Below are positions 1 through 64,000 of a stretch of DNA of 64,000 nt, piece by piece. The position numbers and the translations under genes were made by a program. Below the pieces are notes generated by a model, which had not been told where the DNA came from, made no database searches, and worked only from the letters and a program-made list of their open reading frames with translations. Source of the stretch: Actinomycetota bacterium. Lineage in GTDB: Bacteria; Actinomycetota; Actinomycetes; Nanopelagicales; Nanopelagicaceae. Positions within the stretch are counted from its first letter, which is position 1, and each line of letters opens with the position of its first letter. The stretch is taken from assembly GCA_005800815.1 (NCBI GenBank), contig SYEK01000035.1:1-64000 (forward strand). The letters are read 5' to 3'.

Positions 1-150
1 GAGATAGGTACCCCATACTGCATCACCATTGACTTTGAGACTCTCCAAGATCATGCCGTCACGATTCGCGATCGTGACACAATGAGCCAAGAGCGCATTG
101 CAATAGATCAGGTTCAAGCATGGCTAGCCCCACGTCTACTCGGTTGTTAA
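1..150 (+). CDS. glyS: Glycyl-tRNA synthetase, C-terminal fragment (5' end outside window)
   Basis: Frame 1 reads [49 protein letters not shown], the typical GlyRS anticodon-binding C-terminus; missing from the ORF track because it lacks a start. Confidence 0.85.
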
Positions 151-1286
151 AGCCACTCCTACTTCCACTAGCAAGCGGTGATCATCTGATTGATCCACCG
201 GTTGTCCTAGCGCCCATGGCGGGAATAACAAATGCTCCATTTCGCACTCTCTGTCGTGAACAAGGTGCAGGGTTATTTGTCTCAGAGATGATCACAGCAC
301 GTGCCTTGATCGAGAGACGGCCCGAAACCCTTCGCATGATTGTGCCGGGAAGAGATGAGTGGCCGCGATCGGTGCAGTTGTATAGCGTAGATGCAACGAC
401 GATGCGCGCTGCGGTAACGATGATTGGCAAGGAGAATTTAGCCGATCACATCGATATGAACTTTGGCTGTCCGGTACCAAAGGTCACTCGCAAAGGTGGT
501 GGAGCCGCCCTTCCATATAAGCGCAGACTATTTTCAAATATCGTCCAAGCCGCAGTACAGGCTGCACAACCCTTTGGTATCCCGGTGAGCGTGAAAATGC
601 GCATTGGTATCGATAGCGACCACCATACGTATTTGCAGGCGGCACAGTCTGCCGCAGAGCTCGGGGTTGTATGGGTCGCTTTGCATGCTCGCACCGCTGC
701 CCAGATGTATGAGGGAAAATCTGATTGGTCGGCAATTACTCGATTGGTCGAACACTTAAAGCCCAGCGGGGTTCCAGTATTGGGTAATGGTGATATCTGG
801 TCGGGCGCTGATGGCCTGCGCATGGTGGGCGAGACGGGATGTGCCGGAGTAGTCGTTGGGCGGGGATGTCTGGGGCGCCCATGGTTGTTTGCCAATTTGG
901 TCGCCGCCTTTCAAGGAGACCAGAGGCAGATAGCACCAACCCTGCACCACGTTCGTGAAGTGATGTTTCGCCACGCTCATTTGATCGTTGAGTATCTGCA
1001 GTCAGAGGATCGTGGCATGCGTGATATGCGCAAACACATGGCTTGGTACCTCAAGGGATTTCGCGTGCCTCGTGAAATCCGTCATGACTTGGGAATGGTG
1101 AGCTCTTTGGCCCAGATGCGCTCACTGATAGATATGTTAGAGGAACAAGCATATCCAGTAGAGGTGGGTGAGCAACCACGAGGACGCACAAGTCATGCAC
1201 GCCCACCTACTTTGCCCGATGGCTGGCTCAATGACCCCGATGAGTTTGTTCATGTAGAGCTTGAAGATGCATTTTCCGGGGGATAG
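120..1286 (+). CDS. dusB: tRNA-dihydrouridine synthase (DusB family)
   Basis: [48 protein letters not shown] motifs. Confidence 0.95.
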
Positions 1287-1940
1287 ATGTTTTTGTTTCG
1301 TTGGATTCGCCGCACAGTAACTTTGCTGGTGCTCGTTGCATTGATAGCACCTGGATATGCCGTTTCAAAGGTGTGGCGTGCGGCAAACAATCCAATCGTG
1401 CGCAGCGCCGATGTCATTGTTGTCCTAGGAGCGGCTCAGTTAGATGGTAGACCTGGTGATGCACTCAAAGCACGTTTGAATGAGGCGAAAAGGATTTACA
1501 CATTAGGGCTCGCACCATTGATAATCACAGTGGGAGCAGGAGCCCCTGGTGATCGAACGACGGAGGCGGCCTCTGGAAAGGCTTGGTTGAGATCAAAGGG
1601 TATAGCCTCGAAAAATATCATCGCTATTGCTGAAGGACGAGATACTTTGGGTAGTACAAAGGCATATGTCTCTGTGATGAAAAAGCGGATGGTCAGTGAT
1701 GTCATCATCGTTACAGACCCATTTCACTGTCAACGTGCGATGGTCATGGCCGATGATCAAGGGGTCGTGAGCACGTGTTCACCTGTGCAAACAGGGCCAA
1801 ATGTGATTTCACAATCTGGGTACAGGTATTTGTTGCGAGAGGCAGGTGCCTATCTGGCCTACATCACTGTTGGGCGTCGAGGTATTAACATCAGCGATCA
1901 TTTACCCGAGAGCGATATCCTCACTAAGGTGGGGTTATGA
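1287..1940 (+). CDS. YdcF/SanA/ElyC-family membrane protein (DUF218)
   Basis: ADVIVVLGAAQLDGRPGDALKARLNEA and EGRDTLGST...VIIVTDPFHCQRAM motifs. Confidence 0.85.
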   Translation: MFLFRWIRRTVTLLVLVALIAPGYAVSKVWRAANNPIVRSADVIVVLGAAQLDGRPGDALKARLNEAKRIYTLGLAPLIITVGAGAPGDRTTEAASGKAWLRSKGIASKNIIAIAEGRDTLGSTKAYVSVMKKRMVSDVIIVTDPFHCQRAMVMADDQGVVSTCSPVQTGPNVISQSGYRYLLREAGAYLAYITVGRRGINISDHLPESDILTKVGL

Positions 1941-3154
1941 CCTATAGCGAGCATGATCGCGAGCGGATGATGGATGAGCCGGCAAAGAGGCCCGGGCGCA
2001 CCGAGTTCATGCGCGATCGCGCACGTGTGATTCACTCTGCAGCGCTGCGCCGATTGGCTGCCAAGACTCAGGTTGCCGTTCCCTGGGAAAATGATTTTCA
2101 AAGGACACGTCTGTCTCACTCTCTTGAATGTGCACAGATTGGTCGTGAGCTAGGTGAATCACTTGGCGCAGATCCTGATCTGCAGGACACCGCATGTCTG
2201 GCCCACGACTTAGGTCATCCACCCTTTGGTCATAATGGGGAGGAGGCACTTGCCGAGATAGCACAGGAGTTCGGCGGCTTCGAGGGTAATGCACAGAGCT
2301 TTAGATTATTGGTGCGCCTAGAGGCCAAGACCGTCGATGCAGACGGTAAAAGTATCGGGCTCAACTTGACGAGGGCCTCTTTAGATGGTGCGACAAAATA
2401 TCCCTGGCCACGCAGTCAGAACTCACGCAAATTTGGTGTCTATGAGGATGATGTCGAAGTCTTTGATTGGGTGCGGATGAATGCTCCAAAGGATAAGCAG
2501 TGCATCGAGGCACAAATTATGGATTGGTCAGATGATTGTGCTTACTCTGTCCATGACCTAGAGGATGCGATCTTTGTGAATCAAATCTCGGTCAAGAATT
2601 TTGATAGAGATATCTCTGAAATATATAGATCTATGACGATGGATTACGGTAGTGATGCAAGCGAGCAAGAGGCGCAAGAGGCACATTTAAGACTTGCCAA
2701 CCTTTCGGCCTGGCCCCAGTATTTCGATGGGACTCACCGCTCCTTGGCAAGACTCAAAGATTCAACTTCACAACTCATCGGGCGCTTCGTCCTGGCCGCA
2801 GAAGTTGCGACCCGCACAGTCCATGGTGATGGCCCACTCTCACGCTATAGCGCCGATTTAGTGATTCCACGGGAACAAGTCATCGAAGTAGACTTCCTTA
2901 AAGCTATCGCTGGACATTACTTGATCAATGCAACACACTCACAGGAGCGCTATGCCGCCCAACGTTTGATTATCGCCGAATTGGTCCAGATGCTCACGAA
3001 GTGCGCTCCGAGGGAACTTGACTCTATCTTTGTCAAGGCATGGAATGAAGCTAGTGGAGAGATCGCTCGCATGAGGGTCATAATCGATCAAGTAGCGGCC
3101 CTTACCGATCCTGGGGCCTACGCCTTACATACACGTCTGCTGACAAAAGGTTAA
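1937..3154 (+). CDS. dgt: Deoxyguanosinetriphosphate triphosphohydrolase-like protein
   Basis: HD-domain motifs RDRARVIHSAALRRLAAKTQV, RTRLSHSLECAQIGRELG, AHDLGHPPFGHNGEEAL. Confidence 0.92.
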   Translation: MTYSEHDRERMMDEPAKRPGRTEFMRDRARVIHSAALRRLAAKTQVAVPWENDFQRTRLSHSLECAQIGRELGESLGADPDLQDTACLAHDLGHPPFGHNGEEALAEIAQEFGGFEGNAQSFRLLVRLEAKTVDADGKSIGLNLTRASLDGATKYPWPRSQNSRKFGVYEDDVEVFDWVRMNAPKDKQCIEAQIMDWSDDCAYSVHDLEDAIFVNQISVKNFDRDISEIYRSMTMDYGSDASEQEAQEAHLRLANLSAWPQYFDGTHRSLARLKDSTSQLIGRFVLAAEVATRTVHGDGPLSRYSADLVIPREQVIEVDFLKAIAGHYLINATHSQERYAAQRLIIAELVQMLTKCAPRELDSIFVKAWNEASGEIARMRVIIDQVAALTDPGAYALHTRLLTKG

Positions 3155-3157
3155 AGT
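3152..3157 (+). promoter_or_regulatory. -10-like TAAAGT, 6 nt before dnaG ATG (overlaps dgt stop)
   Basis: TAAAGT-AGGCAT-ATG. Confidence 0.35.
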
Positions 3158-3163
3158 AGGCAT

Positions 3164-4996
3164 ATGAGCGGGCGCATTAGAGATGAAGATGTCGCCTATA
3201 TTCGTGAGCGCAGCGCAATCGATGAGGTCGTCGCAGATTATGTCCAATTAAAGAGCGCAGGGGGTGGGGCCAAGAAGGGTTTGTGCCCTTTTCACGATGA
3301 GAAATCACCATCATTCACCGTGACCCCCAGTAAGGGGTTTTTCCACTGTTTTGGCTGTCAGAGTGGGGGAGATGTGATCGCTTTTTTGATGAAGATCGAT
3401 CACCTGAGCTTCACCGAGACTATCGAGCGCTTGGCCGATCGCCTGGGTTACACACTTCGCTATGAAGAGGGTGCAAGTAGCACTCCTTCCTTCTCCTCCG
3501 GTGCTCGCTTACGTTTGATCGCTGCAAATACTGAGGCGGCAAAGTTTTATCAAGAGCAACTCAATACCCCATCTGCCCGGCATGGTCGAGATCTATTGAC
3601 CAATCGTGGCTTTGATAAGGATGCTTGTATGCGCTTTGGCGTTGGCTTCGCCCCGGATGAGTGGGATGCACTGACTAGACATCTGCGTGCCATGAATTAC
3701 ACGCCCGAGGAGTTAGAAAGGGCTGGACTATCCAAGATGGGACAACGTGGACCTATCGATAGGTTTCGAAATCGTCTTACCTGGCCCATTAAGGACATCA
3801 CAGGAGATGTCGTCGGATTTGGTGCACGCAAGTTGGCAAGTGATGCCCACGATGAGGGACCTAAGTATCTCAATACTCCAGAGACCCCGATCTATAAGAA
3901 GAGCCAGGTCTTGTATGGACTTGATATGGCAAAGAAAGAGATTGCAAAAAAACGCCAAGCAGTCATCGTTGAAGGCTATACCGATGTCATGGCATCCCAG
4001 CTGGCTGGGATAACCACTGCCGTTGCAACCTGTGGCACCGCATTTGGCACCGACCATATCCGTATTTTGCGCCGATTACTGATGGATGACGATGCCTTTC
4101 GTGGTGAGGTCATCTTTACATTTGATGGTGATGCTGCAGGACAAAAAGCGGCGCTACGTGCATTTAGTGAGGATCAAAAATTTGTCACTCAAACCTTCGT
4201 TGCCGTTGAGCCAGACGGCTTAGATCCCTGTGATCTGCGCCAACAAAAAGGTGATCTGGCCCTGCGTGATCTCATCGCACGTCGGGTTCCATTGTTTGAG
4301 TTTGCAATCCGCAGTGAGTTGGCACACCACAATTTGGATGTCGCTGAAGGTCGCATCAACGCCCTTAATGCAGCTGCGCCACTGGTCGCCCAAATTCGAG
4401 ATAAATCCCTGCGTCCTGAATACACGCGGCTTCTTGCCGGTTGGTTAGGCCTTGAAGTTGAGATTGTCTCTGCCGCGATCTCTCAAGGAGTCAAGGTGCG
4501 TCCACAATTTGAGGAGTCAGGCACAACCGATGAGGGTAAGTGGCGGCCAGATCCACATGATGCCCGTCTCATTTTAGAGCGTGAAGTCCTCAAGGCACGG
4601 CTGCAAGAGCCAGAACTTTTGATTGAAAAACTCTGGTCGCAGATCGAAAGTGATGCCTTTACCCACCCTGCCTATCGTGAACTCAGAAAGACGATAGATG
4701 AGAAGCCCTTACTTTCGCTAGAGACGATTACGGATGAGAAAATTAGAGCACTTTTTACTGAGCTCACAGTTGAGCCACTTCGCGCCGATGGCACTACACA
4801 TGCACTCTATGTTGAGAGCATTATTGCTCGGCTGCGCGAAGTAGCAATCTCTCGCTCTATCGCTGAATTAAAGTCAAGTTTGCAGCGTCTTAATCCAGTT
4901 GAGAATGAGATTGAATACAACTCTGCATTTGGCGCATTGGTTGCCCTAGAGAGCACGCGTCGATCACTTCATGATTTGGCCCTTGGTAGCCTTTAA
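3164..4996 (+). CDS. dnaG: DNA primase
   Basis: Zinc finger KGLCPFHDEKSPSFTVTPSKGFFHCFGCQSGGD; TOPRIM VIVEGYTDVM. Confidence 0.97.
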   Translation: MSGRIRDEDVAYIRERSAIDEVVADYVQLKSAGGGAKKGLCPFHDEKSPSFTVTPSKGFFHCFGCQSGGDVIAFLMKIDHLSFTETIERLADRLGYTLRYEEGASSTPSFSSGARLRLIAANTEAAKFYQEQLNTPSARHGRDLLTNRGFDKDACMRFGVGFAPDEWDALTRHLRAMNYTPEELERAGLSKMGQRGPIDRFRNRLTWPIKDITGDVVGFGARKLASDAHDEGPKYLNTPETPIYKKSQVLYGLDMAKKEIAKKRQAVIVEGYTDVMASQLAGITTAVATCGTAFGTDHIRILRRLLMDDDAFRGEVIFTFDGDAAGQKAALRAFSEDQKFVTQTFVAVEPDGLDPCDLRQQKGDLALRDLIARRVPLFEFAIRSELAHHNLDVAEGRINALNAAAPLVAQIRDKSLRPEYTRLLAGWLGLEVEIVSAAISQGVKVRPQFEESGTTDEGKWRPDPHDARLILEREVLKARLQEPELLIEKLWSQIESDAFTHPAYRELRKTIDEKPLLSLETITDEKIRALFTELTVEPLRADGTTHALYVESIIARLREVAISRSIAELKSSLQRLNPVENEIEYNSAFGALVALESTRRSLHDLALGSL

Positions 4997-5054
4997 AACC
5001 CTCAATTTTTCAAAGATTAAGGGCGTGCGCTAGAGTGAGCGATGCACGGCATAA

Positions 5055-5126
5055 TCCCTGATAGCTCAACGGCAGAGCAGTCGACTGTTAATCGACAGGT
5101 TCTTGGTTCGAATCCAAGTCAGGGAG
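5055..5126 (+). tRNA. tRNA-Asn(GTT)
   Basis: TCCCTGA/TCAGGGA acceptor stem, CGACTGTTAATCG anticodon arm, GGTTCGAATCC T-arm. Confidence 0.93.
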
Positions 5127-5159
5127 CCTTTTCACACCAAGTAAATAGCCTGAAGGTAT

Positions 5160-5165
5160 TACTCT
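5160..5165 (+). promoter_or_regulatory. -10 element TACTCT, 7 nt before DoxX-Rieske ATG
   Basis: TACTCT-GATACCC-ATG. Confidence 0.5.
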
Positions 5166-5172
5166 GATACCC

Positions 5173-6057
5173 ATGATCGGTAGTTTTTCAAGAGTAGCCT
5201 CCAACTCATGGCGTGCGCAATCGTGGGCCTTGCGTATTATGCGCTTGTGGCTGGGGGGTACATGGCTCTATGCCGGGTGGGACAAGGCAACTGATGCCGG
5301 CTTTTTAACCCCTGGTTCCGCCAGTTTCATCGGCTCACAACTGGATGGATACTCAACACAGTCACCTTTGGCCCAAAGCATCTTTGAGACGTTAACGAGA
5401 TATCCAACTGCAGTTGGTATCACGATCATGCTCGGTGAGTTTGCTGTGGGCCTTGCGACCCTGCTCTGGGTTGCACCTACTCTGGCCGCCCTTGGCGGCC
5501 TCTCGATATCAGTGGCCCTATGGCTGGCCAGTACTTTTCAAGTCTCCCCATACTTTCTAGCGAGCAATACTGCCTATGCCATTCTATGGTTATCCTACTT
5601 AATGCTCATCAGAGAAAAGCGAAAGGGATTTACAATGTCGATAGAGCGACGTGGCCTGATGCGTTTCGGGATTATTGCTGGCATGTCAGTGGCCTTTGCT
5701 GGGGTTGGTAAGTTCTTCACACCCACATCGACACAAGATGGTGCAGCTGCTGCCGCAGGGACCAAAATCATCAAGATTGCATCCTTGAAGGTCGGGGCAA
5801 CCAAAAACTTCGTCTTGGCAAACGGTGCTCCCGCAGTCCTTTTCAGGAGTGCAAAAGGGGTTTTCGCCTACTCTGCAATCTGTACACATCAAGGCTGTAC
5901 GGTCGAGTATCAACCTGCAACAAAAGTTTTACAGTGCCCTTGCCATCAAGCTCAGTTTGATCCACTTAAATCTGCAAAGCCCGTATCTGGACCTGCAATA
6001 AATCCACTTGGCAAGGTGAAAGTCGCCGTCAAGGGCGCATGGGTGGTTCTGGCTTAA
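5173..6057 (+). CDS. DoxX-type membrane domain fused to a C-terminal Rieske [2Fe-2S] domain
   Basis: N-terminal DoxX-like helices (RLWLGGTWLYAGWDKATD); C-terminal CTHQGC...CPCHQAQFD Rieske ligands. Confidence 0.82.
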   Translation: MIGSFSRVASNSWRAQSWALRIMRLWLGGTWLYAGWDKATDAGFLTPGSASFIGSQLDGYSTQSPLAQSIFETLTRYPTAVGITIMLGEFAVGLATLLWVAPTLAALGGLSISVALWLASTFQVSPYFLASNTAYAILWLSYLMLIREKRKGFTMSIERRGLMRFGIIAGMSVAFAGVGKFFTPTSTQDGAAAAAGTKIIKIASLKVGATKNFVLANGAPAVLFRSAKGVFAYSAICTHQGCTVEYQPATKVLQCPCHQAQFDPLKSAKPVSGPAINPLGKVKVAVKGAWVVLA

Positions 6058-6088
6058 ATAACTGGGAGCTGCTGGGGCAATCAGGAGT

Positions 6089-6094
6089 TAGGAT
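6089..6094 (+). promoter_or_regulatory. -10 element TAGGAT, 6 nt before ACT-protein ATG
   Basis: TAGGAT-TTAGGT-ATG. Confidence 0.5.
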
Positions 6095-6100
6095 TTAGGT

Positions 6101-6340
6101 ATGGCTCTTTTCCGTCTTAACGTTGCTCTGCCAGATCGCCCTGGATCCTTGGGGCTCTTGGCATCGGCGATCGGGGCCGCTGGAGGGGATATTAAAGAGT
6201 TGATAGTTTTAAAGTCAGAGGGGGGACGTGGCTTCGATGATATTACAGTGGCAATCCCGGGTAATGATCCCAATGATTTAGTAGATCTCCTAAATTCAAT
6301 GGGAGGCGTGGATGTTATATCTGTGGTGCACGTTGGATAA
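6101..6340 (+). CDS. ACT-domain small protein
   Basis: FRLNVALPDRPGSLGLLASAIGAAGGDI. Confidence 0.75.
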   Translation: MALFRLNVALPDRPGSLGLLASAIGAAGGDIKELIVLKSEGGRGFDDITVAIPGNDPNDLVDLLNSMGGVDVISVVHVG

Positions 6341-7466
6341 TCTGCGCCCCTTGGCTAGGCAGTGAAGTAAAAAATCGTGGTGGCTTAAAGCCCTTACCCC
6401 CAAATGCGATTTTTATCTCACGAATGATCCCTTGGGATTGATCTGCTTTGATCAGGGCTATCGCACTGCCTCCAAAACCTGCACCGATCATCCGAGCTCC
6501 GAGTGCTCCGGCAGATATCGCTGAATCAACTGCCGTGTTGAGCTCAGAGCAAGAGACCTCATAGTCATCTCGTAGTGATCTGTGAGATGCATTCAGCAGA
6601 TGTCCTAGCTCCACAAAGTCTTGAGATTCAAGGGCTTGAACTGCATCGAGCACACGGGCTATTTCAGTGACTGCATGACGGGCTCGGATAAATTCATTAT
6701 CTGTGATCAAATCTTGGGACTCTTCAAGTTGATTGAGCGTTAACTCCCGCATCGATTGCACGCCAAGTTTTGTCACTACTGAGTCACAGGATGCACGGCG
6801 TTGGGCATAGGCGCCATCGGTCAGAGAGTGGTGGGCCTGCGTATCGATAATCAACAACTCCAGAGCATTTGACGCAAGATCGAAATCAATATCCCTGGAT
6901 GTTAGATCTCGACAGTCCAGCAAGAGTGCAGAGCCAGGTTTTGCCAGAAGAGCTACCGATTGATCCATAATTCCACAAGGAACACCTACGTATCCATTCT
7001 CAGCCTTTTGTGCCAAACGTGCCAATGCCTTGAGGTCAAATCCAAGAGAGAATAATTCATCAAGAGCGATAGCAACGCTGCACTCAAGGGCTGCAGAGGA
7101 TGAGAGCCCGGCCCCCAAGGGAACATGACCATCGATCATTACATCAACGCCATGATCGATCTTTAGGGCCCAAAGCACACCCAAGACATAGCGCTCCCAC
7201 TGCCCTTTTAACCCTGGCCGTACATCATCAAGTTTGACCGTGATAACCATGTTTCCTCGCTGGGCAGATGCAATTCTCACCAGCCGATCAGAGCGCCTTC
7301 TCACCGCAGCATAGGTACGCTCAGTAATGGCAAAGGGCAACACGTATCCATCGCTGTAATCGATATGTTCACCGATTAAATTTACGCGACCAGGAGCGGC
7401 TGCGATTACATCAGGTAGTTGGCCAAAGAGCTCTTCAAACTTTCCTCTGATACCTGACTCTTGCAT
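6315..7466 (-). CDS. galK: Galactokinase
   Basis: [56 protein letters not shown]. Confidence 0.96.
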
Positions 7467-7468
7467 AG

Positions 7469-8422
7469 TTATTTGATCGATTCCAGCGTATCGGAGATCA
7501 TCACATCGATTCCACGAGTAGGTTTCCAGTCAAGATACTCTCGTGCCTTGGTGATATCGGCGATCAAAATAGCAGGATCACCATCGCGGCGGGCAGAGTC
7601 TGTTGTGGGAATCGAGAATCCAATCGCCTTTGAAGCGGCATCCACAATCTGGTGAACCGAATAACCATCACCACTACCTAAGTTGTAAATCTCATGATGA
7701 TTATCGATGAGAGTCTCGAGAGCTCTGATATGTGCATCGATGAGATCGATTACATGGACATAGTCGCGGATACATGTTCCATCGGGAGTTGGCCAGTCCT
7801 TGCCAAATATCTTGACTGGGTCGATAGCTGTGCTACGCAACACATTAGGAATGAGATGAGTCTCTGGGTCATGTCGTTCAGCAAGCCAACCACGCTCACA
7901 GCGCATCGCACCGGCGACATTGAAGTATCGAAGAGATGCTGCGGCGATACCGCGTCTGTGCGACTCTTCACCAATCATCTGATCGATTGCAAGCTTTGTG
8001 GCACCGTATGGATTGGTTGGTGCACCAATCGCGCTCTCCTTGATAGGAATCTCTTGGGGTTGGCCGTATGTAGCCGCCGACGAGGAGAAGACTATTTTCT
8101 TCACACCAACCTTGCTCATTTCATCGAGTAAGTTCCGTGTCCCATCGACATTCACACGTCTGTATAGATCGGGCTTTTCTACTGATTCACCGACGAGAGA
8201 TTTACCCGCGAAGTGCATCACCACATCTACATCCACGAGAGCATCGCAGATATCCAATCGACTCAAGAGTGATCCCTGAACAAAGCGCACTCCCTGAGGC
8301 ACGCTATCGGCATGCCCAGTGCTGCAATCATCCAAAATCGTGATCTCATATCCCTGCTTGCGCATAATCTCAACTGCTGTCGCGCCAATATAACCGGTAC
8401 CGCCTGTGATGAGAACGTGCAT
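7469..8422 (-). CDS. galE: UDP-glucose 4-epimerase
   Basis: [38 protein letters not shown]. Confidence 0.95.
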
Positions 8423-8424
8423 TA

Positions 8425-9537
8425 TTAGAGCTTTACTTCGCGAAGCTGCGCCGCTGATTGTTCAGGACGCATATCCATAATGAATGCACCCATTGCAGAT
8501 TCAGAGCCAGCCAAATACTTCAACTTTCCAGGCGCACGTCGAACACTCGTGATCTGCCAATGCAAGCGCAGTAGATCACGTCCAACTCGCACTGGAGCTT
8601 GATGCCAGGCGGCGATATACGCCATCTCAATTCCAAAGACACCATCCAAGCGTCTCATGACCTCTAGTGCGATGCTTGGGAATTCATCCCGATCTTGTTC
8701 AGTGAGCTGGGCTAAATCCGCAACTGGATTCAAAGGAGTCACATGTATCTCAAATGGATAGCGTGATGCATAAGGAACAAAGGCGATCCAACGATCATTG
8801 CGGGCGATGATACGCTCTTCATCACGGATTTCTCGGGCAACCACTTCATCGAATAAAACCTTACCCATTGAGTCTTTATATAATTTTGCTACCGCTAACA
8901 TCTTTTCAACACGAGGTGGAATATAAGAATAGGCATAAATCTGACCATGTGGGTGCGAGAGCGTGACACCTATTTCCTCACCCCGATTTTCAAAGGGCGC
9001 GATATGTTCGATGTATGGCTCAAGTGAGAGCTCTTGGGTGCGATCGACCCATGCTTCAAGTAAGACCCGCACGCGACTGGGAGATAGATCCTTGAAGGAC
9101 TTTCCATGCTCTGGCGTGAAGCAAATCACTTCGCACTTTCCTGCAGCGCTTCCTAATTTAGTATCAGGACCTGCAGGAATTGGAAGAGCCCATTCGGTAT
9201 CTGGTGGACGCAGTGATGGAGAGCGGTTATCAAAGACAACTACCTCGTAATCAGAGTCAGGGATCTCAGTTACGAGATCAACTCTGGTCGGACAGAGAGG
9301 ACAGAGCGCCTTTGGCGGCAAAAAGATTCGTCCCTGGCGATGTGCAGCCATTGCTACCCACTCGTTGACAAGAGGATCTAGGCGGAGTTCACCAATGGTG
9401 GGTTGTTCCTCAACTACTCGTGTATCGACAGCAGTACGCCCCTGAAGAGCAGTGTCGTAGTAGCGGATCGTGCGCCCGTCGGCCATCTCACGGTTAGTAC
9501 GTGTGATACCGGCCGCTAATCTTTTACTCTGCACCAT
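8425..9537 (-). CDS. galT: Galactose-1-phosphate uridylyltransferase
   Basis: CPLCPTR, VVFDNRSPSLR, TLSHPHGQIYAYSYIPP (HPHGQ) and FEIHVTP motifs; start could also be internal (~9486). Confidence 0.93.
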   Translation of the reverse strand: MVQSKRLAAGITRTNREMADGRTIRYYDTALQGRTAVDTRVVEEQPTIGELRLDPLVNEWVAMAAHRQGRIFLPPKALCPLCPTRVDLVTEIPDSDYEVVVFDNRSPSLRPPDTEWALPIPAGPDTKLGSAAGKCEVICFTPEHGKSFKDLSPSRVRVLLEAWVDRTQELSLEPYIEHIAPFENRGEEIGVTLSHPHGQIYAYSYIPPRVEKMLAVAKLYKDSMGKVLFDEVVAREIRDEERIIARNDRWIAFVPYASRYPFEIHVTPLNPVADLAQLTEQDRDEFPSIALEVMRRLDGVFGIEMAYIAAWHQAPVRVGRDLLRLHWQITSVRRAPGKLKYLAGSESAMGAFIMDMRPEQSAAQLREVKL

Positions 9538-9545
9538 AGTGTCGT

Positions 9546-9552
9546 TACTCTA
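9546..9552. promoter_or_regulatory. Shared divergent -10: TACTCT (+, 6 nt before the GTG of alpha-galactosidase) and TAGAGT (-, 9 nt before the ATG of galT)
   Basis: TACTCTA reads TANNNTA on both strands in a 20-bp intergenic gap. Confidence 0.6.
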
Positions 9553-9557
9553 CCTGT

Positions 9558-11660
9558 GTGGTTAAGCAATCGGCACTCCTTCGCAGTGAAAGTAGTTCGT
9601 TGCTACTGGAGGTCATCGATGGCGCTCTTGTCATCGCCCATTGGGGTGCGCTACTTGTTGGGGACTTGGCCGAAGTAGCCACTGCCAGCCAAGTATCCAT
9701 TGCCAATAGCTCGTGGGATCACGTGCAAAACCCAGGGATCATGCGTGAGAGTTCACGGGGCTTCTTAGGTCGCCCAACATTGAGTGGGCACAGAGGTGGG
9801 CGAGATTGGTCGACAAAGTTCGAAGTCACTAAGTTTTACCACGTAGATAATGAGTGCTCAATCACCTTTCATGATGCCTGTGCTGAGTTAGAGATCCTCA
9901 TGAATTTTGACATGGATACTTTTGGTGTGATCACACAAAGTGCAACGGTAAGTAATATTGGTGATAGTGATTACAGCTTAAATGAGTACATTCACTGGTT
10001 ACCATTGCCGCAAGAGGCTACGCAGAGTCTGGATTTTATTGGTCGGTGGTCACATGAGCGACAGCCACAAAGACGTGATATCGGAGTCGGTACCTGGGCA
10101 CGCGAGTCGCGTGAGGGAAGAAGTGGTCATAACTTCTCTATCGCCGACATCGCATTGACGGCTCAGACTGGTTTTCAAAGTGGAGCGGCATGGGCAACGA
10201 GTATTGCCTGGAGTGGAAACTCAATCTATTTGATTGAACGAGGCTTTGATGGTGGGCAGTCAATGGGGGCTGGTGAACTATTACTGCCTGGAGAGGTAAT
10301 ACTCCCAGCGGGTAAAACACACACTGTTCCTGCGATGCTCTCGGTCTACTCACAACAGGGACTAGATGGTATTAGCGCTGCCTTTCATTCACATATTCGT
10401 GCCCGCACCATGCACCCACAGCGCCCACGTCCCCTTACTCTCAACATGTGGGAGGCGATCTACTTCAACCACGATGAGGCGGCAATCAGGGAGTTAGTAG
10501 ATGTGGCCGCAGAAATCGGTATCGAGCGCGTGGTGCTAGATGATGGTTGGTTTCACTCTCGGCGCAATGACCGGGCAGGTTTAGGGGATTGGGTCATTGA
10601 TTCGACTGTTTGGCCTAATGGTTTGAGACCGATTATCAAATATATTAACTCAAAGGGAATCGAGTTTGGCCTGTGGTTTGAAGGAGAGATGGTAAATCCT
10701 GACTCTGATCTCTATCGCGCCCATCCTGAATGGATCTTGCATGAGGGTGATCGCACCCCACCTTTATGGCGTCATCAATTAGTTTTAGATTTAGCCCATG
10801 AAGGTGCCTATAACCATGTTCTAGAGCAGACATCTGCGATTTTGGGAGAGCACGATATTGCCTATATCAAATGGGATCATAATCGGGTCTTAGTAGATGC
10901 CGGCCATATGGGACGACCTGGAGTGCGCTCCCAGACCCAGGCGATCTATCGTTTATTTGCCGAGTTGAAACTGCGCCACCCACATCTTGAAATCGAATCA
11001 TGCGCCTCAGGAGGAGCTCGGATTGATTTGGGTGTGATCGATTATGTAGATCGTTTCTGGACAAGTGATAACAACGATGCACTCGAGCGTCAGAGTATTC
11101 AGCGTTGGAGCGCTCAAGTCATACCACCAGAGATGCTCGGGACACATATCGGACCAACTCATAGTCATCAGACTGGTCGAACCCTCGAACTCTCTATGCG
11201 GGCAACGACGGCTCTCTTTGGTCATGCAGGTATCGAATGGAACATCACTGAGGCAACCGAGCACGAGCGTGCCTATTTGAAGAGTTGGGCCACGTACTAT
11301 AAAACCAACCGAGCCCTATTACACAGCGGAGCCATGATTCGGGTGGATTATCCAGATACACATGGATACCTACATGGAGTCATTGCCCATGATAAATCTC
11401 GGGCAATCTTTGCCTACGTTCAACTAACACCTACCGGTGTGATTCATCCGGCACCACTGAAATTTCCAGGATTGGATGCGAAGGCCACTTACTCGATCAT
11501 CGCTGTTTATCCTGCTGGTAAGCCCCGCTTTATGTTAGTCACACCTCCGCAGTGGATGGAAGGTATACGACTCTCAGGATCTGCCTTAGCCAACAGTGGC
11601 CTGGCCGCAGCGATTCTCGCACCGGCAAATGCCTTTATCATTGAGATCACCAAGATCTAG
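9558..11660 (+). CDS. Alpha-galactosidase (GH36 family)
   Basis: [42 protein letters not shown] catalytic region. Confidence 0.93.
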
Positions 11661-13144
11661 TCGATCCAGTTCAACGTTCTCTCAACTGCTTTTTTCCACT
11701 GTGCATAGCCTTTTTCGCGCAGATCACGAGTATTCGTGGGAGACCAACGGCGCGACTCCTGCCACTGTGTTCGAAGCTCCTGCGGGGATGACCAGAAACC
11801 AACGGCAAGGCCTGCTGCATAGGCAGCACCGAGCGCAGTCGTCTCAGCGATTAATGGTCTAGATATATCGATTCCCATGATGTCGGCCTGCATCTGCATA
11901 CATAGAGAGTTGGCAGTGATGCCACCATCTACACGCATCTCTTTCATCGGCACACCGCTATCTGCCACCATCGCATCTATGACATCTCGGGTCTGATAGC
12001 AGATAGCCTCAAGGGCGGCGCGCGCAAGATGGGCCTTGGTAGCAGCGCGGGTAAGTCCGACTATCGCACCGCGGGCATCACTGCGCCAATACGGCGCAAA
12101 GAGCCCAGAGAAGGCTGGGACAAAATACACTCCTGCACTATCACTGACCGAGGCGGCTAAATTCTCAGTCTCAGAGGCATTGGTGATTATCCCCAATTGA
12201 TCACGCAACCATTGAATTGCAGAGCCGGTCACTGCAACTGAACCCTCAAGGGCGTAATACGCCGGTTCATCACCAAACTTGAAACATACCGTTGTCAGCA
12301 AACCATTTTTTGATCGTACGATCTCATGACCTGTGTTGAGTAAGGCAAAGTTACCGGTGCCATAAGTCGTCTTAGATTCTCCACGATCAAAACATAGCTG
12401 CCCGACCATCGCCGCCTGTTGATCTCCAAGGATTCCAGCGATAGGAATCGCAGTGCCAAAAGGACCATGTGGATCAGTAAGTGCATACGGCTCTGAAGAT
12501 GATCTGATTTTTGGTAGCAAGGCTCTTGGGACTCCAAAAATCCCCAGTAATTCATCATCCCAGTCAAGGCTCTCCAAGTTCATTAATAGCGTCCGGCTGG
12601 CATTGCTCACATCGGTGGCATGCACACCGCCACGCACTCCACCTGATAAGTTCCAGAGCAGCCATGAATCGATCGTCCCAAAGCGGGCGTTCTCACTGCT
12701 GGCCTCTGGCACGTTTTTAAGCAACCAGTTGATCTTGCTGCCAGAAAAGTATGGGGCGATCGTCAAACCAGTTTTAAAGCGGATACTCTCTTGCTCAGAG
12801 GCAGAGAGCCCTGCTAAGAACTCAGTGGTACGTGTGTCTTGCCAGACGATGGCATTCGATAGAGGCAGACCCGTTCTCACATCCCAAACAACGGTAGTTT
12901 CACGTTGATTAGTGATACCAATTGCCTCTAAATCTGAGCCCAAAATATCGGCCTGCTTGAGGGCGGCAGCGATAACTTGTTGTGCCCGATCCCAGATCTC
13001 TCCAGCATCATGTTCGACCCAACCGGCCTGGGGCAGAATCTGGCGATGCTCGAGTTGATGTTGGCCCACGGTTTTTCCTGCATGATCAAATATCATAAAG
13101 CGAGTGCTGCTTGTGCCTTGGTCCAAACTGCCGATATATCTCAC
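11657..13144 (-). CDS. glpK: Glycerol kinase (start chosen at GTG in [17 protein letters not shown] track extends to 13207)
   Basis: [52 protein letters not shown]. Confidence 0.96.
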
Positions 13145-13212
13145 GTGAGGCAATCTCGTCTCTATTGGGTTAGGCTTAACTCTACAAAGGCCATAATGGA
13201 GATGCAACGCAC

Positions 13213-14886
13213 ATGTTTTTAACCCAACTCAACCCTGAGCAACGCCGAGGCGCTCTTTCAGCCCTGAGCAATGAGCACTTTGATGTGCTCGTGATCGGCG
13301 GGGGAGTCAATGGTGTTGGAGCGGCCCTGGATGCTGCATCTCGTGGACTAAAAGTTGCATTGATTGAATCTCAAGACCTTGCCGCAGGAACATCTAGCCG
13401 CTCAAGCAAGTTAATACACGGTGGATTGCGCTATCTGCAGCAGTATGACTTTAGATTAGTACGAGAGGCCCTTCACGAGCGTGAGCTTTTAGTATCGAAT
13501 CTGTGCCCACACTTAGTCAAGCCTGTTGCTTTTCTCTTCCCATTGACAGAAAAATTCAAGGAGCGAACGTATGTCGGTGCAGGTCTTGCCCTCTATGATG
13601 CCCTGCGCGGATTCAAACGTGCTCTGCCATGGCATAAGCATCTGGGCCAAAAACAGATCAACGAGGTCGCCCCATCTCTGCGCTCAGACATTGTCACGGG
13701 TGCGATCAAATATTTCGATGCTCAAGTAGATGATGCCCGGCACACTCTCTCTGTGGCACGCACTGCAGCCAGACACGGGGCGACTATCGCCACTCGCGTC
13801 AGTGCGCAATCACTCATTCGTGATGGCAAACGTGTAGTTGGCGTAAATGCCCAAGATTTGATCAGTGGAGAGAGAATTGCAATCAAGGCGACAGTCACAG
13901 TCATGTGCGCTGGAATCTGGAGTGATGAACTTCATAAAAGCTTTGATCTTAAAGCCGGTTATGGCGTAACGATGTCAAAGGGTGCTCATATCGTCCTGCC
14001 AGGTTCGGCGATCAAATCTGAGGCTGGGATCATCCTGAAAACTCCGGTCTCGGTCCTCTTTATCATTCCGTGGGCTGACAAGTGGATCGTTGGGACAACA
14101 GACACCCCCTATACGGGCGATCGCTCACAACCCCTGGCAGATCGGGAGGATGTTGCCTACATAGTTGAACAGGCAAATCGTGTTCTCAATCCTGAGATTT
14201 CAATCAATCAGATTATCGGGGTATATGCAGGCCTTCGACCTCTTGTGGCAAATAACAAGAACTCAGTTACTACCAAACTCTCGCGCGAACACACACTCGA
14301 TCGTCCAGCCCCGGGCTTTGTCAGTATTGCGGGCGGTAAGTACACGACCTATCGTGTTATGGGCAAGGATGTCATAGATCTTGCAGTCAATGAACTACGA
14401 AAAATCACCCCAGAGTCTGTGACCGAGAAGCTTCCACTCATAGGAGCAGATGGTTACTTTGCCTTGATGCAACAGCTCGAGGCTATCTCAAGTGAGAGTG
14501 GCCTGGATGCTCAGACGATTTCGCACCTGTTGAATCGTTACGGCTCGATGATTAGTGAGATTCTAGAGTTGATAAGGATGGAGCCAGAGTTATCTCAGAA
14601 ACTGAGTTTGGATCTGCCATATTTGAAGGCCGAGATTTACTACGCTGCCAGCCATGAAGGTGCCCTCTCCGTCGATGATGTTATATCTCGTCGTACACGC
14701 ATCTCCTTTGAAGCTTACAATCATGGTGTTGATCTCGCCGATTCCATTGCAGAGATAATCGCACCAGTCTTAGGGTGGAACCGCAGAGAGTGCAAGGACT
14801 CAGTTCATGCTTATGTCACTATCGTAGAGCGCGAGTTAGCAGCCCTTGATGAACTTTTGAATGAGGCTCAAAAAGTCAGTTCTTAA
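13213..14886 (+). CDS. glpD: Aerobic glycerol-3-phosphate dehydrogenase
   Basis: [52 protein letters not shown]. Confidence 0.96.
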
Positions 14887-16489
14887 TCTGCTTGGCACAA
14901 CCATCCTTTGATGGTTTAGGTTTTGGCTTACCTGTCGGTGATTTCGTTGGTTTTGAATCGACTCCCTGTTCGACGCTGAAAGTAACGGGTATTGAGCTCT
15001 CTGCATGAGTGGCTGAGATGTCACTGAAGAGAATCTGTCCTGTGTAGCTTCCTGCCGGGATACCTTTGATTGCCAATGTCCAAGCCCCACTTGTGGCACG
15101 CACTATGGTTTGTGTTGGTCGTGGATTAGGCGCGGCATCAAATACCAGCTTTACAGTCCCGGTGACAACGGGAGAGAGATCAGGGCGAGCAACAGCGACG
15201 TTGAAAGTCACATACTTATCTGTGGTAGTCGCCGACTGTTTGAGCAGCATCAGTGATGTTGGCTCATTTCGTGGCATCAAATCAACTAAGGTCGGGCTCC
15301 AACTGCCTTGCATTAAGTCAAGGAAAGCAGAGGAGGTTCCTCTAAAGACATTGAGATCCAACCGAGAGCCAGGTACGCCGTATTTTGGGGCGATCCCACA
15401 GGATGAGTACTGCCAGATTACCCACCGTGAATCACAGTTAGCACCTGTCCATGAATGGACATAACAACCACTCGCCTTTAGCCCTGGTTGATTTATCGGA
15501 TCAGCGGGATCGATTGCATACTGGGCCAACCACAGGGGGTACTGGGCCAACTCTGTGCTTCGCACCATCGAGCTCTCCAGAAAATTTGGATATGAGTACA
15601 GGATGGGAGTTTTGCCTGTCCTCTCTTTCAGGATCTTGAGAAATGTGATCGCCCAGAGCGTGACTTGGCTTCGTGAGGCATATTTTGCGCAGGCTCCCGA
15701 TGAGGATACGCGCACGCATGCACTCTCAAGATCTAAGGCATAGGGAAGATCACGCTGGGTGTAACCCCCAATAGATGCCAGACGCCACATCACTTTTTGA
15801 GCTTGTGCAGTTGCATCCCGGATGATTCCTTCATTATCTAAGACATCGGGCAGGATTGCATAGTGATAGAAGCCTGTATAAATACCGGCAGCCTGCGCGG
15901 CGCTGTGATCCATCACTAAATATTTGAGCGCAAGGGCATCGGCATCATCGCGCGTATCTGATGCCTTAATCATCACAAAGCGAAGTCCAGCCTCATACAT
16001 CTTCACGAAATCAATCGTCTTGTCATTGGGATGTTGCCAGCGACTTATATCCGCGCCATGAATGCGTCCACCTGGCCCTAATCCAGCGATGGTAAGAGAG
16101 GGATCACTCTGCGAAATTTGCTCGATCTGTGAGACTGTTATCGAACGGATTGAGGAGTAAAGTTTTTTGCCACCCATGAGAGCAGTTGCACGATAGGTGA
16201 CTTGGGAGTCGATTGCACTAGCAAGAGCAGTCAGCCTCCACGTCCCAGCCCGAGTGGTCTTTGTTTTGAAGCGAGTTGGCCCCCAACTGCCCCCACTTTT
16301 GATCTGAATATCTACTGTGATGCCTGACTTGGCTGGCTTTATCGTGCCATAGAAAGTCAGTAGTGCCTCATTCGTCGATGGTGTCTGTCGCACCGACAGA
16401 GACAGGCTTGATGTGGATGCAACCGCACTTGGTAGCGAAATACTGATGAGTGAGAAGAGAAGCAAGACAATCAAATTCCGGAGTTTCAT
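14876..16489 (-). CDS. Secreted GH25 muramidase (lysozyme M1-like) with flanking beta-sandwich-like regions
   Basis: Signal peptide MKLRNLIVLLLFSLISISLPSAVAS; GADISRWQHPN...FVMIKASD; GFYHYAIL; YALDLES; PLWLAQYA; VIWQYSS. Confidence 0.85.
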   Translation of the reverse strand: MKLRNLIVLLLFSLISISLPSAVASTSSLSLSVRQTPSTNEALLTFYGTIKPAKSGITVDIQIKSGGSWGPTRFKTKTTRAGTWRLTALASAIDSQVTYRATALMGGKKLYSSIRSITVSQIEQISQSDPSLTIAGLGPGGRIHGADISRWQHPNDKTIDFVKMYEAGLRFVMIKASDTRDDADALALKYLVMDHSAAQAAGIYTGFYHYAILPDVLDNEGIIRDATAQAQKVMWRLASIGGYTQRDLPYALDLESACVRVSSSGACAKYASRSQVTLWAITFLKILKERTGKTPILYSYPNFLESSMVRSTELAQYPLWLAQYAIDPADPINQPGLKASGCYVHSWTGANCDSRWVIWQYSSCGIAPKYGVPGSRLDLNVFRGTSSAFLDLMQGSWSPTLVDLMPRNEPTSLMLLKQSATTTDKYVTFNVAVARPDLSPVVTGTVKLVFDAAPNPRPTQTIVRATSGAWTLAIKGIPAGSYTGQILFSDISATHAESSIPVTFSVEQGVDSKPTKSPTGKPKPKPSKDGCAKQIKN

Positions 16490-16743
16490 CGCTCAGCTAT
16501 CTCAACTTCGATATCAAAGCACTCTTTGATCGTTGTGATGAGTAAGAGGTGTTGTCGCAACCGCGCCTCAGAGTACTCATGAGCGGCACCAAGTTTTCGG
16601 CTATCAGAAAAATCAAGTGTTAGGAGTCTGCCATCAAAGTCTGCTAGGCGAGCATCAAAAAAAGCCAGCCAGGCGATTCGATCTTGCTCCAGGAGAGTAT
16701 CGAGGACTTCATTCCATCGCTGCCGAATCTGACTTAGCTCCAT
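16486..16743 (-). CDS. Small protein resembling the DnaX (gamma/tau) C-terminal domain
   Basis: IRQRWNEVLDTLLEQDRIAWLAFFDARLADFDGRLLTLDFSDSRKL matches the pattern of the tau/gamma C-terminal region seen in many DnaX proteins (by eye). Confidence 0.5.
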   Translation of the reverse strand: MELSQIRQRWNEVLDTLLEQDRIAWLAFFDARLADFDGRLLTLDFSDSRKLGAAHEYSEARLRQHLLLITTIKECFDIEVEIAER

Positions 16744-16751
16744 AGCCGAGT

Positions 16752-16757
16752 ATTTTA
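16752..16757 (-). promoter_or_regulatory. -10 element TAAAAT, 8 nt before start (leaderless candidate)
   Basis: TAAAAT-ACTCGGCT-ATG on minus strand. Confidence 0.5.
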
Positions 16758-16782
16758 CCTAGGATTTATAGTGCTGGCCTGA

Positions 16783-17451
16783 TCAGAGTCGTGACGCGCC
16801 TAACATTTTGTTGTATTCATTGACTAACTGTACTCGCATGTTCCTATCATGATCGGGTTGGATATTGAACTCTTGGGTTACTCGCGAGATTATCTGTTCA
16901 ATAGCTTTCTCACTCACATATCTCATCCGACCGATGTGGGCATTTGTATAACCTTGTGCAACAAGACGCAATGTCTGAACTTGGGCATCGGTAAGTTTGG
17001 CAAGTAACCCTCCGAGTGCAGTCTGAGAAATCGAGACGTTCCCATTGATCCATGAGACCTCCTGATTATCCTGTGCTGAATTCTTGGAGGCAGAGATTGC
17101 CTGACACAAAGCCATTAGATCTGTCGCAGATTTCTTCAACACAACCTTGGTACCCGATGGGATATCGATAAGACGATCTCCGATGAGCCTTAAATCTGAG
17201 CAGCTCTCGAGAATAACTAGGCCGATGTTGGGTTGTGCCTTGCGTAGGTTGATAGCAATCTTGACCGCTGAAGCCCCAGCGATGTGCATATCTAGTAAGA
17301 CAACATCGGGTTGTAATCTTCGAAGAAGAGTGAGGGCGACACTCTCACTTCTTGCCTCACCGATGATGTCCATATCATGCATACGAAGGGCTGGAGTCAA
17401 GGTAGATAATTCAAAACCATCATCTGTCACAACAAGGACACGCTCATTCAT
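16783..17451 (-). CDS. NarL/LuxR-type response regulator (no adjacent kinase)
   Basis: Receiver VLVVTDDGFEL, DVVLLDMHI, VVLKKSA; HTH LTDAQVQTLRLVAQGYTNAHIGRMRYVSEKAIEQIISRV. Confidence 0.8.
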   Translation of the reverse strand: MNERVLVVTDDGFELSTLTPALRMHDMDIIGEARSESVALTLLRRLQPDVVLLDMHIAGASAVKIAINLRKAQPNIGLVILESCSDLRLIGDRLIDIPSGTKVVLKKSATDLMALCQAISASKNSAQDNQEVSWINGNVSISQTALGGLLAKLTDAQVQTLRLVAQGYTNAHIGRMRYVSEKAIEQIISRVTQEFNIQPDHDRNMRVQLVNEYNKMLGASRL

Positions 17452-17457
17452 CTTACG

Positions 17458-17463
17458 ATAGTA
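17458..17463 (-). promoter_or_regulatory. -10 element TACTAT, 6 nt before start of the response regulator
   Basis: TACTAT-CGTAAG-ATG. Confidence 0.55.
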
Positions 17464-17578
17464 ACTTAAGAATTTAGAAGTTTGATTAATCTACAATCGT
17501 TGTTAGTTTAAATGAGTGATAGCACTTTATAGCCATAAATAGAGATGTAGCGTTGAAATCTAATCTCAAATCATGGGC

Positions 17579-17687
17579 CTACTTTTTTTCGGGGGATGCT
17601 ACGAAAAATACTTCCTGCGCAAGCTCCTCGGATTTTGCAATCACATCCCAAATTTTCAATACATCTGGGGTCAGAGGCAGTTCTTGG
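17579..17687 (-). pseudogene. Start-less coding remnant abutting the tRNA(CAT) 3' end
   Basis: Minus frame reads ..PPHQELPLTPDVLKIWDVIAKSEELAQEVFFVASPEKK*; open into the tRNA, no ATG/GTG start. Confidence 0.35.
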
Positions 17688-17761
17688 TGAGGCGGGTCGG
17701 GCTCGAACCGACGACGACCAAATTATGAGTTTGGGGCTCTAACCAACTGAGCTACCGCCTC
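17685..17761 (-). tRNA. tRNA(CAT): elongator Met, or Ile2 with lysidine; CCA encoded
   Basis: GAGGCGG...CCGCCTCACCA, anticodon arm CCAAACTCATAATTTGG, T-arm GTCGGTTCGAGCCCGAC. Confidence 0.92.
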
Positions 17762-17777
17762 GTCGGAGATGAGTTTA
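17722..17777. repeat. Direct repeat copy 1 (intact side): 5' half of tRNA(CAT) plus 16 bp upstream including the tRNA -10 (TAAACT)
   Basis: 52/56 identity to 31656-31711, counted by eye. Confidence 0.9.
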
Positions 17778-17809
17778 AGGATTAGCATCACAAAAGTCCA
17801 AGTTAAACG

Positions 17810-18007
17810 ATGCTTTTTCAGGAGTTCATTATGCTTGTAGGTATTCTAAAAGAGTTAAAAAATATCGTTATGGTCGAGACATATACAAGTAAAATCATTG
17901 CTTGGTCTGCGACGCAAGGAATTCATAATTACGCGGACCGTGGTGGTGGACCAAATGCCTGCAGAGTAGGTTCAGATGGAGCTGTTTACATCACTGTCCT
18001 TGCCTAG
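17810..18007 (+). CDS. Small ORF of unclear status, possibly a decayed remnant
   Basis: 65-aa ORF; MLVGILKELKN resembles the start of alanine dehydrogenase/PntA proteins but the rest does not. Confidence 0.2.
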   Translation: MLFQEFIMLVGILKELKNIVMVETYTSKIIAWSATQGIHNYADRGGGPNACRVGSDGAVYITVLA

Positions 18008-18034
18008 CAGACTCTTTGCTGATTGAATTAGCAC

Positions 18035-18793
18035 ATGACTATAACACGCCCAGTGGCTCTAGTAACTGGAAGTGGTGGTTCCCTCGGTTCAGAAATGTGC
18101 AAGCAATTCCTTGAAGATGGATACGACGTTGTTGTCTCTGATCTTCGCGAAGATGCAGCGCAAGGGGTGGCAAGAACCCTAGATCCTACCGGAGATAGAG
18201 CCTTTATAGTCCCTATTGATGTTGGGATAACTGAATCTGTAGATGATGGTATTGCCAAGATTATTGATCGCTTTGGTCGTCTTGATGTATTAGTTAACAA
18301 CGCAGGAAACTTCCGTCAAAGTTTAACTCATACGTATAGCGATGAAGATTGGCGCTTTATTACCAATGTGCACCTTGACGGTGCATTTCGCTGCTGCCGC
18401 GCTGCGTATCCACACCTCAAGAAATCTCCATATCCAACAATCATTTCCATTGCATCAATTGCCGCACGTATTGGCTTACCAGGCCGTCTATCATACTCGG
18501 TGTCAAAAGCTGGACTTGAAGCCTTGACTCGAGTATTAGCCGTTGAATGGGCTCCAGATAATATTCGTGTTGTTGCTGTGGCACCAGGATTTACAAAAAC
18601 TCAGAATCAGATCTTTATAGATGGCAAAGAGGTCACTCATGAGGCATTTGCTCAAGCGGTACCGATGAAGCGCATGGGGCGTCCTGAGGAACAAGCATCG
18701 GTAGTAATTTTCTTAGCCTCTCAGAGGGCGTCCTATATCAATGGGCAAACTATTGTTGTTGATGGTGGCGCAACAATTGATCTAAGGGTTTAG
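18035..18793 (+). CDS. Short-chain dehydrogenase/reductase (SDR)
   Basis: ALVTGSGGSLGSEM, NNAGNF, YSVSKAGLEALTRVLAVEWAPDNIRV. Confidence 0.92.
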   Translation: MTITRPVALVTGSGGSLGSEMCKQFLEDGYDVVVSDLREDAAQGVARTLDPTGDRAFIVPIDVGITESVDDGIAKIIDRFGRLDVLVNNAGNFRQSLTHTYSDEDWRFITNVHLDGAFRCCRAAYPHLKKSPYPTIISIASIAARIGLPGRLSYSVSKAGLEALTRVLAVEWAPDNIRVVAVAPGFTKTQNQIFIDGKEVTHEAFAQAVPMKRMGRPEEQASVVIFLASQRASYINGQTIVVDGGATIDLRV

Positions 18794-18953
18794 AAATTAG
18801 TTGGTCAGAACGTGAAATCATTTGTTGCTCTTCTCCGCTCCCAAGCCAACTTGATGCAGGTGCAGGCAACTTGAGAGAGTTATATTCACCTATTAGAGAT
18901 TCTGGAGCAAGTCTCGCGTGGATAAAAAACTTGAGAACCTCCACTCAAAGTCC

Positions 18954-20345
18954 ATGATTACAACCCGCGTTAACTTAGATAATCGCCAACTTGCAGAACT
19001 CCGAGCAATAGTTGATGGTCGTGTAAGTACAAGTGAATCCGTCTTGGAACAGCATAGTGCCGACGAATCAGCAGCGGTGCCTAGTTACCCATCGGCAGTT
19101 GTGATGGTAAACAATGTTGAAGAAGTTTCCAAAGTTTTGGAATATTGTAACAAAGAGTTAATTCCTGTTGTTGCATTTGGTGCTGGCACATCTCTCGAAG
19201 GTCACGTTGTGCCTCTTTTTGGTGGAATTAGTTTGAATCTTTCAAATATGAACAAGATTATTGAAATTCGCGCAGATGATTTATTGGTTCGAGTAGAGGC
19301 TGGTGTTCAGCGAAATGCACTCAATGATAAATTAGCAAACCAAGGACTCTTCTTTTCGGTAGATCCAGGTGCTGATGCAACTCTCGGCGGAATGGCAGCA
19401 ACATGCGCAGCCGGCACTACAACTGTTCGTTATGGAACCATGCGCGAAAATGTTATGGCGTTAACTGCAGTGTTAGCAGATGGAACGATTATTAGAACCG
19501 GACGTGAAACACGTAAACAATCTGCAGGATATGACTTAACCAGACTTCTTGTTGGATCTGAGGGCACCTTGGCAGTTATCACCGAAATTACACTCCGCGT
19601 ATTTGGAATTCCTGAAAAGATGGCCGCTGCGGTTGTCTGTTTCCCTTCGTTGGAAGATGGCGTGCTTGCTGCAACAACAATTGTTCGAGCTGGAATTGCT
19701 ATTGCAAGGTGCGAATTTTTAGATGCGAAATCTATTCGCAATGTTAATGCCTACGATCAGATGACTTTATCTGAACTTCCAACGCTCTTCTTTGAATTCC
19801 ATGGGAGTCCAGTTAGTGTGGAAGAGGACTCGCAAGCAGTAAAAGTAATCACTAAAGAATTTAATGGTTCAGAATTCACATGGACGGCGGATGAAGGTGA
19901 ACGACGCAAACTTTGGCGCGCACGCCACAATGCCCACTGGGCAAATTTTGCTGCCAATCCTGGAAAGCGTGAGTTAAGTACGGATATAGCTGTTCCAATT
20001 TCACGCCTCGCTGAGGCGGTAGACATTGCTGTGCAAATTCTTAATCAACATCCTTACGAATATTCAGTATTGGGCCATGTAGCAGACGGAAACTTCCATT
20101 GCGCAATCATGTTGGATCCATTGAAACCAGAAGAACTCATTGAAGTTCGCCACATCACACATGACATTACCTTGGAAATCATTGCAATGGGAGGAACGTG
20201 CACTGGCGAACATGGAATTGGTTCCGGAAAAATTACCGCTCTAGTTGAGGAAACTGGACAAGAAGCAGTGGATGTTATGCGAGGAATTAAATTATCTATG
20301 GATCCTAATTGGATTCTTAACCCTGGAAAAGTAATTAGTATGTAG
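18954..20345 (+). CDS. FAD-linked oxidase (GlcD/D-lactate dehydrogenase type)
   Basis: VVAFGAGTSLEGHV, SVDPGADATLGGMAATCAAGTTTVRYG, GTCTGEHGIGSGK. Confidence 0.9.
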   Translation: MITTRVNLDNRQLAELRAIVDGRVSTSESVLEQHSADESAAVPSYPSAVVMVNNVEEVSKVLEYCNKELIPVVAFGAGTSLEGHVVPLFGGISLNLSNMNKIIEIRADDLLVRVEAGVQRNALNDKLANQGLFFSVDPGADATLGGMAATCAAGTTTVRYGTMRENVMALTAVLADGTIIRTGRETRKQSAGYDLTRLLVGSEGTLAVITEITLRVFGIPEKMAAAVVCFPSLEDGVLAATTIVRAGIAIARCEFLDAKSIRNVNAYDQMTLSELPTLFFEFHGSPVSVEEDSQAVKVITKEFNGSEFTWTADEGERRKLWRARHNAHWANFAANPGKRELSTDIAVPISRLAEAVDIAVQILNQHPYEYSVLGHVADGNFHCAIMLDPLKPEELIEVRHITHDITLEIIAMGGTCTGEHGIGSGKITALVEETGQEAVDVMRGIKLSMDPNWILNPGKVISM

Positions 20346-20630
20346 AGTGCATCAAAATGATTATTGAACTTAAAGAGGAATTAAAACAAGCTAGTGAATT
20401 GATTTCTCGTACTGAGAATTTAGTAAGAGTGGTGTTATCGGGTCAGCGCAGCAGTTTCAAGCCAAGGCGGGTAGGAGGTAGGGAATATCCATGAAGAGAA
20501 CACGTCGCACTTAAATCAAATTATAAGAAAGCTTATAGAGGCAAGTCGGTCCTTGGATGAGGAAATTCCTCTTGAGAAGCCAATGGATTACTTATTTCGC
20601 AGGAAATTAACGAAATTTGGTACCTGAAAA

Positions 20631-22154
20631 CTAGCTATTGCTGTTAGCAATTAGTTCGCCAGCTTTCCAGCCAATCATCATGCTAGCAGGATTGGTGTTG
20701 CATGAAACTATTGTGGGCATAATCGATGCATCTGCGATGCGAAGATTGGCGATTCCCTGAACTCGAAGCTCAGGGTCAACGACTGCTCCAGAATCAATTC
20801 CCATTCTGCACGTGCCTACTGGGTGGAACCACGTTGTTGCAACAGATCTGACGTAATCGCGAATTTGTGCATCACCTGAGCAGTCAGGTCCGGGAGCAAC
20901 TTCACCTGTAGTCCAAGGTGAGAGGGCTTTAGTTTTTGCTATCTCACGTGAAACTTGGATTCCACTGACTAAGTCATCAAGGTCCGCAGTTTCACTTAAG
21001 TAACGTGGGTCAATAAGTGGAGCAACGGCTGGATTGCTAGAGCGCAATTTTATCCAGCCTCGGCTCTGTGGCCTTACTATTCCTGGAATTACTGTGAAGC
21101 AATGTTCCGGAACTTCGTAATCTTCAACGAAATTCTTTTCATTCACGAACGAAATTTGTATATTAGAGCCAACTACTGATGGATTTGAGCCTACAAATGC
21201 ACAACTTTCAGTGACAAATGGATTACGCCCATCAATCTTTGAAGCAGATCCAAATGCAACACCTATTAACATGTGGTCGACTAAATTGCGCCCAACTTCT
21301 GGGAGTTCAATCACAGGTTTGATTCCAATGGAGCGAAGCTCCTCCGGTGCTCCAATTCCCGATAACAAGAGCAACCTCGGGCTATCAACTGCGCCAGCTG
21401 AAAGAATTAACTCACCACTGATAAAAACCTTATACTCTTTGCCATCTTTTATATATGTGATGCCCTCAACTCGATGAGAACTATTTAGACTTAATTTTTG
21501 CACTATTACATTTGTTTCAATGGTAATTGTCGGCCTTCCAATAATTGGATGCAAAAAGGCTCGATAAGAACTCTGTCGTTTTCCTTGGTAAATTGTAGAT
21601 TCATTCCATCCAGCACCTGAAAGTTTGCCGCTATTAAAGTTGTCATTATAATTAATACCGAGTTCACCACAGGCATCAATAAATATCTGTGACAGTGGAC
21701 TTTGATCCGCAACTACTGCAGGCATTAGCGGTCCGGAGGAAGATCCGTTACTCGTTCCTTCCATAGAAGCAAATGTTCGAAAAACTTCATCGAATCCCCA
21801 ACCATAATTTCCTAGATAACCCCAGGTGTCGTAGTCAAGACGGTCACCTCGGAGATACACCATCCCATTGATGCTGCTACTCCCTCCTAAAACGCGTCCT
21901 CTTGGCCAACGCATAGATCTATTATTTGCAAACTCTTGCGGAACAGTTTCATATTTCCAATCAATGTCAGTTCCCCAAAGACTAAAACATTTTGTGGGAT
22001 CCTGAATTTCTTTTCGCTCATCTGAACCTCCTGCTTCAAGAAGCAAGATTCGGGCACCAGTTCGATCTGACAGATTTCTAACAAGTGCGCATCCCGCAGA
22101 CCCGGCACCAATTACAACGTAATCAAATTCACTTTTCGATATTCCATTTGACAT
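20631..22154 (-). CDS. GMC-family FAD oxidoreductase (choline/alcohol dehydrogenase-like)
   Basis: DYVVIGAGSAGCALVRNLSD, WPRGRVLGGSSSINGMVYLRG, WFHPVGTCRMG, NTNPASMMIGWKAGELI. Confidence 0.93.
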   Translation of the reverse strand: MSNGISKSEFDYVVIGAGSAGCALVRNLSDRTGARILLLEAGGSDERKEIQDPTKCFSLWGTDIDWKYETVPQEFANNRSMRWPRGRVLGGSSSINGMVYLRGDRLDYDTWGYLGNYGWGFDEVFRTFASMEGTSNGSSSGPLMPAVVADQSPLSQIFIDACGELGINYNDNFNSGKLSGAGWNESTIYQGKRQSSYRAFLHPIIGRPTITIETNVIVQKLSLNSSHRVEGITYIKDGKEYKVFISGELILSAGAVDSPRLLLLSGIGAPEELRSIGIKPVIELPEVGRNLVDHMLIGVAFGSASKIDGRNPFVTESCAFVGSNPSVVGSNIQISFVNEKNFVEDYEVPEHCFTVIPGIVRPQSRGWIKLRSSNPAVAPLIDPRYLSETADLDDLVSGIQVSREIAKTKALSPWTTGEVAPGPDCSGDAQIRDYVRSVATTWFHPVGTCRMGIDSGAVVDPELRVQGIANLRIADASIMPTIVSCNTNPASMMIGWKAGELIANSNS

Positions 22155-22262
22155 TTTAGAACCTGCCTATTTCTAGAAATTAGTCCGAAAGTGCTATCAT
22201 ATTATTGGCATCTCTAGCAGATGTCAACGTTTTTCATATTGATACATAATTGTTCTGTTTGC

Positions 22263-22531
22263 CTAGCCAAATACAAAGGCCTCTTTCCATGGAGAGTGTT
22301 TTCTAATTTCTTCACCCATCTAATAGAAAGCCTCAAAACCTAAACCAACCAGTATGATGTCACCGATTCAAAGCGCGTGAGCCTATACATCGCGGCAAGA
22401 TTCTTTCCCAGCTATATTCCGGTCCACCACGCGTCTAACATCTGACCATAGCGGCTCCCATTGCTTCTTCCTGTTCCAGGTGCAAATGTGAATAGAGCGG
22501 TTGATGAAGTGCATACAATGAATATCGTTTC
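22263..22531 (-). pseudogene. Decayed gene, likely neutral/alkaline ceramidase-like family
   Basis: Minus-strand pieces ETIFIVCTSSTALFTFAPGTGRSNGSRYGQMLDAWW and AHAL*IGDIILVGLGFEAFY*MGEEIRKHSPWKEAFVFG* with in-frame stops and a frame change. Confidence 0.5.
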
Positions 22532-22609
22532 ATGAGAAAAGGAATCTAAGAGTTGAGAAATGAGTATTATACATGATTAATAGAAATCAGAGACGAAGTT
22601 CTAAGGGGA

Positions 22610-22747
22610 GTGACTTTGAAGTTGAAGGAAGTATTTGGAGTTGGCCCGGTTATATTGGCACTTCTCCTTGCTGGCTATGCGTCATCTAAATCTGACTCCG
22701 CAAGCTCTACTGTTAAAGATTTTCTAACTGAAGATGCCATGACGTGA
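22610..22747 (+). pseudogene. Truncated signal-peptide ORF, likely remnant of a lipoprotein/substrate-binding protein
   Basis: VTLKLKEVFGVGPVILALLLAGYASSKSDSASSTVKDFLTEDAMT*; lipobox-like LLAG followed by Y instead of C; ends overlapping the next ORF. Confidence 0.35.
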
Positions 22748-23865
22748 GGTCACTTGCCGCACTACTTTGCAAAAGTGGTGCTGATCTTCCGTATTCCATT
22801 TCTCGGCCACTTGAAATCGTTGAGGTTGATTTAGCACCGCCTCGTATCGGCGAGGTAATAGTAAAAATTGAATCGGCCGGTATTTGCCATTCAGATCTCT
22901 CTGTGGTTAATGGCTCGCGCCAACGACCCTTGCCGCTAGTTGCTGGTCACGAATCTGCAGGTGTCGTACTAGAACTTGGTAAAGGCGTCAAAGGTCTAAA
23001 AGTTGGTGACCATGTAACAACCGTGTTCTTGCCTAGTTGTGGTGCATGCAACGAATGTCGTTTAGGCTCTCCGGCATTTTGTTCTGTTGGAGCAACCTCG
23101 AACACACGTGGAGAGATGATTAGTGGTGGGTCACGAATTAGTTTTGATGGAACCTTGGTCAATCACTATAATGGAGTTTCTTGCTACAGCCAATATGCAG
23201 TTCTTGATCAGAGATCACTCATTAAACTTCCCTCCGATATCCCCTTCGATATCGCTGCACTCTTTGGTTGTGCGCTCTTGACAGGCATTGGCGCAGTTCG
23301 AAATTCTGCACACACTAAGCAAGGCCAATCATTAGGCATCTGGGGACTTGGTGGTGTTGGGTTATCGGCCCTAATTGGTGCAGTTATTTCTCAAGCATCA
23401 CCTATTTTTGCCATCGACCCTGTAGCATCAAAAAGAGATCTTGCACTTTCACTAGGTGCAGATTTTGTGCTGGATCCAAGTGAAAACCTGCGCGATCAAT
23501 TTCCCGATGGAGTTCTAGTTGCGATTGAGTGCGCAGGGCGTGCAGATACCTTGAAATCAGCGTATGACGCAACAAGTCGGGGTGGTACGACTGTCACCGT
23601 TGGCTTACCACCAGCCTCTGAGATGCTTTCAATTTCTGCACTATCTCTGGTCGCAGATGTGAAAACAATTCGTGGCTCCTATCTTGGCTCTGCAAATCCA
23701 CGGGTAGATATCCCAGAGTTTGTTGACCTTTGGAGAGCTGGAAGATTGCCGGTCGAAAGGCTACTTACATCTTGTGGGCCAATGTCGGATGTGAATGAAG
23801 CTATGGACGCGCTTCAAGGTGCTCAAGTGGTCAGGCAAGTAATTCATCCTCATCAGGTTAGTTAA
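22744..23865 (+). CDS. Zinc-dependent alcohol dehydrogenase (MDR superfamily)
   Basis: GICHSDLSVVNG, GHESAGVV, four-Cys site CGACNECRLGSPAFC, GLGGVGLSALIGA. Confidence 0.92.
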   Translation: MRSLAALLCKSGADLPYSISRPLEIVEVDLAPPRIGEVIVKIESAGICHSDLSVVNGSRQRPLPLVAGHESAGVVLELGKGVKGLKVGDHVTTVFLPSCGACNECRLGSPAFCSVGATSNTRGEMISGGSRISFDGTLVNHYNGVSCYSQYAVLDQRSLIKLPSDIPFDIAALFGCALLTGIGAVRNSAHTKQGQSLGIWGLGGVGLSALIGAVISQASPIFAIDPVASKRDLALSLGADFVLDPSENLRDQFPDGVLVAIECAGRADTLKSAYDATSRGGTTVTVGLPPASEMLSISALSLVADVKTIRGSYLGSANPRVDIPEFVDLWRAGRLPVERLLTSCGPMSDVNEAMDALQGAQVVRQVIHPHQVS

Positions 23866-23904
23866 ATTTTACTCCATCAAATTTTTCTACTAAATTTTAA
23901 ATAT

Positions 23905-24687
23905 TTAGTACATCAAAATTCCACCACTTACATTAATTGTGGCACCATTAATAAATGAAGAGTTATCGGAGGCAAGAAAAAGTACGACCCGTGCTAGCTC
24001 CTCTGGTTGACCCATGCGGCGAAGTGGGCAAGCGGCCGTGGCTGCAGCAATAATTATTGGGTTATTGTCGTCATGTTGCATCGGTGTATCAATCTGACCA
24101 GGAGCTAGTACATTGACCCGAATCCCATATGGTCCAAATTGTCCAGCAAAACCCCGAGTCATGGTGACAACTCCACCTTTTGCCGCAACATAAGCATCGC
24201 TTCCGTTCACTGGCCCCGTCATCCAACTAGTGGAAGTGCAATTAATTATTCGACCTGGAACTTTTTGCTCAATCATTGCAGCACCCGCTGCCCGATTGAG
24301 GAAAAATCCAGAGCGTAAATTCACATTGAGTTGGTAATCCCAATCATCTTCAGTCACTTCTTGAAGTTTTTTGCGCCGCAGACTACCTGCGATATGGGCT
24401 AGAACAAATATCTCTCCAAAAACATCAAGGGTTTGTGTAATAATTCCTTCACAAGCACCGCTTGTTTGAAGATCTGCGACATGAAAAAAATGTCGAGACG
24501 GATCTTGCATTTCTTGGGATAAAGAAGCTAGCCCTGCCTTATTTTGTGAAGTCGCAAAAACCTTTGCACCTGCCGCCTCAAATAGGATGGCACTCGCACG
24601 CCCTATCCCACTTGATGCGCCGGTTACGACAACTACTTTGCCTTTAAGACCTAACCCTAGTGATAAATCAGGGAAGCTAGAAGGCAT
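23905..24687 (-). CDS. Short-chain dehydrogenase/reductase (SDR)
   Basis: VVVTGASSGIGRASA, YVAAKGGVVTMTRGFAGQFGPYGIRVNVLAPGQIDTPM. Confidence 0.92.
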   Translation of the reverse strand: MPSSFPDLSLGLGLKGKVVVVTGASSGIGRASAILFEAAGAKVFATSQNKAGLASLSQEMQDPSRHFFHVADLQTSGACEGIITQTLDVFGEIFVLAHIAGSLRRKKLQEVTEDDWDYQLNVNLRSGFFLNRAAGAAMIEQKVPGRIINCTSTSWMTGPVNGSDAYVAAKGGVVTMTRGFAGQFGPYGIRVNVLAPGQIDTPMQHDDNNPIIIAAATAACPLRRMGQPEELARVVLFLASDNSSFINGATINVSGGILMY

Positions 24688-25819
24688 ATTTGGCTAGTAC
24701 TTTTTCATTAACGTTGATACCAAGTCCAGGCTTATTAGGTACACCGATTGTTCCATTCTCTGCGACAAATGGCTCGTCAACTAACTCATGTTGCATTGGG
24801 TTCTCATCAGGCTTGAGCTCCTGTAATAAGCAGCGCGATGTCGAGGCGGAAAGTGCAATAGATGCAGCAGTATTTACAGCACTGGACCAGGCATGGCTGT
24901 TAAACCACAAACCAGCGGCCTCAACTAAGCGAATAATGCCGAGTGCCCCTGTAATGCCCTCAACTCGTCCTACATCACATCCAATGACATCAAGAGTGCC
25001 GGAATTAATGACCTCGGTATAACCACGATAATCCCACTCGCGTTCTCCACCTGCAAAAAGAGTTGTTGTGTGTTGACGGAGCTTGCGGAAATGCTCAAAC
25101 TCCCATGGTTCAAATGGCTCTTCTATCCATTTGAGATTTTGCTCTTCCCATGTTTGTACACGGGCAATAGTCTCATCAACAGTCCAGTTAAGGGACTGAC
25201 CGCGATCCATCATAATCCACGCCTTCGGGCCGGCGGCAGTTCGTAAGTCTCTAACGAAATTGGTATCGCGATCAATATCATAGCCCACACGAGCATCACC
25301 ACGCTTTCCCATACCAATCTTGAATCCGATGTAACCATCATCTATAAACTTTGCATGGCGCTCTACTTCAAGATCGAGATTAGCATTCCACACATGTGTA
25401 GAAGCCAAAACAGGTAAGCGTGTATCAGTCGATGCATCACGCTTTCCAATCATCTGTATGAGTGATTGACCAATAATTTTTCCTTTGAGATCCCACAGTG
25501 CAATGTCGATTGCTGAAAGTGCAAAATGCGCAAGTCCTCCGCGATATGAGTACCACCAGGTCTGCTTACGGATATCACGCCAGATCCCAATATTTTGTGT
25601 TGGATCCTTTCCGATTAAGTCATTAATTAAACCATTAATGACTTCAACCGTTCCACGTGTGCTTCCTGGGAATTGAGTAATTGCCTCACCCCAGCCCACA
25701 TGGCCATCTGTTGATTCAATGCGTACAAAAGTGAGATATCGCATCGAGTTATTGTCATTTGGTTCTGGATATGTGACTGGATGGACTGTTACCCGTGCAA
25801 TTGTTGGAATATTTGCCAT
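24677..25819 (-). CDS. Enolase superfamily, mandelate racemase/muconate lactonizing-type enzyme (MR-1)
   Basis: FKIGMGKRGDARVGYD, WIMMDRGQ, WIEEPFEP, GGERE, DVIGCDVGRVEGIT, FNSHAW. Confidence 0.88.
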   Translation of the reverse strand: MANIPTIARVTVHPVTYPEPNDNNSMRYLTFVRIESTDGHVGWGEAITQFPGSTRGTVEVINGLINDLIGKDPTQNIGIWRDIRKQTWWYSYRGGLAHFALSAIDIALWDLKGKIIGQSLIQMIGKRDASTDTRLPVLASTHVWNANLDLEVERHAKFIDDGYIGFKIGMGKRGDARVGYDIDRDTNFVRDLRTAAGPKAWIMMDRGQSLNWTVDETIARVQTWEEQNLKWIEEPFEPWEFEHFRKLRQHTTTLFAGGEREWDYRGYTEVINSGTLDVIGCDVGRVEGITGALGIIRLVEAAGLWFNSHAWSSAVNTAASIALSASTSRCLLQELKPDENPMQHELVDEPFVAENGTIGVPNKPGLGINVNEKVLAKYAF

Positions 25820-25850
25820 TTTTCTCTCCTTTTTTAATGCGGTCCTTGGA

Positions 25851-26798
25851 TTAGTAAAGATTTTCTGGATATGCAGGTTGCATCTCTGCCGTTGTTATCC
25901 AACCACTTCGTGCATGAATGATTCTTTGGATCGAATTCGCAACCATATTTTGTGAACCTACTTGTGAGCCAATGCCTGGCTTCAGTTGTGTAGTTTGAAA
26001 AACTTTACCATCAAGAGATAGTTCGATTTCATCTATTGCGCTTTTGCCAAGCGAGGGGAGATCAATATGTCCATAAAAATGTGAAGTAAACCAAACTTTA
26101 CCCTCCCAAAAGGCACTGTATGTTTGATTTACCCCTGCACTTTCACCAGCGCGCACGGTAAATCTTCCGGGTAAATCTATCTCCACCTCAGTAATAACGG
26201 GTAACAACTCTTTGGCAATTTTTTCAATCTTGAGTCCCATTGCCGTTGCGACAACAGTCATGGATTGTGGAAATCCTGCATGTCCCAAAATTTCTTCCTT
26301 CGCGACAGCCTCTGTAAATGCCTCTGGGGTTTTGCCCAGACCAATACGGGTAAGGACAGTTGCACCGAATCCTGCAATACTCACGGTGCGACGAACCGCA
26401 ACGGTGCATCCACGTGGAGCTGCACCAAGCAATGTTAGGACTAACGAATCAAAAATAAGTCCAGGATTAACCCCAGCTCCTGCTATTGAAACAGATTTAG
26501 ATTTAGCTAGCGCATCAATTTCGTCAGCTCGCTTTGCATCAACTGCCCAGGGGTATGCACATTCTTCTGCAGAGACTAAAACATTTGAGCCAGCCTTTAC
26601 TGCACGCTCAATATCGCTTGCGACATCCTTGAAGCGAGTAGTCGTAGCAATGATGACAACGTCGGCACCTGACTCAAGGGCTTTTGCGCTTTCATTTCGC
26701 CCGAATGGACCCAGAACTTTGTGATGCGAAACTGAAGATAACAATTGTGAAACGGTGGTCCCTAGTTGTCCTGAACCATAGATTGCAATCGTTGCCAT
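25851..26798 (-). CDS. 2,4-diaminopentanoate dehydrogenase / DapB-like NAD(P)-dependent oxidoreductase
   Basis: AIYGSGQLGTTV Rossmann motif; VLVSAEECAYPW; IAGAGVNPGLIFDSL. Confidence 0.7.
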   Translation of the reverse strand: MATIAIYGSGQLGTTVSQLLSSVSHHKVLGPFGRNESAKALESGADVVIIATTTRFKDVASDIERAVKAGSNVLVSAEECAYPWAVDAKRADEIDALAKSKSVSIAGAGVNPGLIFDSLVLTLLGAAPRGCTVAVRRTVSIAGFGATVLTRIGLGKTPEAFTEAVAKEEILGHAGFPQSMTVVATAMGLKIEKIAKELLPVITEVEIDLPGRFTVRAGESAGVNQTYSAFWEGKVWFTSHFYGHIDLPSLGKSAIDEIELSLDGKVFQTTQLKPGIGSQVGSQNMVANSIQRIIHARSGWITTAEMQPAYPENLY

Positions 26799-26820
26799 AA
26801 ATATCTCTTTGAGTTATTTA

Positions 26821-27936
26821 CTATCTATCTACGCGATACTGTGAGATGAAATCTTCATCCAGATCCCAACCAAATCCAGGAGAATCAGGAAGAACGAACT
26901 CACCATTTACCAAAGGCATGCGATTCCCAAGCATTTCCCAGAAAATCGGATCACGAGTTGGCGAAAATGATTCAACATAGGTTCCGTGAGGAATAGAGGC
27001 GAGTAAATGAGATGCAACTTGCGCTTCTTCGTGGTGACCCAGTTGCACGTCAAAGGATGCTGCAAGAGCTGCCACACGACGCCACTCAGTTGGTCCACCA
27101 CCCCAAGATGCATCGTAATTACAGACATCGATCGCGCCGTTCACCATCATCTCGCGCATACCAACACGGGAAATCTCACTTTGTCCTGCGGCAACATTGA
27201 CGTTTCCGCGGAGACGGATATCACGAAGACCACGCCAGTCAGCGTGCCAGCGGGTTGGCTCTTCAAACCATCGAAGTGAAATTTCGCCCTCAATATGAGA
27301 AAGAAAAGCGATTGCTTCATTGACGGTGTAACCCTGGTTTGCATCAACAACAAAGACAAAGTTTTCTCCAACAATGGACTTTGCTAAGCGAAGTCGTGCT
27401 GCATCTTCTTCAGGTGGTTTAGCACCAATTTTAAATTTCATTCCGACCATACCGATTTCATCCTTGAAAAAAGCGAGTTCACGCTCTAAATCAGCCTCAC
27501 TCGAGCCGTAGTATCCGCCAATTCCAATCATTGGAATCCGATCACGGAATCCGCCCCATAAGCGCCACAATGGCTGATTGGTGTATTTACCGAATGCATC
27601 CCAAATTGCGCTATCAACACATGCAATTGCCTGCATAGGAATCGCGCGATCACGCAGTTGGTCAAAAGTAACAGGTAGCATCGCGTGCCAAATTTTCTCT
27701 ACTTGCCTTGAATCCATGCCAGTTACAAGAGGGGCAATTTCATCATGAATAATGGAGAGGACTTCATTTTGTTCTTCATCGGTATCCGCGTTATAACTTT
27801 GGCCAACAATGCCATCAGATGTAGTGATGCGCGTGATGATTGTGCATCGGTTGCGCATCTTGTAATAGGAGCCCTTATAAAGATGCTTAAGTGGCACCTT
27901 AATTGGAATTGTTTCGATTTTTTCGATTTTAGTCAT
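26821..27936 (-). CDS. Enolase superfamily, mandelate racemase-type enzyme (MR-2)
   Basis: GMKFKIGAKPPEEDAARL, FVVDANQGYTV, RWFEEPTRW, AAGQSEISR, DASWGGGPTEW, LGHHEE. Confidence 0.88.
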   Translation of the reverse strand: MTKIEKIETIPIKVPLKHLYKGSYYKMRNRCTIITRITTSDGIVGQSYNADTDEEQNEVLSIIHDEIAPLVTGMDSRQVEKIWHAMLPVTFDQLRDRAIPMQAIACVDSAIWDAFGKYTNQPLWRLWGGFRDRIPMIGIGGYYGSSEADLERELAFFKDEIGMVGMKFKIGAKPPEEDAARLRLAKSIVGENFVFVVDANQGYTVNEAIAFLSHIEGEISLRWFEEPTRWHADWRGLRDIRLRGNVNVAAGQSEISRVGMREMMVNGAIDVCNYDASWGGGPTEWRRVAALAASFDVQLGHHEEAQVASHLLASIPHGTYVESFSPTRDPIFWEMLGNRMPLVNGEFVLPDSPGFGWDLDEDFISQYRVDR

Positions 27937-27954
27937 AGCTTCTTTCTTTAGTGT

Positions 27955-28194
27955 TTAGTTGGCATTACAAATTACTATCGCGTCACCTGTTTTGATTACA
28001 TCATTTTCTTTAAAAAGAAGTTCAAGAATTGTTCCGGCAATTGGTGAGGGAACTTCAACTGTCGCCTTATCTGTTTCAACTTCCATAATCATTTCACCTG
28101 CAGCAATTGTGTCACCTATGGCGACCTTCCAAACCACTAAGTAGACCTCATCAACGGTGTCACCAACGCGTGGCATCTTGATTGTCATCTTCAT
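27955..28194 (-). CDS. Free-standing lipoyl (biotinyl/lipoyl attachment) domain protein
   Basis: 79 aa; MEVETDKATVEVPSPIAGTILELLFKENDVIKTGDAIVIC; no E2 catalytic domain. Confidence 0.9.
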   Translation of the reverse strand: MKMTIKMPRVGDTVDEVYLVVWKVAIGDTIAAGEMIMEVETDKATVEVPSPIAGTILELLFKENDVIKTGDAIVICNAN

Positions 28195-29219
28195 GAGCGT
28201 CCAACATTCGCAGGTGTAAATATATTTTGAAACATTGAGGCGAGATTTGGCTCAGGAGAGTCTTGACATGTTGCAACAACTTTTTCGATTGTCGTCTTCA
28301 TTTCTGATTTTATCTCTATAATTCTCTGCGGGTTGAGCGCACCACTTGCTATTAGAGCTTCTTCTGTGAGTTTTATTGGATCTCTTTTTTCCCATTTCTC
28401 AAGTTCACCCTCTGGGCGATAGAGAGCCTGATCCGCACGTGAGTGTCCAGCAAAACGGTAGGTTTTTGCTTCAATTAGGGTTGGTCCACCATTGCTACGT
28501 GCGCGAATCACGGCTTCTGTGACTCCCTTTTGTACCTGTGCAATATCCATGCCATCTAGGGCAAAGTGGGGCATTTTGTAGCTATCTGCGCGCATATGAA
28601 GATCTTCAAGTGGAGTTGTGGTGTTTATACGAGAGTACTCTCCATAAACGTTGTTATCACAGATAAATACCACTGGAAGGTTCCAAATCGCAGCTAAGTT
28701 CAGAGTTTCATGGAAGGCCCCAATATTTGTGGCACCATCTCCAAAAACCGCGACAGCAACATCATCTGTCTTACGGACTTGAAATGAGAGAGCAGCTCCT
28801 GCCGCTATTGGCATGCCACCTCCAATGATTGCAGACGTTGGGAGCAGTCCAAGTTCCATATTGCTCAAGTGCATCGATCCACCGACGCCCCCACAACAGC
28901 CAATCGTCTTACCCATGATTTCGCCCAAAACAGACTCTGGACTAAGGCCCAAAGCCAAAGCGATTCCGTGGCCACGATAAGTCGCAGAGACAATATCAGT
29001 GGGGCGTAAAACACTGGCCAAACCGACTGCCAGAGCTTCTTGCCCCAAGCAAAGGTGGGTCGTTCCACGAATGGAACCAGAGGCGAAGAGGCCGTTGATT
29101 TGTCCTTCAAATTCACGAATTTCAATCATTCGCTCATATTGAGCAATCGCATCTTCTTGTACTGCTCTGCGGCGTTCAAGTTCGGCAGACATTATTTTAG
29201 CCCTTCTAATTCCCACCAA
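28191..29219 (-). CDS. 2-oxoacid/acetoin dehydrogenase E1 alpha subunit-like
   Basis: ThDP motif FGDGATNIGAFHETLNLAAIWNLPVVFICDNN; YRGHGIALALG; TYRFAGHSRAD. Confidence 0.92.
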   Translation of the reverse strand: MVGIRRAKIMSAELERRRAVQEDAIAQYERMIEIREFEGQINGLFASGSIRGTTHLCLGQEALAVGLASVLRPTDIVSATYRGHGIALALGLSPESVLGEIMGKTIGCCGGVGGSMHLSNMELGLLPTSAIIGGGMPIAAGAALSFQVRKTDDVAVAVFGDGATNIGAFHETLNLAAIWNLPVVFICDNNVYGEYSRINTTTPLEDLHMRADSYKMPHFALDGMDIAQVQKGVTEAVIRARSNGGPTLIEAKTYRFAGHSRADQALYRPEGELEKWEKRDPIKLTEEALIASGALNPQRIIEIKSEMKTTIEKVVATCQDSPEPNLASMFQNIFTPANVGRS

Positions 29220-30208
29220 GATTTTGGAGTGGTCCCAGTTTTTAAGGATTCGATGAGTTGACGTGCAATATCATCTGCCGTTGGTACAAAACGTGCTTCA
29301 AGTACACCGCTATACGGTACTGGCACATCTGGTGTAGTAATGCGAAAAGGGGCTCCCTTAAGTTGACAAAAGAGTTCTGAGGTAGCCGCTGCGACAATTT
29401 CAGAGCCCCAGCCACCACTTTGCGGGGCTTCTTCGACAACGATTAAGCGGCCTGTCTTTTTAACGGATGTAAGCACTGTCTCGCGATCCCAAGGGACCAC
29501 TGTCGCAAGATCAATTAGTTCTACATCAAGAGCGGATGTTTCAATAGCTCTGCGCGCTACATTAACCATTTGACCAAGAGATACGACAGTGATTTCATTT
29601 CCTTTGCGTAGTACTCTTGCTTTACCAATCGGAAGAACGAGTGAGGTATCGACATCTCCTCGCTCAGCGTAGAGAATGCGGGGCTCAAGTACTATGACTG
29701 GGTCTGGGTCTTGAATCGCTGACCGCGTTAAAGAGTAAGCAGATTGTGCATCACTTGGGCAGACAACTTTTAAGCCTGGAGTTGCAGCTACCCAATTCTC
29801 GAGTGTCTGCGAATGTTGACAACCAAAGCCAAGTCCAGAACCTACTGAGGCTCGTACAACCATCGGCACTGAAAGCTTGCCATTACTGAGGTAGCGCATC
29901 TTTGCAGCCTCTGTCACAAGTTGATCAAGGGCTACACCAAGAAACTCCATAAACATAATTTCAATAACTGGTCTCATGCCCATAATTGCTGCGCCAACTG
30001 CTGCGCCTGTGAAACCCATTTCAGATATTGGAGTATCGCGAATGCGAAGAGGGCCAAATTCAGTCAATAAGCCCTCCGAGGTTTTAAATGGACCTTCAGC
30101 CTGGGCCACATCTTCCCCAAATAACATCACAGTTGAATCTGCACGCATTTCGTCGGCGAGAGCCTGAACAATCGCCTGCCTAAATCGCATAGGCGTCGTA
30201 ATTGCCAT
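29192..30208 (-). CDS. 2-oxoacid/acetoin dehydrogenase E1 beta subunit-like
   Basis: LFGEDVAQAEGPFKTSEGLLTEFGPLRIRDTPISEMGFTGAAVGAA; GFGCQHSQTLENW. Confidence 0.92.
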   Translation of the reverse strand: MAITTPMRFRQAIVQALADEMRADSTVMLFGEDVAQAEGPFKTSEGLLTEFGPLRIRDTPISEMGFTGAAVGAAIMGMRPVIEIMFMEFLGVALDQLVTEAAKMRYLSNGKLSVPMVVRASVGSGLGFGCQHSQTLENWVAATPGLKVVCPSDAQSAYSLTRSAIQDPDPVIVLEPRILYAERGDVDTSLVLPIGKARVLRKGNEITVVSLGQMVNVARRAIETSALDVELIDLATVVPWDRETVLTSVKKTGRLIVVEEAPQSGGWGSEIVAAATSELFCQLKGAPFRITTPDVPVPYSGVLEARFVPTADDIARQLIESLKTGTTPKSWWELEGLK

Positions 30209-30305
30209 ATCACTCCCTCTGCTCCGATAGATGATGGGGGTTTTCCAAAGACTGGAATCGTTTGCTAGATTACTGGCATGGACAGGAAAAGGTCAATTCC
30301 TAGTG

Positions 30306-31430
30306 ATGTTATCTAAGACTCCCTCACCAGGGTTGCCCCTCTCTGGAGTCAAAGTCCTAGATGCCACATCCAATATCGCTGGCCCTTTCAGTGGTGCGGT
30401 TTTGGCAGACCTTGGCGCAGAGGTAATCAAGATTGAGATCCCGACAGGTGATCCTGCTCGAGCGATGTTCCCTATTGACGGGGATAGATCGGCATATTTT
30501 CATGTGGTCAACCGCAATAAAACCGGAGTAATTATTGACTTCAAGTCAAAGGAGGGTCAATCAAGATTGGGCAGCATGCTGGACGAATGCGATGTGTTCT
30601 TAACTAATTTTCTTCCAGAGAGGCTGCAAACCCTAGGCCTCACATCCCAGGAGTTACGAGCAAAACGACCTCGCTTGATATTTGGAAATCTTTCGTCCTA
30701 CGGTGCTGAAGGACCGGATAAGGCAGCCCCTGGTTACGACGCAACAGTTCAGGCACGTACTGGAATCATGCATGTCACTGGAGAGCCCGACGGAGAGCCG
30801 GTGCGGGCCGGAGTATCTGTTTTAGATATCGGTGGGGGGATGTGGCTGGCGATCGGAGTCCTGGCTGCATTGATAAGACGCGAGAGAACAGGAGAGGGGA
30901 GTGTTGTTGAGACCTCACTGTTTGAAACAGGAGCACTCTGGGTAAGTTATCACTTATCAGCAAATCAACTTACAGGCCAAGCATCAGTCAGATCCGGCGC
31001 AGGTCATCCAGCTTTTTCTCCTTATGGACTCTTTGCAACATCTTCTGGAACCTTATGTATAGGTGTTGGTAACGATAACATTTTTGCAAAGCTATGTGGA
31101 TTAATAAATCGCAAAGATTTAGTCCAAGATATTCGCTTTTTGACCAATTCGGACCGCGTCACTAACGCACTTATTCTAAAAGTTGAAATAGAGAAGTCCC
31201 TTGCAAATAAAGATGCAGTTTATTGGGGGCAAGTCCTTGGCAGTGGTGGCGTACCTGCAGATCGTGTTTCACTGCCGGAGGAGCTTTTCCATGATTCGCA
31301 AGCTCAGGCGGTAGGCATATTGCTTGACTACCCAGATACAACAACCCAAGTTCAGCTGATTCCAGGACTTCCTCTGCGCTTTGATGGTGAACGTCCTCCG
31401 ATCCGCTTGCCGGCTCCTCATCTAAAGTAG
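30306..31430 (+). CDS. CaiB/BaiF (class III) CoA-transferase
   Basis: GVKVLDATSNIAGPFSGAVLADLGAEVIKIE; FHVVNRNKTGVIIDFKSKEGQ; GYDATVQARTGIM. Confidence 0.9.
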   Translation: MLSKTPSPGLPLSGVKVLDATSNIAGPFSGAVLADLGAEVIKIEIPTGDPARAMFPIDGDRSAYFHVVNRNKTGVIIDFKSKEGQSRLGSMLDECDVFLTNFLPERLQTLGLTSQELRAKRPRLIFGNLSSYGAEGPDKAAPGYDATVQARTGIMHVTGEPDGEPVRAGVSVLDIGGGMWLAIGVLAALIRRERTGEGSVVETSLFETGALWVSYHLSANQLTGQASVRSGAGHPAFSPYGLFATSSGTLCIGVGNDNIFAKLCGLINRKDLVQDIRFLTNSDRVTNALILKVEIEKSLANKDAVYWGQVLGSGGVPADRVSLPEELFHDSQAQAVGILLDYPDTTTQVQLIPGLPLRFDGERPPIRLPAPHLK

Positions 31431-31655
31431 CGAGACAACACGCTTATAGTGGCCAAAAAACTAATCTTTTTGGGGCTTATTGCTTAATCTGTACACCTTC
31501 AGTCAGGCCATGGCTCGTTTCCTTGCCAGCCATAGCGATACTGTGATTGAGGATAAGACCTTTAGTCGAAATACAGCAGGGGCTGAAGGAAATTAACCCA
31601 TCTGACCTGCCCTTTTTCTTACAAACTGGGAATCAAGTTGATTCTGGAACATCGG

Positions 31656-31695
31656 ATTATGAGTTCGGGGCTCTAACCAACTGAGCTACCGCTTC
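31656..31695 (-). pseudogene. tRNA(CAT) 5'-half fragment
   Basis: GAAGCGGTAGCTCAGTTGGTTAGAGCCCCGAACTCATAAT, no 3' half; substitutions in acceptor and anticodon stems relative to the intact gene. Confidence 0.85.
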
Positions 31696-31711
31696 ATCGG
31701 CGATGAGTTTA
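31656..31711. repeat. Direct repeat copy 2 (distal side), ending on the crtYd stop codon
   Basis: ATTATGAGTTCGGGGCTCTAACCAACTGAGCTACCGCTTCATCGGCGATGAGTTTA; 4 mismatches vs 17722-17777. Confidence 0.9.
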
Positions 31712-32041
31712 CTGTAGTTTTTTGTTGCGCTGAAATCCCCTTCGACCCCAGAACTCCCACATGCCCATCACTGTGAGAACAAGTGCGAAGCCAAAGAGAA
31801 GATCCTCAATTGGGGCACTTGCAATCCGGATTCCAATAATTGTCTCTGGGTCATACATGACAATGGCTTTGCCATCACTTCGGGGATGGGTGAGCCACCA
31901 GTTAGTTATCAGCTGGAAGGGAAAAATGATTACATAGGAGAGCCAGAAAGCCAGACGCGTTAAAAGCGAGTTCTTGAAGAGAAAGAGATCAATCATGATG
32001 GAGAGAGAAAAAGCTGTTATTGCAATATCGCTATAGATCAC
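31709..32041 (-). CDS. crtYd: Lycopene cyclase domain protein, CrtYd-like subunit
   Basis: DPETIIGIRIASAPIEDLLFGFALVL (PIEDxxFG pattern); ~110-aa membrane protein paired with crtYc. Confidence 0.82.
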   Translation of the reverse strand: MIYSDIAITAFSLSIMIDLFLFKNSLLTRLAFWLSYVIIFPFQLITNWWLTHPRSDGKAIVMYDPETIIGIRIASAPIEDLLFGFALVLTVMGMWEFWGRRGFQRNKKLQ

Positions 32042-32406
32042 TGCTCTTTATCCTTGCCAAACTCCTTCTCACGCAAGTGAGGTTTCACCGTCGTCACGCC
32101 CTCTATGGTCAAGATAGCTGCCATAGGAACGATGATGAAAAAGAGGAACTCCTCTAATGGAATCTCAAACGGGCCATAGATTCCAAGCATTCGATCCCTA
32201 TTGAAGAACCAGTGTCCTTGGGCGATTGCATATGCATCCCAAGCTAGGAAGAGGATACTGACCGGGAGAATGCTCAGAAGAGCTCTTTTCCACCTTCGCA
32301 GAACACTTGTCTTGAGAAATATTTCAAGCCAAAAAGAACCAAAAACCGTAAAAACTAACATTGCCATGTAGCCAAATTTTTCCACACCAAATCTTCTCAC
32401 ACCCAT
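32038..32406 (-). CDS. crtYc: Lycopene cyclase domain protein, CrtYc-like subunit (start at MGVRRF; ORF track over-extends to 32670)
   Basis: WDAYAIAQGHWFFNRDRMLGIYGPFEIPLEEFLFFIIVP. Confidence 0.88.
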   Translation of the reverse strand: MGVRRFGVEKFGYMAMLVFTVFGSFWLEIFLKTSVLRRWKRALLSILPVSILFLAWDAYAIAQGHWFFNRDRMLGIYGPFEIPLEEFLFFIIVPMAAILTIEGVTTVKPHLREKEFGKDKEQ

Positions 32407-32437
32407 CTTTGATAGGATCGTTCTAGATGGGGGAGAC

Positions 32438-33385
32438 ATGAAGGAAAGTGAATTCCAACTCTTGAATCGGGTGCGCTTGTTCTCGAGTGTGTCCGTTGTG
32501 CTGGTAATAGTGTCCTCACTGATTTTTATAGATCTGTTGGGTGAGAGCTCAATGGGCTGGCAAGTCGCACTAGCAATAGGGGCTCTTGCCATCGGTATTC
32601 CACATGGAGCACTTGACCACCTGGTAACGATGCCCAAAGCCGATCCTCTGAAGATGAGCATATTTGTCATCGCTTATGTTGCGCTGGCAGCCTTAGCAGT
32701 GATTGCAATATTAACTTTCAATACGGTTGGCTTTATCGCCGTACTATTTATGAGCGCAGTGCACTTTGGCATCGGAGATGCGGCTTTTCTGAGAGAGATT
32801 GACAGGCGGAAGGATCCAAAAAGGAGATTGTCTGGACTATTTTTCATCCCAGCTGCTGGTTTTACACCTGTATTTATTCCACTCGTGAACTCGGAGAGTA
32901 CCAAGGCTCTAGCCAGTGTGAATTCAGATCTGATTAATTGGCATCGCGGATTCAATCAAGAGATACTTTTTATGGTCTGTGCTCTTGCAGTAATCTCTAT
33001 CATCACGCTGGCTCTGAGCACAAGATTACGTGAGGTGATCGATCTGAGCCTTCTTTTGCTACTGGCCCTGCTGACACCACCACTAATCGCATTTGCCACC
33101 TACTTTGGATGTTGGCATGCGATGCGCCATACGGCTCGGCTAACTCTGACCTTACCCAAGTGCCAAGAGCGCTTTGCACGAGATGAGATTGGCAGAGCGT
33201 TCTCAAAGGCGGTTATCCCTGGTTTGCCAGCCCTCTTTGGGACATTTGCTGTCGCAGGAGCTCTTGCACTAGGTGGACAGAGTTTTACCGATGAGTTCTT
33301 CTGGATGGCTTTGGTAGTTGTGTGGGCACTCACAGTCCCTCATATGGTCGTTACCGCGAAATTAGATCGGGCGGCGCTAACCTAG
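32438..33385 (+). CDS. blh: Brp/Blh-family beta-carotene 15,15'-dioxygenase
   Basis: GALAIGIPHGALDHLV, MSAVHFGIGDAAFL, YFGCWHAMRHTARL. Confidence 0.9.
   Translation: MKESEFQLLNRVRLFSSVSVVLVIVSSLIFIDLLGESSMGWQVALAIGALAIGIPHGALDHLVTMPKADPLKMSIFVIAYVALAALAVIAILTFNTVGFIAVLFMSAVHFGIGDAAFLREIDRRKDPKRRLSGLFFIPAAGFTPVFIPLVNSESTKALASVNSDLINWHRGFNQEILFMVCALAVISIITLALSTRLREVIDLSLLLLLALLTPPLIAFATYFGCWHAMRHTARLTLTLPKCQERFARDEIGRAFSKAVIPGLPALFGTFAVAGALALGGQSFTDEFFWMALVVVWALTVPHMVVTAKLDRAALT
33378..33383 (+). promoter_or_regulatory. -10 element TAACCT, 6 nt before GTG 33390
   Basis: TAACCT-AGAGAT-GTG. Confidence 0.45.
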
Positions 33386-33389
33386 AGAT

Positions 33390-33983
33390 GTGAAATTAAG
33401 GGTTTTTATCATTTCGCTTATGCTGTTGGGATTACCAATCATCTCGGCTCATAGTGCCCCGGTATATGTCTTTCCAGTAACAGGGTGTGAGTACACCTAT
33501 GCAAAAGCGCACCATGACTATCCAGCTACCGATATCCTGGCCCCTGCGGGTTGTAAGTTTGTAGCACCGATCAATGGTGTCGTCGATGAGGTCAATCGCA
33601 TCGATAGGTGGAGTGGAAAAAAGAGTTTAGGTCCAGATCGTGGAGGACTCTATGTTTCAATTATTGGCGATGACGGCGTTCGCTATTATGGTTCTCATCT
33701 GCGATCAATTCCAGCCAGTATCGAAGTGGGTGTTCTCGTCAAGGCAGGTCGACTCTTAGGTTCAATCGGATCATCAGGTAGTGCGCGAGGGACGCCCCCC
33801 CATCTGCACTTTGGAATCTCATGGCCGACACCGCTTGAGTCAGGGGCGTGGTGGGTCAGGCGGGGAATGATCTGGCCCTGGAAATATCTTGATGCATGGA
33901 AAGTTGGTAAGGATGCATCTCCGCTCAAAGAGATCAATGCCAAGAAATCAAAGACTGGTGAGATTCCACCTACTCCGAAGTAG
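33390..33983 (+). CDS. M23-family peptidase (LytM-like), secreted
   Basis: Signal peptide; HHDYPATDILAPAGCKFVAPINGVVDEV; YYGSHLRSI; GSSGSARGTPPHLHFGI. Confidence 0.88.
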   Translation: MKLRVFIISLMLLGLPIISAHSAPVYVFPVTGCEYTYAKAHHDYPATDILAPAGCKFVAPINGVVDEVNRIDRWSGKKSLGPDRGGLYVSIIGDDGVRYYGSHLRSIPASIEVGVLVKAGRLLGSIGSSGSARGTPPHLHFGISWPTPLESGAWWVRRGMIWPWKYLDAWKVGKDASPLKEINAKKSKTGEIPPTPK

Positions 33984-33990
33984 AAAAAAA

Positions 33991-34018
33991 TAACCCCCAC
34001 TGTCTCCAGTGGGGGTTA
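33991..34018 (-). terminator. Intrinsic terminator of cspA
   Basis: TAACCCCCACTG-TCTC-CAGTGGGGGTTA hairpin followed on minus strand by a T7 run. Confidence 0.85.
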
Positions 34019-34036
34019 TCGAGAAAGCGGTGTTGA

Positions 34037-34240
34037 TTAGGCAGGGTTTACTGCATCGGCCTGAGGGCCCTTTGGACCCTGTACGACCTCAAATGAGACT
34101 GCCTGACCCTCTTCAAGGGACTTGTAACCATTTCCTTGGATCGCTGAGTAGTGAACGAAAACATCTTGTCCGCCACCATCAACTGCAATGAAACCGAAAC
34201 CCTTTTCAGAGTTGAACCACTTAACTGTGCCTGTTGCCAT
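34037..34240 (-). CDS. cspA: Cold shock protein (start at MATGTVKWF)
   Basis: [34 protein letters not shown]. Confidence 0.95.
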
Positions 34241-34501
34241 GTTTTTACTTTTCCTTCGATATATGGGTGTTCGAGAGTTCCTCGACCACGGTCTTCCTCT
34301 TGCGCCAGCGATACCGAATATGTATTCCATGAAACGGGTACTGATTAAGCGTCCGACTAAGCCCCACTCTACCTTCTTCTGGCCCGTATGCCTAAAGTGG
34401 GGGTGGACAGTTTGAGCCTGATGGGTGTGTAATTGAGGCACTAGCAGGAGCACAAGGCGGCCGGGGAAGGTCGCAATCGGCGTCCTTGCTAGGAGATTTC
34501 A

Positions 34502-35011
34502 ATGCAACGCTTAACCCGAGGCTCGGCAACGCTTGTCGTGCGAGGACACCTGAGAATCCATAGCGCCCCATCTGCGCTACGTCGCCACATCGATTGGGCG
34601 CTCGCAGATTTACTGGGGGCTGGGGTGCGATGTGAGTGGAGGCCACAGCCACTCAAAGCCGGCACATACACATGCACCTTGTCATGGCGCGATCGTGAGG
34701 GTGTTGCTGCGGCGATCGCAAGCGCATTGCGCGGTTGGCACTATCTCTATTTCGAGGTTCAAGAGGACACAAACAACGGAGGAGAGCTCTTTCGTGCCAC
34801 ACCAGAGCTAGGAATCCATCATGCACTCACGGATTTATCAGGCGCAATAATATTGAATGAAAATCAGATTAAGGCTGTACTCAAAGATAGCTTCGATGAG
34901 GAGTCGATTCGTGCAGGAATATCTATTCTTATGGGTAGTGACTGGGAGAGTGAGCTGGAGGGTTTTCGTGCTCTAAACCATCAGGAGATTTCACAGCTTC
35001 GAGCAATCTAA
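34502..35011 (+). CDS. DUF3145-family actinobacterial protein
   Basis: Overall pattern (TRGSATLVVRGHLRIHSAPSALRRHIDWAL...WRPQPLKAGTYTCTLSWRD). Confidence 0.75.
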   Translation: MQRLTRGSATLVVRGHLRIHSAPSALRRHIDWALADLLGAGVRCEWRPQPLKAGTYTCTLSWRDREGVAAAIASALRGWHYLYFEVQEDTNNGGELFRATPELGIHHALTDLSGAIILNENQIKAVLKDSFDEESIRAGISILMGSDWESELEGFRALNHQEISQLRAI

Positions 35012-35015
35012 GGGA

Positions 35016-35021
35016 TATTAT
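35016..35021 (+). promoter_or_regulatory. -10 element TATTAT, 6 nt before GTG 35028
   Basis: TATTAT-CTGAAT-GTG. Confidence 0.55.
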
Positions 35022-35027
35022 CTGAAT

Positions 35028-35789
35028 GTGAGCCAACTCAATGAATCACCAATAATCACAGTGGAGCGCCGTAAAGCGGTGACAATTATCATCTCAGCCA
35101 TCATCATCTCTCTGGCACTTGGTATTGGATTGATGAGAGTTGGATCTGGCTTTGCATCACGTAGTAGTGATGGCATCACAGTAACTGGCTCTGCCAAGAC
35201 GACTGCAACTGCCGATAACGTTGTTTGGACACTCTCAGTAAACCTCTCCTCACCTGCTGTGGCTATGGCCGTTAAAAAAGTCGATGCAGATGTATCAGCA
35301 CTCAGCGACTATTTGACCGCCGGCGGAATCAAAGCAGATTCTCTGACCCTTGGCCCAGTATCCACCTTTGCCAATGAGGAGTATGTCAATGGAAACTCAA
35401 CAGGTCGTATCCTTTCTTATCGGGCAAACCGTGATGTGACAGTGCGGACAAAAGATGTCCAGCTGGTCGCAAAGCTGAGTCAGGGTATTGGAGTGATATT
35501 ACAGACCGGAATCAATGTGAATAATTATGGACCTCAGTACTACATCTCAAACTTACCTGAGCTTCGCCCAGTATTGATGAGTGATGCCATGAAGGATGCA
35601 AAGCTGCGTGCGCAGGCTCTCACAGGGGCTGTTGGGAGCACGCTCGGATCATTAGTCAATGTCAAGGCTGGTCCGATTCAGATCACCACACCAGATTCCA
35701 CGATGACGGCCGATTATGGTGCATATGACACAAGCACGATTGAAAAGACGGTCACAGCAACGGTATCGGTGACCTTCAAGACAAATTAA
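35028..35789 (+). CDS. SIMPL-domain (DUF541) protein
   Basis: TM helix then GITVTGSAKTTATADNVVWTLSV... Confidence 0.8.
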   Translation: MSQLNESPIITVERRKAVTIIISAIIISLALGIGLMRVGSGFASRSSDGITVTGSAKTTATADNVVWTLSVNLSSPAVAMAVKKVDADVSALSDYLTAGGIKADSLTLGPVSTFANEEYVNGNSTGRILSYRANRDVTVRTKDVQLVAKLSQGIGVILQTGINVNNYGPQYYISNLPELRPVLMSDAMKDAKLRAQALTGAVGSTLGSLVNVKAGPIQITTPDSTMTADYGAYDTSTIEKTVTATVSVTFKTN

Positions 35790-37177
35790 AGTGGCATATT
35801 CGAATGACTACCACGCCGATGTGGCGCTTGTGAAATTGCCTTAGCAAGAGAGCTCCTAGTTGACCCTGGCTCGATGATCTCATCGACTGCACCGATTTCT
35901 AGGGCTTGATGAACACCTCCTGAACTCTTCTCATGTTCGGCCGCTAGCTCTAGCTCCATTGATTTGCGCCGATCCGCAGGAAGTTCTGCCAGCATTTTCC
36001 TGTGCAATACTCGAACAGCTGCCACTGCTCCCATCACTGAAACTTCGGCGCAAGGCCATGCAAACACATGCGTTGCACCCAGTGACTTTGAGTTCATTGC
36101 CACATAGGCACCACCATAGGCTCGACGTGTAATCAAGGTAACTCGTGGAACGACCGCTTCACCAAATGCATGCAGCAATTTTGCGCCACGTCGCACTGCG
36201 CCCTCCCATTCTTGCCCTGCTCCAGGTAGGAATCCTTGAACATCGGCGATCACAATGAGTGGGATACCAAATGCATCACAAGTGCGCACAAAGCGGGCGG
36301 CTTTTTCACCGGCGGCCGCATCAATTACCCCCGCCATATGTGCCGGGTTGTTGGCAAGAACACCCACGGTGGCACCACCCAAACGACCAATGATTGTGGT
36401 CATATTTGGCGCCCACATTGAGAGAAGTTCGATCTGTTCACTACCTTTATCCAATATTGCATTGACTAATGGATGTACGTCATAGCTGCGGACTGTGGAG
36501 TCAGGGACAAACTCTGAGAGATCGATATCTTGCGCATCCGGGCGCATAAAGCCATGGTTGGCAAAGAGCGCTGTTAGATCACGAATATCATCGAAGGCTG
36601 CCTGCTCAGTCGCTGCAATAATATGTGCAAGTCCGCTGTTTTTCTTATGTGCTTCAGGTCCACCCAGCAGCGCCATATCGATATCTTCCCCAGTCACACT
36701 CTTTACTACATCAGGACCTGTAACAAAGATGCGTCCTTCAGGGGCGAGCACAATGAGATCTGTTAGAGCCGGTCCATAAGCACCGCCACCTGCAGTTGGT
36801 CCAAGCACTAATGAGAGCTGAGGAATTCGACCGCTCGCTAAGATCATAGATTGAAAGACCTCACCAAAAGCGTCAAGAGATGCGACACCATCACTTAAAC
36901 GTGCTCCACCAGAGTGCCAGACTCCGATGATTGGTACTTGCGCCCCCATCGCAGCCTTATAGGCTGTGACGATTACATGTGACCCATCAACTCCAAGTGC
37001 ACCACTCTTTACGGTGGCATCTGATGCGAAGATGACTACTTTGTTTCCCTTGATGAGTCCTGTTACCGCGATTACTCCACAATCGGTGCGGGGGATGAGA
37101 AATGTGAAGTTTTCCTCATCTACCAAACGCGCAATCCTTGATTCAGGATCACGCGGGTCCCTCGATAGTGGAGACAT
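35786..37177 (-). CDS. Acyl-CoA carboxylase carboxyltransferase (beta) subunit
   Basis: GVWHSGGARLSDGV, GPTAGGGAYGPAL, GFLPGAGQEWEGAVRRGAKLLHAFGEA. Confidence 0.92.
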   Translation of the reverse strand: MSPLSRDPRDPESRIARLVDEENFTFLIPRTDCGVIAVTGLIKGNKVVIFASDATVKSGALGVDGSHVIVTAYKAAMGAQVPIIGVWHSGGARLSDGVASLDAFGEVFQSMILASGRIPQLSLVLGPTAGGGAYGPALTDLIVLAPEGRIFVTGPDVVKSVTGEDIDMALLGGPEAHKKNSGLAHIIAATEQAAFDDIRDLTALFANHGFMRPDAQDIDLSEFVPDSTVRSYDVHPLVNAILDKGSEQIELLSMWAPNMTTIIGRLGGATVGVLANNPAHMAGVIDAAAGEKAARFVRTCDAFGIPLIVIADVQGFLPGAGQEWEGAVRRGAKLLHAFGEAVVPRVTLITRRAYGGAYVAMNSKSLGATHVFAWPCAEVSVMGAVAAVRVLHRKMLAELPADRRKSMELELAAEHEKSSGGVHQALEIGAVDEIIEPGSTRSSLAKAISQAPHRRGSHSNMPL

Positions 37178-37187
37178 TCAAATTCCT

Positions 37188-38423
37188 TTATAGACTCTTA
37201 AAGACTAAGACAACATTATGGCCACCAAAACCAAATGAGTCATTGAGAGCTGCGATATCACCAGAGGGAAGAGCCCGTGGCTTATCACGCACGACATCTA
37301 TTAAGACGGCCGGGTCCAGATCATCGATGTTGATAGTGGGAGGTGCCAGGCGATCCTGGAGCGATTTGACGATAAAAACAGATTCCATGGCTCCTGCGCC
37401 ACCCAATAAATGTCCTGTCATCGATTTTGTTGCAGAGACTGCAACATGATCTACATCTGGGCCAAGAGCTGCGCACAGAGCGTTGGCTTCGGCTATATCT
37501 CCTGCAGGTGTGGATGTGGCATGGGCGTTCAAATGCACGATTTCTCTCGTTGAAAGACCTGCATCGCGTAGGGCAAATTTAAGGGCCCGCTGTACACCGG
37601 TGCCATCAGGATCTGGAGCGGCGATGTGATAGCCATCAGAGGTCAAGCCTTGGCCCGCGAGTTCGCAGTAAATCTTTGCACCTCGTGCACGAGCGTGCTC
37701 GTACTCCTCCAGCACTAACACCCCACCACCCTCTCCTAGGACAAAGCCATCACGATTAAGATCATATGGCCGTGATGCGCGCACAGGATCATCATTTCTC
37801 GTCGATAGTGCCTTCATCGCAGCAAAGCCGGACATTGGCATTGCGTGGATAGCCGCCTCAACGCCACCGCTGAGGACGATATCGGCGCGATTATTGCGGA
37901 TCATCTCAAGGCCATATCCAATCGCCTCGGCCCCTGATGCACATGCACTCACGGGTGTGTGGACACCGGCCTTTGCCTGAAGCTCAAGACCGACGTGAGC
38001 TGCAGGTCCGTTTGGCATCAACATGGGAACGGTATGCGGGCTGACAAGTCGAGCACCTCTCTCGTGCAAGATGTCGTACTGATCAAGCAGTGTCGTTACA
38101 CCACCAATACCTGATGCAATGACAACACCTAAGCGCTCTTTGTCCATCTCGGGCGAGCCTGCATCTCTCCAGGCCTCACGCGATGCAATCACGGCAAACT
38201 GTTCTGACCTATCCAAGCGCCGTAGTTCTACACGCTCCATCTGCTCACTCGGTTCGAGCGCTACTCGTGCGGCAAAACGTACGGGGATTGTCTGTGCCCA
38301 ATCCTCGGTAAGTAGGCGAACGCCACTTCTACCAGCCAGCAGAGCAGACCATGTTGTTGCAACCTCACCACCCAAGGGGGTAGTCGCACCAAGGCCGGTG
38401 ACGACTACTCGACGGGCAGCCAT
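37188..38423 (-). CDS. fabF: 3-oxoacyl-ACP synthase II
   Basis: VVTGLGATTPLG; PVSACASGAEAIGYG; NAHATSTPAGD; KSMTGHLLGGAG. Confidence 0.95.
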   Translation of the reverse strand: MAARRVVVTGLGATTPLGGEVATTWSALLAGRSGVRLLTEDWAQTIPVRFAARVALEPSEQMERVELRRLDRSEQFAVIASREAWRDAGSPEMDKERLGVVIASGIGGVTTLLDQYDILHERGARLVSPHTVPMLMPNGPAAHVGLELQAKAGVHTPVSACASGAEAIGYGLEMIRNNRADIVLSGGVEAAIHAMPMSGFAAMKALSTRNDDPVRASRPYDLNRDGFVLGEGGGVLVLEEYEHARARGAKIYCELAGQGLTSDGYHIAAPDPDGTGVQRALKFALRDAGLSTREIVHLNAHATSTPAGDIAEANALCAALGPDVDHVAVSATKSMTGHLLGGAGAMESVFIVKSLQDRLAPPTINIDDLDPAVLIDVVRDKPRALPSGDIAALNDSFGFGGHNVVLVFKSL

Positions 38424-38441
38424 AAGAGAACCCTTGACTTA

Positions 38442-38690
38442 CTACTTTGCTGCATTGACGATGAAGTTCACTGCATCGCCAACAGTGGCAAGATCAGTTA
38501 CTGCCTCATCTGGGATTTTCACACCAAAGCGCTCTTCGGCAGCCACAATAACTTCAACCATGCTGAGTGAATCAACCTCTAAATCCTCGGTAAAGTTCTT
38601 AGCCATCTCAATCGATCCAGCAGGAATCCCAGCTACCTCTTCAACAATCTCTTTTAATCCTGCAAGAACATCAGCCTGTGCAAGTGCCAT
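38442..38690 (-). CDS. acpP: Acyl carrier protein
   Basis: FTEDLEVDSLSMVEVIVAAEERFGVKIPDE. Confidence 0.95.
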   Translation of the reverse strand: MALAQADVLAGLKEIVEEVAGIPAGSIEMAKNFTEDLEVDSLSMVEVIVAAEERFGVKIPDEAVTDLATVGDAVNFIVNAAK

Positions 38691-38799
38691 TTTATTTTTT
38701 CCATCCCTTAGCTACTTTGGGTATTGCTATTTTAAGATGGTAATTCTCTCGGAAAAAACCGATACTTACGAGTACCTACGCCTTTTAGTGGTGAAAATC

Positions 38800-39819
38800 T
38801 CAAGGAGCAGGCGGGAGCGCCACGACCTGGGCGGCATAGACAAGGCCGGCGCCATAGCCGATTAGAAGCGCCAATGTGCCATGAAGTTCGGGGTGTTTCA
38901 GAAGTAGCGCATCCATCGCAAGAGGAATTGATGCCGCAGATGTATTTCCATTGACACGAATATCATCGGCAGTAATCACGCTCTCTGGGATATTGATCTC
39001 TTTAGCCATGGATTCGATGATGCGCATGTTGGCTTGATGTGGAATAAATGCACCGAGCTCATCGGCACGCACTCCTGCGGCCTCAAGAGCCCTTATACCG
39101 GCCTTGCTTACCGTGAATACGGCCCATCGGTAAACAGCTTGTCCTTGCTGTGCGATGTTTGGCCAACCAAGTTGGGCTACACCTTTATCGGGTGCGTTTC
39201 TAAACTCAGTGTAGGCAGGAGTTAACATAATAGTCTCACGTGAATCTGCATCTGATCCCCAAATTGTCGGACCAATACGTACTGAATCACTTGCTCCAAT
39301 AATCACTGCCCCTGCGCCATCGGAAAATATAAATGCAGTTGCACGATCATCAGGATCGGTGAAATCTGAGAGTTTCTCAACACCAATGACCAGCACATTC
39401 TTAGATGTTCCCGTGCGAACTAGATCACTTGCCATCGCAACCCCGTAACAAAAACCTGCACATGCCGCACTGATATCAACTGCGGCAGCCTTGGGATTAC
39501 CTAGGACAGTGACGAGCTCGGTCGCAGCACTAGGTGCTTGGAACGGGTAGGAGATCGTCGCAAGAATAACCGTGTCGATATCGCCCATACTCATGTGCGC
39601 ACGTTCGAGTGCTATTTCACATGCAGCTGCAGCCATTGAAATCACACTCTCATCGGGACCTGCAAAGCGGCGGCTCTGTATCCCGGTGCGCTGCACAATC
39701 CACTCATCACTTGATTCAATGCGATCAACGATCTCACTGTTAGGCACCAGGCGCATGGGGCGATATGAGCCGACCGAGAGAATTTGGCTATTACCAACTG
39801 CTGGAAGTTTTATGCTCAT
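38800..39819 (-). CDS. fabH: 3-oxoacyl-ACP synthase III
   Basis: DISAACAGFCYGVAMA; FIPHQANMRIIESMA; VNGNTSAASIPLA. Confidence 0.95.
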   Translation of the reverse strand: MSIKLPAVGNSQILSVGSYRPMRLVPNSEIVDRIESSDEWIVQRTGIQSRRFAGPDESVISMAAAACEIALERAHMSMGDIDTVILATISYPFQAPSAATELVTVLGNPKAAAVDISAACAGFCYGVAMASDLVRTGTSKNVLVIGVEKLSDFTDPDDRATAFIFSDGAGAVIIGASDSVRIGPTIWGSDADSRETIMLTPAYTEFRNAPDKGVAQLGWPNIAQQGQAVYRWAVFTVSKAGIRALEAAGVRADELGAFIPHQANMRIIESMAKEINIPESVITADDIRVNGNTSAASIPLAMDALLLKHPELHGTLALLIGYGAGLVYAAQVVALPPAP

Positions 39820-40727
39820 GTGTGCCTTGCGGCAAACTCACGCGCAGCACCTACATCGGCCGCGGCCTTGAGTGCAAAGCCCTCAATCCCTGGCTGGGCG
39901 CGCTTGAGCAAGCCAACCAGAGTTCCAGCCGGTGCTAACTCAATGACTCCCGTGATGCCCATTGTCCTCAGAGTAGCCATGCAGAGATCCCAACGCACTG
40001 GCTTGGCGATTTGATCGATAATCTGGCGCAGAATCTCATCGGCATCACTCAGGATTGCTCCATCTGTGTTGGATATAAATGGCACGCAGGCCTTGCCCCG
40101 AGCGATACCAGAGGCGATTACCTGAACTGGAGCCACAGCAGTTGACATATAAGAGGTATGAAATGCACCCGAGACATCCAAGGCACGCACGCGTGCCCCG
40201 CTTGGGGGATTGGCGGCAAGGGCGGCAAGGGCGCTCAAATCACCAGCGGCAACTATCTGGCCTGCACCATTCTCATTTGCTGCTATCAATTTCAAGGCCC
40301 GTATCGCCAAGAGGACCTCATCTCTATCTCCCCCCAGAACCGCCGACATCCCAGCAGATATTCGTGTTGCCGCCTTTGCCATTTCAACTCCACGCGCTCG
40401 CACCAAGCGCAGGGCATCACCATCACTGATCGCCCCACACAGCGCTGCAGCAGTCAACTCCCCAACAGAGTGACCAGATACAACGTGCATATTCTGTATT
40501 CCTAGTGCACGAGCGGCTAGCAAGGATGTAGCAAGAATCAGCGGCTGTGCATTCGCTGTATCTGTGATTTCATCGGCCTTGGCAGCTGTGCCAAGATGCA
40601 AAAGATCTAAATCAATCTCCTTTGACCACTGATTCAATAGATTCTTAGAGTCTGAATCCACTGTCCACGAGGTGAGCATGTCGGTCTTTTGTGAGCCTTG
40701 ACCGGGTGCGATAAGTGCCAACATCAT
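39816..40727 (-). CDS. fabD: Malonyl-CoA:ACP transacylase
   Basis: IAPGQGSQ; VSGHSVGELTAAALCGAIS; GAFHTSYM. Confidence 0.93.
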   Translation of the reverse strand: MMLALIAPGQGSQKTDMLTSWTVDSDSKNLLNQWSKEIDLDLLHLGTAAKADEITDTANAQPLILATSLLAARALGIQNMHVVSGHSVGELTAAALCGAISDGDALRLVRARGVEMAKAATRISAGMSAVLGGDRDEVLLAIRALKLIAANENGAGQIVAAGDLSALAALAANPPSGARVRALDVSGAFHTSYMSTAVAPVQVIASGIARGKACVPFISNTDGAILSDADEILRQIIDQIAKPVRWDLCMATLRTMGITGVIELAPAGTLVGLLKRAQPGIEGFALKAAADVGAAREFAARHT

Positions 40728-40733
40728 CACTGG

Positions 40734-40739
40734 ATAATA
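40734..40739 (-). promoter_or_regulatory. -10 element TATTAT, 6 nt before ATG 40727 (fabD operon)
   Basis: TATTAT-CCAGTG-ATG. Confidence 0.55.
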
Positions 40740-40884
40740 CCTTTGTACCGTGTTTACTACCTAGATTGCAAAGTCGGTTCCACCATCTTCAAGAAAGCCG
40801 CCAAGAATTCGTCAATCGGTAGGTAGCACCGGGTGATGATGCCTCGCAAAGCCCTTTGGAGTGGTTCTTTGTGATACTCGCAGG

Positions 40885-40890
40885 TAATAT
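40885..40890 (+). promoter_or_regulatory. -10 element TAATAT, 7 nt before etfB ATG
   Basis: TAATAT-GTGAGAT-ATG. Confidence 0.6.
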
Positions 40891-40897
40891 GTGAGAT

Positions 40898-41683
40898 ATG
40901 AGAATCGCTATCTGCATCAAACAGGTCCCGGATTCATGGGCTGAGAAGAAGATGGTCAATGGGGTACTCGATCGGGTCAATGTAGATGTTGTCCTGAATG
41001 ATCTGGATGAGTATGCAGTCGAAGAGGCTCTTCGTATCGCAGAGGCCCATGGCGGCAACGAGGAGGGTGGGCCGAACTCGGTCACGGTCATTTCAATGGG
41101 TCCAGAGCGAGCAACTGAGGCTTTGCGCAAGGCACTCTCGATGGGTGCAAACAACGCGATTTTAATAAGTGATGCTTCATTAGCTGGCGCAGATGCCCTT
41201 GCGACATCAAAGGTCTTGGCCACCGTCATCTCAAAGATCGGTTTCGATCTTGTTATCTGCGGAACTGAGTCAACAGATGCGCGCATGAGTGTTGTCCCGG
41301 CGATGATCGCAGAGCGCCTTGGTTGTGCTCAACTCACCTTTGCCTCTGCCGTCAAAGTCGATCCCTTGACCCAACAGGTCTTGATTACCCGCGTAACTGA
41401 GGCCGGAGTAGATGAGATGTCTGGGCAGTTTCCGGCCGTGATCTCGGTGGTGGAAAAGATCAATGAGCCTCGCTACCCATCCTTTAAAGGCATCATGTCT
41501 GCGAAGAAGAAAACTATCGATGTCATGGATATCTTAGCCGTTGGTGTCACAGTTGAGAGTTCATGGTCTTTGGTTCTTGATGCCACTCCTCGGCCATCAC
41601 GCGCTGCCGGCATCAAAGTCACCGATGATGGTGGCGCGGCCAATCAGCTTGTCAGCTTTCTATCAGAGAAGAAGTTGATATGA
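40898..41683 (+). CDS. etfB: Electron transfer flavoprotein beta subunit
   Basis: CIKQVPDSWAEKKM; LNDLDEYAVEEALR; VICGTESTDARMSVVPAMIAERLG. Confidence 0.95.
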   Translation: MRIAICIKQVPDSWAEKKMVNGVLDRVNVDVVLNDLDEYAVEEALRIAEAHGGNEEGGPNSVTVISMGPERATEALRKALSMGANNAILISDASLAGADALATSKVLATVISKIGFDLVICGTESTDARMSVVPAMIAERLGCAQLTFASAVKVDPLTQQVLITRVTEAGVDEMSGQFPAVISVVEKINEPRYPSFKGIMSAKKKTIDVMDILAVGVTVESSWSLVLDATPRPSRAAGIKVTDDGGAANQLVSFLSEKKLI

Positions 41684-42633
41684 GTAGAGTGATAATCCTT
41701 GCAGATTTCATCGGTGGGAAAAATACAAAGACCACGGCCGAGCTTGCAACAGCCGCTGCGCGCATCGGTGATGTTGTAGCGGTTGTGCTCGCTCCTCAAG
41801 GTCAAGGCTCAGCCTATGCAGCGGCTCTTACTCACGGTCCGATTGATACTGTTGTAGTTGTTGAGTCCGAGAGCTTTGCAGCCCATGGCGTAAGTGCAGC
41901 GGCCGATGTGCTGGCTCAGATAATTGTGAGTAAAGAACCTGTAGCGGTCCTGATTGCATCACATGCTTTTGGCAAAGAGGTCGCCGGTCGAGTTGCAGTC
42001 AAAACCAACTCAGGGATTATCACCGATGCCATCGATGTCAGTGCCGATATAAGTGCGACCCAGATGGTCTTTGGTGGATCTACAACTGTGCACTCCAAGA
42101 TTTCTCATGGGACACCGATCATCACCGTGCGTCCAAACTCGATCTCCGCCGATTTGAAACAAGTGAGCCCAGTTATTGAGGTTCTCTCATGTGAGATTAC
42201 AGATGGGTCCAGGAAATCAAAGATCACATCTTCCCAGCCCCCCGTGCAAGGAGGGCGCCCTGAACTCACCGAGGCCGATATCGTCGTTTCGGGTGGGCGT
42301 GGTACGAATGGTGATTTCCTAGCCGTTGAAGCCTTTGCCGATAGCCTGGGCGCAGCAGTGGGAGCATCGCGTGCGGCAACAGATGCAGGTTGGTATCCAC
42401 ACTCCCATCAAGTCGGCCAAACTGGCAAGACAGTGAGCCCGCAGTTATATGTTGCGTGCGGGATATCCGGTGCGATTCAACATCGCGCAGGTATGCAGAC
42501 AAGTAAGGCGATTGTGGTGATTAATAAAGATCCAGAGGCACCGATATTTGAAATCGCCGATTTTGGTGTCATTGGTGATCTCTTCGCCGTTCTGCCACAG
42601 GCCACAGAGGGTGTACTCGCACGTAAGTCCTAG
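41680..42633 (+). CDS. etfA: Electron transfer flavoprotein alpha subunit
   Basis: [57 protein letters not shown]. Confidence 0.95.
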
Positions 42634-42636
42634 GAT
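42631..42636 (+). promoter_or_regulatory. -10 element TAGGAT, 7 nt before cysteine desulfurase ATG
   Basis: TAGGAT-TAGCCCT-ATG. Confidence 0.5.
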
Positions 42637-42643
42637 TAGCCCT

Positions 42644-43786
42644 ATGACCTCTATCTATCTCGACCATGCGGCGACAACACCGATGGTTGAGAGCGCACTC
42701 AGAGCCATGACAGAGCAGGCGAACGCTCTTGGGAATCCATCTAGCCTACATAGCCATGGCCGCTCCACGCGTAAGTCCCTGGAAGATGCCCGAGAGAGAT
42801 TGGCGAAGGAGCTCGGGTGCCTACCGAGTGAAGTGATCTTCACAGCATCTGGCACTGAGGCAAATAACATCGCACTCAAGGGGCTTTACTGGGCCGCGGG
42901 TGAGTCGGGCAAAAAAGTTGTCGTCATCTCAAGTATCGAACACCATGCAATCTTGGATCCAGCGAATTGGCTGGCATCACACGAGCAGGCAGAGATCATT
43001 CTGCTCCCAGTCAACCCCAATGGTGTCATCGATCTTGAATTTCTTAGCGACCTAGTCGCAACTAGAGGTCGCGAGATTGCAGTCATCTCGATCATGCATG
43101 CAAATAATGAGACGGGGGTGATCCAGCCGATAGGCGAGGTAGTGCGAATAGCGGGTCAGATTCCTGTCCACACAGATGCCGTACAGAGCTTTAAGAAAAC
43201 TCCACTCTCGTTCTCACACCTTGGTGTTACTGCCATGACCATCAGTGCCCACAAGATTGGTGGGCCACTTGGAATCGGAGCACTTATTCTCAAGCGTACA
43301 GTTGAGATTCCCTCGCTACTCCACGGTGGGGGACAAGAGCGCGAGATTCGTAGCGGCACAATGAACGCCCCTGGCATCATAGGATTCACAACAGCAGCTT
43401 TGGCCACTTACAACGTCGATGAAGTCCGTGCTCTTCGTGATCGCTTCATCTCATCAATCCAGGAGATGATCCCAGAGGCACGCATCAATGGCCTTGCAGC
43501 CTCTCGATTACCTGGAATCGTCAATGTTACCTTTCCTGGAACCCAAAGCGAAACCTTGCTTCTTCTCATGGATGAGCAGAACATCTCATGCTCAACCGGC
43601 TCGGCATGTAGTGCTGGTGTGCATGAGGCCAGCCATGTGTTGCTGGCGATGGGCCACAGCCAAACTACAGCCCAATCTTCACTTCGTTTCTCTTTCGGTG
43701 CAACGAGTACGGCTCAAGAGTGCGATCTGGTCATGTCAGTGCTTCCCGATGTGATTGCCCGTGGAAGGGCGGCCAATATCAGATGA
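42644..43786 (+). CDS. Cysteine desulfurase (NifS/IscS-like); start at MTSIYLDHAATTPM
   Basis: YLDHAATTPM; MHANNETGVIQPI; SAHKIGGPLGIGAL; CSTGSACSAG. Confidence 0.95.
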   Translation: MTSIYLDHAATTPMVESALRAMTEQANALGNPSSLHSHGRSTRKSLEDARERLAKELGCLPSEVIFTASGTEANNIALKGLYWAAGESGKKVVVISSIEHHAILDPANWLASHEQAEIILLPVNPNGVIDLEFLSDLVATRGREIAVISIMHANNETGVIQPIGEVVRIAGQIPVHTDAVQSFKKTPLSFSHLGVTAMTISAHKIGGPLGIGALILKRTVEIPSLLHGGGQEREIRSGTMNAPGIIGFTTAALATYNVDEVRALRDRFISSIQEMIPEARINGLAASRLPGIVNVTFPGTQSETLLLLMDEQNISCSTGSACSAGVHEASHVLLAMGHSQTTAQSSLRFSFGATSTAQECDLVMSVLPDVIARGRAANIR

Positions 43787-44856
43787 AGCTAATCGCAGCG
43801 ATGAGCGGTGGTGTCGATTCCGCCGTTGCCGCCGCACGGGCCGTTGATGCAGGCCATGAAGTCACAGGAGTGCATTTAGCGCTCTCGGCTAATCCTGCGA
43901 AATATCGCTCTGGGGCGCGGGGTTGTTGCACCATTGAAGATTCACATGATGCTCGTCGCGCCGCCGATGTCATAGGGATTCCTTTTTATATCTGGGACAT
44001 GGCCGAGGAGTTTCATGATGGAGTCGTGGAAGATTTTCTCTCTGAGTATGCGGCGGGACGGACCCCTAATCCATGCCTTCGCTGTAATGAAAAAATCAAG
44101 TTTGCCGCCGTCTTAGATCGTGCACGGGCTATGGGCTTTGATGGTGTAGTCACTGGCCACTATGCACGGACGCAAATGAGTGATCTAGGAAAGACCCTGC
44201 ATCGTGCGCTCGATCACTTGAAGGATCAGTCTTATGTTTTATCGGTTTTAACGGTTGATCAGATCTCCGGGGCTATTTTCCCGTTGGGTGATACGACAAA
44301 AGTTGATATCCGCGCCGAGGCACGGGCACGTGGCTTAGCCCTGGCACAAAAGCCTGATAGCCATGATATTTGCTTTGTTCCATCGGGAGATAACGCTGGC
44401 TGGTTGCGTGAGCGATTAGGAAGTGATGTAGGGCCAATCCTCGATCAAAACGGTGTGAAAATAGGTGAACACAAGGGTGCATACACATACACAATCGGTC
44501 AGCGCAAAGGCCTTGGTCTGACGATTCCAACCCCTGACGGCTCTCCTCGTTTCGTCTTAAAGATCGAGCCTGTGACAAATACAGTAGTTGTGGGTGCACG
44601 CAAGGACTTAGCGATCACAACGATGCGTGGTGAACGAGCGATTTGGTGTGGACCATCGGTGGATGAAAAGTCACGTACTGGCTTTGTTCAGATTCGTGCA
44701 CATGGCACCGCTCTGCCATGTAGATATTTTTTCGAAAATAACCTACTCGTCGCCATCTTAGAGGCACCATTACTTGGCCTTGCAACCGGACAGGCGATGG
44801 TGATTTACGATGGTGATCGGGTCGTGGGGTCTGCGACCATCTGTGAGACCCAATAG
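43783..44856 (+). CDS. mnmA: tRNA-specific 2-thiouridylase
   Basis: MKLIAAMSGGVDSAVAAA; GRTPNPCLRCNEKIKF; KPDSHDICFVPSGD. Confidence 0.96.
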   Translation: MKLIAAMSGGVDSAVAAARAVDAGHEVTGVHLALSANPAKYRSGARGCCTIEDSHDARRAADVIGIPFYIWDMAEEFHDGVVEDFLSEYAAGRTPNPCLRCNEKIKFAAVLDRARAMGFDGVVTGHYARTQMSDLGKTLHRALDHLKDQSYVLSVLTVDQISGAIFPLGDTTKVDIRAEARARGLALAQKPDSHDICFVPSGDNAGWLRERLGSDVGPILDQNGVKIGEHKGAYTYTIGQRKGLGLTIPTPDGSPRFVLKIEPVTNTVVVGARKDLAITTMRGERAIWCGPSVDEKSRTGFVQIRAHGTALPCRYFFENNLLVAILEAPLLGLATGQAMVIYDGDRVVGSATICETQ

Positions 44857-46890
<2,034 letters not shown>

Positions 46891-46902
46891 TAAGGTGTAC
46901 TC

Positions 46903-47025
46903 ATGAATCAAGTCGCCGCTGAAACTCTTCGTGAGCTTCCAATGCCGGCCATTGCCTATGGATTAGTCACTTTTGGGATATTCATCCTCTTTCTCTATCT
47001 AGCACTTCGTTTAGACCGGGATTAG
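46903..47025 (+). CDS. Small single-pass membrane protein (40 aa), absent from ORF track
   Basis: MNQVAAETLRELPMPAIAYGLVTFGIFILFLYLALRLDRD*; between ligA and nadD. Confidence 0.6.
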   Translation: MNQVAAETLRELPMPAIAYGLVTFGIFILFLYLALRLDRD

Positions 47026-47026
47026 T

Positions 47027-47575
47027 TTGTCCCGAGTAGGCATTTATGGTGGGACCTTTGATCCGATTCACAATGGTCACCTACATCTCATACGTCAACT
47101 CATCGAGAGAAAGATTATCGATCATCTAATTCTTGTCCCAGCCGGTCAGCCTCTACTTCGAGACAATGCTCCAATAGCCAGTGGCCCAGATCGCCGGAGA
47201 ATGTGTCAGCTAGCGCTTTCAACCCTGCCAGGTGCGATTGCCTCACATGTTGAGGTGAGCCCTATTGAGATCTTGCGTGAGGGCCCAAGTTATGCCATCG
47301 ATACCGTTGAAGCGGTCCGTGCTACATACCCTGACGATGAGATATTTCTCATCATGGGCGCAGATGCTTACTCTAAAATCGATCAGTGGCACCGGGCCAA
47401 AGAGTTGCACACAATGGTCTCAATCATCTGCGTTGATCGTCCGGGGTTTGCTTCACATGGAATTGATTTATCTGCCCTCAACGTCTCATCAACTGCCATC
47501 CGTGCCGGCCTGAGTACTGAGCTACCTGAGGAAGTTGCTGCATTCATGCGAGAGAATAGGCTCTATGACAATTAG
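47027..47575 (+). CDS. nadD: Nicotinate-nucleotide adenylyltransferase
   Basis: VGIYGGTFDPIHNGHLHLI; MGADAYSKIDQWH; VSSTAIRAGL. Confidence 0.95.
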   Translation: MSRVGIYGGTFDPIHNGHLHLIRQLIERKIIDHLILVPAGQPLLRDNAPIASGPDRRRMCQLALSTLPGAIASHVEVSPIEILREGPSYAIDTVEAVRATYPDDEIFLIMGADAYSKIDQWHRAKELHTMVSIICVDRPGFASHGIDLSALNVSSTAIRAGLSTELPEEVAAFMRENRLYDN

Positions 47576-47942
47576 CTCCCGAACTCGTGAGATCACACAA
47601 GTAGCGGCATCAGCCATAATTGAGAAAATTGGTACTGATCTGGTGGCTATCGACCTATCAGAACAGATGGTTCTCAGTGAGGTCTTTCTCATCGCCACCG
47701 GACAAAACGTCCTACAGGTCGATGCCATCGCCGATGAGGTTGAGCGGCAATTGATTACAATCGGAGAAAAGCCTGCGCGCCGAGAAAAAGGTGCAGAGTG
47801 GATCCTTCTTGATTACTCAGATTTAGTCGTGCACATTCAAAGTACCCAGCTTCGTGAGTACTACATGCTAGATCGTCTATGGAATGACTGTCCGACAATT
47901 GATTTAGATGCCGTGAAAGCAGCTGCACCCTATGGCCGGTAA
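47565..47942 (+). CDS. rsfS: Ribosomal silencing factor RsfS
   Basis: DLSEQMVLSEVFLIATGQN; WILLDYSDLVVHIQSTQLREYYMLDRLW. Confidence 0.93.
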   Translation: MTISSRTREITQVAASAIIEKIGTDLVAIDLSEQMVLSEVFLIATGQNVLQVDAIADEVERQLITIGEKPARREKGAEWILLDYSDLVVHIQSTQLREYYMLDRLWNDCPTIDLDAVKAAAPYGR

Positions 47943-48582
47943 TCGCGTTCTTTTATGGCGTCATGGCCAGACCGATTGGAATATGGTTAATCGATTTCAA
48001 GGTCATTCAGATATTCCACTCAACGATGTTGGCCGTTATCAGGTGCAACAGGCGGCAAAGATTCTAGCGGGCATGAATCCCACTGCGATTATCTCAAGTG
48101 ATTTAGGTCGTGCCTACGAGACCGCACAGGCACTAGCCAACCTTGTAAATCTCAAAGTTACACCCTTTAAAGACTTACGTGAGACAAATGGTGGCTTATG
48201 GGAGGGTAAGACAGGTGCTGAAAATCGTGCCGAGGATTTTCAAAACTTCATTCGCTGGATAGATGGCGAAGACAATCCGGCCGGTACTACGGGTGAGAGG
48301 CGTAGTGAGGTGGCAGCACGCGCAGTGGGTGTGATCAATCATGTACTGGAGGCAAAGACCGATCAACTTTTGATCGTTGCAACACATGGTGGTACTGCGC
48401 GCTGTGTCTTAGGCCATCTCTTACAACTTCCACTCTCACACTGGGGTGTTATAGGTGGGCTTTCAAATGCATCATGGTCGATTCTTGAACGCAATACACG
48501 TCAGTGGAATTTGATTGAACATAATGCCGGTTCTATCCCAGAGCCTGTCTACGGTGAAGAGAGCGGCGCGACCACCCCGTAA
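47932..48582 (+). CDS. Histidine phosphatase / phosphoglycerate mutase-family protein
   Basis: VLLWRHGQTDWNMVNRFQGHSDIPLND; IVATHGGTARCVLG. Confidence 0.92.
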   Translation: MAGNRVLLWRHGQTDWNMVNRFQGHSDIPLNDVGRYQVQQAAKILAGMNPTAIISSDLGRAYETAQALANLVNLKVTPFKDLRETNGGLWEGKTGAENRAEDFQNFIRWIDGEDNPAGTTGERRSEVAARAVGVINHVLEAKTDQLLIVATHGGTARCVLGHLLQLPLSHWGVIGGLSNASWSILERNTRQWNLIEHNAGSIPEPVYGEESGATTP

Positions 48583-48616
48583 TTCATGGGGTAGGGTGTG
48601 CTCTTCTCAGGAAATT

Positions 48617-48689
48617 GGGGCTGTGGCGCAGCTGGTAGCGCACCTGCATGGCATGCAGGGGGTCAGGGGTTCAAATCCCCTCAGCTCCA
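48617..48689 (+). tRNA. tRNA-Ala(GGC), CCA not encoded
   Basis: GGGGCTG/CAGCTCC acceptor; CCTGCATGGCATGCAGG anticodon arm; GGTTCAAATCC T-arm. Confidence 0.94.
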
Positions 48690-48692
48690 CGT

Positions 48693-51179
48693 ATGGATAT
48701 AGAGAGCACACACGATGCGCACGCGGCATATGACTTTGCTTATGTGCAGGAGAAGTGGCTGCCAGTTTGGGATCAAGTACAGCCATTTAAGTCCGGTCGC
48801 ACAGATGACAAGCGCCCAAAGAAATACGTCTTGGATATGTTTCCATATCCATCTGGGGATCTGCATATGGGCCATGCCGAGGCCTACGCTCTTGGCGATG
48901 TAATAGCCCGCTATTGGATTCAAAAAGGCTTCAATGTGCTGCATCCCATCGGGTGGGATGCTTTTGGCTTACCTGCTGAAAATGCCGCTATCAAACGCAA
49001 TGAAGATCCAAAGATTTGGACATATGAGAATATCGCAGTCCAAAAAGCATCCATGCGTCGCTTTGCATGCTCATTTGACTGGGATCGTGTCTTTAATACC
49101 TGTGACCCCCACTACTACAGGTGGAATCAATGGTTATTTCTTGCCCTTTATGAACGTGGCCTGGCATATCGCAAAGATTCTGCCGTCAATTGGTGTCCAG
49201 ACTGTCAGACGGTTTTAGCCAACGAGCAAGTTGTCGCCGGCCTATGCGAGAGATGTGATACTGCAGTTACCAAGAAAAAACTCAATCAGTGGTATTTCAA
49301 GATCACTGATTACGCTGATCGTCTACTCGATGACATGGCACAGCTTGAAGGTAAGTGGCCAGAAAAGGTATTGATGATGCAGCGCAATTGGATTGGACGA
49401 TCGACTGGGGCCAACGTCTCTTTTGTCATTGAGGGGCACAAGGAGCCTGTGACCGTCTATACAACACGTCCCGATACATTATTTGGTGCGACATTCATGG
49501 TGGTCGCCGCTGACAGTGAGCTTGCCGCCCAACTTGTAGTGGGAACGGGCGTTGAATCTGAGTTTGGCACATATCTTGGAAAGATAAAAGCAGATAGTGA
49601 TATTGATCGCCTTGCAACAGATCGCCCTAAGACTGGCGTGTTTTTGAATCGCTTTGCAATCAACCCTGTTAATGGTGCGAAACTTCCCATATGGGCAAGT
49701 GACTATGTTTTGGCTGATTATGGAACAGGTGTGATTATGGCAGTTCCCGCACATGATCAACGCGACCTAGACTTTGCTCGTGCCATGAAACTACCTGTGA
49801 CTGTGGTTGTCGATACTGGTGAGGAAGATCCAAATGTGAGTGGTGTGGCAACTGTTGGTGATGGCACTTTAATCAACTCTGGCGCACTCAATGGTATGAA
49901 CAAGGCCGATGCAATTACTTCAATTAATGCACAATTGGAGGCAGATGGTGCGGGACACTCTGCACGCAACTATCGCCTGCGTGACTGGTTAGTCTCGCGT
50001 CAGCGTTACTGGGGCACGCCGATCCCAATCATTCACTGTCCATCCTGTGGCGAAGTCCCGGTACCAATCGATCAACTTCCCTTGGTTCTGCCACAGGCAG
50101 AGGGATTGGATTTAAAACCAAAAGGGAGCTCACCATTGGGAGCTGCGACCGATTGGGTCAACGTCTTGTGCCCAAAGTGTTCAGCTCCTGCAAAGCGCGA
50201 TACCGACACGATGGATACCTTCGTCGATTCATCGTGGTACTACCTACGTTACCCATCATCGACTAACCATGATGAGCCCTTCTCAAAAGGGGATCTGCAG
50301 ACCTGGTTGCCAGTAGATCAATACGTCGGTGGTGTAACTCACGCTATCTTGCATCTTTTATACAGTCGTTTCTTCACCAAGGTCCTGCACGACATGGGCA
50401 TGCTTGATTTCAATGAACCATTCACTCGATTATTAAATCAAGGTATGGTGGTCATGGATGGTTCAGCGATGTCAAAGAGTCGGGGCAATTTAGTACGTTT
50501 ATCCGATGAGTTAGAGCGTCACGGCGTCGATGCAATCCGTCTATCGATGGTCTTTGCTGGACCTCCCGAGGATGATGTCGATTGGTCAGATGTTTCACCA
50601 TCGGGATCAGTCAAGTTCTTATCGCGCGCATGGCGTCTGTCGGGAGATGTCAAAAGTGCTCCTGGTGTTGATTTTACAAAGGGTGAAACCACACTTCGTA
50701 AAGCCACACACAAGGCTCTGCATGATGCAGATTTTGCAGTTGAATCATTTCGATTCAACGTTGCGGTCGCCCGTGTGATGGAGCTCGTCAATGCAACCCG
50801 CAAAGCGATTGACTCGGGTCCAGGAGCGAGTGATCCGGCGGTGCGCGAGGCTGTAGAGGCGATTGCAATCATGTTGTCATTGGTTGCACCATTTACTGCT
50901 GAGGAGATGTGGGAGCGTTTGGGGCATCAACCTTCGGTGGCGCGTGCTGGCTGGCCAGTAGTCGATTCAAAACTCTTAGTTGCCGATGTCGTAACGGCAG
51001 TTGTTCAGATAAATGGGAAGATAAAGGATCGCCTCGATGTGGAGCCGACCATTAGTGATGCCGATCTGGAGGCGGCCGCCCTTGCCCGCCCAGCGATAGC
51101 CTCAGCTCTAGTCGGATCAACGATTATCAAGATCATCACACGGGCACCGAAGATAGTAAATATCGTTATCAACAGTTAG
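48693..51179 (+). CDS. leuS: Leucyl-tRNA synthetase (start at [13 protein letters not shown] track over-extends into the tRNA)
   Basis: [41 protein letters not shown]. Confidence 0.96.
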
Positions 51180-51217
51180 ACCCCACGGGTCTGAGCAGAC
51201 CATACACACAGGCTTAA

Positions 51218-51835
51218 ATGGGCCATATGAATCAAATAACCCAAGCCTTTGAAAGAATTAGCACCTGGTGGTTTGAACTCCACTATTCACGGATGCAAAA
51301 ACGAGCATTACTCATCCTGAGCCTTCTTATACTCGCTTTCTCATCTCTGGTTGTGGTGCGGGGCAACAGTCACGAGGTTGTAGCTAGGCCTGTTATCCCC
51401 ATACAGATAAGTGCACCAGAGATATTCGTAGATGTTACCGGAGCGGTCAATAAACCAGGTGTCTACACTATGTCAGCAAATTCGCGTGTTATAGATGCGA
51501 TCAAAGCGGCAGGTAACAGCGCTCCCGGAGCGGATTTATCGACGATCAATCTGGCACGTGTCTTATCTGATGGTGAACAGATATTCGTCGATTCAACCCT
51601 TATCAAAGGGGCGCGAGGAGGAGTTTCTCCCTCAGTGCGACGTGGTCCACTCAATATCAATCGTGCAACTGCTGGGCAGCTTGACTCACTAGATGGAATT
51701 GGACCTGTCATCGCCAGACGAATTGTGGAGTTTCGAAAGGTAAATGGCCCATTCGTTTCGGTTGAAGATCTTCAAAAAGTCAGTGGAATCGGTGCAGCGA
51801 AATTCGCCATCATCAAAAGCAAAATCCGGGTTTAG
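51218..51835 (+). CDS. comEA: ComEA-like competence protein (SLBB plus HhH)
   Basis: VDVTGAVNKPGVYTM; NINRATAGQLDSLDGIGPVIARRIVEFR. Confidence 0.92.
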   Translation: MGHMNQITQAFERISTWWFELHYSRMQKRALLILSLLILAFSSLVVVRGNSHEVVARPVIPIQISAPEIFVDVTGAVNKPGVYTMSANSRVIDAIKAAGNSAPGADLSTINLARVLSDGEQIFVDSTLIKGARGGVSPSVRRGPLNINRATAGQLDSLDGIGPVIARRIVEFRKVNGPFVSVEDLQKVSGIGAAKFAIIKSKIRV

Positions 51836-52008
51836 GCGACTACAGGGCCGTTGCAGTTGGCGCAGCTATTTGGCTGGGCGCACTGCTGCAAAGCGCCCTC
51901 TCACCCTGGCGAATCAGCGCTTGCGCTCTCGTATTTGTCCTATTCTCTCTTTGGAGTCGCAAGTTTCGCTTCGCCGTAATCATTACTGCCTTTTTACTCG
52001 GCTCAACA

Positions 52009-54075
52009 GTGATGTCATTTCGACAGGCCTCTCTAGCCCAATCACAGTTAGCTCAGGCATATGGGCAATCCGTAGATTTAACGGCTCAAGTTGTAACAGA
52101 TCCCACTCAAACGGTGAATGGTAGTTACAGTTTTTTAGCACGAGCTATTTATATTGATGCATCCCATGGCGCATTTAAAATGCGTATACCGATCCGTGTT
52201 ATCACCCCAAAGAAAAGCGTGCTACACCTGCTCCCTGGGCAGAGTTTTAACGCCCCTGCTCGTATCGTTTCGAGCAAAGAAGGCCGTGTTGGAGCACTCG
52301 TATTAATTGATGCCGATATCAAGGTGCTCACTCAGGCATCACGCTGGGCAAAATCTTTGGCATCAATTAGACAGGGTTTACGCAATACATCAGGAGAAGG
52401 TGATGCTGGTGCACTGATTCCAGGAATGGTCTTGGGCGATACCTCCAAACAAACTCCAGAGTTCAAAGTCGCAATGAAGCGCTCAGGATTATTGCATTTA
52501 GTAGCAGTCAGTGGTGCAAATTTTGCAATCGTTTCAAGCTTTGTCCTATGGTGTATGCAGTTTCTCTTTACCCGTATGAATCTGCGCCTAGGTGCAACAG
52601 CTATTGCTCTCATCTGCTTTATTGCACTTGTGCGCCCATCACCCTCTGTCCTACGCGCTGCTGCGATGGCGGCAGTGATTCTTGTTGCACAAGGAACTCA
52701 TCGGGCTCGTGATTCTCTTCCAGCGCTGGGTTTTGCAATGGGCGCCGTAGTCATCGCCGATCCATGGCAGGCCCGTGATGCCGGGTTTGCCCTCTCTGTA
52801 ATGGCAACGAGTGGTCTTCTACTCTTTGCTCCCTTAATTGTTGAAAAACTCAAAGGCCGGGTTCCTCTCACGCTAGCCCAAGCCTTAGCACCACCTATTG
52901 CCGCTATTGTCTTTTGTTCGCCGGTTCTGGTTGCTCTCTCGGGTTATCTATCGCCCGTGAGCATCATCGCTAATTTATTAGCGGCACCAGCCGTTGGCCC
53001 GGTCACGATTCTAGGCTTCATCGCCGCACTGATTTCACCCTTCTCACCCCAGTTGAGCCAGATCCTGATTTGGCTCATTCGGTATCCAGCCGGCTTTATT
53101 GCAACAGTTGCAAGTTGGGCGGGGCAATTTCCAGTCTTGGGTCTGCGGACTGGAGGCATTGGCTTTCTTATCGTTTCACTTTTTATATTAATACTCTGGT
53201 TGTTCAAGCGTCATATTAAAGCAATCTCTCTTGTTGCCTTGATATTGATTCTCATACTGACATGGGTGCAACGTTGGCCAGCAGGGGATTGGCAGGTAGC
53301 AAACTGTGATGTGGGTCAAGGCGATTCGATGGCCATTAACTTGGGTAATCATCGCGCAATCATCATTGATGTGGGGCCTGATCCATTGTTGGAGGACCGT
53401 TGTCTCAAGGCTCTTGGAATAAATGAGATTCCATTACTAATTCTCTCGCACTTTCACGCCGACCATGTTGGTGGACTCAGTGGTGCAGTCAAAAAACGCA
53501 AAGTTTCCCAAATCTGGGTGAGCACCAACGCCGAACCTATTGTGGAGAGTACTCGCGTTAAATCTCTGATGACGGGAGTGGATATCGTTATGCCACAACG
53601 GGGCTCGCGTGTGAGTATAGGAGAGTTTATGATCGAACTGATGTGGCCGGCAAGCGGTACTCACCTCTTTGCATCGATGCCAGGGGATGGTTCGGCGGTC
53701 AATAACTCGAGTATTGCCCTGCGAATTAGCTCAACAGATTTCACACTCTTTGCCGCAGGAGATATTGAGCCACCCGTCCAACATGAGCTCGTAAAGGGCA
53801 TGAGCAGTGTAGATATTTACAAGGTCTCACATCATGGATCTAAATATCAAGATTTACTTCTCCTGGAAGCCCTTGCCCCCCAAGTGGCCATCATCAGTGT
53901 GGGAGCCAAGAATCTATATGGACATCCATCACCACAAACCGTGCAGGCGCTGACTAGACTTGGGGCGCAAGTTTTTCGAACTGACATCGATGGAGCTGTG
54001 AGCATTGCTGCAAAGTCACATCAGTTCAGAGTTCGCACAAGCAAGGACGGGTTTAATCTCTTTCGATGGGGGTAG
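52009..54075 (+). CDS. comEC: ComEC/Rec2 DNA uptake channel; coding-like N-terminus continues upstream to ~51838
   Basis: GLLHLVAVSGANFAIVSSF; RDAGFALSVMATSGLLLF; metallo-beta-lactamase LSHFHADHVGGLSG. Confidence 0.92.
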   Translation: MMSFRQASLAQSQLAQAYGQSVDLTAQVVTDPTQTVNGSYSFLARAIYIDASHGAFKMRIPIRVITPKKSVLHLLPGQSFNAPARIVSSKEGRVGALVLIDADIKVLTQASRWAKSLASIRQGLRNTSGEGDAGALIPGMVLGDTSKQTPEFKVAMKRSGLLHLVAVSGANFAIVSSFVLWCMQFLFTRMNLRLGATAIALICFIALVRPSPSVLRAAAMAAVILVAQGTHRARDSLPALGFAMGAVVIADPWQARDAGFALSVMATSGLLLFAPLIVEKLKGRVPLTLAQALAPPIAAIVFCSPVLVALSGYLSPVSIIANLLAAPAVGPVTILGFIAALISPFSPQLSQILIWLIRYPAGFIATVASWAGQFPVLGLRTGGIGFLIVSLFILILWLFKRHIKAISLVALILILILTWVQRWPAGDWQVANCDVGQGDSMAINLGNHRAIIIDVGPDPLLEDRCLKALGINEIPLLILSHFHADHVGGLSGAVKKRKVSQIWVSTNAEPIVESTRVKSLMTGVDIVMPQRGSRVSIGEFMIELMWPASGTHLFASMPGDGSAVNNSSIALRISSTDFTLFAAGDIEPPVQHELVKGMSSVDIYKVSHHGSKYQDLLLLEALAPQVAIISVGAKNLYGHPSPQTVQALTRLGAQVFRTDIDGAVSIAAKSHQFRVRTSKDGFNLFRWG

Positions 54076-54079
54076 TCAT

Positions 54080-55030
54080 ATGAAGGCCTTCTATCTCATC
54101 CTTGGTCCTGAGGGTGCGTTATCAGATCGTGCAATCGATAGCTTAATCGTGGAGTTAAAAGAGGCAGGGTGCGAGATCACAAATCTTTTTGCAGCCCAAA
54201 CAATTGTCGGAGACATCTCAGATGCCCTGGCACCATCTCTGTTCTCACAACGCCGCGCCCTTATCCTGCGAGATTTGCAGGATTTGCCTGAAGATAATCG
54301 TGATGAGATCACAGGTTATTTGCATAGTCCAGATGAGAGCGTGACGGTGATCTTCGTCCACAAGGGTGGCGTGAAGGGCAAAGCCCTCTTAGATGCGATC
54401 AAGAGGGTAAAACCAGAGGTGATTGCCTGCGAACCACTCAAGAGGGAGTCAGAAAAAGAGAAATTTATAAGAGAGCTATTTTTAGATAATCACCGAAAAG
54501 CCTCACAGGGTGCCATGAATGCTCTTGTTGGGGCACTTGGCAATGATCTACGTGAACTGAGTGCGGCGGTATCTCAAATTTGTGCCGACGCACCTACTGG
54601 AGTAATTGATGAGGTGATGATCGATAAGTTTCATCAAGGTCGCATTGAGACCACTGGATTCGATGTCGCTGATGCGACAGTTGATGGCAACCTATCGGGC
54701 GCACTGATTGCACTTCGTAGTGCACTGGAAACGGGCATAGATCCTGTGATGATCACAAGTGCAATCGCATCTGCTCTTCGCTCAATTGCAAAGGTATCAG
54801 GTGCCAATCGCGCCCTTAAATCCTTCGAGTTAGCTGGTCAATTAGGTATGGCGCCATGGCAGATTGATAAGGCCCGTCGATCCCTCAACCGCTGGTCACC
54901 TGGGGCGCTGGCAGATGCAGTGGGTGTCATCGCCCAAGCAGATGCCCAGGTTAAAGGCGCAGCCAGTGATCCGATTTACGCCCTTGAAAAGGCGATAACT
55001 CGCATCGCTACGGCCCAACTCAGCGCTTAA
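54080..55030 (+). CDS. holA: DNA polymerase III delta subunit
   Basis: MKAFYLILGPEGALSDRAI; FIRELF; GNDLRELSAAVSQI; position before rplU. Confidence 0.85.
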   Translation: MKAFYLILGPEGALSDRAIDSLIVELKEAGCEITNLFAAQTIVGDISDALAPSLFSQRRALILRDLQDLPEDNRDEITGYLHSPDESVTVIFVHKGGVKGKALLDAIKRVKPEVIACEPLKRESEKEKFIRELFLDNHRKASQGAMNALVGALGNDLRELSAAVSQICADAPTGVIDEVMIDKFHQGRIETTGFDVADATVDGNLSGALIALRSALETGIDPVMITSAIASALRSIAKVSGANRALKSFELAGQLGMAPWQIDKARRSLNRWSPGALADAVGVIAQADAQVKGAASDPIYALEKAITRIATAQLSA

Positions 55031-55117
55031 GGCAATTTGACCGTAAGGGGCGCTCATCCGTACTCTTATCACCTGCCCAAGGTTGTCACATTGGGCTCGA
55101 TTGAACTGGAGTAAGTC

Positions 55118-55432
55118 GTGTACGCAATCGTTAAGGCTGGTGGCCGCCAGGAAAAAGTCTCAGTAGGGGACACGGTCACCGTCGATCGCATCGATGCAGC
55201 CGTTGGCGCAACTGTCCTTTTCCCTGCCCTCTTGCTTGTAGATGGGGCAACCGTTACCACTGATTCGGCGGCTCTCTCATCGGTGAAGGTAACCGGAGAG
55301 GTTCTTGAGGAGATGAAGGGCCCAAAGATCGACATCCTGCGTTATAAGAACAAGACAGGTCACCGCCGCCGCCAGGGTTTTCGCTCAAAGCTCACCCGGG
55401 TAAAAATCACCGCCATCAACGGCGCGAAGTAA
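55118..55432 (+). CDS. rplU: 50S ribosomal protein L21
   Basis: [34 protein letters not shown]. Confidence 0.97.
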
Positions 55433-55448
55433 GTAGGAGGCACACGAT

Positions 55449-55703
55449 ATGGCAAGTAAAAAGGGAGTCTCCTCCACGCGTAACGGTCGCGACTCAAATC
55501 CACAGTACCTTGGTGTCAAGCGTTTTGGTGGGCAGGAAGTAAATGCCGGCGAAATCCTAGTGCGCCAGCGAGGAACGCATTTTCACCCAGGTAAGAATGT
55601 AGGACGCGGTAAGGATGACACTCTATTTGCACTATCAGCGGGTTCGGTCGAGTTCGGTCGTGCTCGCGGGCGTCGTGTAGTGAACGTGGTCCCGGCCGCT
55701 TAA
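55449..55703 (+). CDS. rpmA: 50S ribosomal protein L27
   Basis: [40 protein letters not shown]. Confidence 0.97.
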
Positions 55704-55718
55704 TTCAGGTTTCTCATA

Positions 55719-55757
55719 AAAGAGCGAGCCGCGATGCGTGGCTCGCTCTTTTTATTT
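55719..55757 (+). terminator. Intrinsic terminator after rpmA
   Basis: AAAGAGCGAGCC-GCGATGCGT-GGCTCGCTCTTT then T-rich tail. Confidence 0.85.
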
Positions 55758-55788
55758 CCAATACCAACAACCGAGGGGAGTCCACCAG

Positions 55789-57285
55789 ATGACAAGTTTC
55801 ATCGATCGGGTAACTCTCTATGCCACGGCCGGAAAAGGTGGCGATGGCTGTGTCTCTGTGAAGCGGGAAAAATTCAAGCCTCTGGGTGGTCCTGATGGTG
55901 GCAACGGGGGTCGCGGCGGTGATGTGGTTCTTGTCGTAGATCCATCGGTTACTACACTCCTTGATTTTCATCATTCGCCTCACCGTAGGGCAACCTCGGG
56001 TCATCAAGGTTATGGTGACCGCAAAGATGGTTATCAGGGTGATGACTTAATTCTCGGTGTCCCAAATGGCACGGTGATCTTTGATAGCAGTGGTGAACAG
56101 ATTGCAGATTTAATCGGCAATGGCACCGTATTTGTTGCAGCACAGGGTGGACATGGTGGACTCGGCAATCTAGCCCTTGCCTCATCAAAGCGTCGCGCAC
56201 CTGGCTTTGCTCTCCTAGGTGAACCTGGTGAAGAGCGCAAACTTTTACTTGAATTAAAATCTGTCGCAGATATCGCACTCGTTGGCTTTCCAAGTGCTGG
56301 AAAGTCATCACTCATCGCTGCGATTTCATCGGCCCGACCAAAGATTGCCGATTATCCATTTACGACCCTCGCACCAAATCTAGGAGTAGTGCAGGCAGGA
56401 GAGACACGCTTCACCGTCGCCGATGTTCCGGGATTGATTCCAGGTGCAAGTCAAGGAAAGGGTCTAGGTCTTGAGTTTTTGCGACATGTTGAGCGCTGTA
56501 TTGCATTGGTTCACGTACTCGACTGTGCCACCCTGGAGAGTGATCGCAATCCAGTTCAAGATCTTGAGACTATTGAGAATGAACTAGCACTCTATGGCGG
56601 CCTTGAAGATCGCATACGCATCATCGCACTCAATAAAATCGATCTTCCTGATGGTCAATCTATGGCAGATATGGTCGTTGATGAACTTCGTGAAAAAGGT
56701 TATGAGGTCTATGCAGTATCAGCGGCATCACGTGCTGGTCTGCAAGAGCTCACCTATGCGATGGCCCGTCAGATTCAACGAGATCGTGCAGCTGGCCTCA
56801 CCCAAGAGCGCACTCGTATCCTCCTGCGCCCAGTGGCAGTTGATGACTCAGGCTTTTCCGTGAAGGCCAATGCCGATGGCTCTTTTTCTGTGCGTGGTAA
56901 AAAAGTTGAGCGCTGGGTCCGCCAGACAAACTTTAAAAACGCGGAGGCAATCGGTTACTTGGCCGATCGTCTGGCTCAATTGGGTGTTGAGAGAGATCTC
57001 TTCAAGAAAGGGGCTGTGGCTGGAAGTGAGGTTCGAATTGGTGATGGTGTTACCGAAGTCGTCTTTGACTGGGAGCCAACCATCGAGGCCGGTGCTGAGC
57101 AGTTAGCAGGTCATTTGCACCGCCGCGGTGAGGATTCACGTCTTGAGTCCACATGGAGCCAGAGCGTGAAGATCGAGGATTCTTTAAGTGATGATGAGAT
57201 CGCCAAACAGTGGGAGTACAACGTATCTGACCCTCATTCACCTAAAATTGTAGATACACAGCAAGAGGATGGAGATTCCAAGTGA
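55789..57285 (+). CDS. obgE: GTPase Obg/CgtA (start at [20 protein letters not shown])
   Basis: [31 protein letters not shown]-terminal OCT domain. Confidence 0.96.
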
Positions 57286-58397
57286 GTCGATCTAGGATCA
57301 GCGCTGCAAGACGCATCGTGATAAAGATTGGTTCATCCTCTCTGACCGGTAAGGCCGGGACGCAGTTAGATATAGTGGCAGTTGAAAAACTTGTTGAAGT
57401 TGTCACTGCCTGCAGACAACGTGGCTCTGAAGTAGTCGTAGTCTCATCGGGTGCTATCGCCGCAGGCCTTGCTCCCCTTGGGCTCACCTCACGTCCTACA
57501 GATCTAGCAACCCAACAAGCTGCAGCCTCAGTGGGTCAAGGCCTACTTATTGCCCAATATACGAGGAGCTTTGCAAAGCATGCAATCACTGCATCTCAGG
57601 TATTAATCACAACTGAGGATGTTGTACGCCGATCGCACTATCAAAATGCTCAACGGACTTTGTATCGTTTACTCCAACTCGGTGTCGTCCCAGTTATCAA
57701 TGAAAATGACACGGTTGGCACCCAAGAGATCCGCTTCGGTGATAATGATCGCCTTGCCGCACTGGTTGCTCTGCTAATAAGTGCCGATCTGTTAGTTCTC
57801 ATCTCAGATATCGAGGCTCTGTATGACGCACCTCCACAGCAGGCAGGGGCTAAAGCAATTTATGAGGTCTTTCATATGCGGGATATTCAGAGCGTTGCCC
57901 TTGGTGGAGCAGGTGGTTCGGGTGTCGGCAGTGGGGGTATGGTTACCAAAGTCGAGGCTGCCAGGATTGCAACGAGTGCTGGAGTGCCGATGCTTCTTAC
58001 CTCTCTCTCTGATGCACAAGAGGCTATGAAAGGCGCTGCTTTTGGAACTTATTTCCATGCATCTGCAAAGAAAACGACCTCACGGCTTTTATGGTTAGCC
58101 CATGCAACGACGACGCAGGGTCAGCTAGTTTTGGATGCTGGCGCAGTACGAGCGATTTTGGAGCGAGGAGTCTCACTTTTACCTGCTGGTGTGACTGCAG
58201 TGCATGGTGATTTCAGTGCAGGTGATGCCGTTGAATTAGTGGGGCCAGATTCCAAGGTCATCGCACGTGGACTTGTCGCATTCGATAGTAGCGAAATCCC
58301 CCTCATGCTTGGTCGCTCGACAAAGGAGTTAGCCCAAAGCCTGGGTCCAGAGTATGAGCGTGAGTTGATCCATCGTGATGATTTGGTGCTGATTTAA
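57282..58397 (+). CDS. proB: Glutamate 5-kinase (with PUA domain)
   Basis: [50 protein letters not shown]. Confidence 0.96.
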
Positions 58398-59660
58398 ATG
58401 GATGCTACGACACTGGTAGCACAGTTAGCCGATAGCGCACGAAGAGCAGCACGTACATTGAGTACCGCCACGGCGATTGAGCGCAAAGAAGCCCTGATTG
58501 CCATCGCAGATGCAGTGGATGCTCGTAGTGCCCAGATCATCGTTGCGAACGAGAAAGATATGGTCCGTGGGCGTGAAGCAAATTTGAACTCATCATTGCT
58601 TGACCGTCTCTTATTAACCCCAGAGCGAGTTGCGGCCATCGCAGATGGTGCTCGCCAAGTCGCCGCTCTATCTGATCCACTAGGCAAAGTTCTTCGTGAG
58701 TCAGTCTTACCCAATGGAATTGAACTCAAACAGATAACTGTGCCTTTTGGCGTTATAGGCATGGTCTATGAGGCCCGTCCCAACGTGACCGTTGATGCAG
58801 CCGTTATTTTATTGATGTCTGGAAACGCTGCACTCCTTCGCGGATCATCTAGTGCTTCTGAGAGCAATAAGATCCTAGTGAGAATTATGCGAGATGCCCT
58901 AGCACATACTCTCATTGCACCCGATGTCATTCAATTAGTGCCATCTGATGATCGTGAGTCGGTAAAGGCTCTCCTGCATGCGCGTGGAAAAGTGGATCTA
59001 GTAATCCCACGAGGCAGTGCATCCCTTATACGAATGGTCGTTGACGAGTCCACTGTGCCCACAATCGAGACTGGTGCCGGTGTCTGCCATGTCTATATCG
59101 ATGAGTTTGCCGATCTTTCCATGGCCCTACCAATTATCATCAACTCCAAGGTCCAGCGGCCTAGTGTGTGTAATGCTGCAGAGACTCTCCTTGTCCATGA
59201 AAGTATCGCAGGTGAGTTTTTACCTGTTGCAATGCAGGCATTGCATGATGCCGGCGTGGTCTTGCACTGTGATGCGGCCTCACTAGCCCTTGCTCACTCA
59301 ACTCCTGCCAGCCTTGCCACAGATGCGAATTGGTCAACCGAGTATGGAACTTTAGAGATGAACATCGCGATTGTTACCTCTGTAGATGCAGCTAGCGAAC
59401 ACATTGCGCAGTACGGCACTAAGCACACCGAGGCTATCGTGACGCAAAATCGTGAGAATGCCGAACGCTTTGTCGCCCTAAGTGATTGTGCCGCCGTTAT
59501 GATCAACACATCTACCCGCTTCACCGATGGTGAGCAGATGGGCTTTGGTGCTGAGATTGGCATTTCAAATCAAAAACTACATGCTCGCGGTCCCATGGGA
59601 TTAGAGGCTATGACAACGACCACCTGGATTGTCACAGGAAATGGACAGATTCGCAGTTAG
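58398..59660 (+). CDS. proA: Gamma-glutamyl phosphate reductase
   Basis: FGVIGMVYEARPNVTVDAA; ETGAGVCHVYID; RFTDGEQMGFGAEIGISNQKLHARGPMGL. Confidence 0.96.
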   Translation: MDATTLVAQLADSARRAARTLSTATAIERKEALIAIADAVDARSAQIIVANEKDMVRGREANLNSSLLDRLLLTPERVAAIADGARQVAALSDPLGKVLRESVLPNGIELKQITVPFGVIGMVYEARPNVTVDAAVILLMSGNAALLRGSSSASESNKILVRIMRDALAHTLIAPDVIQLVPSDDRESVKALLHARGKVDLVIPRGSASLIRMVVDESTVPTIETGAGVCHVYIDEFADLSMALPIIINSKVQRPSVCNAAETLLVHESIAGEFLPVAMQALHDAGVVLHCDAASLALAHSTPASLATDANWSTEYGTLEMNIAIVTSVDAASEHIAQYGTKHTEAIVTQNRENAERFVALSDCAAVMINTSTRFTDGEQMGFGAEIGISNQKLHARGPMGLEAMTTTTWIVTGNGQIRS

Positions 59661-59673
59661 TGTGCGGATTAAT

Positions 59674-59679
59674 TAGACT
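59674..59679 (+). promoter_or_regulatory. -10 element TAGACT, 8 nt before gatC ATG
   Basis: TAGACT-CCACGCCT-ATG. Confidence 0.6.
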
Positions 59680-59687
59680 CCACGCCT

Positions 59688-59984
59688 ATGAGCAGCCTTT
59701 CACGTGATGACGTTGCAAATCTAGCTCGACTTGCTCGCATCGAAATGAGTGAGGAAGAGTTAGTCAGCCTCTCTCATGAGTTCACCGTAATCCTGGATGC
59801 AGTGGCTCGGGTACAAGAAGTTGCAGGTCAAGATGTTGAACCGACCTCACACCCTCTACCTCTGCGTAACGTCTTTCGTCCCGATGTTGTCCTTCCATCA
59901 CTTCTGACAGAAGAGGCGTTATCGGGAGCACCTGCCCAAGAGGAGTCACGCTTTAGAGTCCCACAGATTTTAGGTGAGGAGTGA
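59688..59984 (+). CDS. gatC: Asp-tRNA(Asn)/Glu-tRNA(Gln) amidotransferase subunit C
   Basis: [35 protein letters not shown]. Confidence 0.95.
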
Positions 59985-61474
59985 TTCGCCAAAGCGCATC
60001 GCAAATGGCCAGAGCGCTGCGTGCTGGTGAAATCACTAGCGTCGCATTAACCCAGGCACATCTAGATCGGATCGCATCGGTAGATGCAGATGTCCATGCA
60101 TTTCTCTTTGTCGATATTCAAGGCGCTCTGGCTCAAGCCGCAGCCACTGACGCCAAGCGTGCCGCCGGCGAAAGACTCTCACCACTGGCTGGGGTTCCGC
60201 TGGCATTAAAAGATGTCATGACACAAAAAGGTGTACCAACAACTGCCGGATCAAAGATCTTGGAGGGCTGGCGACCACCGTATGACTCAACAGTTGTCGC
60301 TAATCTGCGAGCCAACGACATAGTGATCATGGGTAAGACAAATATGGATGAGTTTGCGATGGGTTCATCGACTGAAAATTCGGCTTTCGGTCCTACACAT
60401 AACCCATGGGATTTATCCCGCATCCCTGGGGGATCCGGCGGAGGATCATCGGCGGCCCTTGCCGCCTTTGAGGCACCCCTTGCCATCGGTACCGATACTG
60501 GTGGATCGATCCGCCAACCGGCAGCGGTGACTGGAACCGTCGGGGTCAAACCTACATATGGCGCAGTTTCACGATTTGGCTTGATTGCATTCTCATCATC
60601 TCTAGATCAAGCAGGGCCCTGCGCACGAAACGTATTAGATGCTGCACTTTTGCATGAGGCAATCGCCGGATATGACGCAAGGGATTCAACAAGTATCAAT
60701 GCACCTGTGCCACAAGTGGTGACTGCGGCCAAATCTGGTGATGTCAAAGGATTGAAGATTGGCGTGGTCAAAGAGCTCAACGGTGATGGTTATCAAAGCG
60801 GTGTGCGCACCCGTTTTGAAGAGTCATTAGAGCTCTTGGCTAAGGCAGGAGCTGAGATTATCGAGGTATCGGCACCTAATTTCGAGTATGCCCTGGCCGC
60901 CTATTATTTGATCGCACCATCGGAGTGCTCCTCTAACTTAGCTCGCTTTGATGCAATGCGTTATGGCTTGCGTGTCGGAGATAGTGAAGGTGCATCAGCT
61001 GAATCGGTAATGAAGCTTACGCGAGAGGCTGGATTCGGTCGCGAAGTAAAGCGTCGCATCATCCTTGGTACGTATGCACTCTCCTCCGGTTACTACGATG
61101 CTTACTACGGCAGTGCACAGAAAGTCCGAACTCTGATTACTCAGGATTTTGATAAAGCCTTCCAAAAATGTGATGTGATGGTCTCACCCACCTGTCCAAC
61201 AACAGCCTTCACGATAGGTGAAAAATCAGATGATCCTATTGCGATGTATTTAAATGACATTGCAACGATCCCAGTAAATATGGCAGGTATCGGGGGAATG
61301 TCCCTTCCTGCTGGTCTTGCACCTGAAGATGGACTGCCGGTTGGTTTCCAAATCATGGCTCCAGCTATGGCCGATGAACGTATGTACCTAGTTGGCGCAG
61401 CTCTTGAGGCGGCCTTACTCACAAAGTGGGGCGCACCTCTGCTTTCAAAGATTCCAGAATTGAGTGGAAGATAA
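59981..61474 (+). CDS. gatA: Asp-tRNA(Asn)/Glu-tRNA(Gln) amidotransferase subunit A
   Basis: [49 protein letters not shown]. Confidence 0.97.
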
Positions 61475-62979
61475 TGGCGCTGACATTTGACGAAGTAGTT
61501 ACCAAGTATGAGCCTGTCCTTGGTCTTGAAGTACACGTCGAACTCAATACTGAATCGAAGATGTTTTGTCCCTGCAGCACCACTTTTGGCGCAGAACCTA
61601 ATACACAGACCTGTCCGATCTGCCTAGCCCTTCCCGGGGCGCTCCCAACAGTCAACGAAAAGGCTATTGAATCCACGATCAAGATCGGCCTTGCCCTGAA
61701 CTGCTCGATCGCAGCCTTTAGCCGTTTTGCCCGCAAAAACTATTTTTATCCTGATATGCCCAAGAACTTTCAGATATCTCAGTATGACGAACCGATCTGT
61801 ACCAATGGATATATCGATGTTGAGATCGAAAGTGATCAGGGCCCAAAGGTTTTTAGGATTGAGATTGAGCGCGTGCATATGGAGGAGGACACCGGTAAAT
61901 CACTTCATGTTGGTGGTGCAACAGGCCGCATCCACGGCGCACAGTATTCGTTGCTGGACTACAACCGGGCTGGAATTCCCTTAGTTGAAATCGTCACCAA
62001 GATAGTTCCCGGTACAGGTAAATATGCACCACAGGTAGCGAAGGCTTATGTGAGTGAACTGCGCGATATTTTGCGCTCACTCGATGTCAGTGATGTGAGG
62101 ATGGAGCAAGGCTCGCTGCGATGTGATGCCAACGTCTCACTTCGCCCCATCGGCTCCCAGATTTTAGGTACTCGCAGTGAGACCAAAAACGTAAACTCTC
62201 TGCGCTCAGTCGAACGCGCGATCCGTGGTGAGATGATTCGCCATGCAGAGCTCTTGAACAAAGGTGAACGTATCGTCCAAGAGACGCGTCACTTCCAAGA
62301 GGAGAGTGGATTGACTCGCTCGGGGCGCTCCAAAGAGCAGGCCGAGGATTATCGATATTTTCCTGAGCCTGATCTTGTGCCAGTGGCACCGGATGCGCAG
62401 TGGATTCAGACTCTGCGCGATGGATTGCCAGAGAGACCATCGATTCATCGCAAACGTCTACAAGAGGCATGGGCCGTGCCCGATAAGGAGATGGCGGCGA
62501 TGATCAATGCCGATGTCTTAAATCTCGTTGAGGCGAGCGTGGCTTTAGGAGCAGATCCAACGAAGGCACGTGGCTGGTGGCTAGGTGAGATCTCTCGAAT
62601 TGCAAATGATAAAGATGTCGCTATCTCAGATTTATCAATAACACCCGGTGATGTCGCCGAGATCGTCGCATTCGTAAATTCTGGGGAGCTCACCGATAAG
62701 TTAGCGCGCCAAGTTATTGAGGGTGTCATCGCGGGAGAAGGAACACCTGCTGCAGTGATCGCTGGTCGAGGGATCAAAGTCGTTAACGATGAGGGCGCTC
62801 TCATCTCAGCGATTGAAAAAGTATGTGCCGAGCAGCCCGAGACTGCACAAAAGATTCGCAATGGCCATCTACCTGCAGCGGGTGCGTTAATCGGTGCAGT
62901 TATGAAAGAGACCAAGGGTCAGGCCGATGCCGCTCGTGTGCGCAGTCTTCTACTCGCTCATTTAGGCCAGGCAGAATAG
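61474..62979 (+). CDS. gatB: Asp-tRNA(Asn)/Glu-tRNA(Gln) amidotransferase subunit B
   Basis: [43 protein letters not shown]. Confidence 0.97.
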
Positions 62980-62982
62980 ACT
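62977..62982 (+). promoter_or_regulatory. -10 element TAGACT, 7 nt before ilvD ATG
   Basis: TAGACT-CCACGCC-ATG. Confidence 0.6.
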
Positions 62983-62989
62983 CCACGCC

Positions 62990-64000
62990 ATGTCCTCAAT
63001 GAAACCGCGCTCTGGAATCGTCACAGATGGATTAGAGCGAGCACCTGCACGTGGAATGTTGCGTGCAGTCGGAATGGGTGATGAGGATTGGGTCAAACCC
63101 CAAATTGGAATCGCCTCCTCTTGGAATGAAATTACTCCATGTAATCTCTCACTCGATCGATTAGCCAAAGCATCAAAGCAGGGTGTCCTTGATGCTGGCG
63201 GTTTTCCCATGCAGTTTGGCACGATCTCAGTCTCTGATGGAATTTCTATGGGACACGAAGGGATGCACTTCTCGCTCGTCTCACGCGAAGTTATCGCCGA
63301 CTCGGTCGAGACAGTCATGCAGGCAGAGCGCTTGGATGGGATGGTCACCTTTGCTGGATGTGATAAGTCCCTTCCTGGAATGATGATGGCCGCTGCACGA
63401 TTAGATGTTGCAAGCGTCTTCGTCTATGCCGGTTCTACTCTGCCTGGTCAAGTCGATGGTAAAGATGTGACGATTATCGACGCCTTTGAAGCCGTGGGTG
63501 CATGTGCGCGTGGATTAATCACTCAAGAGCGCGTGGATGAAATCGAGCGGGCAATCTGTCCTGGTGAGGGTGCCTGCGGTGGAATGTTCACTGCAAATAC
63601 GATGGCCAGCATCGCCGAAGCAATCGGCCTATCACTGCCAGGCTCAGCGGCCCCTCCCTCAGTTGATCGCAGACGCGATGCCTTTGCTGTCGCCTCCGGT
63701 GCTGCTGTCGTTGAATTAATCCGCAATGGGATCACGACAAGAGATATTCTCACGAAGCCTGCATTTGAGAATGCAATTACAGTTTTGATGGCACTTGGGG
63801 GCTCGACGAATGCGATTCTGCACTTACTCGCCATTGCACATGAGGCTGAGGTTGATTTAGAGCTCCATGATTTTCATCGAATCGGCTCAAAAATACCGTT
63901 GTTGGGTGATGTAAAACCATTTGGTCGCTTCGTGATGAGTGATATCGACAAAGTCGGGGGAATCCCAGTAATTCTCAAGGCCCTACTTGATGCCAAATTG
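62990..64000 (+). CDS. ilvD: Dihydroxy-acid dehydratase, 5' part (runs off window)
   Basis: [61 protein letters not shown]. Confidence 0.95.

Follow-up and report, generated by a model that had tools for sequence, protein, structure and literature searches.

Repeat pair and gene order at the tRNA-Met locus

The window, by which we mean the whole stretch of 64,000 nucleotides analysed here, is one contig (C34) of a host genome of 1.285 Mb in 37 contigs, and it contains a direct repeat whose copies at 17722-17777 and 31656-31711 lie on the same strand and are identical, without gaps, at 52 of 56 bp (E 4e-19). Since ARAGORN sets a tRNA-Met(CAT) gene at 17685-17761 on the minus strand, the repeat corresponds to nt 1-40 of this tRNA together with 16 bp upstream; searches of the whole host genome returned no third copy, so that the genome holds one full copy of the tRNA and one half. 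A sequence-only reading had described the repeat as the tRNA 5' half with 16 bp of upstream DNA, which our alignment confirms, and had let it run up to the anticodon loop, which is right as to the 5' half and slightly short as to the extent, the repeat taking in the full loop (nt 33-39) plus one more base. The same reading had the distal copy end on the stop codon of crtYd, and the final 3 bases of the repeat (31709-31711) are indeed this TAA on the minus strand. Between the two copies lies a metabolic gene block of approximately 14 kb, the half being situated 13.9 kb upstream of the intact tRNA. The features are, in order of position:

16783-17451, minus strand: response-regulator/LuxR-like gene (hereafter RR), left chromosomal flank; Response_reg and GerE both slightly under the Pfam cut-offs; the same tRNA-Met neighbour in G008, G061 and G039
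17685-17761, minus strand: intact tRNA-Met(CAT), which stands where the island meets RR and was presumably regenerated there; ARAGORN, and Rfam RF00005 with 66.4 bits
17722-17777, minus strand: proximal repeat copy (tRNA nt 1-40 plus 16 bp upstream)
17762-17864: probable imported upstream block, with the whole tRNA promoter region and a remnant of the ald start
17772-17777, minus strand: TAAACT, probable -10 box of the intact tRNA
17865-31430: cargo, encoding an SDR, an FAD-linked oxidase, a GMC oxidoreductase, a Zn-ADH, a second SDR, two mandelate-racemase-type enzymes, a DAP_DH_C dehydrogenase, a lipoyl carrier, E1 alpha and beta, and a class III CoA-transferase (Pfam)
23899-31427: cargo core in common with G071, inverted there and on the tRNA 3' side; 80% nucleotide identity over 7.5 kb
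31580-31684, plus strand: residual C-terminal coding end of a tyrosine integrase, whose final codons run on the strand opposite to the tRNA 5' half; 82% identical to the integrase tail of G291 (E 5.9e-13)
31656-31695, minus strand: stranded and degenerate tRNA 5' half (nt 1-40) with a GAAGCGG acceptor strand, from the repeat match and comparison with relatives
31656-31711, minus strand: distal repeat copy
31709-32041, minus strand: crtYd (Pfam Lycopene_cyc, 2.6e-12), its TAA at 31709-31711 forming the end of the repeat
32041-33983: right chromosomal flank with crtYc (minus), a blh-type beta-carotene dioxygenase gene (plus) and an M23 peptidase gene (plus), from Pfam, in an order kept in relatives

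The genes crtYd and crtYc encode the lycopene cyclase subunits according to Pfam, and the order kept among the 59 relatives in which the tRNA is resolved is RR, tRNA-Met, crtYd, crtYc, blh and M23 peptidase, with variable inserted DNA on either side of the tRNA across the genus and the crt genes absent in some relatives. Three genomes (G008, G061, G039) are empty on both sides of the tRNA and run from RR through tRNA-Met into crtYd, with 183 bp to RR in G008 and G061, 207 bp in G039, and 34 nt to crtYd in all three. In the two closest relatives by crtYd, G058 and G035 (88% and 80% identical to the gene in the window), the tRNA begins exactly 13 nt past the crtYd TAA, and in G032 the separation is 15 nt, so the earlier proposal that the ancestral tRNA lay 13 nt downstream of crtYd agrees with both the order of the empty sites and the spacing of these relatives. 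Because the RR-to-tRNA gap of the window (233 bp) is near the values of empty sites (183-207 bp) and relatives keep the ancestral order, the island sits within the tRNA locus. Apparent double tRNA-Met genes in G098 and G013 were left out, as they look like overlapping contig ends. In the complete genome G102 (L163, C1, 13381-14710), two tRNA-Met(CAT) genes lie 1.18 kb apart, the DNA between them encodes a HAD-type phosphatase and crtYd, and the flanking sequence repeats, as in a tandem duplication of the locus. Beyond the M23 peptidase gene, an Rfam match to the cspA thermoregulator at 33987-34378, below threshold (61 bits, gathering 78), overlies a gene resembling those of cold-shock proteins.

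An integrase tail joined to half a tRNA

The DNA immediately before the stranded half translates into some 34 codons (GLKEINPSDLPFFLQTGNQVDSGTSDYEFGALTN, followed by a stop), and the arm and the half together (31588-31695) match a genome of another genus, G291, with 95% identity over 102 bp (E 2e-41). The same joint of arm and half is present in G007, of the same genus as the host (88%), and in G184, of a further genus (85%), so that the joint recurs in three genomes and spans three genera. The arm of G291 closes an ORF with the sequence TMRVYAHIF, which resembles the motifs found around the catalytic tyrosine of tyrosine recombinases; this ORF terminates in NPSDLRFFLQTGNQVDSGTSDYESGALTN, and its final residues, i.e. 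only the last ~10 codons, are encoded by the antisense strand of the tRNA 5' half. The G291 integrase gene runs off the end of its contig, and the 80-residue piece available gave no Pfam or PHROG match; in G184, a neighboring ORF matches PHROG integrases (E 3e-7) and, short of the curated threshold, Phage_integrase (E 6e-4). The idea that the arm is intergenic noise was dropped, as its reading frame is conserved across the three genera. An intact relative of the integrase tail was found neither in the 296 family genomes nor in the order genomes, IMG/VR viral contigs or phages searched. Resident recombinases near tRNA-Met were considered and dropped: the host genome has two PF00589 genes, neither of them in the island, and their scores resemble those of the XerC/XerD pair that nearly all relatives possess.

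Judged from these matches, what stands at the distal repeat copy is a joint made by integration and not a plain duplication. The opposite view, that integration played no part and the repeat goes back to an old tandem duplication around the tRNA, can point to the fact that duplications of ~1.25 kb that include tRNA-Met do occur (G102); such an event, however, would neither join the C-terminus of an integrase to tRNA nt 40 nor repeat an identical joint in three genera, and we give it hardly any credence. The origin of the displaced half can be read from two of the other genomes, for which clean empty-site comparators exist. Two genomes of the same genus as G291, G289 and G293, have an intact tRNA locus with the very sequence of the G291 half and of the DNA upstream of it, down to the unusual GGTCAGAGC, and the DNA upstream of the G007 half is that of its sister species G003, G005 and G036. 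In both G291 and G007 the half is thus the 5' half that the host itself had, severed at the anticodon stem-loop, and, given that these halves match the intact loci of sister species, integration would cross at the anticodon loop and displace the 5' half. Integration at the 5' half is what the sequence-only reading had supposed. The layout of G184 is like that of the window, with an intact tRNA, 11.2 kb of metabolic cargo, an integrase relic, the half tRNA and M23. A contig end in G121 (L172, C23, 4823-4870) lies in a joint of the half type (GG before ATTATGAGTTCGG) with two bases of the arm visible, and is possibly a fifth case. In the window itself, the stranded half (31656-31711) retains a -10-like box that overlaps the crtYd stop; if active, this box would drive transcription of the half tRNA onward across the integrase tail, in antisense, in the direction of the CoA-transferase gene.

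The position of the crossover is bracketed from two directions. Fragments of the 5' type stop at nt 40 whereas ordinary fragments of the 3' type within the genus (G010, G058, G050 and G029) start at nt 32-33, both thereby enclosing the 7-nt anticodon loop. Furthermore, the tRNA-Met of G293 (L169, C7, 136-210), for which ARAGORN calls no anticodon, has two mismatches in its anticodon stem (CGGAA/TCCGG, 3 of 5 pairs), and each of its halves matches a different parental anticodon stem, so that this gene is apparently a chimaera of two tRNA-Met types, as from a swap inside the loop. Taken together, the fragment limits and the G293 chimaera point to strand exchange within the anticodon loop.

Promoter block, spacer type and cargo history

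The hexamer TAAACT lies at -16 to -11 relative to the tRNA. We counted 37 distinct tRNA-Met upstream regions of the genus in the 59 genomes whose tRNA is resolved. In 23 of them a TANNNT hexamer begins at -20 to -16, whereas any one of the remaining 5-nt bins has such a start in 1-11 of the 37, and because of this enrichment it is reasonable to call TAAACT the likely -10 box, as had been done from the sequence alone. A second part of that proposal does not survive, namely that the promoter is composite, with a -35 side derived from the island. The segment 17687-17864, which comprises the tRNA and the 103 bp before it with both the -10 and the -35 region, matches one contiguous block of G042 with 87% identity over 179 bp; that block is the tRNA-ald intergenic region plus the start of ald, and the window keeps a truncated ald start in the same place. 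The -10 and -35 regions of the intact tRNA would accordingly have arrived together in a block of ~100 bp. A history of one step, with a single integration and a composite promoter (-10 from the host, -35 from the island), does account for the geometry of the repeat and for the 13-nt spacing in G058 and G035; in view of the single G042-homologous block that spans -10, spacer and -35 region, and of a crossover that we infer to lie downstream of the promoter, by which -10 and -35 would arrive together, we consider it very improbable. With such a crossover, the intact tRNA is expected to have its 5' part entirely from incoming DNA, and the match to G042 bears this out.

The spacer of the stranded half complicates matters further. 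Its 13 nt match G042 at 11 positions and G058 at only 3, and both spacer and acceptor strand are of the G042 type, yet at TAAA exactly they pass into a crtYd end like that of G058; the intact tRNA-Met is of the GAGGCGG/CCGCCTC type in its 3' half likewise. A pattern search across the genus finds a spacer of this type in no more than five further genomes, and in all three loci that were read it does not stand beside crtYd. The stranded half is therefore not a simple native leftover, its spacer and acceptor stem being of the G042 type and unlike those of G058 and G035. Gene conversion between the two copies, or a recipient that already possessed the foreign tRNA type, would explain this spacer. 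Identity steps between crtYd and blh were evaluated as a recombination breakpoint and dropped as ambiguous.

The cargo has a GC content of 45% against 50-51% in the flanks and, with an E1 alpha/beta pair of the 2-oxoacid dehydrogenase type accompanied by a lipoyl carrier, and a class III CoA-transferase, reads as a catabolic block. The idea that it carries its own integrase was abandoned, as Pfam searches of the cargo ORFs gave no integrase gene inside the island. G071 has the SDR, the ADH and the 7.5-kb core in the stretch from RR to a tRNA of ordinary kind; its core is inverted and is 80% identical to that of the window at the nucleotide level compared with ~76% in the flanks. Because G071 holds it on the 3' side at a divergence like that of the flanks, the cargo may be older than the 5'-type event, or may have moved separately. 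The foreign-type spacer on both repeat copies and the G071 cargo on the other side of the tRNA together make a history of one step too simple. Similar cargo occurs in different genera in G184 (L160, 6519-15969; a 5'-type island) and G010 (L083, 2891-9476; a 3'-type island), where inspection by eye indicates D-threonine aldolase-like, RidA-like, N-acyl-D-amino-acid deacylase-like and DHDPS-like proteins.

An alternative that takes the mixed ancestry at face value is a mosaic in two layers, whereby an old joint of integrase and half tRNA, possibly from another species, was later accompanied by cargo and by an intact tRNA with its ald fragment that came separately through homologous recombination at a hypervariable locus. 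The SDR, the ADH and the inverted core between RR and tRNA in G071, the G042-type spacer joined to the crtYd end at TAAA, the ald remnant beside the intact tRNA, and the variable DNA that borders tRNA-Met left and right throughout the genus all accord with it. G184, however, independently presents the same succession of intact tRNA, cargo, integrase relic and half tRNA that a single insertion would leave, and both flanks of the window match an empty site, including the RR-to-tRNA distance, so that we regard the mosaic as an unlikely account.

The explanation that we favor, and hold to be probable, is that the distal copy is the att joint of a tyrosine integrase that recombined within the anticodon loop of tRNA-Met and displaced its 5' half, the locus having been reworked later. 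In its mobile form, the element would have had an integrase gene that read directly into an attP bearing a tRNA 5' half, with its stop codon in the antisense strand of the tRNA. On entering the tRNA between RR and crtYd, presumably with the cargo in the same event, it would have regenerated a full tRNA at the RR end from the host 3' half and the incoming 5' half and promoter, leaving the promoter-bearing 5' half stranded beside crtYd. The integrase would since have eroded to its last ~34 codons, for which reason the island should be immobile, and homologous recombination or gene conversion would afterwards have reworked the locus. A broader idea, which we put forward tentatively and as somewhat less than an even prospect, is that the sole elongator tRNA-Met gene of these streamlined actinobacteria serves as a two-sided docking port, where metabolic cassettes that displace the 3' or the 5' part use the same anticodon loop and events on the 5' side repeatedly replace the promoter of an essential tRNA; the 37 distinct upstream regions in 59 genomes and the similar cargo on opposite sides of the tRNA in G184 and G010 are the observations behind it.

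Relation to known tRNA-targeting elements

Islands in the 5' half of a tRNA are a known minority kind, as the sequence-only reading had assumed: Islander lists 159 of 3919 islands with 5' fragments against 3760 with 3' fragments (PMC4383910). Like that class, the window has a full tRNA and an upstream 5' fragment in the same orientation that bracket an island of ~14 kb, the fragment lies 13.9 kb upstream and hence within the 2-200 kb range of the class, and the relatives G008, G061 and G039 have an uninterrupted tDNA between the same flanks. Islander also demands an integrase gene (PMC4383910), of which the window island keeps just the C-terminal remnant at 31580-31684; the island is therefore best filed as a decayed member of the 5'-fragment class, and the statement that it works like this class is firmer than one of active membership. 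To the known kind the window adds a decayed case with an integrase scar, i.e. a tail fused to tRNA nt 40, which can be searched for in islands whose integrase is lost and which searches of the Islander type skip because they require the gene. The comparisons of empty and filled sites among related genomes document a rare mode of integration into bacterial tRNA genes, whereby an essential tRNA with a single gene receives its 5' half and its promoter from the arriving DNA.

Archaeal integrases of the pTN3 type also use the tRNA 5' half, bacterial equivalents being described as seldom encountered (PMC8371274), and as in the window their att lies in that half and the promoter of the regenerated tRNA comes from the side of the element. 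These integrases are suicidal, their gene being split within the catalytic domain upon integration, whereas here only the tail past the tyrosine region crosses the site, the motif of the G291 ORF lying ~70 residues before its end. The Mx8 and SSV integrases (cited in PMC4383910) have a coding region that extends into a tRNA-derived core, a likeness to the window in layout. Islands of the marine 'Ca. Actinomarinales' (PMC7771536) likewise combine streamlined actinobacteria and single-copy tRNAs with direct repeats of tRNA fragments and cargo; the order and the tRNAs are different, and the parts of that account available to us describe no joint between an integrase tail and a half tRNA. Tycheposons and the fGI-3 island of Methylophilaceae (PMC10872708) resemble the window in that a cargo island of a streamlined aquatic bacterium is bordered by tRNA-Met(CAT); they carry a tyrosine recombinase, whereas the window island has the border tRNA without the recombinase. 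The same study reports a repeated 20-mer, ACCAGCTGAGCTAATCCCCC, described there as the last 20 bp of tRNA-Lys; its reverse complement resembles a tRNA 5' end (GGGGGATTAGCTCAGCTGGT), so that in the island in question, too, the 5' portion of a tRNA may be concerned.
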